Notes under the pieces: model-generated
What the model was told of the DNA's origin: nothing
The model's database searches: none
What the model saw: only the letters and a program-made list of their open reading frames with translations
Assembly (NCBI GenBank): GCA_944327085.1
Contig: CALVGG010000003.1
Span: 1 to 64,000, forward strand
Direction: 5' to 3'
Length of the DNA stretch: 64,000 bases
From: an uncultured Elusimicrobiales bacterium
Lineage (GTDB): Bacteria > Elusimicrobiota > Elusimicrobia > Elusimicrobiales > Elusimicrobiaceae
Position numbers and translations under genes: made by a program
Shown: positions 1-64,000 of the stretch, piece after piece
Position numbering within the stretch: position 1 is the first letter of the stretch
Layout of the letters: each line of letters begins with the position of its first letter

Positions 1-8920: not shown

Positions 8921-9667
8921 ATGAAAAAACTGGTACTTTTACGCCATGGCCAAAGCCAATGGAATTTGGAAAACCGCTTTACCGGGTGGACGGATGTGGA
9001 CTTAACCGCCCAAGGGGAAGACGAAGCCCGCCAAGCCGGCCGCCTAATGGCCCAAGCCGGGCTGAATTTTGACCGGGCTTTTACTTCTTACCTAACCCGC
9101 GCCATTAAAACGCTGAACCTGGCGCTGGAAACCATGCACCAGCTGTGGATCCCCGCAGACAAAACCTGGCGCCTGAACGAAAAACATTACGGTGCTTTGC
9201 AAGGCTTAAACAAAAGCCAAACAGCCCAGCAATATGGAGATGAGCAAGTGCTGCTTTGGCGGCGCGCCTATGATGTGCGCCCCCCGGCCCTGGCCCCGGA
9301 TGACCCGCGCCACCCCAGCCAAGACCCGCGCTACCGCGGCATTTCCCCCACCGTGCTGCCGGCAACGGAATCCCTGCAGGATTGTATAGCCCGGTTGGAC
9401 CCGTACTGGCAAAACACCATTGTGCCGGCCCTACAGCAGGCGGACCAAATTTTAATAGCCGCCCACGGCAACAGCCTGCGGGGTATTGTAAAAATACTTA
9501 AAAATATCCCCGATGATAAAATTGTGGGGCTGAATATTCCCACCGGGGCGCCTTACGTGTTTGAGTTGGATGAAGACCTGCACGTATTAAAAGATTACTA
9601 CCTGGGAGACCCGCAAGACATTGCACGCCGCGCCCAAGCCGTGTCAGAGCAGGCCAAACACAAATAA
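8921..9667 (+). CDS. gpmA: 2,3-bisphosphoglycerate-dependent phosphoglycerate mutase
   Basis: 248 residues, the usual length of the cofactor-dependent enzyme. Interconverts 3- and 2-phosphoglycerate in glycolysis. Phosphohistidine motif LLRHGQSQWN at the N-terminus, then NRFTGWTDVDL, LNEKHYGALQGLNK, RRAYDVRPP, and the second catalytic His in IAAHGNSLRGI. SD AAGGAGG with good spacing. Single-gene unit followed by two hairpins. Enolase lies elsewhere in this window (38.4 kb), so these glycolytic genes are not clustered. Confidence 0.97.
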   Translation: MKKLVLLRHGQSQWNLENRFTGWTDVDLTAQGEDEARQAGRLMAQAGLNFDRAFTSYLTRAIKTLNLALETMHQLWIPADKTWRLNEKHYGALQGLNKSQTAQQYGDEQVLLWRRAYDVRPPALAPDDPRHPSQDPRYRGISPTVLPATESLQDCIARLDPYWQNTIVPALQQADQILIAAHGNSLRGIVKILKNIPDDKIVGLNIPTGAPYVFELDEDLHVLKDYYLGDPQDIARRAQAVSEQAKHK

Positions 9668-9694
9668 CGCCGCACGGCTGGCGTGAATTTGCTT

Positions 9695-9727
9695 GCAAAA
9701 AACGGGTGTATGCAAAGCCCGTTTTTA
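9695..9727 (+). terminator. Terminator of gpmA
   Basis: AACGGG / CCCGTT stem with 11-base loop followed by TTTTTAT. Confidence 0.65.
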
Positions 9728-9737
9728 TGATAAATAA

Positions 9738-9770
9738 AACCCCCGGTGCCCACAAAACACCGGGGGTTTA
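9738..9770. terminator. Bidirectional terminator between gpmA and def
   Basis: AACCCCCGGTG / CACCGGGGGTT perfect stem, A-tract before and T-tract after, serving the converging gpmA and def genes. Confidence 0.85.
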
Positions 9771-9785
9771 TTAAAAACGTGGGGG

Positions 9786-10313
9786 TTAATCCCAATTTTT
9801 ACGCAATTTTTTAATGGCTTTTTTAAGCTCCGGTTTTAATACGGGGTCCACCAAGTCAATAAACAGTTTACCGTCCAGGTGGTCCACCTCGTGCTGGAAA
9901 GCTTTAGCCAGCAGGCCGCGCGCACGCAGGGTTTGTTCCTTGCCGTTTTCATCCAAGAAAGAAATGGTCACGTCCGTAGCGCGCGTTACTTCCGCCCATA
10001 AACCGGGCAAAGAAAGGCAGCCTTCTTCTTCCAGCTTTTCCCCCCGCATGGAAATAATTTTGGGGTTAATAATTACATAACGCTTATAGGCGTTTTCATC
10101 CTTGGAAGAAGAATCCGGTATTAAAATAACCGCCAAACGGTACGGCAAACCAATCTGGTTAGCCGCCAACCCCACCCCGCGAACAGAGAGGCAGGTTTCT
10201 TCCATATCTTTTAACAATTGGGGCAGTTGCGGCGCCAGGGTGTTATAGTCCACCGGTTTTAACTTTTGGCGCAGGATGTCATTGCCGTATTTTACAATTT
10301 TGCGTATTGCCAT
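9786..10313 (-). CDS. def: Peptide deformylase
   Basis: 175 residues. Removes the N-terminal formyl group from nascent proteins; metalloenzyme. The three family motifs are present in order: GVGLAANQIG (~45), EGCLSLPG with the metal-ligand Cys (~97), and QHEVDHLDG with the HExxH metal site (~139). The lysine-rich C-terminus (KPELKKAIKKLRKNWD) is unremarkable. It is a single gene between two terminators; the SD before ATG 10313 is weak. Confidence 0.96.
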   Translation of the reverse strand: MAIRKIVKYGNDILRQKLKPVDYNTLAPQLPQLLKDMEETCLSVRGVGLAANQIGLPYRLAVILIPDSSSKDENAYKRYVIINPKIISMRGEKLEEEGCLSLPGLWAEVTRATDVTISFLDENGKEQTLRARGLLAKAFQHEVDHLDGKLFIDLVDPVLKPELKKAIKKLRKNWD

Positions 10314-10345
10314 AATGTTATTTTACCATATTGCACGGCGCTTAT

Positions 10346-10375
10346 AAAAAGGGCCTGCCCTTACGGGCAGACCCC
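10346..10375 (-). terminator. Terminator of the secreted Cys-rich gene
   Basis: GGGTCTGCCC / GGGCAGGCCC stem with GTAA tetraloop at 10351-10374, followed on the minus strand by TTTTTATAAG. Confidence 0.85.
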
Positions 10376-10420
10376 TGACAGGAAGTGCCTTTAATTATAA
10401 AAGGCAGTCCAAATTTTTAA

Positions 10421-10861
10421 TTATTGACAGGTTAACAAGTTCGTTGTTCCACAACATTCCACTGTATCGGGGCTGTAAGTCCTGCCAGTCATACCATAAC
10501 TCATAATATAACATTGTTCCCCTTTAGTAGAGCACGAAGCCCCTGCGTATACTCCATTAGCACATTTGCGATACCCCTTAATTACCAAAGATATATCAGC
10601 AGGGATAGCATAGTCTACCGTAGCACATTGGCCACCACCAAATGTAATGTTTCCTTTACCATCAGTTGTGCAATTCATATATCCTGGATAACACCAAGAG
10701 CCATAACAACCATTATGCAACGAAGAAGCCTGCCAAGTAAAATGGCTTGTAGCATTACACGTTCTGGAGCTTTCTACGCATTTGCATTGGCTTTGGCTCC
10801 AAGTGTAGTTAATTTGCCCCGTCTGCCCGCTGGGGCAGGGTTGAGACGGACAAGATTGCAC
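10421..10861 (-). CDS. Cys-rich C-terminal part of a secreted protein (in frame after a TGA)
   Basis: About 146 residues from the first possible start (a GTG without SD), but the same frame is open back to the TGA at 10901-10903 that ends the upstream gene; 13 more codons (TGGITPVDPPQNV) join the two. The segment is rich in Cys (about 14), Gly, Ser and Tyr, with CPSQPCPSGQTG and ECCGTTN, and looks like an exported disulfide-bonded domain. With no start site of its own it probably is, or was, the C-terminal domain of the upstream protein, reached by TGA readthrough or lost by a nonsense mutation. No known family recognised. Confidence 0.55.
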   Translation of the reverse strand: MQSCPSQPCPSGQTGQINYTWSQSQCKCVESSRTCNATSHFTWQASSLHNGCYGSWCYPGYMNCTTDGKGNITFGGGQCATVDYAIPADISLVIKGYRKCANGVYAGASCSTKGEQCYIMSYGMTGRTYSPDTVECCGTTNLLTCQ

Positions 10862-10900
10862 AACATTTTGCGGCGGATCAACCGGCGTTATACCGCCAGT

Positions 10901-11611
10901 TCATTTTAACACCAATATCTTTACGCTTTCCCCGCCCTTATCCGGGTGTTTTACCGTCCTGCGTGTTTCCCATGCCAAGGTTTTCGCGCCTACCCCATTC
11001 GTGCTGGGAAGCGGCACCCAGTTGCCGGCCAATCTTAACGGAGTAGAAGCGCTTAAATTACGGTAGGAATACGTCCCCACACCGGTAATATTTAATTTCC
11101 CTTTTACCGTAGCGTATACGCTTTCCAAACGCAAGCGGTTTGCATTGGTGGTAACTTGATTAATGCGGCTTGCCGGGTCACTATAACCGGCCGGCCCCTG
11201 AAACCGCGCCGCACCGCCGTTAAACTTTACATTTAAACTGCCCGGTGTGCTGGAAGTTACACAATTTTCCAAAGAGGAAAAACACGTGCCTTCAAAATCC
11301 AGCGTGGGCTGAGCGGGGAAAGTGGACAATACGTCAGAATCCGTTTTGCCTTTCCGCCCGTCCAATAAAGGAACATCATAAGCAAGCGCGCCCGAGTTAC
11401 TTTCATTAATGCTTACCGTTCCGCCGGAGCGCACCTGCATGGACTGCGCCGTCAAGCCCCCCTGAAATGTGGCCTTTTCGGACACTTTCAGCCTTTCATA
11501 CTGGCCTAAACGCGCAGGGTTAAAGTTAATGGTTTGGATGACTTCCGCACTTAAGGGTGCACAAGCCAACACAAACAACATCCCTGTCAATATTAAATGT
11601 TTCATATTCAC
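10901..11611 (-). CDS. Secreted protein of unknown function, N-terminal part
   Basis: 236 residues to the in-frame TGA. Signal peptide with AxA-like cleavage (MKHLILTGMLFVLACAPLSA; the Cys is a possible lipobox but lacks the usual context). The mature part has beta-strand-like Ser/Thr/Gly/Val repeats (LKVSEKATFQGG, MQVRSGGTVSINES) typical of surface or adhesin-type proteins, and one Cys pair (CFSSLENC). It ends KILVLK, then TGA, and the frame continues into a Cys-rich domain. Start: SD GGGAGGG eight bases before ATG at 11605 (second Met) or 11611. A promoter and a hairpin-bearing 5' UTR lie upstream. Family unknown. Confidence 0.7.
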   Translation of the reverse strand: MNMKHLILTGMLFVLACAPLSAEVIQTINFNPARLGQYERLKVSEKATFQGGLTAQSMQVRSGGTVSINESNSGALAYDVPLLDGRKGKTDSDVLSTFPAQPTLDFEGTCFSSLENCVTSSTPGSLNVKFNGGAARFQGPAGYSDPASRINQVTTNANRLRLESVYATVKGKLNITGVGTYSYRNLSASTPLRLAGNWVPLPSTNGVGAKTLAWETRRTVKHPDKGGESVKILVLK

Positions 11612-11712
11612 CCTCCCAAGGGGCGTAGCTGCCTGACATAATACCCTCAGGCATTACCTATCCCTATAGGCTTACTAAAGTTTACTGTATAAAAAAGAAA
11701 AAAACAAGTCAA
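11612..11712 (-). promoter_or_regulatory. Promoter and hairpin leader of the secreted-protein gene
   Basis: Minus strand TTGACT (11707-11712), 17-base T-rich spacer, TACAGT (11684-11689). The leader contains a TGCCTGA / TCAGGCA hairpin (7 bp, loop of 10) and a CCTATAGG palindrome before the SD. I could not match it to a riboswitch class. Confidence 0.55.
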
Positions 11713-11728
11713 GCTCTATTTAAACAAC

Positions 11729-11760
11729 AAAAAACCCGTTTGGAGATTTGCTCAAACGGA
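11729..11760 (-). terminator. Terminator of the peptide-transport/cca operon
   Basis: CCGTTTG / CAAACGG stem (7 bp, loop of 10) followed on the minus strand by GTTTTTTGTTG. Confidence 0.75.
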
Positions 11761-11782
11761 TTAAAACAGCCCGGTAAATTTG

Positions 11783-13279
11783 TTACTTTTTCAGCTTGCT
11801 TACAAAAGCCAGGGCGTCTTCGCGCGTAAGCACCTTTCCCTCGGCCTGGGCTTCGGCCACACGCTCCAAAATATCGCCAATTTTAGGGCTGGGCGGCAAG
11901 TGGAGCAAATCCATCACGTCTTTGCCGTTTATCAGGCGGGTGGGTTTCATTTTTTTAGGCTGGTCAAAATATTTACTAAATAATAAGGAAAGCACCTGCA
12001 TATGCCGCAATGTTTTGCCGATATTGGCCGTTTTTTTGGCACGTTCCAGACTCATCATACGCTCGCCGCTGCGGGGCAATATGCGCTTTAGCTGATAGTC
12101 CGACACGTAGCTGGCATAATCGGCCCAGCACAACAGAAGCATTGGCAGGGCGGCGTCCCCCATGTCCCTAAAAAAGTGATAGGCGCCGCGGTCCGTAATG
12201 ACATCATTGCTGGCTAAATTGCTGGGGCGCAGGTGCTGGCCGATCATCGCGCATATCAGGCGTATATCCGCCCGGCTGTAATGCAGCTGTTCCAGCACGG
12301 CTTTGGCCATACGGGCGCCGCGTTCTTCGTGGTAAAAGAAGCGAAGCCGGTCCCCCACTTTTTTGGCGGTGGCGGGTTTGGCAATGTCATGCAGCAAGGC
12401 CGCCATTTTAAGCAAAGCCTTATTAGCCGCGTAAGGCGCCAATTTTTTTGCGTATTTGGGGAAAGCCTTGTTTAAATGGTCTACCAAATATTCCATACGT
12501 TTAAATACTGCCAGCGTATGGGATAATACCCCCCCGCGGCCATAATACACCTCTGCGCAGGCACGCTGTGCTTCCAAAACGGGGAACAGGGCCGTAAGCA
12601 GGCCGCACCCGTCCATCAAACATAAGTTTTCATAAGCTTTGGAAGTATTAAACAAACGGGTAAGCTCTTCCTGTATGCGTTCCCCGGCGCTTTGCCAAAT
12701 AAGGGAAGCATCTTTTTTAATTTGTTTAAGTACAGAAGGGTCTATTTGAAAATTTAATTCTGCCGCGCACCTAAAAACCCGCAGCATGCGCAGGGGGTCT
12801 TCTTTAAACACCTTAGGGCCGGTAAGCAAAATTTTGCGTTCTTTTACGGCCTGCAAGCCGTGGGAAAAATCCACAATTTCCCGGCGAAGCAACCCCTGAA
12901 GCAAAATTTGGGTTCCTTTTTTTTCTTTTTTAATTAACAGGCGGGCGGGCCGGCTGACGGGATAAGCCAAGGCATTAAAAGTAAAATCCCGCCGGAGCAA
13001 ATCTTCCTTTAAGTTTTTCCCCTGCCAGGCGCAAATGTCTATTTGCAGCCCTTCCTTGCGGGTTACCAGGCGCCAAACGCCAAAGGCGGGGTCCATCTCA
13101 AAAACGGCGGCGTTTAGTTTTTTGCCCAAAGCCAGGGCCACACGTTTTACATCCTGCTTAGGAAGCGTAATATCCACATCGCCGGACCAGCGCTTTAATA
13201 AACTGTTGCGCACCGCACCGCCTACATAATAGGCCTGCGGGGCAACCTCTTTTAATATGCCGGCTAACGAGCAAGACAT
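11783..13279 (-). CDS. cca: CCA tRNA nucleotidyltransferase / poly(A) polymerase family, with HD domain
   Basis: 498 residues. Class II nucleotidyltransferase: YYVGGAVRNSLL (~18-30), catalytic DVDI (~35), RDFTFNALAY (~95), then the RNA-binding head domain (DPLRMLRVFRCAAEL) and a C-terminal HD phosphohydrolase domain (LLHDIAKP ~290; ICAMIGQHLRPS). It adds or repairs the 3' CCA of tRNAs. This fits the window: the tRNA-Ser gene at 60.5 kb lacks an encoded CCA. Last gene of a seven-gene operon, 3 bases after the acyl-CoA synthetase. A poly(A) polymerase paralogue cannot be excluded from sequence alone. Confidence 0.9.
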   Translation of the reverse strand: MSCSLAGILKEVAPQAYYVGGAVRNSLLKRWSGDVDITLPKQDVKRVALALGKKLNAAVFEMDPAFGVWRLVTRKEGLQIDICAWQGKNLKEDLLRRDFTFNALAYPVSRPARLLIKKEKKGTQILLQGLLRREIVDFSHGLQAVKERKILLTGPKVFKEDPLRMLRVFRCAAELNFQIDPSVLKQIKKDASLIWQSAGERIQEELTRLFNTSKAYENLCLMDGCGLLTALFPVLEAQRACAEVYYGRGGVLSHTLAVFKRMEYLVDHLNKAFPKYAKKLAPYAANKALLKMAALLHDIAKPATAKKVGDRLRFFYHEERGARMAKAVLEQLHYSRADIRLICAMIGQHLRPSNLASNDVITDRGAYHFFRDMGDAALPMLLLCWADYASYVSDYQLKRILPRSGERMMSLERAKKTANIGKTLRHMQVLSLLFSKYFDQPKKMKPTRLINGKDVMDLLHLPPSPKIGDILERVAEAQAEGKVLTREDALAFVSKLKK

Positions 13280-13282
13280 GGC

Positions 13283-14899
13283 TTAGGCGGGCTCCTCCGT
13301 TTTGGCTTGGCGTTCTGCCAGTTTGGCAATAGCGTCTTTGCGCAGCTCCCGCTTTAACACTTTTTTAAGCGCATTTTTAGGAAGTTCTTTTACAAATTCA
13401 AAATCGCGCGGGCGTTTATACGTATCCAAATGCTGTTTTAAGAATTTGCGGAATTGCTCGTCCGTCAGTTCCGCGCCTTCTTTTTTAACAGCGTAGCACT
13501 TTACAAATTCGCCGCCCCGGCCGTCCGGCACGCCGATAATGGCGCACTCTTCAATGGCTGGGTTTTCGCAAATGACGGCTTCCACCTGGGCGGAAAATAC
13601 TTTAAGCCCTTTAATAATAATCATGTCTTTTTTGCGGTCTTTAATAAAAATGAATCCGTCATCGTCAATTACGCAAATATCCCCTGTTTTAAACCATCCG
13701 TCCGGGGTAAATGCGTCCTGCGTGGCCTTAGGGTTGTTCAAATAACCTTTAAACACATTAGGCCCTTTAATGCACAGCTCGCCTTCCTGGTTGCGGGGCA
13801 GTTCCTTGCCATCGTCATCCAGCACAATCACGCTTACGGCCGGCAACGCCGGGCCTACGGATTTAATTTTTTGCAATTCTTCCGTATTTACGCTTACCAC
13901 CGGGCTGGTTTCCGTAAGGCCGTAACCTTCCAGTATGGGCACGCCTATTTTCTTTTCAAACCGGTCTTTAATCTCCTGCGTAAGCGGGGCCGCGCCGGAA
14001 ACCGCAAAGCGCACATTTTTAAACGGCCAAAATTGTAAATACAGCCGTTTAAAACCTTTGGCTTCTTTAGAAAGCACCGCATAAATTTGCGGCACGGCCA
14101 AAATAAGGGTTACTTTTTCCGAACCCATGGCGCTAAGCCAATGGCTGGCCGGCATAATGTTGGCCACAATCACCACTTTTAAATTTAAATACAGCGGGAT
14201 GACGACGCACGTCGTCCACGCGAAAGAGTGGAACATGGGCAGCAAACACAAAAATACGTCATCATCGGTTATTTTAAAAATTTGCGCGCAGGAAATAACG
14301 TTAGAGGCTAAATTGCCGTGCGTAAGCATGGCGCCTTTGGGCAGGCCGGTAGTGCCGGAGGTATATAAAATAAAGGCCAAGTCTTCCAGCCCGGCACAAG
14401 GGTTGGAGGTTTCCTCGTGAAAGGTGGATTTTTCCACCTCGTCCCAAAATTTAAATACAGCCGGGTTGCCCTGGGCCGAAGACGGGATTTCATCCGTAGA
14501 AAATATGTATTTAATATCCGGCAAATCCGGCAAAACTTTAATATAGTGGCGTATAAATTCCGCCTGGGTTACCACGGCCTTGGCTCCGGCGTCTTTTAAA
14601 ATAAATTCCAGCTCTTCGGGCTTGGTAACCATAAAATTCATGGGGATACATACCGCCCCCAATTTATACAAACCGAAATTGGCCACCACCGTGTCTATGG
14701 AGTTGCGGTGCGCCACGGCTACGCGGTCCCCTTTGCGGATGCCGTGTTCAAAAAACATATCGGCGGCGCGGTCCACCTTCATCAACAGTTCCGTATAGGT
14801 AACAGAACGTTTTGTTCCGGCCTCCACCAATGCCACCTTATCCGGGAAGCGAAAAGCACTGTCTGCCAAAGCGGTATATAAATCTTTGCGTCTGATCAT
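13283..14899 (-). CDS. Long-chain acyl-CoA synthetase (AMP-forming, FadD-like)
   Basis: 538 residues. Activates a fatty or other carboxylic acid with ATP to acyl-AMP and then acyl-CoA. The P-loop is YTSGTTGLPKGAMLTHGN (~180), A5 is GYGLTETSPVVS (~320), A7 GWFKTGDI (~405), A8 KDRKKDMIIIKGLKV and the A10 Lys near NALKKVLKREL. ATG 14899 is chosen over the upstream TTG because AAGGAG is six bases before it. It lies in the peptide-importer operon, so the substrate might derive from lipopeptides or simply from host fatty acids; substrate is not predictable here. It could also serve the PfaA-like synthase at 1-5.7 kb. Confidence 0.9.
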   Translation of the reverse strand: MIRRKDLYTALADSAFRFPDKVALVEAGTKRSVTYTELLMKVDRAADMFFEHGIRKGDRVAVAHRNSIDTVVANFGLYKLGAVCIPMNFMVTKPEELEFILKDAGAKAVVTQAEFIRHYIKVLPDLPDIKYIFSTDEIPSSAQGNPAVFKFWDEVEKSTFHEETSNPCAGLEDLAFILYTSGTTGLPKGAMLTHGNLASNVISCAQIFKITDDDVFLCLLPMFHSFAWTTCVVIPLYLNLKVVIVANIMPASHWLSAMGSEKVTLILAVPQIYAVLSKEAKGFKRLYLQFWPFKNVRFAVSGAAPLTQEIKDRFEKKIGVPILEGYGLTETSPVVSVNTEELQKIKSVGPALPAVSVIVLDDDGKELPRNQEGELCIKGPNVFKGYLNNPKATQDAFTPDGWFKTGDICVIDDDGFIFIKDRKKDMIIIKGLKVFSAQVEAVICENPAIEECAIIGVPDGRGGEFVKCYAVKKEGAELTDEQFRKFLKQHLDTYKRPRDFEFVKELPKNALKKVLKRELRKDAIAKLAERQAKTEEPA

Positions 14900-14946
14900 G
14901 CGCAACTCCTTATAACACGATAAAGTCTCTTTCTATTTTAATAAAA

Positions 14947-15822
14947 TTAGCTTTGCCGCGGGTCTAAAATATCTCTAAACGCGTCCCCCAGCAGGTTCCA
15001 CCCCAATACAAAAAAGAAGATGGCCCCGCCCGGAATAAACACCGTATGCCAATACGCCAGCGTGTTACCGCTGGTGCCCAGCACCCAGTTGCGCGCCATG
15101 GCAATTAACTGCCCCCAATCGGCCGTGCCGGGCTGCGCGCCCAAACCCAAAAAGGATAAAGACGCCGCCGTAAGCACAATGTATCCAATATCCAAACTGG
15201 CAACCACCACGGAAGGATAAATGGAGTTTGGCAAAATATGCCTAAGCATAATGCGCGGGCCCCGCGCGCCCAAAGCCCGGGCGGCGGTAACAAAATCCCG
15301 CTGTTTAACGGACAGAATATCCCCCCTCACCAAGCGGGCATAAGAAGGCCACGCCACGGCGGTAAGGGCAATCATCATATTTTTAATATCCGGCCCCAGC
15401 ATGGCCGCAATTACCATGGCCAACACCAAAGAAGGAACCGCAAAAACCACGTCCGTTAAACGCATAATCACTTCGTCCGTCTTGCCGCCGAAATAAGCGG
15501 CCGTGGCCCCCACAAAAAGCCCGATTAAAAACGCAAAAAACGTAACCGTAATACCTATTTTAAACGCCAGGCGCGTGCCCCACACCACGCCGTAAAACAA
15601 GTCGTACTGCTGTTCGGTAGTGCCAAACCAGTGCGAAGAAGACGGCGTTTGCGGCTCTATGGCGTAACTGCTTTGAGGCATTTGATAGGGGTTGCGGGCA
15701 TTATCGGCCGGGGCCAACAGCGGCGCAAACAACGCAACCAGCGCAAAAAAACATACCAACAAAAGCCCCACTAAAGAAGTTTTATTTTTGGCAAAACGTT
15801 TAAAAATACGGTTTTGTAACAT
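14947..15822 (-). CDS. Peptide ABC transporter permease, DppC/OppC type
   Basis: 291 residues. N-terminal cytoplasmic stretch and first helix (SLVGLLLVCFFALVALFAPLLAP), a periplasmic loop with HWFGTTEQQYDLF, the typical DppC HxxGTDxxGRD region in divergent form, then the BPD_transp_1 core of five helices with the EAA-like coupling loop AARALGARGPRIMLRHILPN (~190-210). It pairs with the DppB-type permease 4 bases upstream and the two ATPases further upstream. No substrate-binding protein gene is in this operon. Confidence 0.92.
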   Translation of the reverse strand: MLQNRIFKRFAKNKTSLVGLLLVCFFALVALFAPLLAPADNARNPYQMPQSSYAIEPQTPSSSHWFGTTEQQYDLFYGVVWGTRLAFKIGITVTFFAFLIGLFVGATAAYFGGKTDEVIMRLTDVVFAVPSLVLAMVIAAMLGPDIKNMMIALTAVAWPSYARLVRGDILSVKQRDFVTAARALGARGPRIMLRHILPNSIYPSVVVASLDIGYIVLTAASLSFLGLGAQPGTADWGQLIAMARNWVLGTSGNTLAYWHTVFIPGGAIFFFVLGWNLLGDAFRDILDPRQS

Positions 15823-15826
15823 ACAA

Positions 15827-16852
15827 TTAATCCAGCCTGATGCGCGGGTCTACCGCCGTGTATAAAATATCAGAAAGTAAATTGCCCAGCACAAACAGCA
15901 CCGCCACCATAAGCGAAAAGCCCATTATGCCCGCAATATCCAGCTGCTGGGCGGCAATAACGCCAAAACGCCCGATGCCGGGGTACTCAAAAATGGTTTC
16001 CACAATTACCGTGCCGCCCAGCAAACGAATAAACTGTATGCTGGCCAGCGTAATAACCGGTATCACCGCGTTTTTGCCCGCGTGCTTATAAGTTACCTGC
16101 CAGGGGGACAGGCCCTTCGCCCGCGCGGTGCGTACGTAATCTTTGCCCAGCTCTTCTAGCATGCTGGAACGCATAACCCGCACCATCAAAGCAAACGAGC
16201 CGATACATAACGTAACGGCCGGCAACACCAGGTGGGACAAAACATCCCAAAACACGCGGAAGTTTAAATTAAGCAAAGAGTCTATTAACAAAAAACCGGT
16301 GTAGGAATGGAAAGAACCGCCATGCACCACGGCGTCCGTATATACGGAATACCCGCCCGGCGCAAACCAGCCCAACTTGCCGTAAAACAACATAAGAAGC
16401 AAAAGGCCCAGCACAAAAATCGGCAAGGAGAACCCCCCCACCGAAAACACCCTGGCCAGCACGTCCTGCCATTTATCCTTTTTAACGGCCGACACGCACC
16501 CGAACCACACGCCGAAAAACACCACCAGCACAATGGTTACCACCGCCAGCTGGATGGTGGCGGGCAAATACGCCTTTATGGCCTGCGCCACCGGCATATT
16601 GGCGCTTTGGCTGTAGCCTAAATCGCCTTTCAAAGCATTGCCCAGCCAGCGGCCGTATTGTTTAAACATGTTGTCGCGCAGGCCGTATTTTTGGATTACT
16701 TCTTCTAAAGAGCCCATTTGCCGCGGGTCTTTAATATACAAAGAGGCGCGCATTTCCGGGCTTAAACGCTGGGTGAGGAAGAAGAGCAAAAACGTTACCC
16801 CCAGTATCACCACGGGTAACAATAAAAGCCGGCGCAAAACATAGTTAAACAT
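15827..16852 (-). CDS. Peptide ABC transporter permease, DppB/OppB type
   Basis: 341 residues, normal for the family. N-terminal helix MFNYVLRRLLLLPVVILGVTF is the standard DppB opening, followed by a periplasmic region containing the usual IQKYGL stretch, and the BPD_transp_1 core; EAA loop ARAKGLSPWQVTYKHAGKNA (~240). Ends with the characteristic LLSDILYTAVDPRIRL. Forms the heterodimeric channel with the DppC-type protein. Moderate SD (AGAGGAAG) before ATG 16852. Confidence 0.94.
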   Translation of the reverse strand: MFNYVLRRLLLLPVVILGVTFLLFFLTQRLSPEMRASLYIKDPRQMGSLEEVIQKYGLRDNMFKQYGRWLGNALKGDLGYSQSANMPVAQAIKAYLPATIQLAVVTIVLVVFFGVWFGCVSAVKKDKWQDVLARVFSVGGFSLPIFVLGLLLLMLFYGKLGWFAPGGYSVYTDAVVHGGSFHSYTGFLLIDSLLNLNFRVFWDVLSHLVLPAVTLCIGSFALMVRVMRSSMLEELGKDYVRTARAKGLSPWQVTYKHAGKNAVIPVITLASIQFIRLLGGTVIVETIFEYPGIGRFGVIAAQQLDIAGIMGFSLMVAVLFVLGNLLSDILYTAVDPRIRLD

Positions 16853-16877
16853 AAAAATGCTTCTTCCTCTTTGTAAA

Positions 16878-18023
16878 TTATTTTTGGTATTTAAGCACAG
16901 TGCCCATTACAATTTTAAAAGCCGTAAAAAACGGTTTTAATTCCAAATATTCGGCCGTGGTATGGCATTTTTGCACGCCCACACCCAGGTTGGGCAGCGT
17001 AAACCCAAAGCCGCTCAGCACGTTGGCATCACACCCGCCGCCCGAGGCGCAGGCGCGCAGTTTAACGCCCTGTTCTTTGGCAGATTGCATAACCAGTTTT
17101 ACAATGGGCGCGTTTTTGGCCACGCACACCGCCCCGTAACGAAGAGACGTAACCACCTTAATTTGCGGGCGCAGGGTTTTGCCGTCCACCTTTTTTACAA
17201 ACAGTTTAGCGGCTTTATCAAAGCAGCTTTTCATATGGGCCAGCTGTTTTTTTAATTTGGCTTCTTTTAAGCTGCGGGCTTCGCCTTTTAAATAAATGTC
17301 TTCGGTTACGATGTTGGTGGCGGCGCCGCCTTTGATAATGGCAAAGTTGGCCACGGTTTCTTTATCAATGCGGCCCAGTTTCATCATAGCCAGCGCTTTG
17401 GCGGCCACTTCCAGGGCGGAGATGCCTTTTTCGGGGCAGACGCCCGCATGCGCCGGCACGCCTTTAATCCATACTTCCACATCGCTTACGCAAGGGCCCT
17501 GGATAAGAAGCTCGTCATAATCTTCGTTATCTAAAATGAGGCCTTCACGGCTTTTTAATTTTTTGTAATCCAAATTTTTGGCCCCGCGCATACCGCTCTC
17601 TTCCGTAAGGGTAAATAAAATTTCCAACGGGGCATGCGGGATCTTTTGTTCTTTTAACGAAGCCAGCACTTCCAAAATAATGGCCACGCCGGCTTTATCG
17701 TCACCGCCTAAAATGGTGGTGCCGTCAGAAGTAATGCGGTCTTTTTTCACCACGGGTTTAATGCCGCGCCCGGGGGGAACCGTATCCATATGGCAGGATA
17801 AAATCATCGGCTGGCTTTTTTTGGTGCCTTTAAAGGTGGCAATGATATTGCCTTTGGCGTCCGTATCGTATTTGGAGCCTGCATTATCCACCTGCACGCT
17901 GCAGCCCAAAGCTTTTAATTTTTTAACCAGCAGTTCCTGCATGGGTTTTTCGTGGAAGGATTCGCTGTCCGTACGGACCAATTCCAAAAAGGTATTAATT
18001 AAACGTTTTTCGTTTATTTGCAT
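16878..18023 (-). CDS. M20 family peptidase, PepT-like
   Basis: 381 residues. Zinc di-/tripeptidase. Metal and catalytic residues are visible: LSCHMDTVPPG (His, Asp), GGDDKAGVA (bridging Asp), LTEESGMRGAKN (catalytic Glu, metal Glu), DNEDYDEL, and a C-terminal metal His in QKCHTTAEYL. A dimerisation insert (~180-290, HAGVCPEKG) is present. SD AGGAGG. It is encoded between the transporter ATPases and permeases, which suggests that it cleaves the imported peptides in the cytoplasm. Confidence 0.92.
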   Translation of the reverse strand: MQINEKRLINTFLELVRTDSESFHEKPMQELLVKKLKALGCSVQVDNAGSKYDTDAKGNIIATFKGTKKSQPMILSCHMDTVPPGRGIKPVVKKDRITSDGTTILGGDDKAGVAIILEVLASLKEQKIPHAPLEILFTLTEESGMRGAKNLDYKKLKSREGLILDNEDYDELLIQGPCVSDVEVWIKGVPAHAGVCPEKGISALEVAAKALAMMKLGRIDKETVANFAIIKGGAATNIVTEDIYLKGEARSLKEAKLKKQLAHMKSCFDKAAKLFVKKVDGKTLRPQIKVVTSLRYGAVCVAKNAPIVKLVMQSAKEQGVKLRACASGGGCDANVLSGFGFTLPNLGVGVQKCHTTAEYLELKPFFTAFKIVMGTVLKYQK

Positions 18024-18032
18024 GGCTTCCTC

Positions 18033-19022
18033 CTATACGGCAAAAGAGCTTTTTTTAGTTTTAAACGGCAAAGCCGCACACGCGCAAAAATGCCCGGGGC
18101 GCACCTCTTTTAACAAAGGCGGCGTTTGGCATGCGGCACACGCATATGCACAACGCGGCGCAAACGGGCAGGGGTGCCCCTCCATACCCGGGCGGGAAAA
18201 GAGCGTTACGGCTTCCCGCTTTTTCTGGTGGGCCGGATCCGGCACCGGCACGGCGGAGAACAAAGCCTCCGTATACGGGTGCTGCGGGTTGGAAAACAGC
18301 TCCTCGCTGGGGGCGTATTCCAAAATGCGGCCTTTATACATAACGGCAATTTCATCACACAAAAAGCGCGCCACGGCAAAATCGTGCGAAACAAATAACA
18401 TGGATAAGCGGCGTTTTTGTTTTATTTCTTTTAACAAATTTAAAATCTGCGCTTGGACGGACACGTCCAGCGCGGAGACGGGCTCATCGGCAATTAAAAT
18501 TTTAGGGTCCAACGCCAAGGCGCGCGCAATGGCTATGCGCTGGCGCTGCCCGCCGGAAAATTCATGCGGGTAACGCGTTAAATGCGCCGGGGAAAGGCCC
18601 ACTGCTTTTACTAAATCTTCCAGCACTTTGCGGCGGGTTTGTTTGTCTTTATATAAACCGTGTATGTCCAACGGCTCGCTGATGATTTGGCTGACGGTCA
18701 TGCGCGGGTCCAGGCTGGAGTACGGATCCTGAAACACCACCTGCATAAAACGGCGTATTTTTTTAAACCCCGCCTTGGAGAGACTGCCCACATCCTTCCC
18801 GTCCACAATCACCCGGCCGGAGGAAGCTTTTTCCAACCCTAAAATAATTTTGCTAAGCGTGGTTTTCCCGCAGCCCGATTCCCCCACCAGCCCCAGCACT
18901 TGGTTGTCTTTCAGCGTGACAGAAACATCACGCAAAACGGGGGTTTCATCCTTTTTACCAAAGGATAAAAAGCGTTTGCGGGTGTATGTTTTGCATACGT
19001 TTTTTACTTCTATGGGGTTCAC
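18033..19022 (-). CDS. Peptide ABC transporter ATPase, DppF/OppF type
   Basis: 329 residues. Walker A GESGCGKTTLSK (~50), Q-loop VVFQDPYSSLDPRM, signature FSGGQRQRIAIARAL (~160), Walker B ILIADEPVSALD and H-loop SHDFA. The C-terminal oligopeptide-transporter extension has the Cys-rich stretch HPCPFAPRCAYACAAC, known in this subfamily to bind an Fe-S cluster in some members (family knowledge). Start overlaps the previous gene by 4 bases (ATGA). Confidence 0.95.
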   Translation of the reverse strand: MNPIEVKNVCKTYTRKRFLSFGKKDETPVLRDVSVTLKDNQVLGLVGESGCGKTTLSKIILGLEKASSGRVIVDGKDVGSLSKAGFKKIRRFMQVVFQDPYSSLDPRMTVSQIISEPLDIHGLYKDKQTRRKVLEDLVKAVGLSPAHLTRYPHEFSGGQRQRIAIARALALDPKILIADEPVSALDVSVQAQILNLLKEIKQKRRLSMLFVSHDFAVARFLCDEIAVMYKGRILEYAPSEELFSNPQHPYTEALFSAVPVPDPAHQKKREAVTLFSRPGMEGHPCPFAPRCAYACAACQTPPLLKEVRPGHFCACAALPFKTKKSSFAV

Positions 19023-19996
19023 GCTTTTTCCTCCAATAACCAGCAGGCGGCTTTATGGCCTTTGCTGTTAAATAAGGGCGGGCGCTCTTTAAAGCATTTC
19101 TTTAACACACGCGGGCAGCGCGGTGCAAACGGGCAGCCGGGGCATTCCGTACCCGGCACGGGCGGGTTGCCGGCAATGGCGGGCAGGAAATCTTCCTTCT
19201 TTTTAATAGACACCAAAGAATTAAGCAAACCCTGCGTATACGGGTGCAGCGGGTTTTTAAACAAAGTGTGCACGGGGGCCTGCTCCATACACAGCCCGCC
19301 GTAAAGCACCAGTACTTCGTCGGCCACGTCGGCCACCAGGGCCAGGTTGTGGGTAATAAACACGGCAGACATACCCGCCTGGGACTGCAAGTCCTTAATC
19401 AAACGTAAAATTTGGGCCTGAATGGTTACGTCCAATGCGGTGGTGGGCTCGTCGGCAATCAGCACGTCCGGCTTTAAGGCCAGGGCCATGGCAATCATTA
19501 CACGCTGGCACATACCGCCCGAAAATTGAAAAGGATATTGATTATACCGTTTGGCGGCGTCGGCAATGCCCACTTTTTTAAGCAGCCTTACGGCCAGCGC
19601 CTTGGCACGCAGTTTGGATATTTTGCGGTGGGCCAAAATGGTTTCCTGCAGTTGCTCGCCCACCGTAAGCACGGGGTTAAGGCTGGTCATAGGGTCCTGA
19701 AAAATCATGGAAATGCGGGCCCCGCGTACTTTGCGCAGTTGGCTTTCTGAAAGGGAGGTTAAATCTTTGCCGTCAAATACAATATGCCCCTTTGTTATAC
19801 GGGCCGTGGGCGGCAACAGGCGCAAAAGAGAAAGCGCATGCACGGTTTTGCCGCTGCCCGATTCCCCCACCACGGCCAGCACTTTGCCTTTGGGTAAAGA
19901 GTAGGACAGGCCTTTAAGCACTTCAACGGTGCCTTCTTCGGTAGAGAAAGAGACGTGCAAGTCTTGCACGTCCAACACGGGGGCGGACGCAATCAT
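19019..19996 (-). CDS. Peptide ABC transporter ATPase, DppD/OppD type
   Basis: 325 residues. Walker [13 protein letters not shown] (~43), Q-loop [12 protein letters not shown], signature [15 protein letters not shown] (~158), Walker [14 protein letters not shown]-loop THNLA; C-terminal [17 protein letters not shown] cluster-like motif. First gene of the operon that continues through oppF, M20 peptidase, dppB, dppC, acyl-CoA synthetase and cca, all spaced from -4 to about +47 bases apart. Confidence 0.95.
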
Positions 19997-20031
19997 TTCT
20001 TTATTATAGCAATTTACGCCGAAATATTAGA

Positions 20032-20058
20032 ATAAAAAACCTCGGTTTTTGGCCGGGG
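20032..20058 (-). terminator. Terminator of the pilin-like gene at 20.1 kb
   Basis: CCCCGG / CCGAGG imperfect stem with CCAAAAA loop, followed on the minus strand by TTTTTTATTC. Confidence 0.6.
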
Positions 20059-20069
20059 TGTTTAAAAGG

Positions 20070-20603
20070 TTAGTTGTCGGTCGGTTCCGGGCAGGCTTCG
20101 CGCCGTCCGTCCGTACAGCAATATTCGGCCGGGGTATCGGTGCCGCAAAAATCGGTGCATAATTCCTGGCCGGCGGAATTAATGCCGTGGCAGGTTAAAT
20201 CTTTGGCTTGGTAAAACTGCATCAGCTCATACTGATACTGCAGTTCCCCTTCCGAAGAAAACCGGCGCGCTGTGGCGCTTCCCAGGCGGAACTCGGTCTC
20301 CGGCTCCAAAATAATGGCAAAGCCGTTGCCGTGCTCCCCGGTTACCACATCGCCCTTGGTGTAATATACATCTCCCTGGGCTCCTTTGGGAGAAACGGAA
20401 AGGCCGCGGTAATCCGTTGCGTAGCGGTTAAACTCCATAAATTTATGGCGCTGGGTGTCGGCCAGCGTGCCCAGCAGGTTTTGGGCCTCGGCCATGCGGC
20501 TGCGTTCCACCGCTTTAAAATATTGCGGCAGGGCCATTCCCGCCAGTATAGCAATAATCAAAACAACAACCAACAATTCTATTAAAGTAAAACCTTTACG
20601 CAT
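20070..20603 (-). CDS. Type IV pilin-like (prepilin-type) protein
   Basis: 177 residues. A class III-type short leader: MRKG then FTLIELLVVVLIIAILAGMALP, cleaved by prepilin peptidase before Phe and N-methylated; the hydrophobic helix is the membrane anchor and assembly core. The globular part is short and Cys-rich at the end (CTDFCGTDTPAEYCC), likely a disulfide loop. ATG 20603 is chosen over 20624 because AGGAGG is four to five bases before it. It is an orphan unit without pilus assembly genes nearby; it could be a minor pilin or pseudopilin. Confidence 0.9.
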   Translation of the reverse strand: MRKGFTLIELLVVVLIIAILAGMALPQYFKAVERSRMAEAQNLLGTLADTQRHKFMEFNRYATDYRGLSVSPKGAQGDVYYTKGDVVTGEHGNGFAIILEPETEFRLGSATARRFSSEGELQYQYELMQFYQAKDLTCHGINSAGQELCTDFCGTDTPAEYCCTDGRREACPEPTDN

Positions 20604-20704
20604 AATCCCTCCTAGGAGAGTCACTTTCTTTCGTTTGTCAGTCTATCAAAAAGGGGGCCGTGCGTCAACCGCAAAACCCGGCCTATTTTTGCTAAACTAT
20701 AAAT

Positions 20705-21145
20705 ATGAGGAAATGCTTTCTTTTTTTATTAACCGCTTTTTTGTGTGCCTGCGGCGGGTATAAAACCACACCCGTTACACTGCCGGACGGGTTTACCCTA
20801 AACGCCCGCGTGGCAGACACGCCGGAAAAAATAGAAAAAGGCCTTATGTTTGTTACCAAACTGCCGGAAGGGGACGGAATGATTTTTTTAATGGATAAAG
20901 AAGAGCCCCAGGCTTTTTGGATGAAAAACACTTTAATTGATTTGGACATCATTTTCATCGGGGCGGACCATACCGTCAACCAAGCGCATGAATACGTGCC
21001 CCATTCCTACACTTACACGCCGGACGCGGAAGTGGCCGTTGTATACGGGGAAGGGCAATATGTGCTGGAACTGCCGGCAGGTTCTATTTCCCGCCATGGG
21101 ATTGTGCCGGGCAGCCAAATTTTGTTTACGGCGGTGGAAAAATGA
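20705..21145 (+). CDS. DUF192 lipoprotein
   Basis: 146 residues. Lipoprotein signal FLLTAFLCACG with lipobox Cys at ~16, then a DUF192 domain: TPEKIEKGLMFVTKLPEGDGMIF, FWMKNTLIDLDIIFIG and YVLELPAGS are the conserved blocks. DUF192 function is unknown; it is a small beta-rich domain often found as a periplasmic protein in bacteria. The next gene begins inside its stop codon (ATGA overlap), so the two are translationally coupled. Confidence 0.9.
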   Translation: MRKCFLFLLTAFLCACGGYKTTPVTLPDGFTLNARVADTPEKIEKGLMFVTKLPEGDGMIFLMDKEEPQAFWMKNTLIDLDIIFIGADHTVNQAHEYVPHSYTYTPDAEVAVVYGEGQYVLELPAGSISRHGIVPGSQILFTAVEK

Positions 21146-22581
21146 AAAAAGTTTTCCTTTTATTGGCAGGCGTGCTGTTGGCCGCGCAAAACGTTTTGGG
21201 GCAAGAAGCTGATTTTGCCGATTTGGAAAAACGCGCCCAAGATTATTTAATCGGCTTGATTAATATAGACACTTCCGAACCGGAACCCAACGAATTGCAG
21301 GCCGCACGCTTTATTTATAAACAATTTAACAAGTACGGCATAGACTGGGACATTTTAATCCCCAGCAAAAACCGCGCCAACCTGCTGGCCCGCCTGAAAG
21401 GGAGCGACCCGGAACTAAAACCCCTTTTGCTTATTTCCCATTTGGATACCGCTGCCGCCGCCGATAACTGGACCTACCCCCCCTACAAAGCCACCGTGGA
21501 GGACGGCAAAATTTACGGCCTGGGCGCAACGGACGCAAAAAATTATACGGCCGTTTATTTGGCCCTTTTTACCTGGCTTAAAGAGCAAAATATTCCGCTT
21601 AAGAGAGACGTCATTTTCCTGGCCACTTCCGGCGAAGAAGTGGGCAGTTCCACCGGCCTTAAATGGCTGGCCAGCAACCATTGGGACAAAATAAACCCCG
21701 GTTTTGCCTTAAACGAAGGGGGCGGAATTATTGTGGATAGAGACGGCGTATCCATTGTATTTGCCGAAGCTTCCACCAAAATGTATATGGATATAAAAAT
21801 TACAGCTTACGGGGTGCCCACGCATGCCTCTATGCCAACGGATAACAATGCCGTATACCGCCTGTCCCAGGCACTTTCCAAAATTGCGGCATACAACCCG
21901 CCCGCCCGCATGACGCCCACCGCCTTAAAATTTTTTAAAACCATCGCCCCCCTGCAGGATGAAGACGGCCGCACCACCATGCATTTTTTGCTTTCCGGCA
22001 ACGAAAAAAACAGCCAAATGGCCGCGGAAATTGTGGCGATGGACCCGTTCTTTCGCTCTCAGTTAAAAGACACCATTAACCCCACCGTTATCTCCAGCGG
22101 CAATGATGCCGGCACTTCCGGCGGGGAAGCCAGTGCCGTTTTGAACGCGCGCCTTTTGCCCGGAACCGACCCGGACGCCTTTTTTGAAGATTTAAAATCA
22201 CTGTTTGAAGGGGACGAAAGCATTAGTTTGGAAATTATGGAAAAACCGCAAATGCCTTTTCCGCAGCCGATGGACGGCTCGGACGAGTTATTTGTTTCCA
22301 TAGAAAAAGCCGGCAACCGCCTGGTGCCGCATTCCATTACCGTGCCGGGCATGAGCCCCGCCTCGGGCGACAGTGAATTTTTACGCCGTTTAGGCGTTAT
22401 TACCTACGGCCTGGGCCCCAATATGGACCCTACCGGCGAAAACCGCACCCACGGGGCGGACGAATTTATTAGTTTAAAAGATTTGTCCGACCAGCTTAAA
22501 TTTGTAGGCACCGTGGTGTATGATTTTGCCGCCGGGCAGGAGTTCCCCTTGCAAAAGGCCCCCACCGCCGCCAAACAATAA
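21142..22581 (+). CDS. Exported M20 family metallopeptidase
   Basis: 479 residues with a signal peptide (MKKVFLLLAGVLLAAQNVLG). M20 catalytic set: LISHLDTAAA (metal His, Asp), GATDAKNYTA (bridging Asp), TSGEEVGSSTG (catalytic and metal Glu), LNEGGGI, and RTHGADEFI (C-terminal metal His). The lid domain is at ~205-330 (GVPTHASMPTDNNA). Resembles the long-form M20 peptidases (carboxypeptidase/PM20D1-like) and probably works in the periplasm, feeding amino acids or small peptides to importers. Member of a three-gene unit with DUF192 and the MbfA-like protein. Confidence 0.9.
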   Translation: MKKVFLLLAGVLLAAQNVLGQEADFADLEKRAQDYLIGLINIDTSEPEPNELQAARFIYKQFNKYGIDWDILIPSKNRANLLARLKGSDPELKPLLLISHLDTAAAADNWTYPPYKATVEDGKIYGLGATDAKNYTAVYLALFTWLKEQNIPLKRDVIFLATSGEEVGSSTGLKWLASNHWDKINPGFALNEGGGIIVDRDGVSIVFAEASTKMYMDIKITAYGVPTHASMPTDNNAVYRLSQALSKIAAYNPPARMTPTALKFFKTIAPLQDEDGRTTMHFLLSGNEKNSQMAAEIVAMDPFFRSQLKDTINPTVISSGNDAGTSGGEASAVLNARLLPGTDPDAFFEDLKSLFEGDESISLEIMEKPQMPFPQPMDGSDELFVSIEKAGNRLVPHSITVPGMSPASGDSEFLRRLGVITYGLGPNMDPTGENRTHGADEFISLKDLSDQLKFVGTVVYDFAAGQEFPLQKAPTAAKQ

Positions 22582-22590
22582 CAGGATATT

Positions 22591-23466
22591 ATGACACACA
22601 CAAACGATACGCAAACCTTAGCACAACTGCGCGTTTTTGCCTGCGCCGAACTCACCGAAAGCCACATTTACCGCCGCCTGGCCGCACGGGAAACCAACCC
22701 CGCCAACCGCCAAGTGCTGCAGCAAATAGCCTCTGAAGAAGAAAAACACTACGCCTTAATTCATAAAGAAAGCGGCGTAACGGCCGAGCCGGACAAACTG
22801 AAAATTGCCGTTTATTCTTTTTTGGCACGGATTTTGGGGCTTACATTCGCCATAAAACTAATGGAAAACGGGGAACACGGCGCCGTAAAAAATTATTCCC
22901 AGTTTACGCAATACCCCACCATCTGCGAGCTGGCCAAAGACGAAGACGCCCACGAGCAAAAACTCATTGCCTTAATTAATGAAGAACGCCTGGCGTATAT
23001 GGGCTCTGTGGTGCTGGGCCTGTCGGACGCATTGGTGGAATTTACCGGCGCCCTGGCCGGTTTTACCTTTGCATTAAGAGACCCCAAACTCATCGCCCTT
23101 ACCGGGGCCATAACGGGTATAGCGGCGGCTTTGTCTATGGCGTCTTCGGAATATTTATCTTCCAAGTCTGAAGACACCGGCAAGCACCCCGTTAAAGCCG
23201 CCCTGTACACGGGCGCGGCCTATGTGGTAACCGTGGCTGCATTGGTAAGCCCGTTTGCGCTTATGCAAAATGTGCTGGCCGCGCTGGGGGTTATGCTGGC
23301 GGCGGCTTTGGTGTTAATTGCCGCGTTTTCTTTTTACTACTCCGTGGCCCGCGGGGAAAACTTCCGCCGCCGTTTTGTGGAAATGGCCAGCCTTAGTTTT
23401 GGGGTAGCCGGGGTGAGCTTTTTAATAGGCTACCTGCTTAAAACCTTAACCGGCATTGAAGCTTAA
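22591..23466 (+). CDS. MbfA-like rubrerythrin-VIT1 fusion (iron efflux/detoxification)
   Basis: 291 residues. The N-terminal ferritin-like/rubrerythrin domain (~10-125) carries Glu/His ligands in CAELTESHIYRRLA, SEEEKHYALI and KDEDAHEQKL, followed by a VIT1/CCC1 domain with about five helices (LSDALVEFTGALAGFTFAL; SMASSEYLSSKSE). Known relatives (membrane-bound ferritin, MbfA) export Fe2+ and protect against peroxide. Suits an anaerobe facing oxidative stress. Starts 9 bases after the peptidase gene; strong terminator after it. Confidence 0.9.
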   Translation: MTHTNDTQTLAQLRVFACAELTESHIYRRLAARETNPANRQVLQQIASEEEKHYALIHKESGVTAEPDKLKIAVYSFLARILGLTFAIKLMENGEHGAVKNYSQFTQYPTICELAKDEDAHEQKLIALINEERLAYMGSVVLGLSDALVEFTGALAGFTFALRDPKLIALTGAITGIAAALSMASSEYLSSKSEDTGKHPVKAALYTGAAYVVTVAALVSPFALMQNVLAALGVMLAAALVLIAAFSFYYSVARGENFRRRFVEMASLSFGVAGVSFLIGYLLKTLTGIEA

Positions 23467-23481
23467 AAACATATAAAACAA

Positions 23482-23510
23482 AACCCCGGGTTTTTAAACC
23501 CGGGGTTTTG
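23482..23510. terminator. Terminator between the MbfA-like gene and xth
   Basis: AACCCCGGGTTT / AAACCCGGGGTT stem with flanking A and T tracts; serves both converging genes. Confidence 0.9.
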
Positions 23511-23526
23511 TTATGGAGAAAAGAAT

Positions 23527-24297
23527 TTACAACTCTATAGTTAGGTCTATGGGGCAATGGTCAGAGCCTAAAATATCGGTGAGTATTTGCGCGCTTTTTA
23601 CTTTGGGGGCGGAAGGCGCATCCACCATAAAATAGTCAATTCTCCAGCCCACGTTGCGTTCCCGCGCGCGGGTTTTGTAATCCCACCAGGAATAATGCCC
23701 GCCGTCTTTTTCAAACAGTCTAAATGCGTCCACATACCCCTGGGTAAAAAATTTATCCAGCCAGGCACGTTCTTTGGGCAAAAATCCGGTTACGTTTTCG
23801 TTTTGTTTGGGGCGGGCAAGGTCCAGCTCGGTATGGGCGGTGTTCACGTCCCCGCAGGCAATAACCGTTTTGCCGGTGGCAAAAAGTTCCTGGCTTTTTT
23901 TAAGGAAGGCGTCATAAAAGCGCAGTTTAAAATCAATGCGGTCTTCCCCCTGGCCGCCGTTAGGGAAATAAATATTTAAGAAATAAAAATTCGGATATTC
24001 CAGTATCAGGGTGCGGCCTTCGCAGTCAAACTCTTCTATACCTAGGCCGGGCGTTACGCTTAAGGGTTCCTCCTTAGTGTAGCAAGCCACGCCGCTGTAA
24101 CCCTTGCGCCGGGCGCTGGCAAAATAGGAGTGGTAACCTTTGGGGTTCACCAACGCGGAGGAAAGTTGCTGCGGGTCCGCCTTGGTTTCTTGCACGGCCA
24201 CAATATCAGCCTTGGAAAGAGCCAAAAAATCCAAAAACCCTTTTTTTTCAATGGCGCGCAGGCCGTTTACATTCCAAGAAATAAAGCGTTTAAACAT
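23527..24297 (-). CDS. xth: Exodeoxyribonuclease III (AP endonuclease)
   Basis: 256 residues. Mg-dependent exonuclease III family enzyme of base-excision repair. Motifs in order: FISWNVNGLRA (~3), VQETKAD (metal Glu ~36), YSGVACYTK, catalytic CGDVNTAHTELD (~145), GWRIDYFM and GSDHCPI (catalytic Asp-His near the C-terminus). ATG 24297 follows GGGGG by five bases and is preferred over the upstream TTG at 24309. Divergent from metK. Confidence 0.95.
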   Translation of the reverse strand: MFKRFISWNVNGLRAIEKKGFLDFLALSKADIVAVQETKADPQQLSSALVNPKGYHSYFASARRKGYSGVACYTKEEPLSVTPGLGIEEFDCEGRTLILEYPNFYFLNIYFPNGGQGEDRIDFKLRFYDAFLKKSQELFATGKTVIACGDVNTAHTELDLARPKQNENVTGFLPKERAWLDKFFTQGYVDAFRLFEKDGGHYSWWDYKTRARERNVGWRIDYFMVDAPSAPKVKSAQILTDILGSDHCPIDLTIEL

Positions 24298-24409
24298 ATT
24301 TTCCCCCAAACTTAAGCTGTATGTAAATTGGTATAATGATTATTATAATAAACTTCACTTAATGGCGGTATCCCCCCTCAAATTTTAATCCGCCGGGAGT
24401 ATATACACA

Positions 24410-25570
24410 ATGATTAGAAAAGGAAAATTCTACTTTACCTCCGAGTCCGTTTCCAAAGGCCACCCGGATAAAGTCTGCGACCAAATTTCCGACGCTATTT
24501 TGGACGAAATTTTGGCTAAAGACAAAACCGCCCGTGTTGCCTGCGAAACATACATCACGAGGGGGCTGGTTATCGTAGGGGGTGAAATTACCACGCGCAC
24601 CTGGGTAGACGTGGAACAAATTGCCCGCAATGTAATTAAAAACATTGGATATACCGACTCTAAATTTGGTTTTAACGGCGATACCTGCGCCGTGGTAAAC
24701 GTAATTGGCAAACAATCGCCCGACATCAGCCAAGGGGTAGACGTGGGCGGCGCCGGGGACCAGGGCCTTATGGTGGGTTTTGCCGTAGACGAAACGCTGG
24801 ACTATATGCCCCTTTCCCTGGTATTGGCTAACGACATTTTGAAAAATTTGGAAAAAGCCCGCAAAACCAAAACCCTGCCTTACGTAGGGCCGGACGCAAA
24901 AAGCCAGGTAACCGTGGAATATGTGGACGGCAAACCCGTACGCGTGGATACCATTGTGCTTTCCACCCAGCACACGGAAGATATTTTGGATAAAACCGGC
25001 AATAAAATTACCGAAAAAGCCAAAAAAGAAATTGAAGCCGTGGCCATTCTGCCCGCCGTTAAAAAATGGATTGATAAAGACACCAAAATTTACATCAACC
25101 CCACGGGCAAGTTTGTAATCGGCGGCCCGCAGAGCGACACCGGCCTTACCGGCCGCAAAATTATTGTGGATACTTACGGCGGCCGCTGCCCGCACGGCGG
25201 GGGTGCATTCTCCGGCAAGGACCCGACCAAGGTGGACCGCTCCGCCGCGTACATGGCCCGTTATATTGCCAAAAACATTGTGGCCGCCAAACTGGCCAGC
25301 GAATGCACCGTGCAAATAGCCTATGCCATCGGGCGCGAGGAACCCGTAGGGTTTTATGTGGATACGGACGGAACCGGCGTTATCCCGGATGAAAAACTGG
25401 CCAGTATTGCCAAAAAAATCTTTCCGCTTACGCCGCGCGGTATTATTGAATACTTTAAACTGCGCCGCCCCATCTATTTGCAAACCGCCGCTTACGGCCA
25501 CTTTGGCCGCAAAGGTTTGCCCTGGGAAGCGACGGACAAGGTCTCCGCTTTGCAAAAAGCGGCCAAGTAG
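24410..25570 (+). CDS. metK: S-adenosylmethionine synthetase
   Basis: 386 residues. Makes SAM from methionine and ATP. Motifs: [21 protein letters not shown] with the ATP-binding His, the [12 protein letters not shown] loop, and [23 protein letters not shown]. The 100 bases upstream hold two TATAAT-like hexamers (24332, 24344) and a GGCGG...CCGCC hairpin just before the SD; I could not fit this to a known SAM riboswitch. SAM feeds the radical-SAM genes of the window (rlmN, nrdG). Confidence 0.97.
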
Positions 25571-25617
25571 TTTTGATCCCGGACTAGCCCTCCGGGATAT
25601 TTTTTAAGAGGTATTTT

Positions 25618-26038
25618 ATGATGAAATCCAGAGTACAAGACGCTAAAAACCGCCACAAAAACGGCTATAACTGCGCCCAAGCCGTGGCCTGCACCTATTG
25701 CGATTTGCTGGGCATGGACGAAAAAACCGCCTTCCGCGCGGTGGAAGCCTATGGTTTAGGTATATCTAAAAGATACGCCACCTGCGGCTCCGTCTGCGCC
25801 ATGATTATGCTGGCCGGCCTCCAAATTTTCCACCTTTGAACTGGGCGGAAAAATGATGGATAAATTTGAAGAGTGGAACACCTCCTGCCAATGCGCCGAT
25901 TTGCGCGGCACCGACGGCAAGACGGACCGCCTGCGCTCCTGCCGCGGCTGCGTGGCAGACTGTGCACGCCTGGTGGAAGATTTTTTGTTCCCCGGCCAAT
26001 TTGAAAAATACGAAGACCGCTCCCCCGAGGAGGAATAA
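25618..26038 (+). pseudogene. C_GCAxxG_C_C family redox protein, frameshifted
   Basis: The first part (25618-25839) reads GYNCAQAVACTYC and YATCGSVCAMIMLAGL, then runs into QIFHL and a stop. In another frame the family's remainder follows: FSTFELGGKMMDKFEEWNTSCQC, then RSCRGCVADCARLV and stop at 26038. Dropping one C from CCTCC near 25820-25825 would give AGLKFSTFELGGK and restore a ~139-residue protein. The family (PF09719) is a putative redox-active, Cys-rich cytosolic protein. Either a real mutation, a sequencing error, or less likely programmed shifting. It lies directly before the DJ-1 gene in one unit behind metK. Confidence 0.8.
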
Positions 26039-26039
26039 T

Positions 26040-26582
26040 ATGACCAAAAAAGTTTGCATGATTGTAACCAACGGATTTGAAGAAATTGAAGCCATCGGCA
26101 CCTTTGCCATTTTGCGCCGCGGCGGGCTGGATGTAGACATTTACAGCCTGGCCGGAAGCGAAGCCACCGGCCGCTTTGGCGTAACCTGTGCCAAACTGCT
26201 GCCTTTTGAAAAGCTGGACGCAGCCCATTACGACGCCCTCGTTATCCCCGGCGGCCCGCAATTTAAAGAGTTGGAAGCCAACGCGCACGTTCAACAAACC
26301 ATACGGGACTTTATGGACACCGGCCGCATTACCGCCGCCATTTGTGCCGGCCCCACCATTTTGGGCCGCGCCGGCTACTTAAAAGGCCGCAAATATACCT
26401 GCTTTACCGCCATGAACCAGGATTTTGGCGGCACTTATCAGGAAGATTACGCCGTTAAAGACGGCAATGTAATTACCGGCAAATCCGCCGCCGCCACCAT
26501 AGATTTTGCCTTTATGGTGCTGGAAGCCGTAGCCGGCAAAGAAGCAGCCGAACAAACCAAAAAAGAAATTTATTACAAATAG
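26040..26582 (+). CDS. DJ-1/PfpI family protein
   Basis: 180 residues from the ATG with SD AGGAGG six bases upstream, one base after the preceding stop. DJ-1/PfpI fold: KVCMIVTNGFEEIEAIGTF at the start with the conserved Glu, ALVIPGGP, and the nucleophile elbow AAICAGPTILGRAG with Cys ~103. Bacterial members act as glyoxalase/deglycase-like enzymes, chaperones or YajL-type stress proteins; the exact activity is open. The link to a redox-type Cys protein fits a stress role. Confidence 0.92.
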   Translation: MTKKVCMIVTNGFEEIEAIGTFAILRRGGLDVDIYSLAGSEATGRFGVTCAKLLPFEKLDAAHYDALVIPGGPQFKELEANAHVQQTIRDFMDTGRITAAICAGPTILGRAGYLKGRKYTCFTAMNQDFGGTYQEDYAVKDGNVITGKSAAATIDFAFMVLEAVAGKEAAEQTKKEIYYK

Positions 26583-26594
26583 TTTCTTTAAAAA

Positions 26595-26625
26595 AATATC
26601 CGGCCCCAAAAGGCCGGATATTTTT
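26595..26625. terminator. Terminator between the DJ-1 gene and the pilin-like gene
   Basis: AATATCCGGCC / GGCCGGATATT perfect 11-bp stem with T-tract, usable in both directions. Confidence 0.9.
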
Positions 26626-26645
26626 ATATGTTTAGCTTAAATTTG

Positions 26646-27152
26646 TTATTGCAATAAATACATACTACCCTGTTGCACGCCGCCCATACTTTTGCATATC
26701 TTGGGGCCTAGAGTTGTACTTTTATTGCCGGGAATACAAAAAATCTTTCCTCTATTTGCTCCGCGGGCGTGATCTAAATACATACGCAAAATCACGGAAT
26801 ATGGTTCGCCATAAGTAGAAGGATATGCATCTACATAGTCATCTGTTTTGGTAGGGCCGCCCTCATAATTATAATGGGTATTTTCACAACGGTACTCCCC
26901 CCCGGCTTCATCTTCCGTGCAACCGGGCAGGCTGATATCTAAGCCCCCGATTTTATCCGGCGGATATTCCCCGTTTGCCAGGCGGTATACTTCCAATGCG
27001 TTCTTAATGGTTCTAAGGTTAGGCATTAAAGAACCTGCACGGCTTTTTTCCACCGCCACTTGATATTGCGGAAGCGCAACGGACGCCAAAATACCTATTA
27101 TTAACACCACAACCAGCAATTCTATCAGCGTAAATCCCGCGTTTTTATGCAT
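26646..27152 (-). CDS. Type IV pilin-like (prepilin-type) protein
   Basis: 168 residues. Leader MHKNAG, then FTLIELLVVVLIIGILASVALPQYQVAVEKSR, the standard prepilin helix and the start of the globular domain. The rest (residues 40-168) has two likely disulfides (CTEDEAGGEYRC; CIPGNKSTTLGPKIC). SD GGAGGG. Like the gene at 20.1 kb it stands alone between terminators, and the two share only the N-terminal helix. Probably a minor pilin or pseudopilin; its role is not predictable. Confidence 0.9.
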   Translation of the reverse strand: MHKNAGFTLIELLVVVLIIGILASVALPQYQVAVEKSRAGSLMPNLRTIKNALEVYRLANGEYPPDKIGGLDISLPGCTEDEAGGEYRCENTHYNYEGGPTKTDDYVDAYPSTYGEPYSVILRMYLDHARGANRGKIFCIPGNKSTTLGPKICKSMGGVQQGSMYLLQ

Positions 27153-27292
27153 GGGAAGTATCCCTCCATACGTCTAAAGTTTAAGCTCATTATATCAAAA
27201 AAAAAAAACAAAGCAAGCCCTTGTAAAACACAAAAATAAAGCCGCTTTATCAGGCGCAGCCTTATCCTAATTAATTTACAAACAAACAGGCA

Positions 27293-29320
27293 TTAATTGG
27301 TAAACCGGTAGGAAATTTCCCGTCCTTCCCATATAATGCGCACATTAACGGGGTGTTTTAATTCCCTTTCCTTTACGGCGCCCCACGCCATTACAATGCG
27401 CTCCATTTGCGTTTGTGCACCGTGCAGGCCGGAAACACCCATAATAATGTCTTTTGCGTCCGCCACCGCCGCCACCTGGGCAATGGCGTAAAAAGCATCG
27501 TTGGATTGTACCATCACGGGCGTAATGGGCAGGCCGTATTTTTCCGCCAGGAAAATAACCTGGGTAAACAACTCCTGCTCATCCACCGCGGCAGAGCGCA
27601 TATCCTGCCGGTAAAGCAGGTTTTCCACCGGTTTGGAATACAAGACAATCACGTCTGTATCATCGGGGTTTACGGTGCGCAGGGTTTCTTCCAGGTGGTA
27701 GAGGTGTTCGGGCGTTTTTACGGCCACCAGCACGCGGTTGGGTTGGGATAAATCCGCCAACGCATCCTTTAAGTCCAAAGAGGTTTCCGCGTTTACGCGT
27801 TCGCGGTAGCCTTCCTCAAACATCGTGTTGGCTTTTTTGGCGTTTAAACGTTCCGAAAGCGTAAACACCGCATACAAAAATACCGTAAACGAAATACCCG
27901 CCACCGTGGCAATGGATTTGGTAAATAAATTCACCACCGCTATGGAAAACAAAAATAAACTTAACAGGCCTAACCCAAGGGGAAGGTATAAATTTTCGTA
28001 GCGCATATTTAAGGGGAACAAAAAGTCCCGCTTTTCCCCGCGGCGTTTAAAGCGCAGGGCCATAATGGCGGTGGCTTCCAGCACAAAGCACCACATTACC
28101 CCAAAGGCGTATGCTTCACCCAACAAATACACATTGCCGCCGGAAAGCAAAATAATCACCGCCTGCAAGGCCGCGATTAAATGGATTACGTGGTACGTGG
28201 TGCCGTATTTGCGGTGGATTTTGCGAAACCAATCCGTTAAAATGCCGTCCTCGGCAATGCGGTTCATCAGCGCATTGGAACCGATAAGCGAAGTGTTCAC
28301 CGCCCCGCTTAACATCACCACGCCAGCCACCACTACCAAAGTTTGCATAAGCAGTTTTAACAGGCCCGGTCCCGCCATGGACATGGCCAAGCCGGAAAGC
28401 AAGTTATCCCCATATTTGCTGGCAATTAAATCCGGCGGGATAATAACGGCAGACAAAAAGGTTAACCCCCCCGTAAAAAGCAGGGCAAAAATAAAAATCA
28501 GCAGGGCCGCTTTTTTTAAGTTTTGCGCTTTGGGGTATTCAATCTCCCGGTATACCTGCGAAAGCGTCTCTATGCCGGACAGCGCCAAAATACTGTGCCC
28601 AAACGCCATCATCATACCCAGCAGGCCCACGGCTTTCATCCAGTCTATTTTGCCGGCCCAACCCAACGCCCCGGAGGAAAATTCTAACTGCGTGGGCGGC
28701 AGCTGCGCACCGTTTATGGCAATGGTAATAAAAGACCATATGGCCAGCAAAAAGCACACCGCTAAAGAAAACGCAATAATTTTGGCGCTTTTAGAGCTGG
28801 ACTCCTCTATCCCCTTTACATTCTGCCGCCAAAAATACCCCGTAACCAGTAACCCGAACACGACGGAAAAACCGCCCTCCGGCACATGCAGGCTGGCCCC
28901 AAACTGGGCTAAAAAAGAATTAACAAGCCCCACCAAATAATGCCCCGCGGTAACCGCGCTGATAGGGCCGGTGAGTAAGAAATCAAACACCAGGGCGGAG
29001 GCCGCCAGCTTGGCCATGCGGTCCCCCAGGCCTTCGCGCACTATTTTATAAGCGCCGCCGCGCACAAAGAGGGAACATGCCTCCAGCTCCAACATCAGCA
29101 GCAGCCCCGCAAAAAGCATTACCGCCAAAATATACCACGGGAAAGCCGGCCCAAACGCGCGCATGGCAATGCCGCCGGCATAAAACGCGCTAGAACCGAA
29201 ATCGCACAGCACAATGGCGGCGGCCTTCCAAAATGGGATAAACGTAAGCATGGCTGTAGTAATTACAACCACTTTTTTAACGCGCAAAGGGCTTTGCGCA
29301 GAAGAATTAGAAGAAGACAT
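27293..29320 (-). CDS. APC superfamily amino-acid permease with C-terminal UspA-like domain
   Basis: 675 residues. About twelve hydrophobic helices from residue 20 to ~490, opening with VVVITTAMLTFIPFWKAAAIV (normally a glycine-rich helix-1 break in APC carriers, here divergent) and containing ALSGIETLSQVYREIEYPKAQNLKKAA, the conserved APC cytosolic loop. Residues ~510-675 form a cytosolic domain (NRVLVAVKTPEHLYHLEETL, DIIMGVSGLHGAQTQMERI) like a universal stress protein fold. The adjoining upstream gene encodes a PTS IIA-like protein, suggesting phosphorylation-dependent control. Substrate unknown. Confidence 0.85.
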   Translation of the reverse strand: MSSSNSSAQSPLRVKKVVVITTAMLTFIPFWKAAAIVLCDFGSSAFYAGGIAMRAFGPAFPWYILAVMLFAGLLLMLELEACSLFVRGGAYKIVREGLGDRMAKLAASALVFDFLLTGPISAVTAGHYLVGLVNSFLAQFGASLHVPEGGFSVVFGLLVTGYFWRQNVKGIEESSSKSAKIIAFSLAVCFLLAIWSFITIAINGAQLPPTQLEFSSGALGWAGKIDWMKAVGLLGMMMAFGHSILALSGIETLSQVYREIEYPKAQNLKKAALLIFIFALLFTGGLTFLSAVIIPPDLIASKYGDNLLSGLAMSMAGPGLLKLLMQTLVVVAGVVMLSGAVNTSLIGSNALMNRIAEDGILTDWFRKIHRKYGTTYHVIHLIAALQAVIILLSGGNVYLLGEAYAFGVMWCFVLEATAIMALRFKRRGEKRDFLFPLNMRYENLYLPLGLGLLSLFLFSIAVVNLFTKSIATVAGISFTVFLYAVFTLSERLNAKKANTMFEEGYRERVNAETSLDLKDALADLSQPNRVLVAVKTPEHLYHLEETLRTVNPDDTDVIVLYSKPVENLLYRQDMRSAAVDEQELFTQVIFLAEKYGLPITPVMVQSNDAFYAIAQVAAVADAKDIIMGVSGLHGAQTQMERIVMAWGAVKERELKHPVNVRIIWEGREISYRFTN

Positions 29321-29323
29321 TTT

Positions 29324-29803
29324 TTAACGCGGACCTTGCAGCCTGGCCAAAATTTCTTCCGGGTTACCCAGTGCAATCAGCTCGTCTATAAATTCCGGCT
29401 TAAAGGTTTCCGCCAGGGAAGACAATATCTGCAAATGGCGCTGGAAAAACACCGGTTTGGCCGGGGATAAAAACAAAAACATGGCTTTAATGGATAAATT
29501 GGGGTTTACCGGGTCCGCCACGGCAGAAGGCAAAACAGCCAAAGCGGCTTTAAAGTCGGTTATCTCTTCCAAACGGGCGTGCGGAATGGAAAGACCCGTA
29601 TCCAAGGTGGTGCTGATGCCTTCCTCGCGCTTTAACACCTGGGCCAGAATATCGGCCCCGTCCAGCTTAGGCTCTTGTTTGCATACGGCTTCCACCAATT
29701 TTTTAATTAGCGCCGTTTTGGTAATATTTCCCCTTTCAACCAAAATCTCCGCAGGGGAAAGTAAACTTCCTAAATTAAATTTATAAGGTTCTTTAACTGA
29801 CAT
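29324..29803 (-). CDS. PTS EIIA-like (PtsN/fructose-type) regulatory protein
   Basis: 159 residues. EIIA type 2 fold with the phosphorylatable His in STTLDTGLSIPHARLEEI (~75) and MFLFLSPAKPVFFQRHLQILSSLAETF. No membrane or EIIB parts are encoded nearby, so it resembles regulatory EIIA-Ntr proteins and not a sugar transporter component. It is 3 bases upstream of the permease gene, so it is likely to gate or sense that carrier. Confidence 0.88.
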   Translation of the reverse strand: MSVKEPYKFNLGSLLSPAEILVERGNITKTALIKKLVEAVCKQEPKLDGADILAQVLKREEGISTTLDTGLSIPHARLEEITDFKAALAVLPSAVADPVNPNLSIKAMFLFLSPAKPVFFQRHLQILSSLAETFKPEFIDELIALGNPEEILARLQGPR

Positions 29804-29903
29804 ATCTCTAGCATTTTTATGTTAACAAATATCTATTCCGCTTGGCAAGACGGGTAAAAAAGCGTTTCCCTCTTGCCCCTAAAAGATATAAAATAGAATT
29901 AAG

Positions 29904-31403
29904 ATGTTAGAACGCCTATACAACACCCTTTCAGCCGGAAGAACACCGGGCAAACAAGATTTCAACGCCTCCAAAATGTTTTCGTTATTGGAAGACCCCT
30001 TTGGCATTTGGTGTTCCTTCCATGCCCCCAAAGAAGAAGCCGTAAACGAAGTAAACCGCTACGAAAATTTAAAAGTACGCACGGACCGCAACGCCAGAGA
30101 CGCGTGGATTAAAGAAGAATTCCCGCAAGTGGTGTTTGTAAGCGGGGAAACGGACGCGGAACGTTTTAAAAACACTTTAAAAGCCATGCTGGAAGGGCAA
30201 AGCGCCATTGCCAATGCCGTACTGTGGAACCTGCCCGAAAATGTTTACGGCAGCATAAACCTGCTGGTAAAAAGCACGGACGCAAAAAGCAAACTGGGCA
30301 ATTGGTATTACCGCATTTTTCAGTTTAAACGCGCGCACGATTTAAAAGAACATTACGCCCTGCAGGTAAGTTTGCTTAACCGCATTTTGGGCTGTGTGCA
30401 GGGTTTTACCCCTTATCAAACACGCGTGTTTTTAAAAGACAAAACCATTGATGTGGACTACCGCGACCACGAAGAACGCCTGGGCCAGGAACTGGCTTTC
30501 TGGCGTATGATACGCGACGGCAAAGCCCGCCCGGAAGCCCACAAACCACCCAAAGCGGCCAACTCTCCCTGGCGCGTATACGCCAACAAAGTGGTGGCCC
30601 AAACCAAGGATTTGCAAATGCTTCCCGCATTAAGCGCGGAAATGCGCCAAGCCTTAAAAATAAACGGCATCTTTACTACCGATGACCTGGCCAAGGCTGA
30701 CTTAAACTTTTTAAAAACCTTCCTGGAAGAACCCTACGCGCAAGACGCTTACTACAATTCCCTCGCATACCTGCACCACAAACCCGTCCTGCGCGAGGCG
30801 GGGCACTTTCCCCCTCCGGTAAAAAAACGCAATTTATATTTTGATTTTGAAGCCACCGAAACGTTTACCAAAAACAATGTTTCGTTTGTATATTTAATTG
30901 GTATTTGGGATAAAGAAGAAAACAAATACGTCAGCTTTGTGGCCAAAACGCCGGAAGAAGAAATCCGCATTTTTGAGCAATTTTACGATTATGTAAAAGA
31001 TTTTGAAAACACCGCCCTTTACCACTGGACGGAATACGAAGTGAAAAAAATGCGCAACCTGGCCGCCAAAAACCCGCAAGATGCGGCCAAATTAAACGCT
31101 TTGTGCGATATTTGTTTTGATTTAAAAGTAGCCGTGAATAAAGCCTTTTATTTGCCGGCGCCCAGTTTTTCGTTAAAAGCGGCCGCGCCGGCCTTTGGCT
31201 TTAAATGGCGCCAGGATGACTGCGGCGCGATGGACAGCATGGTTTATTTTACCAACTGGCTTAAAACCGGCAATGAGGAACTGCTTAAAAAAGTGCTGAT
31301 GTATAACGAAGACGACTGCATTGCCATGCTGTATTTGGAAGATAAACTAAAACAAGCCGAAGTATTGGATTTAAAACATGACCACCCCCATGCAAACCCT
31401 TAA
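29904..31403 (+). CDS. TM0106-type RecB-like nuclease
   Basis: 499 residues. The N-terminal half is a divergent RecB-like region (QVVFVSGETDAERFKNTLKAML; NLPENVYGSINLLVKS). A helix-hairpin-helix-like stretch follows (~235-262). The C-terminal half is an RNase H-like exonuclease domain: YFDFEATETF (catalytic Asp/Glu), ALYHWTEYEVKKM, and MYNEDDCIAMLYLEDKL. Proteins of this type are described as putative nucleases with unknown substrate. It overlaps the next gene by 26 bases. Confidence 0.85.
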   Translation: MLERLYNTLSAGRTPGKQDFNASKMFSLLEDPFGIWCSFHAPKEEAVNEVNRYENLKVRTDRNARDAWIKEEFPQVVFVSGETDAERFKNTLKAMLEGQSAIANAVLWNLPENVYGSINLLVKSTDAKSKLGNWYYRIFQFKRAHDLKEHYALQVSLLNRILGCVQGFTPYQTRVFLKDKTIDVDYRDHEERLGQELAFWRMIRDGKARPEAHKPPKAANSPWRVYANKVVAQTKDLQMLPALSAEMRQALKINGIFTTDDLAKADLNFLKTFLEEPYAQDAYYNSLAYLHHKPVLREAGHFPPPVKKRNLYFDFEATETFTKNNVSFVYLIGIWDKEENKYVSFVAKTPEEEIRIFEQFYDYVKDFENTALYHWTEYEVKKMRNLAAKNPQDAAKLNALCDICFDLKVAVNKAFYLPAPSFSLKAAAPAFGFKWRQDDCGAMDSMVYFTNWLKTGNEELLKKVLMYNEDDCIAMLYLEDKLKQAEVLDLKHDHPHANP

Positions 31404-32154
31404 ACTGGCGCTGGAAACCGCCGGCAAAGCCGTGCGCCGCCGCTTTGGCAAGGTGGGTTACCGCCTAAAAGGCGAAGCCAACCTGGTAACCGAGGCGGAC
31501 CTGGCCAGCCAAAAAGCCGCTATCGGCGTAATAAAAAAGGCCTTCCCCCAACATGACTTTTTGGGAGAAGAAAACGCCCGCAAAAACACCGGCTCTCCCT
31601 ACACTTGGGTGATTGACCCGATAGACGGCACCACCAATTTTGCCCACACCTTTCCGCAATGCAGCATATCCATTGCCCTGTTTTACAAAAACCAAGTAAT
31701 TTTGGGCGGTGTGCTTAACCCCATTACAAACGAAATGTTCCTGGCCCAAAAAGGCAAAGGGGCCACCTTAAACGGTAAAAAAATACACGTTTCCGGCGTA
31801 AAAAAAGTGCACGAAGCACTGCTGGTAACCGGTTTTCCGTACAACCGCAATGAAATTATGCCAGAGCTGCTGGCCCGGTTTGAGCGTTTTTTGCGTTCCT
31901 GCCATGACGTGCGCCGCCTGGGCTCGGCCGCGCTGGATTTATGCTGGGTAGCCGCCGGCCGGCTGGACGGATACTGGGAGCAAAACCTAAACCCGTGGGA
32001 CGTGGCCGCCGGCACCCTGATACTGACCGAAGCCGGCGGAAAAGTAACCGATTTTAACGGCAAAAAATGGCCCAAAATGCAGGACTTTGGCCGCCAAATA
32101 CTCGCCTCCAACGGCAAAATACACGCCGAAATGAAAAACATTCTGGCTGAATAA
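31378..32154 (+). CDS. Inositol monophosphatase family protein (SuhB-like)
   Basis: 258 residues. Mg-dependent, Li-sensitive phosphatase fold: GEENA (metal Glu), WVIDPIDGTTNFAHTFP (the family signature), and WDVAAGTLILTEAGG (C-terminal signature). Could act on inositol phosphate, fructose-1,6-bisphosphate, PAP or as a SuhB-type regulator of rRNA transcription. The start at 31378 lies inside the nuclease gene; ATG 31390 is a second option and neither has a clear SD, which suggests translational coupling. Confidence 0.92.
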   Translation: MTTPMQTLKLALETAGKAVRRRFGKVGYRLKGEANLVTEADLASQKAAIGVIKKAFPQHDFLGEENARKNTGSPYTWVIDPIDGTTNFAHTFPQCSISIALFYKNQVILGGVLNPITNEMFLAQKGKGATLNGKKIHVSGVKKVHEALLVTGFPYNRNEIMPELLARFERFLRSCHDVRRLGSAALDLCWVAAGRLDGYWEQNLNPWDVAAGTLILTEAGGKVTDFNGKKWPKMQDFGRQILASNGKIHAEMKNILAE

Positions 32155-32267
32155 ATGCAGGGGTTTCCGTCCTAAATCCTTCCCTTAAAAATACGGCAAA
32201 ACACCGGCGATGTGTGCTATAATGAAAAGTAGAGCAGTGGTTGTTTACAGTGTTAAAAGGGGTTTGC

Positions 32268-32678
32268 ATGTCCATCAGTGTTATTAAACAATACAGCGTG
32301 TTTTTAATTAACGAACCCGGCGCTCTGAAAAACTTCGCCGAGCTTTTTGTGCGGGAAAACGTAAACATTATTGCCATTTCCCAAGACGTCCGCTACGACG
32401 CGGCCGTGGTGCGCATAGCCGTTAAATATGAAGAAGAAATCAGCCACGCACTTACCAAAGCCGGCTTTACCAGCGTTAAAACAGACGCCATTTGCCTGGA
32501 TGTGAAAGACCGCGTGGGCCTGGCCCGGGATATAGGCACCGTATTGTTTAAAGAAGGCATTAATATCACCAGCATTTACGGTTCCGCCATGGAAGACGGC
32601 ATGAGCCGCTGGATTATTGTGGTAAACGATATCACCAAAGCCTTAAACGCTTTGGAAACCAGCGGGCAGTTTAATTAA
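32268..32678 (+). CDS. Tandem ACT-domain protein
   Basis: 136 residues, two ACT domains: residues 1-70 (YSVFLINEPGALKNFAELFV) and 70-136 (VKDRVGLARDIGTVLFKEGINITSIYG). Stand-alone ACT proteins bind amino acids and act as sensors or regulators. ATG 32268 is chosen because AAGGGG lies six bases upstream; the longer frame from 32241 has none. The aspartokinase of this genome lacks ACT domains, but there is no evidence that this protein replaces them. Single gene with its own terminator. Confidence 0.85.
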   Translation: MSISVIKQYSVFLINEPGALKNFAELFVRENVNIIAISQDVRYDAAVVRIAVKYEEEISHALTKAGFTSVKTDAICLDVKDRVGLARDIGTVLFKEGINITSIYGSAMEDGMSRWIIVVNDITKALNALETSGQFN

Positions 32679-32701
32679 ATTTATCTTAAATATAAACAAT
32701 A

Positions 32702-32735
32702 AAAACCCGCCCTCAAAATATGAGGGCGGGTTTTT
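32702..32735. terminator. Terminator between the ACT gene and the 168-residue gene
   Basis: AAACCCGCCCTCA / TGAGGGCGGGTTT perfect 13-bp stem with flanking A/T tracts; bidirectional. Confidence 0.92.
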
Positions 32736-32753
32736 GCATAAAATAATTGTTGT

Positions 32754-33260
32754 TTAGCGCATATTTTGTTTTTGGTCTTTCATTTCCTGCTTCCAGGCTT
32801 TTTGCGCCAGTTTATATTTGCGCTCGGCCGCGCCGGAAAGTAAATCCTCCACCCGTTGGGCTTTTAATTCGTCCCACCGGGCTTCACTTTCGGCAAGTTT
32901 AGCCTCCCAATGGGCCAAGTTGGCTTTTTGCTGGGCAATGCGCGCTTTCATGCTGGAAAGGCCCAAGTCCATACTTTCCGACACAATTTCATACAGCTCC
33001 TGCCGGATAAGCGGTTTTTCCTCGGCTGAGGCTTTGCGGTATTTTTTAACCAGTTTATTAATTTGTTTGCGGCGTTTTTTAAAAGCCTTTTTGGCTTCTT
33101 TTTCATTTTCAAAAACCGGCTGTATTTTTTGCACGTCCTGCTTAACCTGCTGCGCAGCCGCCGGTTTCTCATCCGCTACTGCCGGTGTTTTGGGCGTATC
33201 CTGCGCCAACACCCAGCTGCCGCATACAAACGGTAAAATAATTACTAAACCTTTTTTCAT
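32754..33260 (-). CDS. Exported basic coiled-coil protein, unknown function
   Basis: 168 residues. Signal peptide (MKKGLVIILPFVCGSWVLA) followed by an Ala/Pro/Lys-rich linker and then an almost wholly helical, highly charged region (KKAFKKRRKQINKLVKKYRKAS; IAQQKANLAHWEAKLAESEARW). No family recognised. A periplasmic helical chaperone or envelope spacer protein would fit. ATG 33260 follows GAGG by eight bases; the upstream in-frame GTG at 33269 overlaps the SD. It lies at the end of the lipoprotein-comB/queC-SMR run. Confidence 0.75.
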   Translation of the reverse strand: MKKGLVIILPFVCGSWVLAQDTPKTPAVADEKPAAAQQVKQDVQKIQPVFENEKEAKKAFKKRRKQINKLVKKYRKASAEEKPLIRQELYEIVSESMDLGLSSMKARIAQQKANLAHWEAKLAESEARWDELKAQRVEDLLSGAAERKYKLAQKAWKQEMKDQKQNMR

Positions 33261-33270
33261 TTTGTTCACC

Positions 33271-33606
33271 TCAGCTACCCACTGTTTTAGAAAATAAATG
33301 AATAACCGCCACCCCGGCTATAATTAACCCCATGCCCAGCATGGCCGGTGCGTCCGGCTTTTCGTGAAATACCACAAAAGCCGCCAAAGCCGTAAGTATA
33401 ATGCCCACCCCGGCCCAAATGGCGTATGCCACACCCAAAGCCATACCTTTTAACGTCATCCCCAGTAAATAAAACGAGGCCGCATACCCGCACACCGTCA
33501 ACACGGCCGGCCACAGCCGGGTAAAACCTTGGGTTGCCTTGAGGGCATTGGTGCCGATAATTTCACACACAATGGCCCCCATTAAAAAGGCATAATACTT
33601 AAGCAT
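33271..33606 (-). CDS. Small multidrug resistance exporter (EmrE/SMR family)
   Basis: 111 residues, four transmembrane helices. Matches EmrE-type proteins closely: the proton/substrate Glu in AIVCEIIGTNALK (helix 1), GFTRLWP, AYAIWAGVGIILT (helix 3 signature), and GMGLIIAGVAVIHLFS (helix 4). Exports cationic compounds or guanidinium by proton antiport as a dimer. Spaced 2 bases after the ComB-QueC gene, so it is cotranscribed. Whether it is a drug exporter or a guanidinium exporter cannot be told here. Confidence 0.93.
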   Translation of the reverse strand: MLKYYAFLMGAIVCEIIGTNALKATQGFTRLWPAVLTVCGYAASFYLLGMTLKGMALGVAYAIWAGVGIILTALAAFVVFHEKPDAPAMLGMGLIIAGVAVIHLFSKTVGS

Positions 33607-33608
33607 TT

Positions 33609-35324
33609 TTAATCTTCTACCGCAGGGTCTTTAATTCCTGCTTCGGCAAAGCCTTTGGCGCGCAGTTTGCAGGAATCGCAATGGCCGCAGGGTTTTTGTC
33701 CGCCGGCATAGCAGCTCCACGTCAGTTCAAAAGGAACTTTTAACTTAGCCCCCAGGCGCACAATATCCGTTTTGGACAGGCGCATAAGCGGAGCCAACAC
33801 TTCCACCCCTTCGGTTACGCCCATTCTGGTGCCGCGGTTAATGGCTTCGGCCGCCGCTTTAAAGAACGACGGGGTACAATCCGGATAGCCGGAAAAATCC
33901 ACCGCGTTGGGCCCGGCCACAATGGCGTTGGCGCCAATGGAATCCATTAACGAAGCCGCTATAGACAAAAACATCAGGTTGCGCCCCGGCACATAAGTGG
34001 AGGGAATGGACGAGTTTTCTATTTGTTCCAAAGGCAAATCCGGCAGGGATTGGCTTTTGTCTACCAAAGAACTGCTTTTAAGCCAGGGGAAAGGCAAATC
34101 TATTTTATGCAGTTTTACGCCTAATTTTTTGGCGATAAACTCGGCCGAAATAACTTCCCGGTCGTGCCGTTGTCCATAGGTAACGGTAATGGCTTCACAC
34201 TCATAGCCTTTGCTAAGTGCCCAATACAGGCAGGTGGTAGAATCCAACCCGCCGGAAAACAGCACAATGGCTTTTTTCTTCCTGCCGCCAGCCGGCTGGC
34301 GCACACGCTGCGTTTCGTCCGGCACGCCGGTTACATCAGCCTGGGATACCCCTTCCTGCAGTAAAGCATCCACATGGTCCATCACCGGTTTGGCGGAAGG
34401 CATGGGGGCACCTTTTTTGTGGAAAGTGTTTAGCAAGTCCGCCTTCAATTCTTCTTCTTCTTTGCGTACCGTATTTAACAACCCGCGAAATAACCCCGTT
34501 ATTTTTTGGCTGGAACGTGTTTTTTCCTGTGCGGGCGTTTCCTGCGGCTCAGCTGCGGGCGCCACTTGCGCCTCGTCCAAAGAGGGCATACTCACTTCCG
34601 GTTCGGCAGGGGTGTCTTCCTCCCCGGTCAGATAGCCGGGTGCCTTTTGCCCATACGGGAAACACACCGCATAAGGCTGCCCTTCCACAAACTGAAAGGT
34701 GGGGATAAGCGGCAAGCCGTTTACGCGAAACGCAATAGCGGCGTCTTCTTTAGCGGTTTTGGGGCCTTGCTTTAAAAATTCCACATAGCGTAAAGTGTTT
34801 CTAATGTCTGAAACGGTATTTTCCGCATTGCCAAAACCCTGCAAAAAATCTTTCAATGCGCTTACGCACATAAAATCTTCCACGTCTTCCGGGTCACCAA
34901 ACAATCCGCTGGGAACCAAAAGCACATCGCGGCTTAAACTTTTTAAATGGGTGGCCAATGTATAAAAGTTGCAAAATCCTCCCATAAAAATTTGGCAGGC
35001 CTGCTGGGCGGCAAACACGGCTTTGGTGCCGGCAGTGGTAACCACCAAAGCAGGGATTTTGGCATCAGCCTTGGCCGCAACCGCCGGGGAATTATCGCGG
35101 TGTTCAAACCCGTCCGGAAACTGCAGCTCGGAATATACTTCATACTGCGGGTGTTCGTTTCTAAAAGCAACGGCCGTATCGGTATTTTCAAAAATCAAAA
35201 CATCTTTTTTGCCCGCGTGCAGCAGCTGGCAAACCGTAGTGGCGCTGCGCAGCACATCCACCACTACTACATAATCTTTCCATATTTTGCATTCTTCTTT
35301 GGTTTTAGCTATTAGTACGTTCAT
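33609..35324 (-). CDS. queC: ComB-like phosphatase fused to QueC (7-cyano-7-deazaguanine synthase)
   Basis: 571 residues in one uninterrupted frame. Residues ~1-230 match the ComB (2-phosphosulfolactate phosphatase) family: VVVVDVLRSATTV, FEHRDNSPAV, VVTTAGTKAV, GDPEDVEDFMCV. A disordered Pro/Glu/Ala linker (~230-345) follows. Residues ~347-571 are QueC: the PP-loop VLFSGGLDSTTC (~357), YVPGRNLMFLSIA, AIVAGPNAVDFSGYPDCTP, and the zinc site CYAGGQKPCGHCDSC. QueC makes preQ0, precursor of queuosine, with ATP. The ComB-type phosphatase role in this context is unknown. Starts 20 bases inside the lipoprotein gene. Confidence 0.9.
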   Translation of the reverse strand: MNVLIAKTKEECKIWKDYVVVVDVLRSATTVCQLLHAGKKDVLIFENTDTAVAFRNEHPQYEVYSELQFPDGFEHRDNSPAVAAKADAKIPALVVTTAGTKAVFAAQQACQIFMGGFCNFYTLATHLKSLSRDVLLVPSGLFGDPEDVEDFMCVSALKDFLQGFGNAENTVSDIRNTLRYVEFLKQGPKTAKEDAAIAFRVNGLPLIPTFQFVEGQPYAVCFPYGQKAPGYLTGEEDTPAEPEVSMPSLDEAQVAPAAEPQETPAQEKTRSSQKITGLFRGLLNTVRKEEEELKADLLNTFHKKGAPMPSAKPVMDHVDALLQEGVSQADVTGVPDETQRVRQPAGGRKKKAIVLFSGGLDSTTCLYWALSKGYECEAITVTYGQRHDREVISAEFIAKKLGVKLHKIDLPFPWLKSSSLVDKSQSLPDLPLEQIENSSIPSTYVPGRNLMFLSIAASLMDSIGANAIVAGPNAVDFSGYPDCTPSFFKAAAEAINRGTRMGVTEGVEVLAPLMRLSKTDIVRLGAKLKVPFELTWSCYAGGQKPCGHCDSCKLRAKGFAEAGIKDPAVED

Positions 35325-35742
35325 TTAAAATCCCCAACACTTCAAAATCTTCAATGGCTTTTTTGTCTTCTTCGGATAAATTATCCACATATTTAATGGC
35401 GTAAATAATCAGCGTTACTTTCGGCACGGCGGCGCCGTCTTCGGCGCTGTTATATTGGCCCAAAAGCATGGCGTCCGCCCCTTTGGAGGCTACAAACTTG
35501 CGGCCTCTTTCCACCCCGCGGCGCAGGGATTCCCGGTCCGGGTCCACATTTTTGATACGCAAAAGGCCTAAATTGCCGTACGGACGGGTAATATCTTCCC
35601 GGCCGGTAACAAGCTCCACCTTGCCGGATTTATTGGGCGGAAAGTCCGGCCCGATGGCGATCCAGTCCATATTCACATGGTCCAGTGTGGCACAGCCGGC
35701 CAATAACAACAGCCATACCGGTAAAAAAATAAGTTTTTTCAT
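35305..35742 (-). CDS. Lipoprotein of unknown function
   Basis: 145 residues. Lipobox LLLLAGC with Cys at ~17, then a small alpha/beta domain (GADAMLLGQYNSAEDGAAVPKVTLIIYAIKYV) like small outer-membrane lipoproteins with repeated strands. ATG 35742 follows AGGAGA with good spacing; an upstream ATG at 35748 overlaps the SD. It starts 14 bases after rlmN ends and runs into the ComB-QueC gene by 20 bases. No family recognised. Confidence 0.8.
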   Translation of the reverse strand: MKKLIFLPVWLLLLAGCATLDHVNMDWIAIGPDFPPNKSGKVELVTGREDITRPYGNLGLLRIKNVDPDRESLRRGVERGRKFVASKGADAMLLGQYNSAEDGAAVPKVTLIIYAIKYVDNLSEEDKKAIEDFEVLGILNERTNS

Positions 35743-35755
35743 AAGCATCTCCTAT

Positions 35756-36775
35756 TTATTTGCGTGTGGCCAACTGCCCGCAGGCGGCAAGCACGTCGTT
35801 GCCCATACTTTTGCGGATAGTAACCCCTATACCCATTGCTTTTACGGCGGCAGCAAAGTCTTTCACTACTTTATCGTCCGTCTTTGCGCCGCGCCCCAAG
35901 TTACACGCTATTAAATTAACGTGTATTAAATAATTGTCTTTAATACCAAAAATCCACTTCGCCAGTTTGCGGATATGCTCCGGCCGGCTGTTTACGTTTT
36001 CCAATACGGAATATTCCAAAAACACCTGTCGGCCCGTCATGGCGATGTATTCTTCCACCGCTTTTTGCAGTTCTTCTAAATTAAAACGGCGGTTTACGGG
36101 CATCATTTTGCTGCGTTCGGCGTCGTCTGCATTATGCAGAGAAACGGCCAAATTGGCCTGCGGCAAATCCACCGCCAGCTTGTGCAGTTTATCGGCAATA
36201 CCGGCCGTGGAAATGGAAATGTGCCGCGCCCCGATGTTTAAATAGTCCGGGTTGGATAAATCCCGCGCGGCTTTTACCACATTTAAATAATTTAAAAGCG
36301 GTTCCCCCATACCCATAAATACCACGCTGGAAATACGCTCCCCCAGTTTTTCTTTACGCACGTATTGATACCACATTAAAACCTGGTCAGTAATTTCCTC
36401 TTCGGTTAAATCCCGTTTAAAGCCCATTTTGCCGGTACTGCAAAAAGAACATCTAAGCGGGCAGCCCACCTGGCTGGATACGCATACGCTCCAAGTATCC
36501 TGCGGTTTTAAAAGCACGGTTTCTATTTGCAGTCCGTCGCGCAGGGTTAGCAGGGCCTTGGCGGCTTTGTCTTTTTGGGAAAAGACCATCTTGCTTACGG
36601 TAAAACTTAAAAGGGGGTATTTTTGTTTTAAGTCTTCCCGCACCTCAGCAGGCAGAGAGGTGGCCTCATCCCACGAAGATATACCGCGTTTAAAAACGGC
36701 CTCCTGCACTTGTGCAATGCGGAAATTGGGCAGCCCCAGCTTTTTGATGTGTTCTTTTACGGCTTCAAAATTCAT
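35756..36775 (-). CDS. rlmN: 23S rRNA (A2503-C2)/tRNA (A37-C2) methyltransferase
   Basis: 339 residues. Radical-SAM enzyme: the 4Fe-4S cluster Cys are in GCPLRCSFCSTGKMGF (~105-120), followed by the GMGEPLLNY SAM motif and the AVSLHNADD stretch. The C-terminal catalytic Cys lies in NDVLAACGQLATRK. N-terminal helical domain (LGLPNFRIAQVQEAVFKRG) is the RNA-binding part. Methylates A2503 of 23S rRNA and A37 of some tRNAs. Confidence 0.96.
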   Translation of the reverse strand: MNFEAVKEHIKKLGLPNFRIAQVQEAVFKRGISSWDEATSLPAEVREDLKQKYPLLSFTVSKMVFSQKDKAAKALLTLRDGLQIETVLLKPQDTWSVCVSSQVGCPLRCSFCSTGKMGFKRDLTEEEITDQVLMWYQYVRKEKLGERISSVVFMGMGEPLLNYLNVVKAARDLSNPDYLNIGARHISISTAGIADKLHKLAVDLPQANLAVSLHNADDAERSKMMPVNRRFNLEELQKAVEEYIAMTGRQVFLEYSVLENVNSRPEHIRKLAKWIFGIKDNYLIHVNLIACNLGRGAKTDDKVVKDFAAAVKAMGIGVTIRKSMGNDVLAACGQLATRK

Positions 36776-36910
36776 ATGTTTACACCTAATATATAGATTA
36801 TATTTATTTTACCATTTTACATAGCCCAAATGCCGCCCGCACCCGCACTTTTTACAGGGGTTTTGGCCCCAGGTGAAAAAATAGCATTATTTTAGTATAA
36901 TACCAGCACG

Positions 36911-38398
36911 ATGACCCAAGAAATTAAATTCAGCACGGCCGGTTTCCGGACCGTTACCGCGGACGGCATGACCGCCCAGTCCGTACAACGTTTGGCTTAC
37001 GGGATTTCCGAACATATTTTGGAACATCCTTTCTATGGATTTGAAGGTACCGGTTACCAAAAACACTGCCAGGAACGGGGCAAAAAGCCCAAAAAACCGT
37101 TGGTAATAGTGGGGCATGATACGCGATTCCTGTCCCGCCAGTTTGCGGCCGTGGCGGCAAATGCTTTGGTACAAAGCGGTATCACCGTAAAAATGGCCGA
37201 GCTCCCCCTCCCCACCCCGGTGGCCGAGTGGGCCGTGCTTAACGAATGCGCAGTGGGCGCCATTGTTATCACCGGCAGCGAAAGCGAATATTATGTAAAC
37301 GGCGTAAAATGGATTTCTTATTACGGCGGCATTGCCAATAACGAAATTGTAAGCGATATTGAACGCCGCATTCCGGCACCATCCTCACAAATTTTAAAGG
37401 CGTCTTCTACCGAGTTTGATTATTTAAACGCGGCGGTCATCGTTACGCGTGATATGCGCAAAGACTATATTGCCCATATTGAAAAACTATTAGACGTAAA
37501 AGCGCTTAAAAAATCTAAACTTAAAATCGCGGTGGACCCGCTTTACGGCACTGCCAAAAACTATTTCCGCGATTTGCTGGAAAAATACGGCATTGCCGTG
37601 GAAGGCATACACGAAGAGACGGACGTGCTCTTTGGCGGCAAAGTGCCAAACGCGGGCCCCGTCAGCCTGGAAGAACTGAAGAAATTGGTTACTTCCAAAA
37701 AAATGCACCTGGGTATTGCCTGCAACCCGGACTGCGACAAATTTGGCATTATAGACAGCGACGGAAACTGGGTATCCCCCAATGAAATTATCCCCATGCT
37801 TTTGGAGCATATTGTACGCAATAAAAGCATTAAAGGGCGCGTGTGCCGCAGTGTAATTACTTCCAACCTGCTGGACCAGGTGGCCAAGGCCCACGGCCTG
37901 ATGCTGCGGGAAACCCCCGTAGGATTTAAATATATTACCGAACTGATGACCACCGGCCAATACCTGCTGGGGATGGAAGAATCCGGAGGGATTGCCATTG
38001 CCAAACACATACCGGATAAAGACGGCCTGCTGGCGTGCTTTTTAATTGTGGACATGCTGGCCGTGGAAGGCAAAAGCTTAAAACAGCTTAGGGCCTCTTT
38101 CTACAAAAAATACAAACCGCTGTATGACCAAAAAGTAAGCATACCCAAAACGGAAACGGAAATTAACCGCATTATGGAACGGCTGGATATTAAGCCGCCG
38201 CTGTCCGTCAATAAAACGTCCGTATGGCGTATTGACTCTACAGACGGGTTTAAATTTATCTTAAAAGGCGGCAGCTGGCTGGCCATTCGCCCGTCCAGCA
38301 CGGAGCGCCTGATCCGTATGTATGCCGAAGCACCGGATGAAAAAATACCGGCGGCCTTAATTAAAGAAGGTAAAAAAATTATAGACAGCATTATTTAA
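36911..38398 (+). CDS. Phosphohexomutase (phosphoglucomutase/phosphomannomutase family)
   Basis: 495 residues, four-domain alpha-D-phosphohexomutase. Active-site loop is divergent: canonical TASHNPxxYNGxK reads ITGSESEYYVNGVK, keeping the phospho-Ser (Ser123) but not the His/Asn/Pro. The metal loop DxDxDR reads NPDCDKFG. Sugar loop GMEESGG is intact and the phosphate-binding RPSSTERLIRMYAE (~458) is close to normal. Expected role is interconversion of hexose-1- and -6-phosphates; the altered loops suggest a shifted substrate. It precedes eno by 29 bases. Confidence 0.88.
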   Translation: MTQEIKFSTAGFRTVTADGMTAQSVQRLAYGISEHILEHPFYGFEGTGYQKHCQERGKKPKKPLVIVGHDTRFLSRQFAAVAANALVQSGITVKMAELPLPTPVAEWAVLNECAVGAIVITGSESEYYVNGVKWISYYGGIANNEIVSDIERRIPAPSSQILKASSTEFDYLNAAVIVTRDMRKDYIAHIEKLLDVKALKKSKLKIAVDPLYGTAKNYFRDLLEKYGIAVEGIHEETDVLFGGKVPNAGPVSLEELKKLVTSKKMHLGIACNPDCDKFGIIDSDGNWVSPNEIIPMLLEHIVRNKSIKGRVCRSVITSNLLDQVAKAHGLMLRETPVGFKYITELMTTGQYLLGMEESGGIAIAKHIPDKDGLLACFLIVDMLAVEGKSLKQLRASFYKKYKPLYDQKVSIPKTETEINRIMERLDIKPPLSVNKTSVWRIDSTDGFKFILKGGSWLAIRPSSTERLIRMYAEAPDEKIPAALIKEGKKIIDSII

Positions 38399-38427
38399 GC
38401 CCGTATATTTTACGGGCGGGAGGACAT

Positions 38428-39699
38428 ATGCCCCGCATTAAAAAAATTACCGCAAGAGAAATTTTAGATTCCCGCGGTTTTCCCACCGTGGCGGCCGACG
38501 TATGGTTGGATGACGGCACCGTAGGCACCGCCAGTGTGCCCAGCGGGGCGTCCACCGGTTCGCACGAAGCGCTGGAACTGCGCGACGGCGGAGAGCGCTA
38601 CAACGGCAAAGGCGTTTTAAAAGCGGTGGCAAATGTGGGGCGTATTTCCCAACAGTTGGCCGGGATGGACCCGTACGACATCCGCCTGATTGACGACAGC
38701 CTGCTGGCTATGGACGGCACCGAAAACAAAAGCAACCTGGGTGCCAATGCCATGCTGGCGGTATCCATGGCGGTACTCCGGGCGGGCTGCCACCATGCGC
38801 ACCTGCCGCTGTACCAACACCTGCGCAAGGTATATGATTTAAAGTTGGATACTTACCTGCTGCCCGCGCCTATGTTAAACATTATTAACGGCGGCAAACA
38901 TGCCGATTCCGGCCTGGACGTGCAGGAATTTATGATTCTGCCTTTGCAATTTGATACTTTTTCACTCGCTTTGCGCGCCGCCAGTGAAACCTACCACACC
39001 TTAAAAAACCTGCTTAAAAGCCAGGGCATGGTAATAGCCGTGGGGGACGAAGGCGGATTCGCGCCTAAAATCACCAAACACGAGGACGTATTTAAAACCA
39101 TTTTATCCGCCGCACGGCAGGCGGGTTACCCGCAAATGGCTTTGGCGGTAGATTGCGCCTCCAGCGAATTTTATAAAAACGGCCAATACCATTTTGAAGG
39201 CGCCGCCTACAACGCCGAACAAATGACGGATATTTACACAGACTGGTGCAAAAAATATCCTCTCTTGTCTATTGAAGACCCCCTGCAGGAAGACGATTGG
39301 GCCGGCTGGCAGTATATTACGCAAAAGTTGGGCAAAAAAATTAATTTAGTGGGGGACGACTTGTTTGTTACCAACCCGCACCGCCTGCAAAAAGGCATAG
39401 AAAACAAAATTGCCAATTCTATTTTAATTAAACTAAACCAAATAGGCACCGTATCGGAAACGGTAGACGTTATCCAAAAAGCCCATGCGGCCGGATACAC
39501 CACCATTGTGTCCCACCGCTCGGGCGAAACGGAGGACAGCTTTATCGCGGATTTGGCTGTAGCCGTAAACGCGGGCGCCATAAAAACCGGTGCGCCGGCC
39601 CGCGCAGAGCGCACGGCCAAATATAACCGCTTAATGCAAATAGAGCTGGAGCTGGGAGAAAACGCCCGGTATGCACAAGACCGCGTATTTAAAAAATGA
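38428..39699 (+). CDS. eno: Enolase
   Basis: 423 residues. 2-phosphoglycerate to phosphoenolpyruvate. Motifs: ILDSRGFPTVAADVWLDDG, PSGASTGSHEALELRDGG, catalytic GDEGGFAPKI, metal Asp/Glu in LSIEDPLQEDDW and VGDDLFVTN, KLNQIGTVSET with the catalytic Lys, and SHRSGETEDSFIADLAVA. SD GGGAGG. A GCCCG/CGGGC hairpin lies just upstream (38399-38417). Its stop overlaps the next start (ATGA). Confidence 0.98.
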   Translation: MPRIKKITAREILDSRGFPTVAADVWLDDGTVGTASVPSGASTGSHEALELRDGGERYNGKGVLKAVANVGRISQQLAGMDPYDIRLIDDSLLAMDGTENKSNLGANAMLAVSMAVLRAGCHHAHLPLYQHLRKVYDLKLDTYLLPAPMLNIINGGKHADSGLDVQEFMILPLQFDTFSLALRAASETYHTLKNLLKSQGMVIAVGDEGGFAPKITKHEDVFKTILSAARQAGYPQMALAVDCASSEFYKNGQYHFEGAAYNAEQMTDIYTDWCKKYPLLSIEDPLQEDDWAGWQYITQKLGKKINLVGDDLFVTNPHRLQKGIENKIANSILIKLNQIGTVSETVDVIQKAHAAGYTTIVSHRSGETEDSFIADLAVAVNAGAIKTGAPARAERTAKYNRLMQIELELGENARYAQDRVFKK

Positions 39700-39998
39700 T
39701 TTCTAACGAATTGCGCCGTTTTATTAACAAAAACAAAAAGCCCCTGCTGCTGGCGGTAGTGGCGGCGGTGGTGGTATGTATTGGGCTGGGCGGCAGCATT
39801 TTAAATTTGTTTCACAATAAAATGGAACTTAAAAAACTAACCCGCCAAACCGCCCAGTTGGACGAGGAATATAAACAGCTTTCCCAACGTTTAAAATTAC
39901 TGAAAGAAGAGGACCCCCAATACCTGGAGCAGCTGGCCCGCACCCGCTACCACATGACCAAACCGGGAGAAATGGAATTTCGCTTTACGGCACAATAA
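39696..39998 (+). CDS. Septum formation initiator (FtsB/DivIC family)
   Basis: 100 residues. One transmembrane helix (~17-38, LLLAVVAAVVVCIGLGGSIL) followed by a coiled coil (KKLTRQTAQLDEEYKQLSQRLKLLKEE) and the conserved YLEQLARTRYHMTKPGE end, as in FtsB/DivIC. In known bacteria it links FtsL and FtsQ in the divisome. Placement directly after eno is common in bacteria. Confidence 0.93.
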   Translation: MISNELRRFINKNKKPLLLAVVAAVVVCIGLGGSILNLFHNKMELKKLTRQTAQLDEEYKQLSQRLKLLKEEDPQYLEQLARTRYHMTKPGEMEFRFTAQ

Positions 39999-40010
39999 TA
40001 AAGGAGTTTT

Positions 40011-40619
40011 ATGAATATAGACACCATTAACTTAGGCCCTATGGACAACTGCACCTATTTAGTTAGCGAAGGGAAAGACGCCCTGCTGATTGACCCCGCC
40101 TGGGACATGAATTTTATCCAACACCGGCTGGACAGCGCCAACTTGCACTTATTGGCCGTGCTGTTTACCCACGGGCATTTTGACCATGTAAAATTTGCGC
40201 AAGAGCTGTTAAAAGCGCACCATTTAAAAGCGTATATAGAGGAAAATGACGCCAATTTAACAGGTATTTCTCCCGAATATTTACATACTTATTCCGGAGA
40301 GCAAAACCTGCAAATAGGCCCCTTTGCCGTGCATATTATCCCCACCCCGGGGCATACGGCAGGCGGCGTATGCATACAAATAGGCCATGCCGTTTTTACG
40401 GGGGATACGCTTTTCCCCGGGGCTTGCGGCCGGGTGGATTTGCCGTCTTCCAACCCGCGTGATATGCGCAAAAGCCTGCTAACCTTATCCAAACTGCCGG
40501 ATGACACCCAAATTTTTGCCGGGCACAGCTATGGCGGGAAAGCCAGTTCGTTTATTAGTTATGAACGCCTGCACAACCCCTTTATGCGCAATGCCATTAA
40601 AGACAAGGACATCCTTTAA
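40011..40619 (+). CDS. Metallo-beta-lactamase fold hydrolase (glyoxalase II-like)
   Basis: 202 residues. MBL metal motif FTHGHFDHVK (~57-66), then TPGHTAGGV with a metal His (~115), GDTLFPGACGRVDL with a metal Asp (~130), and AGHSYGG with the last His (~173). Resembles the short glyoxalase II-like hydrolases; substrate not predictable. SD AAGGAG. Second gene in the eno-divIC-MBL-lgt-rluD run; the lgt ATG overlaps its TAA by one base. Confidence 0.92.
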   Translation: MNIDTINLGPMDNCTYLVSEGKDALLIDPAWDMNFIQHRLDSANLHLLAVLFTHGHFDHVKFAQELLKAHHLKAYIEENDANLTGISPEYLHTYSGEQNLQIGPFAVHIIPTPGHTAGGVCIQIGHAVFTGDTLFPGACGRVDLPSSNPRDMRKSLLTLSKLPDDTQIFAGHSYGGKASSFISYERLHNPFMRNAIKDKDIL

Positions 40620-41404
40620 TGCACCCCATACTTTTTAAAATAGGCTCGTTTGAAATGGCCAGCTACGGCCTGATGACCGCCCTGGGCTATGCGGCGGCGG
40701 CGTGGTATTTGTTGGGCAAATTAAAAAAAATTAATTTGGATAAAGACACCTTCTGGAATTTAATTTTTATTGCTTTTGTGGGGGCGCTGGCCGGCAGCAA
40801 GTTGTTATATATTATCGTTTCCTGGCCCATGCTGGGGGACACGCTGGCCCAAAAATTAACCAATATTGTGCAAAACTTCCGCTACGGGTTTGTGTTCTTT
40901 GGCGGGATGATCGCATCCGTAGGGGCTTTGGTGTGGTATATAAAAAAGAAAAAACTGCCCCTGTTGCCCACGGCGGATTTTTTAATTGTGGCGGTGCCTT
41001 TGGGCCATGCGCTGGGGCGGGTTGGCTGTTTTTTGGCCGGTTGCTGCTACGGCAAACCGACCGATTCCCCCTTAGGTGTAGTGTTTAATAACCCGCACAC
41101 GCTGGTACCGCCCGAGCTGCGCGGCATCCATTTACACCCCACCCAGTTATATGAAGCTTTTGGCAATATTTTGCTTTTTATCTGGCTGCATTACGCCTAT
41201 AAAAAGAAGCATAAACCCGGCACCATTTTATTGCAATACATTATTGGTTACGCAGCGATGCGCTTTATAATAGAATTTTTCCGGGGCGATTTTCGCGGGG
41301 CGTACATTTTGGGGTTATCCCCCTCACAGGCGCTGGCCGTATGTGCGGTATGTGCGGCGGCGGCCGTGTATTGGTTTTTTATGAAGGAGCCGAAAAATGG
41401 CTGA
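40619..41404 (+). CDS. lgt: Prolipoprotein diacylglyceryl transferase
   Basis: 261 residues, about seven transmembrane helices. Transfers diacylglycerol from phosphatidylglycerol to the lipobox Cys of prelipoproteins. The family motif is GHALGRVGCFLAGCCYGKP (~120-138) with the essential Arg, then HPTQLYEAF and FIIEFFRGD. Consistent with several lipoprotein genes in this window. Coupled to the genes on both sides by short overlaps. Confidence 0.95.
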   Translation: MHPILFKIGSFEMASYGLMTALGYAAAAWYLLGKLKKINLDKDTFWNLIFIAFVGALAGSKLLYIIVSWPMLGDTLAQKLTNIVQNFRYGFVFFGGMIASVGALVWYIKKKKLPLLPTADFLIVAVPLGHALGRVGCFLAGCCYGKPTDSPLGVVFNNPHTLVPPELRGIHLHPTQLYEAFGNILLFIWLHYAYKKKHKPGTILLQYIIGYAAMRFIIEFFRGDFRGAYILGLSPSQALAVCAVCAAAAVYWFFMKEPKNG

Positions 41405-42311
41405 AAAGAAAAAAATTGTTTTTGACGGCTACTCCCGCCGTTTGGATATTTTTGTATGCGACGAGCTGGAAAAGTTTCCCCGCTCGCTGGTGCAGCGTTT
41501 AATTAAAGACGGCAAAGTAACCGTAAACGGAAAAACAGTTAAACCCTCGTGGCCGCTTACGCCCGGTGAAGTGGTGGAAGTAGAACTGCCTACCCAACAA
41601 AAAACGGCTACGTCCTTAAAGGATTTAATGATTTATGATGATGAGGATTTTTTTGTCATCATCAAACCCGCCGGCATGTTGGTGCACCCGCAAAGCCCCA
41701 TTTGGGAAACAAACCCGGAGGCCGTTTTTACATTTGAAGAAACCTTGGTATCGGTTATTTTGGCTAATCCCCCCAAAGATTTTGATATGTCCACCCCGCG
41801 CGCGGGCCTGGTGCACCGGCTAGACCGGGAAACCAGCGGCGTAATGGTGGTGGCGAAGAATGCTATTTTTCAAAACTGTATGACGGAGCTTTTTGCCCAG
41901 CGGCAAGTGCGTAAAACCTATCACGCCATAGCCTGCGGCGAAATACCCAACGACGAAGGCGTGATTGACGTGCCTATAGGCCGCGTGGCGGGCGGGAAAA
42001 TAAAAGCGTCCGACCTGGGACGCGAAGCCGTAACCGAATATAAAGTACTGGAGCGCAAAAACGGTTTTACCCGCGTGCAATTGCACCCTGTTACCGGCCG
42101 CACCAACCAGCTGCGCGTGCATTTAAGCTGGTTAGGATACCCCGTACTGGGGGACTGGCTGTATAAAGGCGCCACCGCGCCGCGGCTGATGTTACACTCC
42201 CGCCGGGTGGAATTTAACCACCCCTATACGGGTAAAAAATTAAAGTTTGAGGCTCCCGTCCCGCCGGATTTTAACGCCGCGTGGGAACGCGTCACCCAAA
42301 CAAAAAAATAA
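41397..42311 (+). CDS. Large-subunit-type pseudouridine synthase (RluD family)
   Basis: 304 residues. An S4 RNA-binding domain at the N-terminus (RRLDIFVCDELEKFPRSLVQRLIKDGKVTVNGK) followed by the catalytic domain with the active-site Asp in HRLDRETSGVMVVAKN (~142). Also GRTNQLRVHLSWLGYPVLGD. The class isomerises uridines in 23S rRNA helix 69 (RluD) or related sites; the exact target is not given by sequence alone. Overlaps lgt by 8 bases. Last gene of the run. Confidence 0.94.
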   Translation: MAEKKKIVFDGYSRRLDIFVCDELEKFPRSLVQRLIKDGKVTVNGKTVKPSWPLTPGEVVEVELPTQQKTATSLKDLMIYDDEDFFVIIKPAGMLVHPQSPIWETNPEAVFTFEETLVSVILANPPKDFDMSTPRAGLVHRLDRETSGVMVVAKNAIFQNCMTELFAQRQVRKTYHAIACGEIPNDEGVIDVPIGRVAGGKIKASDLGREAVTEYKVLERKNGFTRVQLHPVTGRTNQLRVHLSWLGYPVLGDWLYKGATAPRLMLHSRRVEFNHPYTGKKLKFEAPVPPDFNAAWERVTQTKK

Positions 42312-42318
42312 TTTATCT

Positions 42319-42347
42319 CACCCCCGCTGCAGCCGGGGGTTTTCTTT
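42319..42347 (+). terminator. Terminator of the eno-rluD operon
   Basis: ACCCCCG / CGGGGGT stem, CTGCAGC loop at 42320-42340, then TTTCTTTG. Confidence 0.8.
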
Positions 42348-42458
42348 GCGCACGTAAATATCCGCCGGGCATAATTTTATTTTTGTACACGCATATGGTT
42401 TGTGGCGTGCATTTCCAAATGTAAAATTTAAACCCTGCCCCAAATATGCTGCCTAAAA

Positions 42459-42490
42459 CAAAAAACCCGGGGTACCCCGGGTTCTTGTTT
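42459..42490 (-). terminator. Terminator of the GNAT-family gene
   Basis: AACCCGGGGTACCCCGGGTT perfect palindrome, followed on the minus strand by a T-rich run (TTTTTGTTTTAGG). Confidence 0.85.
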
Positions 42491-42499
42491 GGTTATTGT

Positions 42500-43606
42500 T
42501 TATAATTTTTTTTGGTACAGGCGGTAGCGTTTGCTTTGCCAGCAGCCGCATTCTAAAATACCGCGTATAATGCCTTGGTTGTCTTCCAACACCCAGGAAA
42601 GTTCCGCCTCGTCCCAAATGGCGACGCCGTGGTCTATAATGTGTTTAATTAAAATTAAATCAATGCCGCGGTGGCGGTGCTCCGGCGAGACGCCCAGCAT
42701 AATCAGCCGCGCGTCCTTAATATGGCGCCAGGACCACAATGCTTTTAATACGCGCCACGGGTTGCATAAAGAGCCTTTCAGTTCTTTTAAAGCGTGGTTC
42801 ATATTGGGGATGGCAATGTAAAAACCGGCCGGTTTTCCGTCCACCTCCAACACACAGGTGCCTTCCGGGCGGACCACCATTTTAAGCTCCTGTACCATAT
42901 CGGCCATTTCTTTTTCGCTCAAAGGTACAAAACCCCAGTTATCCGCCCAGGCTTGGTTGTAAATATCCCGGATAATTTGGGCTTCTTTTTCAATATTTTT
43001 TAAATCAATGCGCCTAAGCGTAATGCCTTTTTGCCGGGTACAGCGGGAACAAACTTTTAAAAACCGTTCGGAAAATTTTTCGTTCTTGGTGCGGTGGAAG
43101 GCCAATACGTCCTTTACCTTAGTAAAGCCTTCCGCCAATATTAAATCCGCATAATACGGGTAATTGTAAGGCATCATAATGGCAGGCATTTTATCAAAAC
43201 TGTCCACCAGTAAACCGTATACGTAGTTGCTGGAAGGGTTTGCCGGCCCGCGCACGGCACTTACCCCGCGGGAACGAAGCCAGTTTTCGGCCGCTTCAAA
43301 CAAAGCGTGGGAAACCTCGTCGTCTTCAATACAGTCAAAAAAACCAAAAAAACCAATATGTTCGTGGTGATATTCGTTATGGGCACGGTTTACCAAAGCC
43401 ATAATACGGCCCGATAATTTACCGTTTTTATAAGCCAAAAACATTTTATTTTCGGCGTGCGTCCAAAAAGCGTTATCAGGAGAGAGCAACTTGCGCGTAT
43501 CGGCTTTTAATTCCCCCACCCAGTAAGGGCTTTTTTTGTAAAGTTGAAAGGGAAAATCAATAAATTCTTTTAGATTTTTTTGGTTTACTTCTTTTATTTC
43601 AATCAT
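42500..43606 (-). CDS. GNAT-superfamily N-acyltransferase
   Basis: 368 residues. Opens with a conserved block (LYKKSPYWVGELKADTRKLL), then a GNAT-like core: HIGFFGFFDCIEDDEVSHALFEAAE, GVSAVRGPANPSSN, YPYYADLILAEGF; a second half carries a further acetyltransferase-like region (GTCVLEVDGKPAGFYIAIPN; IMLGVSPEHRHRGIDLILI with the CoA-binding pattern). The family is widespread in bacteria. Upstream lies an alpha-oxoamine synthase, and as I recall the bacterial ceramide synthase of Caulobacter is also a GNAT-type protein, so N-acylation of a long-chain base is a reasonable guess, not proven. Confidence 0.75.
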   Translation of the reverse strand: MIEIKEVNQKNLKEFIDFPFQLYKKSPYWVGELKADTRKLLSPDNAFWTHAENKMFLAYKNGKLSGRIMALVNRAHNEYHHEHIGFFGFFDCIEDDEVSHALFEAAENWLRSRGVSAVRGPANPSSNYVYGLLVDSFDKMPAIMMPYNYPYYADLILAEGFTKVKDVLAFHRTKNEKFSERFLKVCSRCTRQKGITLRRIDLKNIEKEAQIIRDIYNQAWADNWGFVPLSEKEMADMVQELKMVVRPEGTCVLEVDGKPAGFYIAIPNMNHALKELKGSLCNPWRVLKALWSWRHIKDARLIMLGVSPEHRHRGIDLILIKHIIDHGVAIWDEAELSWVLEDNQGIIRGILECGCWQSKRYRLYQKKL

Positions 43607-43627
43607 GCGGGAACCCTCTTTTAAAAG

Positions 43628-43655
43628 GCAAAACCCCGCATAAGCGGGGTTTTGC
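43628..43655. terminator. Hairpin between the alpha-oxoamine synthase and GNAT genes
   Basis: GCAAAACCCCGC / GCGGGGTTTTGC perfect 12-bp stem with ATAA loop, with T-rich arm on the minus strand. It would terminate or attenuate transcription from the synthase gene before the GNAT gene. Confidence 0.75.
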
Positions 43656-43668
43656 AGCCTGATAATAT

Positions 43669-44859
43669 CTATTTTATTATGCCCACCGCACGGCCGGCCT
43701 GAGCAAATGCGTCAATAATTTTGGCAACATGCTCGTCCGTATGGGTGGCCATAAGCGTAAGGCGCATAAGGGAATGGCCTGGAGGCACAGCCGGGCTGAC
43801 CACCGGGTTAGAGAAAATGCCCAGCTCGTGCAAGGCGCGCCACATTTTAAAGCAGTTTTCGTTGCTGCCCACATGCACCGGTATCACCGGGGTGGTGCTG
43901 TGGCCCAAATCAAACCCCAGCTCACGCAGGCCGGCTTTTAATTTATCCGTCAAGCGGAACAAATTATCGCGGCGGGAAGTATCGTTTTCAATCAGTTCCA
44001 GCGCCTTGGTAATGGACGCGACGGAAGCCGGCGGCAACGCGGCGGAAAAAATCTGGCTGCGCGCATTGTGGCGGATATAGTGGATGATGTCTTCATCCCC
44101 CACTACAAAGCCGCCCACCGTGGCAAACGTTTTGGAGCAGGTGCCCACCACCAGGTCCACCTCGCCGTTTTCCAAACCGAAGTATTCGCAGGTGCCGCGG
44201 CCCGTTTTGCCGATAATGCCCGTGGCGTGGGCATCGTCCACAATAATGCGGGCGCCGTATTTCTTGCCGATTTTTACAATATCGGGCAACGGGCAGATGT
44301 CCCCTTCCATGCTGAATACGCCGTCCACAATAATCAATTTGCCGGCTTCTTCGGGCAGTTTGGAGAGGACGCGTTCCAAATCGGCCATATCATTATGTCT
44401 AAAGCGCACCATTTCCCCGTCGGAAAGTTTTACGCCGTCCAAAATGCTGGCATGGTCCAGTTTATCCACAATGGCATAATCGCCTTTTTTGAGCAGGCAG
44501 GATACTACCCCTAAATTCATCTGATACCCGGTGGAAAACAAAAGCCCCGCCTGTTTGCGTTTAAAACGCGCCAAGCGCTGTTCCAGCTCGTCGGCAGCTT
44601 TGGTATTGCCGTTTAAAAAGCGGGAACCCGCACAACCGGTGCCGTATTTTAAAGCGGCTTCCGCGGCGGCTTTTTTCATTTCTGGGTCATTAGCCAAACC
44701 CAAGTAGTTATTGGAACCGGCCATAATATAGGTTTTACCGCCGATAACCACTTCCGGCCCTTGCGCAGATTCCAGCGGCTGGAAATAGCCGTAAATACCC
44801 ATACGCATGGCCAATTTGGCGTCTTTATAATTCCTGCATTTCTCAAAAATATCAGACAT
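43669..44859 (-). CDS. Alpha-oxoamine synthase, probable serine palmitoyltransferase
   Basis: 396 residues. PLP-dependent, fold type I. Blocks of the family: MAGSNNYLGLANDPEM, GTGCAGSRFLNGNTKAADELEQRLA, DKLDHASILDG, VDGVFSMEGDICPLPDIV, VDDAHATGIIGKTGRG and the PLP-Lys motif GTCSKTFATVGGFV (~236). The opening GIYGYFQPLES is like bacterial serine palmitoyltransferases rather than KBL or BioF. Condenses Ser with an acyl thioester to a 3-keto long-chain base. ATG 44859 follows AAAGGGATAG; the longer frame to 44895 is not supported. A following GNAT gene could complete ceramide-type lipid synthesis. Confidence 0.82.
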   Translation of the reverse strand: MSDIFEKCRNYKDAKLAMRMGIYGYFQPLESAQGPEVVIGGKTYIMAGSNNYLGLANDPEMKKAAAEAALKYGTGCAGSRFLNGNTKAADELEQRLARFKRKQAGLLFSTGYQMNLGVVSCLLKKGDYAIVDKLDHASILDGVKLSDGEMVRFRHNDMADLERVLSKLPEEAGKLIIVDGVFSMEGDICPLPDIVKIGKKYGARIIVDDAHATGIIGKTGRGTCEYFGLENGEVDLVVGTCSKTFATVGGFVVGDEDIIHYIRHNARSQIFSAALPPASVASITKALELIENDTSRRDNLFRLTDKLKAGLRELGFDLGHSTTPVIPVHVGSNENCFKMWRALHELGIFSNPVVSPAVPPGHSLMRLTLMATHTDEHVAKIIDAFAQAGRAVGIIK

Positions 44860-44921
44860 TTTTCTATCCCTTTGGCAAAAACCAGGCACGCGCACGCACG
44901 GCTGCGCCCGCGTAACCGGCC

Positions 44922-45386
44922 TTATTTACTTACCTTTTTAATAATATTGGTGGTGGAACGGCCTTTTAGAAGGGCAAAACGAACCACTTTTTTTGCAAAC
45001 TCGCGCCCGACGATTTCGGAAGGTTTGTAATCCCCTCCTTTTACCAGCACGTCCGGCTTTACAAGTTTAATCAAATTGTACGGGGTGTCCTCCTCAAATA
45101 TACACACGGCGGACACACTCTCCAACGCAGCCAGCACCAAGGCTCTGTCCCCCTGCGGGTTAACGGGGCGGGTGGGGCCTTTTAAACGGCGGACGGACTC
45201 GTCACTGTTTACGCCCACTACAAGCACGTCCCCTTTTGAGCGGGAAAATTCCAACACACTCACATGCCCTGCATGCAAAATATCAAAGCACCCGTTGGTA
45301 AATACTATTTTGCGGCCCTGCGCGCGCTGCGCTTCTACAAATTTTTTGAGCGCGCGCCGCCCCATAATTTTATTTTTTGCTTTCAC
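44922..45386 (-). CDS. Heptose-1-phosphate adenylyltransferase-type cytidylyltransferase (RfaE2/HldE C-domain)
   Basis: 154 residues. Nucleotidyltransferase with FTNGCFDILHAGHVSVLEFSRS (HIGH-like motif ~33), VGVNSDESVRRLKGPTRPV, and KGGDYKPSEIVG; ends GRSTTNIIKKVS, the usual RfaE2 C-terminus. Makes ADP-heptose from heptose-1-phosphate in lipopolysaccharide core synthesis; the partner kinase RfaE1 is not in this window. Start is GTG 45386 (inside accC, GAGGAT upstream) or ATG 45365. Confidence 0.9.
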   Translation of the reverse strand: MKAKNKIMGRRALKKFVEAQRAQGRKIVFTNGCFDILHAGHVSVLEFSRSKGDVLVVGVNSDESVRRLKGPTRPVNPQGDRALVLAALESVSAVCIFEEDTPYNLIKLVKPDVLVKGGDYKPSEIVGREFAKKVVRFALLKGRSTTNIIKKVSK

Positions 45387-46761
45387 TGGCTTTTTTATCC
45401 TCGGCCATCATGCGTTCAATCAGGCCGGTATCCATATTCCCGGCAATAAAATCCGGGTTGTTTACTATTTTTTGATGAAAAGGAATGGTGGTATCCACCC
45501 CGCCTATTTTAAACTCGCCCAGGCAGCGGCGGCTGCGGGCCAACAGTTTTTGCCGGTCCGGCGCCGTTACAATCAATTTAGCAATCAGGCTGTCGTAATA
45601 GCTGGGGATGGTATAGCCCGTATACACATGGCTGTCCACACGCACACCCAAACCGCCGGCGGGAATCCATTCCGTAATGGTACCCGGGCAGGGGGTAAAG
45701 TTGCGTTCGCTGTTTTCGGCATTGATGCGGTGTTCAATGGCGTGGCATTTTACCGCACCGGCTTCTTTTTGCGTTACGTGCAAAGGTTCCCCTTGGGCAA
45801 TTTGGATTTGCATTTTTACCAAATCATACCCGCAGACGGATTCCGTTACCGGGTGTTCCACCTGCAAGCGGGTATTTACTTCCATAAAATAAAATTCTTT
45901 ATTCTGCGCCATCAAAAATTCCACCGTGCCTACGCCGCGATAATTGGCGGCTTTGGCCAGGCGGCAGGCGGCTTCCTGCAATTTGGCGCGGGTGGCTTCG
46001 TCCACAAACGGGGAGGGCGATTCCTCCACCAGTTTCTGGTGGCGGCGCTGCATGCTGCAATCGCGTTCGGCAAAGGCTACCACATTGCCGTAATTGTCGG
46101 CCGCCATTTGCACTTCAATATGGCGCGGGTTTAAAACCAGTTTTTCAAAGTACATGCGGTCATCGCCAAAGTTGGCCTTGGCTTCGCCCTGGGCGGTTTT
46201 CATCATGCGGTCCAGGTCTTCTTCGCGCAGGCATTCGCGCATACCTTTGCCGCCGCCGCCCAATGCGGCTTTAATCATAATCGGGAAACCGATTTTGCGG
46301 GCCACTTCGTGATAGTTTTTGCCCACCACGCCGTCAGAACCGGGGGTTATGGGCACACCGCCTTTTAAGGCAATTTCACGCGCGGTGGATTTTACACCCA
46401 GCATATCAATGGCTTCGGCCGTAGGCCCGATAAAAACAATACCCGCCTTGGTTACGGCGCGGGCAAAATCGGCATTTTCGGACAAAAAACCATAGCCCGG
46501 GTGCACGGCATCTGCCCCGGTTACTTTGGCCGCGGTTACCACGGCGTCTATATCCAAATAGCTAAGCGGAGAAGGAGCCGCACCAATGCAAACGGCTTCG
46601 TCTGCCATGCGCACATGCAGGGAGTTGCGGTCCGCCTCGGAATAAATAGCTACGGATTTGATGTTCATTTCCCGCAGGGTGCGGATGACGCGCAGGGCAA
46701 TTTCGCCGCGGTTGGCAATTAATACTTTTTTAAAAGGGGTAATGGTTACTTTAGTGGACAT
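45370..46761 (-). CDS. accC: Biotin carboxylase subunit of acetyl-CoA carboxylase
   Basis: 463 residues. ATP-grasp enzyme that carboxylates biotin on AccB. Motifs: LIANRGEIALRVIRTLRE, VHPGYGFLSENADFARA, the glycine-rich GGGGKGMRE loop (~165), AERDCSMQRRHQKLVEE, MEVNTRLQVEHPVTE and EHRINAEN. ATG 46761 follows AGGAG by eight bases. It follows accB by 11 bases, an accBC pair typical of bacteria. accA and accD are not in the window. Confidence 0.97.
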   Translation of the reverse strand: MSTKVTITPFKKVLIANRGEIALRVIRTLREMNIKSVAIYSEADRNSLHVRMADEAVCIGAAPSPLSYLDIDAVVTAAKVTGADAVHPGYGFLSENADFARAVTKAGIVFIGPTAEAIDMLGVKSTAREIALKGGVPITPGSDGVVGKNYHEVARKIGFPIMIKAALGGGGKGMRECLREEDLDRMMKTAQGEAKANFGDDRMYFEKLVLNPRHIEVQMAADNYGNVVAFAERDCSMQRRHQKLVEESPSPFVDEATRAKLQEAACRLAKAANYRGVGTVEFLMAQNKEFYFMEVNTRLQVEHPVTESVCGYDLVKMQIQIAQGEPLHVTQKEAGAVKCHAIEHRINAENSERNFTPCPGTITEWIPAGGLGVRVDSHVYTGYTIPSYYDSLIAKLIVTAPDRQKLLARSRRCLGEFKIGGVDTTIPFHQKIVNNPDFIAGNMDTGLIERMMAEDKKASESKK

Positions 46762-46772
46762 GAACAACGCTC

Positions 46773-47147
46773 CTAAGGTTCAATAAAAAACAACGGCTGG
46801 TTATATTCCACCGGTTTGCCGTCTTCGGCCGCGATAATGCGCAATTTACCCGCTACAGGAGCAGTAACAGCATGCTGTTTGGAAACGGTTTCCACAATGC
46901 CTAAAGAGTCCCCTTCCTTTACGGCATCTCCTTCTTTTAAAACCAGATTTTTACCTTTGGCGGCGGTTTTATAAATACCAATGGCCGGGGCACACACGGC
47001 CGTTAAAGAACAGGTAAACTTGGCCGGTTCAGGCAAAGCTTCACGCGTTTTTACTTCAATGCAGTCCCCGTCTTTTTCATAACAAAATTCAGCCAAATCT
47101 GTGGTTTTAAGCCAATCGGTTACTTCTTTAATTAACTTTGTATCCAT
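46773..47147 (-). CDS. accB: Biotin carboxyl carrier-like protein (AccB), atypical
   Basis: 124 residues, a normal AccB size with an N-terminal helical part, an Ala/Lys linker, and a C-terminal lipoyl/biotinyl domain (~50-124). In place of EAMKM the hairpin reads VETVSKQHAV: the Lys is one residue late (Lys90, with Ser89 at the canonical Lys position). Flanking residues (GDAVKEGDSLGI, TAPVAGKL) are normal. Whether Lys90 is biotinylated is open. Operon with accC directly downstream. Confidence 0.88.
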   Translation of the reverse strand: MDTKLIKEVTDWLKTTDLAEFCYEKDGDCIEVKTREALPEPAKFTCSLTAVCAPAIGIYKTAAKGKNLVLKEGDAVKEGDSLGIVETVSKQHAVTAPVAGKLRIIAAEDGKPVEYNQPLFFIEP

Positions 47148-47274
47148 GGTTTCCTCTGGTTGATAACTTAAAAAATCTTATTTTTTATTTTACCATTTTT
47201 TCTAACCGCCGCGCACTGCGGCCTAATCATTTTATATGTAAGCGCAAAGCGATAAAAAATGCTAAGGTGCCTGT

Positions 47275-47745
47275 ATGAAAATACTTAAACAAACACTGCA
47301 CCTGATTCTTTGGCTGGCTGTCTGCCAGCTGCCCGGTCTGGTGGGCTCAGGCGCCGTTACCAATCATCTGGACTGGTACCGCACGCTTGCCCGGCCGCCT
47401 TTCACCCCGCCGGACGCCGCCTTCGGCGCGGCCTGGGGGGTGTTATACATCCTGCTGGGCATATGTGCCTGGCTGCTGTTTAAAACAGGTTACCGCACAC
47501 AGAAAAAAACGCTTACTCTTTTTATTATACAACTTGTGCTAAACAGTTTATGGACCCCGCTGTTCTTCGGCTGCCGGTTATTGCTGCCCGCACTTATACT
47601 GCTGCTGGTGTTATTGGGCCAGGCCTTATGGCTGTTTAAAGACGCACGGCCCGCGCACCCCAAAGCGGTGTGGCTGCTGGCGCCGTATATAGCCTGGATG
47701 ACCTTTGCCGCTTATTTAAACATAGGATACTGGGTATTAAACTAA
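47275..47745 (+). CDS. tspO: TspO/MBR family membrane protein
   Basis: 156 residues, five transmembrane helices. WYRTLARPPFTPPDAAFGAAWGVLYILLGICAW is the diagnostic block, with the N-terminal PGLVGSGAVTN and C-terminal WMTFAAYLNIGYWVLN. Family members bind porphyrins, heme or cholesterol-like ligands. Single gene divergent from accB with no evident partner. Confidence 0.93.
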   Translation: MKILKQTLHLILWLAVCQLPGLVGSGAVTNHLDWYRTLARPPFTPPDAAFGAAWGVLYILLGICAWLLFKTGYRTQKKTLTLFIIQLVLNSLWTPLFFGCRLLLPALILLLVLLGQALWLFKDARPAHPKAVWLLAPYIAWMTFAAYLNIGYWVLN

Positions 47746-47751
47746 ACATAA

Positions 47752-47783
47752 AAAGGCCCGCTGTTTAAGCGGGCTTTTTTATT
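47752..47783. terminator. Terminator of tspO
   Basis: GCCCGC / GCGGGC stem with TGTTTAA loop and a TTTTTT run; also usable by the converging 85-residue gene. Confidence 0.85.
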
Positions 47784-47798
47784 ATAAAGCATATGGGT

Positions 47799-48056
47799 TT
47801 AGCGGCGGCGGTACTTATTTACCAAATCTACGCCCAGTTTCATGGCGCGGTAAAAAGTGCTGTCTAATAAAGAGGAAATATTTTCCACCAAATCAAACGC
47901 GGGGCGGGTTTTTTCCACATTTTCCGCCGTTACCACCGTTAAATATTCCACCGATTCGGCCGTGCGGTACAATTGCATCATTGTGCGTACCACAAAAATA
48001 ACCATTACCACAAAAGCAATAACCGCTACCAACACACACCATTGATAAAAATCCAT
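47799..48056 (-). CDS. Small membrane protein (85 aa), unknown
   Basis: 85 residues from ATG 48056, which follows GGGGGG by three bases (a longer frame starts at 48071). One N-terminal transmembrane helix (WCVLVAVIAFVVMVIFVVRTMMQLY) then a helical part ending KYRRR. Resembles DUF948-type envelope proteins only loosely. No family recognised. Confidence 0.65.
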   Translation of the reverse strand: MDFYQWCVLVAVIAFVVMVIFVVRTMMQLYRTAESVEYLTVVTAENVEKTRPAFDLVENISSLLDSTFYRAMKLGVDLVNKYRRR

Positions 48057-48071
48057 AAGCCCCCCTTTCAT

Positions 48072-48289
48072 TTTTTTAAATTAAACCAGTTTCACGCCAA
48101 AGCGTCAAGTGGGAAACAGAAAAAAAGGACCTAATTTTATTTTTGGGCCCCTGAAGCATTTTTTATTTTTTAGAAGAGAACCCGCAAAAAAATGCTTTTT
48201 TCCATCCCCCGCACGGCCGTTTTGTGCCTACCGCAAGGTAAACGGATTTTAACTATTTTTTAAGCAAAAACAAACCTTTTTTAAACCCC
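48072..48289. other. Intergenic stretch without recognisable content
   Basis: AT-rich spacer between the divergent 85-residue gene and the nrdD control region. No reading frame or hairpin that I would call. Confidence 0.4.
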
Positions 48290-48332
48290 TTGTCAACTTC
48301 CGTTTGACAAAGTGTTTTTTATAAATAATAAT
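48290..48332 (+). promoter_or_regulatory. nrdD promoter with overlapping inverted repeat
   Basis: TTGACA (48304-48309), 17-base spacer, AATAAT (48327-48332). The -35 forms the right arm of TTGTCAA-N7-TTGACAA (48290-48310), a perfect 7-bp inverted repeat that could be an operator (redox or nucleotide regulator). It does not match the NrdR box as I know it. Confidence 0.7.
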
Positions 48333-48499
48333 GTTTCTTAGCCAGGTTTTAAATGTACTTTCAAAACCGTGGTTTCGCAGTTAAAATCATATAAAACACC
48401 CTCTAAAAACGCCTCCGGCCAGGCGGCAAAAAGCCGGAGAGGGAAAGCGCGCAAAGTAAAAACGCGCGGCGGTAAAATTATTTAGGATTGGATAAAATT
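48333..48499 (+). other. Structured leader of nrdD
   Basis: About 155 bases between the expected start and nrdD. Contains CTCCGGC / GCCGGAG (7 bp, 48413-48439) and a GCGCGC / GCGCGC-like hairpin near 48448-48470, a CCCT/AGGG outer pair, and then a weak SD (AGGATTGGAT). May be a regulatory RNA; no riboswitch class recognised. Confidence 0.5.
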
Positions 48500-50560
48500 A
48501 TGGAAAACGCAGAAGTCATCACCAGCATTGTAAAAAGAGACGGCACCACCCAGCCTTTTGACCCGAAGAAAATTACCAAGGCTATTGCCAAAGCGGCGGA
48601 AGCCACGGGCGAATTTGACCTGGAAACCGCTAAAAAACTGACGATCCGCGCCATCAACATTATCCAACAATTATACGCGGACACGATCCCCAACGTGGAA
48701 AACGTACAGGATATTGTGGAAGACGTGCTGCTTACTTCCAATTTTCACAAAACCGCCAAAGCTTATATCCTCTACCGCGATCAGCACGCCCGCATGCGTG
48801 AAATTTCTTCCAAGTTTAATGTGGACTTGGTGGACCAATACCTGCAGAAAATTGACTGGCAAGTAAACGAAAACAGCAATATGGGCTACTCCCTGCAGGG
48901 GTTAAACAATTATATTTCTTCCGAAATCAGCAAAGTATACTGGCTTAATAAAATTTACCCCGAAAACGTGCGCCGCATGCACACGGAAGGAGATTTCCAC
49001 CTGCACGATTTGGGCCTTTTGGGCGCTTACTGCGTAGGGTGGGACTTGCAAGACCTGCTGCTCAGCGGTTTTAAAGGCGTGGTGGGCAAGGCGGAAAGCA
49101 AACCCGCCAAACACTTGCGCACCGCCTTGGGCCAGGTGGTTAATTTCTTTTATACTTTACAGGGCGAAAGCGCCGGCGCGCAGGCCTTCAGCAATTTTGA
49201 CACGCTGCTGGCCCCGTTTATCTATTATGATAAACTCTCCTATGACGAAGTAAAACAAGCCCTGCAGGAATTTTTATTTAACGTAAACGTACCCACCCGC
49301 GTGGGTTTCCAAACGCCGTTTACCAACTTAACGCTGGATTTGACCGTTCCTTCTTATTATAAAGACCAGCCGGTCATCATCGGCGGGAAACTGCAGGATA
49401 AAACCTACGGGGAATTCCAGGCCGAAATGGATATGCTCAACCGCGCTTTCTGCGAAGTGATGCTGGCCGGGGACGCCAAAGGCCGCGTGTTTACGTTCCC
49501 TATCCCCACTTACAACATTACCAAGGATTTTGACTGGGACAACCCCAAACTGACCCCGCTGTGGGAAATGACAGCCAAGTACGGTATCCCGTATTTTGCC
49601 AACTTTATCAATTCCGACATGAACCCGGAAGATGCCCGCTCTATGTGCTGCCGCTTGCGCATTGACAACCGCGAGCTGAGAAAACGCGGCGGCGGTTTGT
49701 TTGGTTCCGCCCCGTTGACGGGTTCCATCGGCGTAGTAACCATCAACTTGCCGCGTTTGGGGTATTTGTCTAAAAATGAAGACGAATTCTTTAAAAATTT
49801 AAAAGACCGTATGGAAGTGGCCAAAACCAGCCTGGAAATTAAACGCAAGGTAATTGAACGCTTTACCGCGGGTAATTTGTACCCGTATATGAGCTTTTAC
49901 CTGCGCACCATTAAACAGCGCTTTAACGAGTATTGGAAAAACCACTTTTCCACCATCGGTTTGGTTGGGTTGAACGAAGCCGCACTGAATTTAATCGGCG
50001 AAGACATCGGCACCGAAAAAGGCCGCGCATTTGCCGAAAAAACGCTTACGTTTATGCGTGAAACACTGGTAAAATTTCAGGAAGAAACCGGCAACAACTA
50101 CAACCTGGAAGCCACCCCGGCGGAAGGCACTTCCTACCGCTTGGCCAAATTGGATAAAGAACGCTATCCGAACATTATCTGCGCCAATGAAGCGTTGTAT
50201 AAACAAGGCCACCAGCCTTTTTATACCAACTCTTCCCAGCTGCCCGTAAACTATACCGATGACGTATTTGAAATGCTGGATCTGCAAAGCACCATTCAGT
50301 CCAAATACACCGGCGGCACCGTGCAGCACATCTTTACCGGGGAAAGAATAAAAGATTTGGAAGCGATGAAGAAATTCATCAAAACCGTGTGCGAAAAATA
50401 TACTTTACCGTATTTTTCCATCACGCCTACGTTCAGCGTCTGCCCCAAGTGCGGCTACATTGAAGGCGAACATTTTGAATGCCCCAAATGTAAGGCCGAA
50501 CGCATGCAGGAACTGGAACACCAAATTAAACTTTTGGAAGAACAGCTTTACAGTAAATAG
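48500..50560 (+). CDS. nrdD: Anaerobic ribonucleoside-triphosphate reductase, large subunit lacking the glycyl-radical segment
   Basis: 686 residues. N-terminal ATP-cone (TSIVKRDGTTQPFDPKKITKAIAKAAE, ~5-95), then the glycyl-radical enzyme barrel with the HLHDLG and KFQEETGN blocks, the NSSQLP loop, and the C-terminal zinc site CPKCGYIEGEHFECPKC (~650). In ordinary NrdD this is followed by a short stretch ending RVxGYL with the radical Gly; here the chain instead ends with a heptad-like helix (QELEHQIKLLEEQLY) and a stop. The radical segment is encoded by the next gene. Reduces NTPs to dNTPs without oxygen. Start: ATG 48500, the upstream TTG at 48488 overlaps the SD. Confidence 0.95.
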   Translation: MENAEVITSIVKRDGTTQPFDPKKITKAIAKAAEATGEFDLETAKKLTIRAINIIQQLYADTIPNVENVQDIVEDVLLTSNFHKTAKAYILYRDQHARMREISSKFNVDLVDQYLQKIDWQVNENSNMGYSLQGLNNYISSEISKVYWLNKIYPENVRRMHTEGDFHLHDLGLLGAYCVGWDLQDLLLSGFKGVVGKAESKPAKHLRTALGQVVNFFYTLQGESAGAQAFSNFDTLLAPFIYYDKLSYDEVKQALQEFLFNVNVPTRVGFQTPFTNLTLDLTVPSYYKDQPVIIGGKLQDKTYGEFQAEMDMLNRAFCEVMLAGDAKGRVFTFPIPTYNITKDFDWDNPKLTPLWEMTAKYGIPYFANFINSDMNPEDARSMCCRLRIDNRELRKRGGGLFGSAPLTGSIGVVTINLPRLGYLSKNEDEFFKNLKDRMEVAKTSLEIKRKVIERFTAGNLYPYMSFYLRTIKQRFNEYWKNHFSTIGLVGLNEAALNLIGEDIGTEKGRAFAEKTLTFMRETLVKFQEETGNNYNLEATPAEGTSYRLAKLDKERYPNIICANEALYKQGHQPFYTNSSQLPVNYTDDVFEMLDLQSTIQSKYTGGTVQHIFTGERIKDLEAMKKFIKTVCEKYTLPYFSITPTFSVCPKCGYIEGEHFECPKCKAERMQELEHQIKLLEEQLYSK

Positions 50561-50566
50561 TATTAC

Positions 50567-50596
50567 CTTTTTTGGGTTAGAACTAACCCAAAAAAG
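50567..50596. repeat. Perfect inverted repeat between nrdD and the radical-domain gene
   Basis: CTTTTTTGGGTTAG, two bases, CTAACCCAAAAAAG: 14-bp arms. Because the T-run is on the 5' arm and A-run on the 3' arm it is not a normal intrinsic terminator; it could be an operator or an RNA processing/stability hairpin separating the two transcripts. Confidence 0.85.
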
Positions 50597-50599
50597 CAG

Positions 50600-50628
50600 T
50601 TGTAACCGCGCGCGCAAAACGCTATGCT
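50600..50628 (+). promoter_or_regulatory. Promoter candidate of the glycyl-radical domain gene
   Basis: TTGTAA (50600-50605), exactly 17 bases, TATGCT (50623-50628), then about 55 bases to the ATG. Suggests that the small gene can be expressed apart from nrdD. Confidence 0.5.
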
Positions 50629-50684
50629 TTATATAGGGGCCGCCGCACGGCCAACAAGAAGTAGAAGTATTAGGAGAAATGAAA

Positions 50685-50891
50685 ATGACCGCTCAAGAAA
50701 GACAAGTAGTAGAAAACAAAATTTCCGAACTTAAAAAAGAGTTAAACGAAGTACACGGCTCCAAGTGTGAAGTTTACTCCCGCGTGGTGGGGTATTTGCG
50801 CCCGGTGCAAAACTGGAACAAAGGCAAAAAAGAAGAATTTGCCATGCGCAAAACCATGCATGTAGACTGCGGCTGCAGCTGCGGCAAATAA
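50685..50891 (+). CDS. Stand-alone glycyl-radical domain of anaerobic ribonucleotide reductase
   Basis: 68 residues from ATG 50685 (eight bases after AGGAG; the ATG at 50679 is too close). Residues ~5-25 form a helix with hydrophobic heptad spacing (VVENKISELKKELNEV), then CEVYSRVVGYLRPVQNWNKG, which is the normal C-terminal end of NrdD proteins including the radical Gly (Gly36), followed by KKEEFAMRKTM and a Cys cluster CGCSCGK. This continues exactly where the large NrdD stops (after its second CxxC). Different reading frame from nrdD, several stops between, own promoter candidate, so it is a true separate gene. Would be activated by NrdG, encoded next. Confidence 0.92.
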   Translation: MTAQERQVVENKISELKKELNEVHGSKCEVYSRVVGYLRPVQNWNKGKKEEFAMRKTMHVDCGCSCGK

Positions 50892-50918
50892 GGTTATTTT
50901 CTAAAGGCGTGGGCTCTG

Positions 50919-51542
50919 ATGAAATTAGGCGGGCTGATTAAATTTACATTGATCGACTTTCCGGGCCGGCCGGCTGCAGTGGTATTTACACAAGGGTGCA
51001 ATTTCCGCTGCCGCTATTGCCATAACCCGGAACTGGTTTACCCGCATATGTTTTCAGCGCCCATGCCCGAAGAAGAGCTGTTTTCCTTCTTAAAACGCCG
51101 CCAGGGCACACTGGAAGGCGTTGTAATTACCGGCGGGGAACCCACCCTGCACGAAGATATACTGGATTTTACCGCCAAAATAAAAAACATGGGCTTTGCC
51201 GTTAAGTGGGACACCAACGGCACCCGCCCGGACGTACTGCGGGAAGCCTATGCCCGCAAATTGCTGGACTATGTAGCCATGGACTTAAAAGCCCCGTTGG
51301 AAAAATACGCCGTCATTACCGGGGTGGATTTTAACCCGGCTATATTAAAAGAATCCATGAAGCTGATTACACAATCCGGCATTCCTTACCAATTTCGCAC
51401 CACTTACGACAAAGAAGTACTGACCGATGACGACATTGCCGCCATACGCGCTTTAACGGATGAAAAACACTACCGCGTGCAGGAATGCCTGCCCGTAGCC
51501 AAAGAAAAAGCCGCCCTTAAAGTAATGCATAAAGAGCTGTAG
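50919..51542 (+). CDS. nrdG: Anaerobic ribonucleoside-triphosphate reductase activating protein
   Basis: 207 residues. Radical-SAM activase: cluster Cys in TQGCNFRCRYCHNP (~29-36), GGEPTLHEDI SAM site, and WDTNGTRPD. Opens LIKFTLIDFPGRPAAVVF like other NrdG/PflA-type enzymes. It abstracts a hydrogen from the glycine of the radical domain; here that would be on the 68-residue protein. It begins 27 bases after that gene, so the small gene and nrdG are most likely cotranscribed. Confidence 0.95.
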   Translation: MKLGGLIKFTLIDFPGRPAAVVFTQGCNFRCRYCHNPELVYPHMFSAPMPEEELFSFLKRRQGTLEGVVITGGEPTLHEDILDFTAKIKNMGFAVKWDTNGTRPDVLREAYARKLLDYVAMDLKAPLEKYAVITGVDFNPAILKESMKLITQSGIPYQFRTTYDKEVLTDDDIAAIRALTDEKHYRVQECLPVAKEKAALKVMHKEL

Positions 51543-51573
51543 CCGTTTTACTTAATTGTGCTGTTATAAAATA

Positions 51574-51608
51574 AAACATCCGCTGTATATAAACAGCGGA
51601 TGTTTTTA
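51574..51608 (+). terminator. Terminator of nrdG
   Basis: AAACATCCGCTGT / ACAGCGGATGTTT perfect 13-bp stem with ATATAA loop and TTTT. The 51609-51771 stretch beyond it holds no gene that I can support. Confidence 0.9.
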
Positions 51609-51771
51609 ATGTCTTGGTACTTTCTAATCTGCCCGTGCCCAGCTACGCCCAACCAACCGCTTGGCTAGGCCTTTCCCGCGCGCAAAACCGCACAAAAAGG
51701 CTTTTTTAAACTTAAAATTGGCGTGCCTCTGGCTTATCCCCGTTGGTTCGGCAGTTTTTAAAGGCATACAA

Positions 51772-51803
51772 AAGGCCGCCCGGTTTGCACCGGGCGGCCT
51801 TGT
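51772..51803 (-). terminator. Terminator of the duplicated secreted protein gene
   Basis: AAGGCCGCCCGG / CCGGGCGGCCTT perfect stem with TTTGCA loop; on the minus strand followed by TTGTATGCC. Confidence 0.85.
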
Positions 51804-51819
51804 ATTAAGCAAAAACGGC

Positions 51820-52593
51820 TTATTTTACGTCGTTTTCTATGGTTCTGGCCCAAGCGTCCAGCTCATACTGCAAAGAGCCGTAAACGTTTACGCTTTCCAT
51901 AGCGACAAACTGGGAAACCACCAAATTGCGTTTGCCGTAACCCGTTTTAATGGGTTTGTTAATCTCGCGGCTGAGCAAAGCGGCCAAAGCCGGGTTATCT
52001 TTGCGCAGGGCGTTGTGGGCGTCCATCACTTGCGTTAAAGATTGCAAGATGAAAGAAGCATTGTAATCTTTGGCTTCGGAAATGTATTTGCGGCTGGAAG
52101 CCAGGCGGCTCAACACGGTGCGGGCAGCCGGGCTTTTTAAAGCGGCGGCCTGATCTTGCTTAAGCTGTGCGCCCCAAGCGTTAAATTCATCTTGAACGGA
52201 ACCGTAAAGCACAATGCTTTCGCGGTTAATCAGCTGGGTAACGGTCAGATTTTCGCCCCAGCCGGCTTTAAACGGGGCGTTTACTTCGGCCGCAGCGGCC
52301 ACGGCCGCCTCGGGGGAAACCTCCCGCAGGGCTTGGTAAGAGTCCATCACTTTTACTAAAGATTGAAACGCCCAGCTGAAGTTGGGTTCTTTCATACGGG
52401 CAATTTCATTTTTAGCTGCCACGGTGGAAGTTAAAACGGCTTTTTGTAAAGAAGCAATATCTTGCTTTTTAGCCGCCACGGCTTTTTCCACCGCGGCGTT
52501 TAACGCGGCATTATCGGCCGGGGCGGACGGAAAAGCACAAACGGCACTGGCCGCCAATACTGCAAAAATGGATAAAAACAGACCTTTTTTCAT
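51820..52593 (-). CDS. Exported protein with two internal repeats, unknown function
   Basis: 257 residues. Signal peptide MKKGLFLSIFAVLAASAVCA, then an Ala-rich helical stretch, then two related units of about 85 residues: the first has FQSLVKVMDSYQALREVSPEAA and RESIVLYGSVQDEFNAW, the second LQSLTQVMDAHNALRKDNPALA and MESVNVYGSLQYELDAW. The repetition (xSLxxVMDxxxALR ... ESxxxYGSxQxExxAW) shows internal duplication. No family recognised; periplasmic helical domain likely. SD AGGAGAATGT. Confidence 0.8.
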   Translation of the reverse strand: MKKGLFLSIFAVLAASAVCAFPSAPADNAALNAAVEKAVAAKKQDIASLQKAVLTSTVAAKNEIARMKEPNFSWAFQSLVKVMDSYQALREVSPEAAVAAAAEVNAPFKAGWGENLTVTQLINRESIVLYGSVQDEFNAWGAQLKQDQAAALKSPAARTVLSRLASSRKYISEAKDYNASFILQSLTQVMDAHNALRKDNPALAALLSREINKPIKTGYGKRNLVVSQFVAMESVNVYGSLQYELDAWARTIENDVK

Positions 52594-52702
52594 ACATTCT
52601 CCTTTGTAAAAATACTTCTTAACTATAGGATAAAATTTCCCCCCGTTTGAAACAAGAGACTTTAGACCTATTTTCTCCCTGGGCCCTTTTTAGGCCTTGC
52701 AT

Positions 52703-52732
52703 AAAAAACCCCGCTTTTATGCGGGGTTTTCG
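52703..52732 (-). terminator. Terminator of the M29 aminopeptidase gene
   Basis: AAAACCCCGC / GCGGGGTTTT stem with ATAAAA loop, then a T-run on the minus strand. Confidence 0.88.
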
Positions 52733-52743
52733 GTTTTATCAAT

Positions 52744-53949
52744 CTAGTATTTAAACTGTCCTTTTTCGTACACGGTTACCACTTTGCCGGTTTTTAAACG
52801 GGCTTGCACCAGTTTGTCTTCCGTATTAATTAAATCCCAGTGCAGGGCGGAGGAGTTAAAGCCCAGCTTCTTTTTTAACTCGGGCGTTAAACGCGCCACA
52901 TTGCCGCTGTAGGTATCTGCATAGCTGGCGCCCACGGCCACGTGGCAGTTGCCGTATTTGCCGCCAAAGTTTTCATCATATAAAATATCGGCCATAAACT
53001 TGGTAATTTTGGAGAAACGCCTGTCCGTGAGGGAAAACTCCCCGATTTGGCAGGCGCCTTCGTCCATCGCCAGCATTTTGCGCACAAAGTTTTGCCCCTG
53101 CTGGGCGGTGGCTTTTACGGCGCGGCCGGCCTTAAACTCAAGCTTAATGCCTTTTACATAATTGCCGCTTCGGTAAGAGGACAAATCGGCAAAATACACG
53201 CCGCGCGTGCCGCGCCAGTCGGGCGAGGTAAAAATTTCAAAAGACGGAATATTGCACCCGCCGCCCGATACAAAGCGACGCTTTTCCCCCAGCAGTACTT
53301 CAAAATCCATATGGGCGGACTGCACGCGGAAAGTTTCCACCGGCAGGGCGGAAAGCCACTTGGCAATTTCTTCCATTTGGGCGGTTACTTCCTGCCATTT
53401 TTTTACGGGGTCTTTTTCGTTTAAATAGCAGGCACGGGCAATTTGGGCGGCGTATTCCTTTACGCTAAGCCCGGCGCGTTTGGCTAGTTCCTCAGTAGGA
53501 TAGTTGCACAACGTCCAGGAAAAGAGGCCTTTTTGTTCGCGCGCGTCTAAAATCTCCCGCAGGGGTTTGCGGGCCACGGCCGCTTTTGCCAGGCGGGAGG
53601 GATCCGTATTTTTTAAAGAAGTTAAATCCGCCGGGGCACGCAGGGAAATAAGCCCGTTAATGCCTTGCTGGAAGGCCTCCTCGCCCGGGGGTAAAAATGT
53701 GAGCTGTTTGTCATCGGCAGTGCCGTAAAACTCCCGCGCAAAAGCTTCCGGGTTATCCTGCCGGGCGATGACATTTAATTTAGCTTCCAATAATTTTTTA
53801 TACAGGCTTTGCGCCAAAGGCAGGGCAAGCGGCTCGTAACGAAGCACAACCACATCATAAGGTTTAAATTTGCCGTTGCAGCGGGCCGCCTGCAGGGCCC
53901 AGAGCATCACGTCGGCATATTTATCGGTTTGGGTTTTGGTTAAAAACAT
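52744..53949 (-). CDS. M29 family aminopeptidase
   Basis: 401 residues, the normal length of the thermophilic aminopeptidase (M29) family. Visible motifs: VVVLRYEPLALPLAQSLY near the N-terminus, the metal Glu in GGGCNIPSFEIFTSPDW (~255), CQIGEFSLT (~318), GGKYGNCHVAVGASY with the metal His (~345) and LHWDLI (His, Asp ~385). Cleaves N-terminal amino acids from peptides with Co/Zn; fits the peptide-import theme of the window. SD GAGGGGG. Confidence 0.92.
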   Translation of the reverse strand: MFLTKTQTDKYADVMLWALQAARCNGKFKPYDVVVLRYEPLALPLAQSLYKKLLEAKLNVIARQDNPEAFAREFYGTADDKQLTFLPPGEEAFQQGINGLISLRAPADLTSLKNTDPSRLAKAAVARKPLREILDAREQKGLFSWTLCNYPTEELAKRAGLSVKEYAAQIARACYLNEKDPVKKWQEVTAQMEEIAKWLSALPVETFRVQSAHMDFEVLLGEKRRFVSGGGCNIPSFEIFTSPDWRGTRGVYFADLSSYRSGNYVKGIKLEFKAGRAVKATAQQGQNFVRKMLAMDEGACQIGEFSLTDRRFSKITKFMADILYDENFGGKYGNCHVAVGASYADTYSGNVARLTPELKKKLGFNSSALHWDLINTEDKLVQARLKTGKVVTVYEKGQFKY

Positions 53950-54007
53950 AGGTTTCCCCCTCGGTATTTATAATGTTATAATACAAAAAAAGACACTGGG
54001 AGAAAAT

Positions 54008-54766
54008 ATGAAAAAATTTATTTTATCCTTTTTGCTTGCCTGCATAATGCTGCCCGTATGGGCCGATGTATCCCCCAAGCCGGAAATGCAATTTACCTTT
54101 ATTTACAACACGGCCGACAAATCCCCCATCGCACCGGACGCAAGCGAACAAATCCAGTGTGAAGACAACCAATGTATGGACCCCAAACCCTTGGGCACTT
54201 ATGGGCTGCAAAAATTATATTGCTCGGCCGAAAAGTGCTTTTCCATTTCTTACGGATACGCCCACTACCAAAAATTAATTATCGGCTTTGAGGACGGAAC
54301 CAAAAAAGAAAGCAATATTTTTAAAACGCCCGCGGCTTTGCGCTCCAGCTTTAATGTATATGTAAATAATGACGGGCTGGAGGTAAAGCTGTCCCAGGCA
54401 CAAAAACCCTACAGCAACATTACCCGCAAAGACGCTTGGGCCTCTTTATTAATTATTTTAGTGCTTGAACTGGCCGCCGCATGGGCTTATATTTCTTATA
54501 TGCACAAACCGCTACGCATTTTGTATGCGGTAGCTGCGGCAAATATCCTAAGCACGTTTTCCACGTGGTTTTTTCTGGCGGGATATTTGCGGGAAACGGT
54601 TTTTTTGTGGATATTCTGCCTGTTGTTTGAAAGCGTATTTATCTGGCTGCTTAACCGCAAATACCTTACGCTTACCAATTCCTTTAATTTAAGTTTGGCT
54701 ATGAATGTAACCAGCTATTCTTTGGGAATGGTGATTTCATTCTGGATAGCGCCCTGGCTGTTTTAA
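54008..54766 (+). CDS. Exported membrane protein with four C-terminal helices, unknown
   Basis: 252 residues from the ATG with SD GGGAG. Signal peptide MKKFILSFLLACIMLPVWA, then a soluble periplasmic part with four Cys (IQCEDNQC; YCSAEKCF, likely two disulfides), then about four transmembrane helices (~140-250: SLLIILVLELAAAWAYISYM; FFLAGYLRETVFLWIFCLLF). No family recognised. The periplasmic-domain-then-helices layout is like small integral membrane sensors or chaperones. Confidence 0.8.
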   Translation: MKKFILSFLLACIMLPVWADVSPKPEMQFTFIYNTADKSPIAPDASEQIQCEDNQCMDPKPLGTYGLQKLYCSAEKCFSISYGYAHYQKLIIGFEDGTKKESNIFKTPAALRSSFNVYVNNDGLEVKLSQAQKPYSNITRKDAWASLLIILVLELAAAWAYISYMHKPLRILYAVAAANILSTFSTWFFLAGYLRETVFLWIFCLLFESVFIWLLNRKYLTLTNSFNLSLAMNVTSYSLGMVISFWIAPWLF

Positions 54767-54772
54767 CCCATT

Positions 54773-54802
54773 AAAAACCCCGCTTTAAAGCGGGGTTTTT
54801 AT
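54773..54802. terminator. Terminator between the membrane-protein and ZIP genes
   Basis: AACCCCGCTTT / AAAGCGGGGTT stem with T-tract; the genes converge here. Confidence 0.88.
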
Positions 54803-54809
54803 TTGCATT

Positions 54810-55583
54810 CTAAAAACATTCCAGCGATATGGCCATCACCATCATGCCGGCCACCACGCCCCATATTACTTTGTGTCCGTCCCCGTATTCGTGGGCGGTG
54901 GGCAGCAGTTCGTCCAGCGCAATATACACCATAATCCCGCTGATTAAGGCAAACATTACCCCAAAGGCCGCCTCGTTAAGTAAAGAGCGCAAAAGTAAAA
55001 ACCCGATTAATGCCCCCGCCGGTTCCGCTAAGCCAGAAAGCGCACTGTACCAAAACGCTTTGCCGCGCTTACCCGTGGCATGGTAAACGGGCAGGGCCAC
55101 GGCAACGCCTTCGGGAATATTGTGTATCCCTACCGCCACGGCAATGGAAATACCCAAAGAAGCATTATCCATAGACGCCATAAACGTGGCCAACCCCTCC
55201 GGGAAGTTATGTGCCGCCAAAGCAAACGCCGTAAAAATACCCAAGTGTTTTAACTTGGCGGATTTATCCAGTGTGTGCTCCTCCACATGGTGGGAAGGCA
55301 AAAGCGTATCAATGAGCCACGCCAGCACTATGCCCGCAAAAAATATGCCCACGCCCGCCCAACCGGCCGTGCGCGCGCCATATAAAGCGGCCAGGGCTTG
55401 CCTTGCCTGGGGCAGCAGTTCCATAAAAGAAACATAAATCATCACCCCGGCCGAAAACCCTAGCCCTAAAGACAAAACTTTTAAATTGTCCTTTTTAATA
55501 ACAAAAGCCAGCGCCCCGCCAATGGCGGTAGCCGCGCCGGCTAGAAAACTTAGCAGTAAAGCGTGCAAAACCTGGCTGTTCAT
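54810..55583 (-). CDS. zupT: ZIP family divalent metal transporter
   Basis: 257 residues, about eight helices. HNFPEGLATFMASM (~125) and HNIPEGVAVALPVY (~155) are the two metal-binding HxxPEG signatures of ZupT-like ZIP transporters; the variable loop contains HHVEEH (~100), a likely metal-binding patch. Imports Zn2+, Fe2+ or Mn2+. Divergent from the helicase gene with 49 bases between. Confidence 0.95.
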   Translation of the reverse strand: MNSQVLHALLLSFLAGAATAIGGALAFVIKKDNLKVLSLGLGFSAGVMIYVSFMELLPQARQALAALYGARTAGWAGVGIFFAGIVLAWLIDTLLPSHHVEEHTLDKSAKLKHLGIFTAFALAAHNFPEGLATFMASMDNASLGISIAVAVGIHNIPEGVAVALPVYHATGKRGKAFWYSALSGLAEPAGALIGFLLLRSLLNEAAFGVMFALISGIMVYIALDELLPTAHEYGDGHKVIWGVVAGMMVMAISLECF

Positions 55584-55632
55584 ACCTATACTATACTAAA
55601 AATAAAATAACCCAAAAAGCTATAATAAATTT

Positions 55633-56940
55633 ATGCCCGAACAAACCGATATTATCCTGACTGATGAGTTTAAAGACGCACTGGCCCTGCTGGAAAGCAC
55701 CCCCGCTTTTAAACCGCTTATCTTTATAACCGGCCGCGCGGGCACAGGCAAAACCACCCTGCTAAAATATTTTGCGGCCCATACCACACGCAGCCACGTG
55801 GTATTGGCCACCACGGGGTTGGCCGCCATTAACGTGCACGGGCAGACGGTGCACTCCTTTTTTAGATTAAAACCGGGCAACCTGCTGGATTTAGAAAATT
55901 TAAAACGCCTGCCAAAAAAAACGGTGGACGCGCTGGACGTGATTATTATTGACGAAGCCTCCATGCTGCGCGCCGATTTGTTAGACGCCATAGACCATAT
56001 CCTTCGCATTTCCACCCATACCGATGAGCCCTTCGGCGGCAAACAACTGGTCTTGTTTGGGGATTTATACCAGCTTCCGCCCGTGGAGGAAAAACCTTCC
56101 GGCGGGTTGTTTGATTATTTCCGCTCCGTTTACAAAAGCCCGTATTTTTTTGAAGCCCGTGTTTGCCGCCGCCTGCCAACCGTGGTGTTTGAACTAAAGC
56201 GCATTTTCCGCCAACAGGCGGACCCGGCCTTTGCCCAACTGTTAAATAAAATACGGGAAGAAACTATCACCCAGCCGGAGCTGGACTCTCTGCTTAACAC
56301 CCATAAAACCGCCGCCCTGCCGGAAAGTTTTGATAATAGCATTATTCTATCCCCCACCAACCGCGAAGCTTCCGCCCGAAACAATTTGTATTTAGCCGGC
56401 CTGCCCGGGGAAGAGTTTACTTATGAAGCGCAAATAGTGGACGCTTTTAAAACCAAAACCCCGCCGGCCGAGCAAACCCTGCGCCTAAAACAAGGTGCCA
56501 AAATTATGATGCTGGTAAATGACGACAACTGGGTAAACGGAGACATCGGCACCGTATACGCCCTGGGGCCGGACTTTATTAAAGTGGAGCTAAAAGGAAA
56601 TATCTACACCGTAGAGCCGCACATTTGGGAAGACGTGAAATATGAATTTAACCCCCTCACCCAAAAGCTGGAACCCAAAGTGCAGGGATTTTTTAAACAA
56701 TACCCCTTAAAACTGGCCTGGGCCATTACCATACACAAATCCCAGGGGCTTACGTTTGACAGCATTTACCTGGACATTGGCCGCGGCGCCTTTGCCCCCG
56801 GCCAAACCTATGTGGCCCTCAGCCGCTGCCGCACGCTGGCGGGTGTACATTTAAAAAAAGACATCACCGTGCAAGACGTATATTGCGACCCGCGGGTAAA
56901 AGCTTTCTTTCAATACGTGCGCTCCGGCCGCCCGCTGTAA
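55633..56940 (+). CDS. PIF1-like ATPase/helicase
   Basis: 435 residues. SF1 helicase of the PIF1/RecD-like family: Walker A FITGRAGTGKTTLLKYF (~34), motif Ia THSFFRLKPG-like region, Walker B IIIDEASMLRADLLDAID (~107), QLVLFGDLYQLPPVEE, RIFRQ, and the C-terminal motif V/VI block ITIHKSQGLTFDSIYLDIG ... TYVALSRCRTLAGV. Likely a 5'-3' DNA helicase for genome maintenance. Single gene ahead of a strong terminator. Confidence 0.92.
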   Translation: MPEQTDIILTDEFKDALALLESTPAFKPLIFITGRAGTGKTTLLKYFAAHTTRSHVVLATTGLAAINVHGQTVHSFFRLKPGNLLDLENLKRLPKKTVDALDVIIIDEASMLRADLLDAIDHILRISTHTDEPFGGKQLVLFGDLYQLPPVEEKPSGGLFDYFRSVYKSPYFFEARVCRRLPTVVFELKRIFRQQADPAFAQLLNKIREETITQPELDSLLNTHKTAALPESFDNSIILSPTNREASARNNLYLAGLPGEEFTYEAQIVDAFKTKTPPAEQTLRLKQGAKIMMLVNDDNWVNGDIGTVYALGPDFIKVELKGNIYTVEPHIWEDVKYEFNPLTQKLEPKVQGFFKQYPLKLAWAITIHKSQGLTFDSIYLDIGRGAFAPGQTYVALSRCRTLAGVHLKKDITVQDVYCDPRVKAFFQYVRSGRPL

Positions 56941-57033
56941 CCTGGGGTTTGCTTTCCTGATAAAAACGGCCTTCCCCGCACTGTAAATACCGCAAACCCC
57001 TTACCGGGTATCTGTTTTATGGTTTCTGTTTAT

Positions 57034-57068
57034 AAAAAAACCCCGGCCGTTTTGGCCGGGGTTTTTAG
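57034..57068. terminator. Terminator between the helicase and Fe-ADH genes
   Basis: AAAACCCCGGCC / GGCCGGGGTTTT perfect stem with GTTTT loop and T-runs on both sides. Confidence 0.92.
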
Positions 57069-57082
57069 CACAAGCAAACAGT

Positions 57083-58297
57083 TTATTTGTTGTACGGGGT
57101 GAGTGATTCGGTATAAATCACGCGCACGGCTTCCTGATCCGCCTTGGTGGGAGCAATGGCCAACAGCCCCGCCAAAGAAGGCGTATTAAAGGCCAGGTTT
57201 ACCAGTTTTTCCACATCGGCCGCTTTAAAGCCTTCATCTTCCAGTTTATGCGTAGAGCCGACGGAGAATAACCATTTTTCAACCCCTTTGGCCACGGTTT
57301 CAGCTTCAGAAGCTTCCCCTTTCAAACCAGGCACAATGGGCGCCAACAAGGCAGCCAGCGTGGCCGGGCGGGCAGGGTAAATATTCTTAAGCACAGCCGG
57401 CAGCAACATGGCCAAGCCCAAGCCGTGGGTCAAGTTCGGGTTCACACCGGAGAGCGGGTGTTCCAAAGCGTGCGTATAGTGCAAGAGACCGTTATCAAAG
57501 CTGATGCCGGCAATCAAAGCCGCATACGCCAAGAAATAGCGCGCTTCCATGTTGGACGGGTCTTTCAGGGCAACCGGCAAGTATTTGGCAACCAATTGCA
57601 CGACGGAAATACCCAAATCAATCGCGTAAGGGGAAGCGACCGTAGAGGTAGAAGCTTCCACCACGTGGTTTACCGCGTCAATAGAAACGTAGCGGGTTTG
57701 ATTTTCGGACAAGCCAGCCATCAAAGCCGGGTCATCAATGGAATACATCGGGTAGATGCAATCGTAAGCGATGGCCGGTTTAAAGTTCTTTTCTTCAATG
57801 GTTACCACGGCAAAGCGGTTGGCTTCAGAGCCGGTGCCGTGGGTTAAGTTGATGGCAATAATCGGGGCGGCTTCGGTAGGCGTAAATTTAAATTCATACA
57901 GCTCTTCAGCTGTTTTGCCCGGGTTCTTCATCAAAATAGCCACGCTTTTGCCGGCGTCAATAGCAGAACCGCCGCCAATGGCCAACATCGCTTTGGCACC
58001 AAAGTCGGCCGCCATTTTGGCCGCTTCATTTACGTGGTGCGTATTGGGGTTAGGGGTTACTTTGTCGTAATGGACATAAGTAATGCCGTTATCGGCAAAA
58101 GCTTTGGTTACATGGTCCCACGCGCCGGTTTTTTTATAAGCGCCGTGGCCGGTTACCACAATCAGCTTATCCAAGCCGCGAGCTTTTAAATCTTTGCAGA
58201 TATCACCGATTTTGGCAATAGCCCCCACGCCAAAATACACGGTGGTGCGGCTGCGGATTTCGCGTACTTCGTTAATATTAATGTCTTTTTCCCACAT
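57083..58297 (-). CDS. Iron-containing alcohol dehydrogenase
   Basis: 404 residues. Group III (Fe) ADH fold: N-terminal Rossmann part TVYFGVGAIAKIGDICKDL, IGGGSAIDAGKSVAI (~105), and NLTHGTGSEANRFAVV; metal ligands in IDAVNHVVEASTST, and ALEHPLSGVNPNLTHGLGLAMLLP (two His). Reduces aldehydes to alcohols with NAD(P)H; probably a fermentative end step, though the substrate is open. Strong SD AGGAGGG and codon usage suggesting high expression. Confidence 0.95.
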   Translation of the reverse strand: MWEKDININEVREIRSRTTVYFGVGAIAKIGDICKDLKARGLDKLIVVTGHGAYKKTGAWDHVTKAFADNGITYVHYDKVTPNPNTHHVNEAAKMAADFGAKAMLAIGGGSAIDAGKSVAILMKNPGKTAEELYEFKFTPTEAAPIIAINLTHGTGSEANRFAVVTIEEKNFKPAIAYDCIYPMYSIDDPALMAGLSENQTRYVSIDAVNHVVEASTSTVASPYAIDLGISVVQLVAKYLPVALKDPSNMEARYFLAYAALIAGISFDNGLLHYTHALEHPLSGVNPNLTHGLGLAMLLPAVLKNIYPARPATLAALLAPIVPGLKGEASEAETVAKGVEKWLFSVGSTHKLEDEGFKAADVEKLVNLAFNTPSLAGLLAIAPTKADQEAVRVIYTESLTPYNK

Positions 58298-58399
58298 ATA
58301 AACCCTCCTGAAAATATGCGTCTGACTTCTTAATTACTATAACATTTTGTAACCCGGCGGAAAAGGCCCAAAAAGGGCCCTCTTTTGCCACAAGGCATA

Positions 58400-58430
58400 A
58401 AAAAACCGGGGTATTTTTTACCCCGGGTGA
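58400..58430 (-). terminator. Terminator of the ankyrin gene region (5' of 58443 on the minus strand)
   Basis: ACCCGGGGTA / TACCCCGGT stem with TTTTT loop; minus strand ends in TTTTTTTATG. Lies just after the ankyrin gene stop. Confidence 0.85.
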
Positions 58431-58442
58431 AAAAATTGGAAC

Positions 58443-59171
58443 TTAATAGCCAAACGGCTCTAAGAAACGGCGGTAAGAGGCTTCATCCCCGCCGCTGGCC
58501 AAGCGGGCTTGCTCCTCCAAATATGCCTGCGGGGATTGGCCCCCCAGCGCAGGGGAAGCTTTTTGCGCGTCCGCTCCGGCTTTAAGCAACAGTTTATATG
58601 CGGCGGATTTTTGCTGTTTGGCGGCCAAATCAATGGGGCGAAGGCCATTATCGTCGGCCAAGTCTACATTGCCTTTTTGCAGGGCCAGCCCTTCCAACAA
58701 CATGGAAAAAGCATTGCTGTCCCCCGTTACGGCCAGTAACAAATAAGGGGAATTTTTGCCGTCATTTACCCGCGGGTTTACATTGGCCCCCGCCTTAATA
58801 AGGTAAGCAATGCGGGCAAAAGCCGCACGGCGTTGGTTGGCTTGCTGTTCCCGCTGCGATTGCAAAGCCGCACTGCCGCCATCCAATAAAATAAATTTGG
58901 CGCCTACATTTTCCACCGCCACCATTAAGGCGGTGCGCCCTCCTTCAAAAGAAGGGGCATTTACATCCGCCCCGCGGCTTACCAGGCTCTCCAGCTCCTG
59001 CCAGCTAAAAGCCTTGTTGCTGCTAATTAAATTTATAAACTCTTCCTGTGCCTGGGCTGCGCCACCTTGCTGTGCTTGCTGAACCCGGGCAGATAACACC
59101 TCATCCAACCCGGCCGAACAAACCGGCACGCTGAGGCCAAATATAAAAAGAAATATTAAAGTTTTGTTCAT
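58443..59171 (-). CDS. Exported ankyrin-repeat protein
   Basis: 242 residues. Signal peptide MNKTLIFLFIFGLSVPVCSA. Ankyrin-like units are visible: LVSRGADVNAPSFEGGRTALMVAVEN, YLIKAGANVNPRVNDGKNSPYLLLAVTG and LADDNGLRPIDLAAKQQKSAAYKLLLKAGADAQ. Ends in a Tyr/Phe-rich tail. Acts as a periplasmic protein-binding scaffold; partner unknown. Confidence 0.88.
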   Translation of the reverse strand: MNKTLIFLFIFGLSVPVCSAGLDEVLSARVQQAQQGGAAQAQEEFINLISSNKAFSWQELESLVSRGADVNAPSFEGGRTALMVAVENVGAKFILLDGGSAALQSQREQQANQRRAAFARIAYLIKAGANVNPRVNDGKNSPYLLLAVTGDSNAFSMLLEGLALQKGNVDLADDNGLRPIDLAAKQQKSAAYKLLLKAGADAQKASPALGGQSPQAYLEEQARLASGGDEASYRRFLEPFGY

Positions 59172-59290
59172 AATAAACTCACCACCATATTTAGGTATAT
59201 ATAAATAGTATAGTAAATAAAAAAGAAATATCCAGCTGTTAGTTATTTATAACCCTTTGCAAACAAAGCCAATTATGCAAAAATATATAT

Positions 59291-59545
59291 ATGGTAAAAC
59301 ATACTGCACCTAAGCCGGAAGTAATAGAACCGGAAATTTTAGACGAAAACGGGAAAGTAATTAACAAACCCGCAGACAAGGCCCGCCCCAAAGGAGACAA
59401 CGGCGGATTTTTTGGCGGGCTTTTGGTGCTGGCTTTTGGTTTTTTGATGACTTTAATTGTGGGCATTTTTACCGTATGCGTGATACTGCCCCTTATGTTA
59501 ATTGCACGAATTTTGGGGTTTCAGGTGCGTACTTTTCACAAATAA
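59291..59545 (+). CDS. Small membrane protein (84 aa), unknown
   Basis: 84 residues: a charged N-terminal half rich in Pro/Lys/Glu (EVIEPEILDENGKVINKPADK) and a C-terminal Gly/Phe-rich transmembrane hairpin (FFGGLLVLAFGFLMTLIVGIF; VCVILPLMLIARILGF). No SD is obvious. Followed by a terminator, which supports transcription as a unit. No family recognised. Confidence 0.65.
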   Translation: MVKHTAPKPEVIEPEILDENGKVINKPADKARPKGDNGGFFGGLLVLAFGFLMTLIVGIFTVCVILPLMLIARILGFQVRTFHK

Positions 59546-59576
59546 AGGCCTACTATCAAACCGAATTTGTAAAAAA

Positions 59577-59604
59577 TAAAGCCCCGCCAAAACGGGGCTT
59601 TTAT
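59577..59604. terminator. Terminator between the 84-residue and barrel genes
   Basis: AAAGCCCCG / CGGGGCTTT stem with CCAAAA loop, usable in both directions. Confidence 0.85.
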
Positions 59605-59621
59605 ACTAGAGAACCGAGTTT

Positions 59622-60380
59622 TTATAAATACAAAATTTTAAAGCCCAGCATCAGTTCCCAATCCTGCGAGTATTTATTCCCCGCCAAATGCCAGCCGCCG
59701 CGAATATAGGCCGAAGTGCCCACATTAATCATGGTACCCAGTTCAAACTCGCCTATCAGTTCCGCTTCGGATTTGTTTACATAATCCACGGTGTAGCGCG
59801 GATCAAACTCAAACCACCATTGGTTGGGGGACACATACCCCAAAATCATGCGGTAGCGGCTTTCGTTGATGTCTTCCCGGCCGGAACTGCCCGCAAAAGA
59901 AAAAATATGGCGGTATTCCGTTTCCACAAAAAAACGCGGGCTTAATTTCCAAACCAAAAATATTTCCGGTTCGGCCACCCATTTTCCGTCGCCCAGGTCC
60001 CGGTGGGTGGCGGTGGGCATAACCAGTTCCGAACCAACCCCGTAGGAAAAAATTTTCTCGGGAGAGTATTGGGTATAATATCCGGCTACCATAATATCAC
60101 CCAAACCTTTTTGTGTGTAATCCCCGTCGGACATACGCAACACGGGTATTTCGGACTGGAACTTCCAATTTTTATTTAATTTAAACGAAGGCTTTATTTC
60201 CACCGTGGCCGTGGTTTTATTGGCGCTGTCATCTTTGGCTTTAAAGCGGGGTTTAATTTCCAAAGAAGTAATATTTTCCGTTGGCAGCAAGCCCTTTACG
60301 GCTATTTCATCCTGTATATAGGCCAGTGCAGGAGACCATAAGCCCGCCAGTACGGCCAGGGCCATTAATTTTTTAAACAT
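59622..60380 (-). CDS. Outer-membrane-type beta-barrel protein, unknown
   Basis: 252 residues. Signal peptide MFKKLMALAVLAGLWSPALA. The mature part alternates aromatic and polar residues in short strands (KFQSEIPVLRMSDGDYTQKGLGDIMVAGYYTQYS; FFVETEYRHIFSFAG; WWFEFDPRYTV; YSQDWELMLGFKILYL) and ends with a terminal aromatic strand, all typical of a small outer-membrane barrel assembled by BAM. No closer family recognised; an adhesin, porin or lipid-handling role is possible. Confidence 0.75.
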   Translation of the reverse strand: MFKKLMALAVLAGLWSPALAYIQDEIAVKGLLPTENITSLEIKPRFKAKDDSANKTTATVEIKPSFKLNKNWKFQSEIPVLRMSDGDYTQKGLGDIMVAGYYTQYSPEKIFSYGVGSELVMPTATHRDLGDGKWVAEPEIFLVWKLSPRFFVETEYRHIFSFAGSSGREDINESRYRMILGYVSPNQWWFEFDPRYTVDYVNKSEAELIGEFELGTMINVGTSAYIRGGWHLAGNKYSQDWELMLGFKILYL

Positions 60381-60547
60381 AGAAACTCCTTAAATCAATT
60401 TACTGAGGTATGATAAAAAGACAGTTATTATATTTTATCAAAAGCCCAATAAGGCTTTCAACGAATCCCCCGTGCAAAACCCGTTATGCCAAAGCCCAAT
60501 TAATTTGATATAATAAATAGGTACTTCTTACACCATACACCGTTTTT

Positions 60548-60634
60548 GGAGAGGTGGCCGAGTGGTTTAAGGCACAGTCCTGGAAAGACTGCATACGGGA
60601 AACCGTATCGAGAGTTCGAATCTCTCCCTCTCCG
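60548..60634 (+). tRNA. tRNA-Ser (GGA anticodon)
   Basis: 87 bases. Acceptor GGAGAGG pairs with CCTCTCC, discriminator G at 60634, no encoded CCA. D-arm TGGCCGAGTGGTTTAAGGC, anticodon stem AGTC/GACT with loop CTGGAAA (anticodon GGA, UCC/UCU codons), a long variable arm (TACGGGAAACCGTA) as expected for serine, T-arm GAGAG TTCGAAT CTCTC. A TATAAT-like hexamer lies about 45 bases upstream. Confidence 0.96.
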
Positions 60635-60658
60635 TATTTTAGTTTTGAATTATTAGCA

Positions 60659-60699
60659 TAAATCCCCATTAGGAGTTTCTCCCGACGGGGATTTTTCTT
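60659..60699 (+). terminator. Terminator of the tRNA-Ser gene
   Basis: AATCCCC...GGGGATT stem with an inner GGAG/CTCC pair, followed by TTTTTCTTTT. From here on the DNA is clearly AT-richer. Confidence 0.8.
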
Positions 60700-60791
60700 T
60701 TACTCAACTTACAGCAGGCTCTTTTGCAGCGATTTTTTTGTTTTATTCACTTTTCTATATTTTTATGCTGTCTTTCTGGCGGGGAAGTTGT

Positions 60792-62396
60792 TTAACAGAA
60801 GGATTCTTCCTCTTGTTCGCGCCAGTTGGGTGTATGGATAGATAACAAACTTTTAAGGGTACAATCTGCCGGCTGGGTGCCATTTAAGATGGCCCGTACG
60901 ATTTTTGGCGATAAAAAACTCAGTTCAAGGATTCGCCGTACATATTGCTCGGTCTTTTGTTCCCGTTGGGCTATTTCTTTTAGCATTTTACCGTTTAATA
61001 TATCTTGGTGCCACTTATATGCTTGTGCCAAAATGTTAATCAGATTAATATCTTTACGAGGGTTAGGTTTAATCTTTTGCCCTACCAATACTTTGGCACC
61101 ATTATCTATAATGCCTATGTGATAGTCCTCCGTATAGGGATGTTCTCGTTCGGTTTGCAGCTGGGTCATATCTCTGTTTTCATAGAGGGCATTTAACAGT
61201 TCCGTTACTTGTTCTTCGTATATAGTGATTTTGATGTATTTTTGGGATATATCCACCCGCTTGATAAGGGCTTGTTCTATATTGCGGGTGATTGTGTAGG
61301 AAGTAAGTTTATTTATAATTCCCTTTTGTTTTACAATATCAAAGCCTTTAAGATAGGGATATATTTTCGTCTTATCTTGCAGGAATTGATTAAACCAGTT
61401 ATCTATAAATTCTTCCAGTTTGGGTAAGGATATCTTACTTATTTGCCCTATCTTACTTGGCTCCTTCTTGATAACCGCTTGACTGACATAATAACGGTAT
61501 TTCTTCCCATGGCTCCCTGTACTCCAACTGGGGCTCATTATGTTGCCTTTATCATCATATAACTTCCCAGCCAAAAGGCTTTTACTGGGGTTATACCGCT
61601 GCCGGTTGATACGGTTGCTGCTCATAACCGCTTGGGCTTGGTTAAATAGTCCTATTGGGATTATGCCTTGGTGTTCCCCCGTGTACCATATACCCTTATG
61701 CCCTACCCGCCCTATATAGGCTTTATTACGCAAGATACAGTTTAAGTTCCCAACAGATATAGGGTGGCCTTGTTTATTTAACCACTCGTTTACAAGTGTG
61801 GTACTTTTGAGTTCAACATACTTTTTGAATATACTATTAACAAGTTTTACTTTTTCTTCATCCGGATATATCTTTTTATCTTTACGATAATACCCTAGTG
61901 GCGGTTTGCCGCCCATCCACATCCCTTTTTTCTTACTAGCGGCAATTTTATCCCTTATCCGCTCCCCGGTTACTTCCCGCTCAAACTGGGCAAACGATAA
62001 TAACATATTGAGCGTTAATCGCCCCATACTGGTAGTGGTGTTAAAATGCTGTGTGATAGATACAAAAGACGCGTTATGCTTATCCAATACTTCTACAATT
62101 TTGCTAAAGTCCATTAAACTGCGGGTTAATCGGTCTATTTTATATACCATAATGATATCTATAAGGCCAGCCTTGATATCCGATAATAATTGCTGCAAAG
62201 CTGGTCTGTTTAATGTCCCGCCAGAATACCCACCGTCATCATACTTTGTGGATAAAAGTTGCCAATTCTCATGCTTTTGGCTTTTTATATAGGCTTCACA
62301 CGCCTCCCGCTGGGCCTGCAAACTGTTAAATTCAAGTTCTAGGCCTTCTTCGCTGGATTTACGTGTATAGATGGCACACCGTATTTTACTTTTCAT
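60792..62396 (-). CDS. Large serine recombinase
   Basis: 534 residues. Resolvase/invertase catalytic domain: AIYTRKSSEEGLELEFNSLQAQREACEAYI with the nucleophile Ser in the RKSSE block, VYKIDRLTRSL, and FSQFERE-like AQFEREVTGERIRDKIA (~130-160). Then the Recombinase domain (GGKPPLGYYRKDKKIYPDEEKV) and a divergent C-terminal part (no Cys-rich zinc ribbon visible) rich in Ile/Lys helices. Site-specific integration or excision of a mobile element. It overlaps the DUF2924 gene by 11 bases. A/T-rich codon use unlike the rest of the window. Confidence 0.92.
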   Translation of the reverse strand: MKSKIRCAIYTRKSSEEGLELEFNSLQAQREACEAYIKSQKHENWQLLSTKYDDGGYSGGTLNRPALQQLLSDIKAGLIDIIMVYKIDRLTRSLMDFSKIVEVLDKHNASFVSITQHFNTTTSMGRLTLNMLLSFAQFEREVTGERIRDKIAASKKKGMWMGGKPPLGYYRKDKKIYPDEEKVKLVNSIFKKYVELKSTTLVNEWLNKQGHPISVGNLNCILRNKAYIGRVGHKGIWYTGEHQGIIPIGLFNQAQAVMSSNRINRQRYNPSKSLLAGKLYDDKGNIMSPSWSTGSHGKKYRYYVSQAVIKKEPSKIGQISKISLPKLEEFIDNWFNQFLQDKTKIYPYLKGFDIVKQKGIINKLTSYTITRNIEQALIKRVDISQKYIKITIYEEQVTELLNALYENRDMTQLQTEREHPYTEDYHIGIIDNGAKVLVGQKIKPNPRKDINLINILAQAYKWHQDILNGKMLKEIAQREQKTEQYVRRILELSFLSPKIVRAILNGTQPADCTLKSLLSIHTPNWREQEEESFC

Positions 62397-62772
62397 CTTT
62401 CACCCCAAAGAACACTTTGCCGTTCCAACTTTTACCTGTTATTGCCTTGGCAATCCCCGATAGACTTTTGTATTGTTTGCCGTTGTATAAGTAGCCGTTA
62501 GAGATAACTTCTACTGTATGGACAACTCCCTTATAAGAACGCGTGATTTTAGAGCCGGATTCCAAGATAACAGTGTGTTTATTGACCGACACAGAAGCCT
62601 GTTTAACCTCATTAAAAAAGCCAAGGAAAGAAATTTTCTCCCGCTTGACTTGTTCATACCAAATTAGATATTTAATAATTAAGCTACGACGAATTGGCGG
62701 TATCGGCCGGTTGATTACTTCGGTCCATTTGGCACGCAACTGCTGAACAGTACAATGTGTATAGTCGGTCAT
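62386..62772 (-). CDS. DUF2924 family protein
   Basis: 128 residues from ATG 62772, which has SD AGGAGGGG. DUF2924 blocks: LRAKWTEVINRPIPPIRRSLIIKYLIWYEQ, GSKITRSYKGVVHTVEVISNGYLYNGKQYKSLSGIAKAITGKSWNGKVFFG. Found with large serine recombinases in phage and integrative elements; function unknown, possibly DNA-binding. Same unit as the recombinase. Confidence 0.88.
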   Translation of the reverse strand: MTDYTHCTVQQLRAKWTEVINRPIPPIRRSLIIKYLIWYEQVKREKISFLGFFNEVKQASVSVNKHTVILESGSKITRSYKGVVHTVEVISNGYLYNGKQYKSLSGIAKAITGKSWNGKVFFGVKDEK

Positions 62773-62822
62773 ATCCCCTCCTATACACATTACGGCTTAC
62801 TAGGGCCTAGAAGTCAAGTTCC

Positions 62823-63041
62823 TTAGAAGGAAAGGATTTTTTCTATATTATCTGCATTAAACGTAGATTTCCAACCTTTTTTACTTTTCAGCAAAAAATC
62901 ATAATCCCTACGCAAAAAAACAAATTCCGCTAAGGCTTTTACAGCATATTCATTGATTACTTCTTTCTCGTCAATATATGCCAATCCATATACTATCCAA
63001 CGCCCTATAAAATGCAAAAACACGACGCTTATACTATACAA
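62823..63041 (-). CDS. Short AT-rich hypothetical frame, possibly a gene remnant
   Basis: 72 residues from a TTG, without a clear SD. Translated text includes VFLHFIGRWIVYGLAYIDEKEVINEYAVKALAEFVF and KSKKGWKSTFNADNIEKIL, which has plausible protein composition, yet no recognised family. It could be a truncated 3' part of a mobile-element gene. Low support. Confidence 0.35.
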   Translation of the reverse strand: MYSISVVFLHFIGRWIVYGLAYIDEKEVINEYAVKALAEFVFLRRDYDFLLKSKKGWKSTFNADNIEKILSF

Positions 63042-63088
63042 CTAGCATAAGTATTGAAGGAAACAATATCACTAGGAGAGTTATACCC

Positions 63089-63117
63089 TTGACAAATATA
63101 TATATTATCATTATAAT
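63089..63117 (+). promoter_or_regulatory. Consensus promoter of the NAD-salvage-like operon
   Basis: TTGACA (63089-63094), 17 AT-rich bases, TATAAT (63112-63117): both hexamers match the sigma-70 consensus exactly. Confidence 0.85.
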
Positions 63118-63138
63118 ATTATCAAGATAATATTATCA
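63103..63138. repeat. Operator-like repeats over the -10 and start site
   Basis: A perfect 11-bp inverted repeat around the AA centre at 63124-63125 (ATAATATTATC / GATAATATTAT, 63113-63136) and three direct copies of TATTATCA at 63103, 63117 and 63131 (14-base period). Placed over the -10 and transcription start, so repressor binding is likely. Confidence 0.8.
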
Positions 63139-63152
63139 TAAAAGGAGGGCGC

Positions 63153-63668
63153 ATGAAAATACTGATTGTAGTAGATATGCAAAAAGATTTTATAGATGGT
63201 GCATTGGGTACAAAAGAAGCTATAAACATCCTTCCGGCCGTACAAGCAAAAATTAAGCAGTACAAAGAAATGGGAAGCCCTGTCATTTTTACGCGCGATA
63301 CTCATTTGGAAAATTATCTGCATACCCAAGAAGGCAAACTTTTGCCTGTCCCTCACTGCATTAAAAACACGCCCGGTTGGCAAATTGATCCGTCTCTAGA
63401 TACGGCAAATGCCACCTTACTTGATAAGCCCTCTTTCGGCTCGCTTGCTCTAGCGGAATGGGTAAAGCAACACTATTCGCAAGTACAAGAAATTGAACTG
63501 ATTGGTTTATGCACGGATATTTGCGTATTGTCAAATGCTGTGATTTTGAAAGCAGCTTTTCCGGAAGTAACCATATCGGTTGATTCTTCGGCTTGTGCAG
63601 GAGTAACCCCTGCCAGCCACCGCAACGCATTAGAAGCAATGAAAATGTGCCAAATTCAAGTGCAATAG
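63153..63668 (+). CDS. Isochorismatase-family cysteine hydrolase, nicotinamidase-like
   Basis: 171 residues. Opens KILIVVDMQKDFIDGALG (catalytic Asp), with FTRDTHLENY (the metal-binding His region), and ELIGLCTDICVLSNAVI carrying the catalytic Cys. PncA-like size and layout; would convert nicotinamide to nicotinate. SD AAGGAGG. Downstream lies a PRPP-synthetase-like gene, a pairing seen in NAD-salvage operons, supporting a nicotinamidase role over other isochorismatase-fold hydrolases. Confidence 0.88.
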   Translation: MKILIVVDMQKDFIDGALGTKEAINILPAVQAKIKQYKEMGSPVIFTRDTHLENYLHTQEGKLLPVPHCIKNTPGWQIDPSLDTANATLLDKPSFGSLALAEWVKQHYSQVQEIELIGLCTDICVLSNAVILKAAFPEVTISVDSSACAGVTPASHRNALEAMKMCQIQVQ

Positions 63669-63677
63669 GAGTATACT

Positions 63678-64000
63678 ATGATTTATATCAATAATCAAAA
63701 AGTAACACCGGAACATTTTCCAGATGGAACTTTGCGTTTACATCTTACTCCTGTTGGGGAGAAGGCTAATATTGCTTGGCAATATGAAAATAATGAAGAA
63801 TTAATTGTGTTATATTTCACGGTAAAACACTTGCGGGCGTCTGGAACAAGCCATTTAACCTTGCATATGCCGTATATTCCCAATGCCCGTATGGACAGAG
63901 TAAAGAATGATGATGAGGTTTTTACCCTTAAATATTTTGCGGATTTCATTAATTCGTTGCAATTTGATAGTGTAATAGTGCGAGATCCTCACTCTGCGGT
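63678..64000 (+). CDS. PRPP-synthetase-like protein (N-terminal part, gene runs off the window)
   Basis: About 107 residues visible; open frame from ATG 63678 with SD TAGGAG to the window end. The stretch LHMPYIPNARMDRVKNDDEVFTLKYF resembles the PRPP-synthetase block IPYFGYARQDR, and ends with VIVRDPHSA, like the DLHS site. Ribose-phosphate pyrophosphokinase-type proteins supply PRPP for nicotinate or nicotinamide phosphoribosyltransferase, so it suits an NAD-salvage operon with the hydrolase before it; the remaining genes are outside the window. AT-rich. Confidence 0.75.
   Translation, partial: MIYINNQKVTPEHFPDGTLRLHLTPVGEKANIAWQYENNEELIVLYFTVKHLRASGTSHLTLHMPYIPNARMDRVKNDDEVFTLKYFADFINSLQFDSVIVRDPHSA

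What the first reader, a model, noticed from the sequence alone, without database searches (positions are those of the whole stretch)
10421..11611. One in-frame TGA splits a secreted Cys-rich gene, with a hairpin at the stop codon
The frame is open on both sides of TGA 10901-10903 (393 codons plus the stop otherwise), the downstream part lacks its own start, and the sequence right after TGA (AACTGGCG-GTATAA-CGCCGGTT) forms an 8-bp stem beginning inside the stop codon. Options: nonsense mutation, sequencing error, regulated readthrough, or a selenocysteine site. The loop is closer to the TGA than in known bacterial SECIS elements.
Basis: partly seen in the sequence, partly recalled or inferred. 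Interest (0 to 1): 0.6.

Follow-up and report, generated by a model that had tools for sequence, protein, structure and literature searches.

The report
Stop mutation shared by twin genes
A gut bacterium's secreted-protein gene is cut in two by a stop codon that its relatives lack, and the same cut stands in a second, sister gene of the same genome, which points to an ordinary mutation spread by gene copying rather than a special coding trick.

Summary
On the minus strand (start ATG 11605) 234 codons run to TGA 10903-10901, and the frame stays open for 159 more codons to TAA 10423-10421. The 8-bp stem is there. It is very unlikely to be a selenocysteine site: no tRNA-Sec, no UCA anticodon among 45 tRNAs, SelA in 0 of 41 genus genomes. 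Eight of eight readable copies in four relatives have a sense codon at the TGA column (glycine in seven, alanine in one), and TGA plus hairpin occur in 1 of 66 genus genomes. The key new fact: a second copy in this genome (contig C6) is 100% identical over 770 bp, TGA and hairpin included, yet has a different signal peptide and Cys-rich tail. Most likely a nonsense mutation arose at the stem/tail border and gene conversion put it in both paralogues, leaving secreted "stem-only" proteins like six tail-less family members. Both tails are still intact, so the stop is recent or slightly leaky. The surrounding family is more interesting than the TGA: genus-wide secreted proteins with homogenised stems and exchangeable Cys-rich tails, one of them swapped almost unchanged between species.

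The parts
10904..11605 (-). Stem ORF: signal peptide plus conserved stem domain, 234 codons from ATG, ending VKILVLK
   Evidence: in alignment A1 the stop stands directly behind the last conserved strand
11546..11605 (-). Signal peptide (MKHLILTGMLFVLACAPLSA), different from that of the second copy
   Evidence: Read by eye, no signal-peptide program was run; 5' part 59% identical to the second copy
10901..10903 (-). In-frame TGA; sense codon in 8 of 8 readable relative copies (7 Gly, 1 Ala)
10880..10901 (-). 8-bp hairpin with 6-nt loop, starting at the third base of the TGA; not conserved in relatives
10757..10900 (-). Linker and Cys-rich connector (TGGITPVDPP...CKCVESSRTC), open frame after the TGA
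10424..10756 (-). Variable Cys-rich tail, open frame; no match in the 65 other genus genomes searched at E <= 0.001
10421..10423 (-). TAA that ends the downstream frame
10345..10374 (-). Terminator-like inverted repeat with T-run behind the tail (read by eye, not scanned)
   Evidence: near-identical sequence behind the G005_A and G005_B copies
10779..11548 (-). 770-bp tract 100% identical to the second copy on contig C6 (inferred gene-conversion tract), TGA and hairpin inside

Best explanation
A nonsense mutation turned a sense codon (probably glycine) into TGA in one copy of a secreted stem-plus-tail gene, exactly at the border between the conserved stem and the variable Cys-rich tail. Gene conversion between the two paralogues, working over the shared stem, then put the same allele into both genes. 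Both genes now most likely make a secreted stem-only protein ending VKILVLK, like several tail-less members of the family, while both tails lie untranslated downstream as recently silenced cassettes. Shown: the TGA, its presence in two loci, the identical tract, the sense codon in relatives, homogenised stems within genomes, no sign of Sec machinery. Inferred: direction and recency of the mutation, gene conversion as the copying process, stability of the stem-only product.
For: Second copy on G000:C6 with a 770-bp identical tract including TGA and hairpin but a different signal peptide and tail. Eight of eight readable copies in four relatives have a sense codon there: glycine in G005 x3, G066 x2, G088 x2, alanine in G079. 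The TGA-hairpin string, up to 3 mismatches, is in 1 of 66 genus genomes, this one. Stems are homogenised within genomes: in the first half 97-100% identity between paralogues of one genome, 69-81% between species (one 125-base overlap 58%). Six of 29 family loci read end at the same place without a tail. No tRNA-Sec, no UCA anticodon among 45 tRNAs, SelA in 0 of 41 genus genomes. Two other TGA-ended ORFs of the window overlap the next gene, as for an ordinary stop.
Against: Neither tail has decayed: no further stop in 159 and 143 codons, tail dN/dS 0.14 between G000_C and G005_C (stem 0.10), and 10 tail changes on each of the G000 and G005 lines (distant outgroup G020). This fits a recent stop but would also fit readthrough. 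The homogenisation is not uniform: in the second stem half the two G066 copies are only 83% identical, no more than copies of different species (76-84%). No second strain of the species could be examined, so recency is not shown directly.
Confidence: 0.8

Rival explanations
1. Leaky or regulated readthrough: most ribosomes stop at the TGA, a few insert an amino acid and make the tailed protein, perhaps helped by the hairpin; both tails are thereby kept intact.
For: Both downstream frames intact; no sign of relaxed constraint in the C6 tail; the hairpin directly follows the stop in both copies.
Against: TGA plus hairpin in 1 of 66 genus genomes only; relatives have a sense codon and other folds. 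No tRNA with a UCA anticodon. Both copies share one tract, so their agreement counts as a single event, not independent conservation. A recent stop explains the intact tails equally well.
Confidence: 0.12
2. Sequencing or assembly error: the identical tract was collapsed during assembly and a wrong base call was written into both places.
For: A 770-bp exact repeat is hard for short reads; relatives' contigs break in this gene (G005:C10, G088 contigs). The read type of this assembly is unknown to me.
Against: Both copies lie inside contigs of 308 and 113 kb with unique flanks; the whole linker around the TGA differs from relatives, not one base only; a pooled consensus would rest on the reads of both copies (inference).
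Confidence: 0.06
3. Selenocysteine insertion at the UGA with a SECIS-like hairpin.
For: UGA followed by a stem-loop.
Against: The tRNA-Sec model's only match over the cut-off is tRNA-Ser(UGA). SelA in 0 of 41 genomes, the own one included. Relatives have glycine or alanine, not cysteine. SelB was not searched for.
Confidence: 0.01
4. The tail is a separate gene translated by re-initiation from GTG 10861.
For: An ORF of 146 aa from that GTG exists.
Against: No ribosome-binding site or signal peptide in front (by eye); the relatives' tails are parts of one secreted protein.
Confidence: 0.01

Closest known systems
Nonsense alleles homogenised between paralogues by gene conversion (pseudogenes in multigene families; recalled)
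   Same: One stop shared by paralogues inside an identical tract with different flanks
   Different: The stop lies at a domain border, so a complete stem domain may remain functional; the part behind it has not decayed
Surface-protein families with a constant N-terminal part and exchangeable C-terminal parts (PilV shufflons; polymorphic toxin tips; recalled, for shufflons also starts of abstracts)
   Same: Shared stem, variable tails, tails found on different stems and in different species
   Different: Recombinases and inverted cassettes were not looked for, nor immunity genes; tails are Cys-rich and of unknown function
Bacterial selenoprotein genes with a SECIS element (recalled)
   Same: In-frame UGA followed by a stem-loop
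   Different: No tRNA-Sec or SelA; glycine or alanine in relatives; hairpin not conserved

Membership tests
Nonsense allele spread by gene conversion | Sense codon at the site in relatives | tested here: met
   8 of 8 readable copies in four relatives
Nonsense allele spread by gene conversion | Identical tract in both paralogues with divergent flanks | tested here: met
   770 bp at 100%, signal-peptide and tail flanks different
Nonsense allele spread by gene conversion | Relaxed constraint or decay behind the stop (not expected if the stop is young) | tested here: not met
   Both tails open, no acceleration
Selenoprotein gene | tRNA-Sec (selC) and SelA in the genome | tested here: not met
   genome 95% complete; SelB not tested
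Selenoprotein gene | Cys or Sec at the site in homologues | tested here: not met
   Glycine in 7, alanine in 1 of 8
Programmed stop-codon readthrough | Stop and hairpin conserved across species | tested here: not met
   1 of 66 genus genomes; other folds in five relative linkers
Programmed stop-codon readthrough | Extended product made in cells | not testable with these tools
   Needs proteomics or a reporter assay
Shufflon-type variable C-terminus | Site-specific recombinase and inverted cassettes | not tested
   Not searched for

The most novel reading that the evidence does not exclude
The gene belongs to a genus-wide display system in which conserved secreted stems carry exchangeable Cys-rich tails that move by homologous recombination between loci, stem types and species; the TGA is a heritable tail-off state that gene conversion sets in all paralogues at once, with slight readthrough keeping the tails usable.
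Probability: 0.12. Interest if true: 0.6.

Novelty: new member of a known kind. Interest (0 to 1): 0.3.

Why it matters
It shows how gene conversion could put one stop codon in every copy of a surface-protein family at once, which looks like conservation and could mislead a search for recoding. The family itself, without a match over a cut-off in Pfam or NCBIfam or among PDB sequences in the searches made here, shows tail exchange between species of gut Elusimicrobiales and is a candidate for rapid surface variation.

Tried and rejected
Selenocysteine. The tRNA-Sec model's only match over its cut-off was tRNA-Ser(UGA), a false hit; 14 further tRNAs matched below it. Mobile palindrome: the hairpin occurs in this genome only in the two gene copies, up to 3 mismatches (the backwards control had one match). 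The TGA-hairpin string in viral contigs: 0 exact matches (that collection may leave out near records).

Family searches: Pfam and NCBIfam for the read-through protein gave 0 families up to E 1. Pfam for ten relatives gave one match of 13.5 bits against a cut-off of 27. PHROGs for five proteins gave one match at E 0.087. PDB sequences with the profile gave 0 up to E 0.1. AlphaFold models were poor (mean pLDDT 42.8 and 42.0), so the Foldseek list (best E 3.4) is meaningless; only residues of about 251-290, the Cys-rich connector, had block means of 73-87.

Papers: searches; I saw listings (capped) and the starts of abstracts and opened no paper. No listed title deals with this family.

Left out or failed: the eighth stretch (L096:800-850 +) was in the wrong place and is not used. 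One search stopped with an error after giving the 770-bp tract. One search read loci in the wrong orientation and was replaced.

Full report
The observation. The gene lies on the minus strand. From ATG 11605 (behind GGGAGG, by eye) 234 codons run to TGA 10903-10901; the frame then stays open for 159 codons to TAA 10423-10421. The hairpin AACUGGCG-GUAUAA-CGCCGGUU (10901-10880) begins at the third base of the TGA and folds at -13.6 kcal/mol in a 40-nt stretch (z -2.2; 5 of 200 shuffles as good) and -14.8 in a 51-nt stretch (z -1.5; 13 of 200). Such a stem follows 3 of 1000 TGA trinucleotides of the window, but it was picked after the fact.

A second copy. The own genome (G000, 1.668 Mb in 12 contigs, 95.5% complete) holds a second copy on contig C6. 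The two genes are identical over 770 bp, window 10779-11548, TGA and hairpin included. On either side they differ: another signal peptide and 5' region (59% identity), another Cys-rich tail, other neighbouring genes. In the C6 copy, too, the frame is open behind the TGA, for 143 codons. So the TGA is not an accident of one locus; but because the tract is identical it counts as one event, not two.

Relatives. Among 66 genus genomes, five, the own one included, have a stem match at E 1e-30 or better. Eight copies from the four others could be read at the site: G005 three, G066 two, G088 two, G079 one. All eight have a sense codon at the TGA column, glycine in seven and alanine in G079, and the frame runs on through the linker into a tail. 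Three of them are incomplete upstream: G005_A and one G088 copy are cut by contig ends, and the G088 copy at the def locus lacks part of the stem and changes frame there. A further G088 contig ends before the site. Five relative linkers were folded and form other hairpins or none; G066_C has one of similar strength (-12.7 kcal/mol, z -2.0) with a sense codon. Gly codons followed by Pro codons make such linkers self-complementary (inference). TGA plus hairpin, up to 3 mismatches, occur in 1 of 66 genus genomes.

No machinery for recoding was found. The tRNA-Sec model's only match over its cut-off is tRNA-Ser(UGA). All 45 tRNA matches were given an anticodon and none is UCA. SelA is missing from 41 of 41 genus genomes; of 14 control genomes E. 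coli and M. jannaschii rang. TGA ends 5 of 53 largely non-overlapping ORFs of 150 aa or more in the window, this gene included; not all 53 need be genes. SelB was not searched for.

What the stop does. In an alignment of 20 members the TGA stands directly behind the last conserved strand of the stem (14 of the 29 loci below, plus the window gene, its sister and four copies from the named genomes). Of 29 loci read, 19 continue into a tail (one of these reaches the end of the fetched stretch), six end within about 20 residues of this place (L008, L009, L017, L022, L023, L031), and four run into contig ends. A stem-only protein is therefore a normal form in the family, and the truncated products may work or at least be tolerated.

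Gene conversion. In the first half of the stem, paralogues of one genome are 97-100% identical (G000 100%, G066 99.4%, G005 97.2-98.7%), copies from different species 69-81% (one 125-base overlap 58%). In the second half it is 100% in G000 and 88-93% in G005, but 83% in G066, no more than between species (76-84%). The 5' region plus signal peptide instead fall into two types that cut across species: G000_A with G005_B and G066_A (80%), G000_C with G066_C and G088_C (82%) and G005_C (72%). Patchy homogenisation of the stem is thus usual in this clade and the natural way for one stop to reach both genes.

Age of the stop. Behind it nothing has decayed: no second stop in either tail, tail dN/dS 0.14 for the C6 copy against G005_C (stem 0.10; dS 1.6 and 0.88), and 10 changes on each line with the distant G020 tail as outgroup. 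This argues for a young stop, or for readthrough; the data cannot separate the two. I prefer the young stop, because TGA and hairpin occur in one genome only.

Tail exchange. This is the more unusual part. At the def locus the G088 tail and about 210 bp behind it are about 99% identical to G005 over some 660 bp (655 of 660); the four 60-base blocks before it are 72-83% identical, the seven after it 83-93%, later blocks lower. Yet from just behind the tail stop G088 is 97% identical to G066 over 1108 bases, and G066 carries a different tail. In codon terms the G005-G088 tail has dS 0.015 against about 0.97 in the 27 stem codons compared. A tail cassette has moved between species; caveat: all three are MAGs. 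Related tails also sit on a different stem family: the C6 tail type on G020:C12 (E 7e-15), the L020 tail type on L112 (41% over 129 aa). For L105 and G005_A the match (39% over 107 aa) covers the connector and only the start of the tail. The tail of the window gene itself matched none of the 65 other genus genomes at E <= 0.001.

Distribution and novelty. A stem match at E <= 0.001 was found in 34 of 61 genomes: 34 of 37 of the genus, 0 of 24 of another family in the order. No Pfam or NCBIfam match over a cut-off, no PHROGs match better than E 0.087, no PDB-sequence match; the fold models were too poor to use. Paper searches (listings only) showed nothing on this family. The split gene is an ordinary nonsense allele with an instructive twist; the stem-and-tail family deserves a look of its own.

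Noticed in passing
L096, L050, L047 (def locus of G088, G005, G066): A tail cassette plus about 210 bp of 3' flank is about 99% identical between G088 and G005, inside diverged surroundings, while G088 and the near relative G066 carry different tails: recent exchange between species.
   Followed up: partly
L105 and L109 (G000:C2), L125 (G020), L103, L104, L106, L107, L110-L113: Further secreted families with other stems carry similar Cys-rich connectors and tails; several lie at contig starts, as if their stems were repeats too.
   Followed up: partly
L052 (G088:C26, contig end), bases 1-420: The G088 copy at the def locus lacks part of the stem and changes frame there: a second broken copy in the clade, or a misassembly at a repeat.
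   Followed up: partly
window 1-64000: TAA ends 39 of 53 long ORFs; TAG/CTA is rare against its dinucleotides (0.60), TCG/CGA too (0.59).
   Followed up: no

What the first reader, a model, noticed from the sequence alone, without database searches (positions are those of the whole stretch)
33609..35324. ComB-like phosphatase fused to QueC
A single open frame joins a ComB (2-phosphosulfolactate phosphatase family) domain, a ~115-residue disordered linker and a complete QueC with PP-loop and zinc Cys. I do not know this fusion. A ComB-type phosphatase on a preQ0 synthase could remove an inhibitory product or work in an unrecognised deazaguanine branch.
Basis: partly seen in the sequence, partly recalled or inferred. 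Interest (0 to 1): 0.7.

Follow-up and report, generated by a model that had tools for sequence, protein, structure and literature searches.

The report
Phosphatase-like domain fused to preQ0 synthase
In gut Elusimicrobiota bacteria an ordinary enzyme of tRNA queuosine synthesis (QueC) is joined in one protein to a ComB-fold, phosphatase-like domain that is a separate neighbouring gene in related families; the join is real and old, but the added half can be lost, so what it does is still open.

Summary
Window 33609-35324 (-) is one 571-residue frame: a PF04029/ComB-fold domain (about 1-225), a disordered linker (236-346) and a complete QueC (348-571). It is not an assembly artefact: the same fusion occurs in at least 33 genomes of two genera of Elusimicrobiota. 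In the sister family the two genes lie side by side in an order-wide lipoprotein-comB-queC-queE operon, usually with a 4-base overlap (33 of 48 pairs). The fusion therefore arose from coupled neighbours, most simply once. QueC is standard. The ComB half is a distinct subfamily: ComB fold (Z 25), general PF04029 site residues kept, but below every ComB equivalog cut-off, with ComA absent from 61 genomes, so 2-phosphosulfolactate is an unlikely substrate. In the window's lineage the site is intact and under purifying selection. In a sister clade it is eroding, and it was lost at least twice while the rest of the queuosine pathway remained, so it is not needed for preQ0. Best reading: a hydrolase of unknown substrate, tethered to QueC because they were operon partners. 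New domain combination, ordinary QueC, unsolved ComB substrate.

The parts
34650..35324 (-). ComB-fold (PF04029) domain, residues 1-225; conserved site residues D23, R26, T30, E66, N78, S79, P80, N119, E149, D150, D194; subfamily marks S65, D77, P138, R179
34284..34649 (-). Linker, residues 226-347; disordered by prediction from about 236 to 346, weak helix 280-301; 10 to about 307 residues long across fused relatives
33609..34283 (-). QueC (preQ0 synthase) domain, residues 348-571, with PP-loop SGGLDS and four-Cys zinc cluster
35305..35748 (-). Small lipoprotein gene directly upstream, overlapping the fused gene by 20 bases; conserved first gene of the lipoprotein-comB-queC-queE operon across the order, function unknown
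35756..36775 (-). rlmN-like gene (name from sequence appearance), upstream neighbour conserved in the fused loci

Best explanation
A genuine gene fusion that arose from two translationally coupled operon neighbours. The C-terminal half is an ordinary preQ0 synthase feeding tRNA queuosine synthesis. The N-terminal half is a divergent ComB-fold hydrolase that in the window's lineage still has a complete site and most likely still works as a metal-dependent phosphatase on a small phosphate ester other than 2-phosphosulfolactate. The two are joined by a flexible linker and act as separate catalysts. The phosphatase-like half is an accessory that keeps company with preQ0 synthesis but is not required for it. 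Shown: architecture, operon origin, selection, losses, conserved site. Inferred: that it is a phosphatase, that it is active, and anything about its substrate.
For: Fusion in 33 genomes of two genera. Lipoprotein-comB-queC-queE order in 48 loci of relatives, with a 4-base comB/queC overlap in 33. QueC tree needs only three changes of state, fitting one fusion and two losses. ComB model pLDDT 96.5, Z 25 to 1VR0 and 2Z0J. Ten columns invariant across Elusimicrobiota and 18 ComB homologues of other phyla. Window-clade ComB dN/dS 0.02-0.12, close to its QueC at 0.02-0.07. QueD, QueE, FolE, QueF, TGT and QueA all in the window's genome, and QueF, TGT and QueA also in genomes without ComB.
Against: No activity or substrate is known for this subfamily; conserved residues show a constrained site, not phosphatase chemistry. 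The long-standing operon association across the order hints at a closer functional tie than 'accessory'.
Confidence: 0.55

Rival explanations
1. The ComB half acts directly in preQ0 chemistry, for example by hydrolysing pyrophosphate or AMP released by QueC, or a phosphorylated intermediate, as a dedicated accessory of 7-deazaguanine synthesis.
For: Order-wide comB-queC-queE operon with coupled starts; fusion to QueC itself; one genome (G052) that lacks QueC, QueD and QueF also lacks ComB while keeping TGT and QueA.
Against: Two losses of ComB with the queuosine pathway kept; ComB left the operon with its site intact in G247 and G053; a ComB with the same motifs sits in G279, where no QueC was found in an 81% complete genome.
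Confidence: 0.25
2. The ComB half is no longer an enzyme but a folding, anchoring or regulatory appendage of QueC.
For: In a sister clade of 26 sequences E66, T96 and G99 are kept in only 13, 7 and 12, and R26 in 20; ComB dN is 2.5 to about 20 times that of QueC in pairs of that clade, against a median of 1.4 in the unfused relatives.
Against: In the window's own clade and in the second fused genus the general site residues are kept; many changes in the sister clade are conservative (E to D, T to S), and D23, S79, N119, D150 and R179 never change there.
Confidence: 0.12
3. It is a true 2-phosphosulfolactate phosphatase (coenzyme M or sulfolactate synthesis) fused by chance.
For: PF04029 match and ComB fold.
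Against: ComA absent from all 61 genomes; TIGR00298 38 bits against a cut-off of 175, and all other ComB equivalogs missed; subfamily-specific S65, D77, P138 and R179 that homologues of other phyla mostly lack.
Confidence: 0.04

Closest known systems
QueC, 7-cyano-7-deazaguanine (preQ0) synthase; solved as 3BL5 and 2PG3
   Same: Whole domain, PP-loop, zinc Cys cluster, equivalog cut-off passed, rest of the queuosine pathway present
   Different: Carries an N-terminal ComB-fold domain and a long disordered linker
ComB, 2-phosphosulfolactate phosphatase; 1VR0 (C. acetobutylicum), 2Z0J (T. thermophilus), 2YYV (T. maritima)
   Same: Fold (Z 23.5-25.6, about 20% identity) and ten columns conserved across PF04029
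   Different: Below all ComB equivalog cut-offs; GE(R) motif replaced by (F/Y)SE, a Pro at 138, extra R179; no ComA; gene next to queC instead

Membership tests
QueC (TIGR00364 / PF06508) | Score above curated cut-off | tested here: met
   219 bits vs 150.3; 246.7 bits vs 22
QueC (TIGR00364 / PF06508) | PP-loop SGGxDS and C-terminal zinc cysteines | tested here: met
   SGGLDS at 357-362; C538, C546, C549, C552 invariant in fused relatives
QueC (TIGR00364 / PF06508) | preQ0 pathway partners in the genome | tested here: met
   QueD, QueE, FolE, QueF, TGT, QueA found
QueC (TIGR00364 / PF06508) | preQ0 formation by the protein | not testable with these tools
   needs an assay or complementation of a queC mutant
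PF04029 superfamily (ComB-like) | Profile match and ComB fold | tested here: met
   86.5 bits vs 26.4; Z 25 to 1VR0 and 2Z0J
ComB, 2-phosphosulfolactate phosphatase (strict) | Equivalog cut-off (TIGR00298 and PRK00886 set) | tested here: not met
   38.2 vs 175.05 bits; best of the others 52.9 vs 235
ComB, 2-phosphosulfolactate phosphatase (strict) | ComA making the substrate | tested here: not met
   0 of 61 genomes; the control rings in B. subtilis and M. jannaschii
ComB, 2-phosphosulfolactate phosphatase (strict) | Phosphatase activity on 2-phosphosulfolactate | not testable with these tools
   no assay

The most novel reading that the evidence does not exclude
The Elusimicrobiales ComB-like protein is a dedicated accessory phosphatase of 7-deazaguanine synthesis, acting next to QueC and QueE in a four-gene operon with a lipoprotein, a role not described for any ComB relative.
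Probability: 0.25. Interest if true: 0.65.

Novelty: new variant of a known kind. Interest (0 to 1): 0.42.

Why it matters
ComB-family proteins are found in bacteria that have no coenzyme M pathway, and their role there is unclear. A group in which one subfamily is tied to queC and queE by operon, then by fusion, gives a concrete place to look for a substrate, and the natural series of intact, eroding and lost copies lets the role be tested by comparison. E. minutum is cultured and appears to carry the short-linker form.

Tried and rejected
Assembly artefact: rejected, fusion in 33 genomes. Coenzyme M or sulfolactate role: ComA absent. Pterin phosphatase for folate (ComB making dihydroneopterin for FolB): FolB is absent from all 43 genomes tested, the window's genome has a PTPS-III-like enzyme (ExxHxH) beside folP and folK and many of the sister family have CExxHGH hybrids (motif definitions from PMC5041015), so no dephosphorylation step is called for. 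ComB-queC linkage in other phyla: none of the loci L167-L188 has a queC match within the flank; five of them look like gcvT-comB-ftsK (neighbour names from sequence appearance, not profile-tested). A second PF04029 hit in the genome (C12, 18.8 bits) is an ankyrin protein. Literature: no paper in the held library joins 2-phosphosulfolactate phosphatase with queuosine, and none found describes a QueC fusion of this kind; preprints and most subscription journals are not held, and InterPro or UniProt architecture tables could not be consulted.

Full report
Observation. The frame 33609..35324 (-) is real and single: 571 residues from ATG to stop. Pfam places PF04029 at 11-173 and PF06508 QueC at 351-562, both well above their cut-offs. 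NCBIfam calls the C-terminal part QueC at 219 bits against 150.3. The full-length model has two folded domains, confident in the first and mixed in the second, joined by a linker with pLDDT mostly below 50. The linker is coding: close relatives keep the frame with dN/dS 0.19-0.25.

Not an artefact. In the genus of the window 31 genomes carry PF04029 in a frame of 564-786 residues, and a second genus has it in 2 genomes (468 and 491 residues); QueC lies in the same frame in those checked. Named relatives are Elusimicrobiota MAGs.

Origin. In the sister family ComB and QueC are separate genes. In 48 of 56 Elusimicrobiota loci fetched by a ComB search, comB is followed directly by queC and then queE, with a small lipoprotein gene upstream in nearly all; 7 of the rest are fused and one is cut by the contig end. 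The best comB-stop to queC-start distance is a 4-base overlap in 33 of 48. In the fused loci the order is rlmN, lipoprotein, fused gene. A tree of 67 QueC domains needs three changes between fused and unfused. One fusion and two later losses is the simplest account; the tree alone cannot tell gain from loss, and the base of the genus is unresolved. Genomes of the genus without ComB show lipoprotein then queC with only a few bases between (L107: 5964 and 5970) and no PF04029 anywhere, which favours loss in place. Linkers run from 10 residues in the second genus to about 307.

QueC half. Ordinary: PP-loop, zinc cysteines, best solved relatives 3BL5 and 2PG3. The window's genome has QueD (CxxxHGH, profile hit), QueE and FolE in one cluster with folP, a PTPS-III-like enzyme and folK (the names QueE, FolE, FolP and FolK rest on my reading of the sequences and were not profile-tested), plus QueF, TGT and QueA.

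ComB half. The domain model (pLDDT 96.5) matches 2Z0J, 1VR0 and 2YYV at Z 25.6, 25.0 and 23.5, with the next chain at 3.5. D23, R26, T30, E66, S79, P80, N119, E149, D150 and D194 are invariant in 69 sequences that include 18 ComB homologues from other phyla. S65, D77 and P138 are constant in the unfused Elusimicrobiales proteins and absent from those 18, and R179 is present in 2 of 18, which marks a subfamily. It misses every ComB equivalog cut-off, and ComA is absent from 61 genomes. That the domain is a phosphatase is inferred from family and site, not shown.

Selection. The positions compared were chosen as at least 97% constant in 61 unfused proteins, not from the fused ones. In the window's clade (10 sequences) all the general site residues are kept; in the second genus (4) all but one D194, in a copy that was cut short for the alignment. 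In the remaining 26 fused sequences E66 is kept in 13, N78 in 17, T96 in 7, G99 in 12 and R26 in 20, with many conservative changes. Window-clade ComB dN/dS is 0.02-0.12 against 0.02-0.07 for QueC in the same pairs; in four pairs of the other clade it is 0.07-0.15 against 0.02-0.04, and one distant pair gives 0.23 against 0.11. In unfused relatives the medians are 0.17 and 0.11, with a ComB to QueC dN ratio of 1.4, over many pairs that are not independent. So ComB is constrained in the window's lineage, and relatively faster where the site erodes. Several dS values exceed 1 and are imprecise; one pair (L029, L065) was mis-split by the script and is not used.

Function. The operon association says that ComB and preQ0 synthesis have been encoded together over most of the order. 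The losses say that ComB is not needed for queuosine: the ComB-less genomes keep QueC, QueD, QueF, TGT and QueA, apart from gaps in incomplete assemblies. In G247 comB lies on another contig, leaving lipoprotein-queC in place, yet keeps every site residue; in G053 it lies about 6.5 kb from queC. One genome, G052, lacks ComB, QueD and QueF and has only a weak QueC-profile match, but keeps TGT and QueA: a single case of joint absence, at 89% completeness. I therefore favour an active hydrolase that works in the company of preQ0 synthesis without being a required part of it.

Novelty. No paper in the held library links ComB with queuosine or was found to describe such a QueC fusion, but relatives' sequences have been public, so 'undescribed in what I could search' is as far as I can go. 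The combination is a new variant of known parts.

Noticed in passing
L099 7963-8337 and 10224-10568 (own genome C2, about 192.9-195.6 kb); L209-L212, L215-L217, L224: The window's genome has two PTPS-family enzymes, QueD (CRNLHGH) and a second with ExxHPH beside folP and folK, while many of the sister family have one with CExxHGH, the motif described for a hybrid serving folate and queuosine (PMC5041015); FolB is absent from all 43 genomes tested. Looks like a hybrid enzyme split into two.
   Followed up: partly
window 35305-35748 (-); L103 6021-6428; L105 4897-5235: Small lipoprotein without a recognised Pfam domain, conserved first gene of the comB-queC-queE operon across the order and retained when ComB is lost.
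   Followed up: partly
window 34422-34496 (residues 277-301 of the fused protein): A short predicted helix (around KITGLFRGLLNTVRKEEEEL) inside the otherwise disordered linker is conserved in the window's clade.
   Followed up: no
G169: L093 5623-6297 and L082 1453-2118: A relative of the same family has a different type of ComB-like gene and a divergent QueC (35% identity) on separate contigs, perhaps replacements.
   Followed up: no
L217 3201-4973; L224 921-2786: FolK-like N-terminus in frames of 590 and 621 residues in two sister-family genomes, possibly fused to another domain.
   Followed up: no
L167, L168, L174, L176, L178: ComB homologues of Ignavibacteria and relatives sit in a recurring neighbourhood, apparently between gcvT and an FtsK-like gene, with no queC near.
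   Followed up: partly
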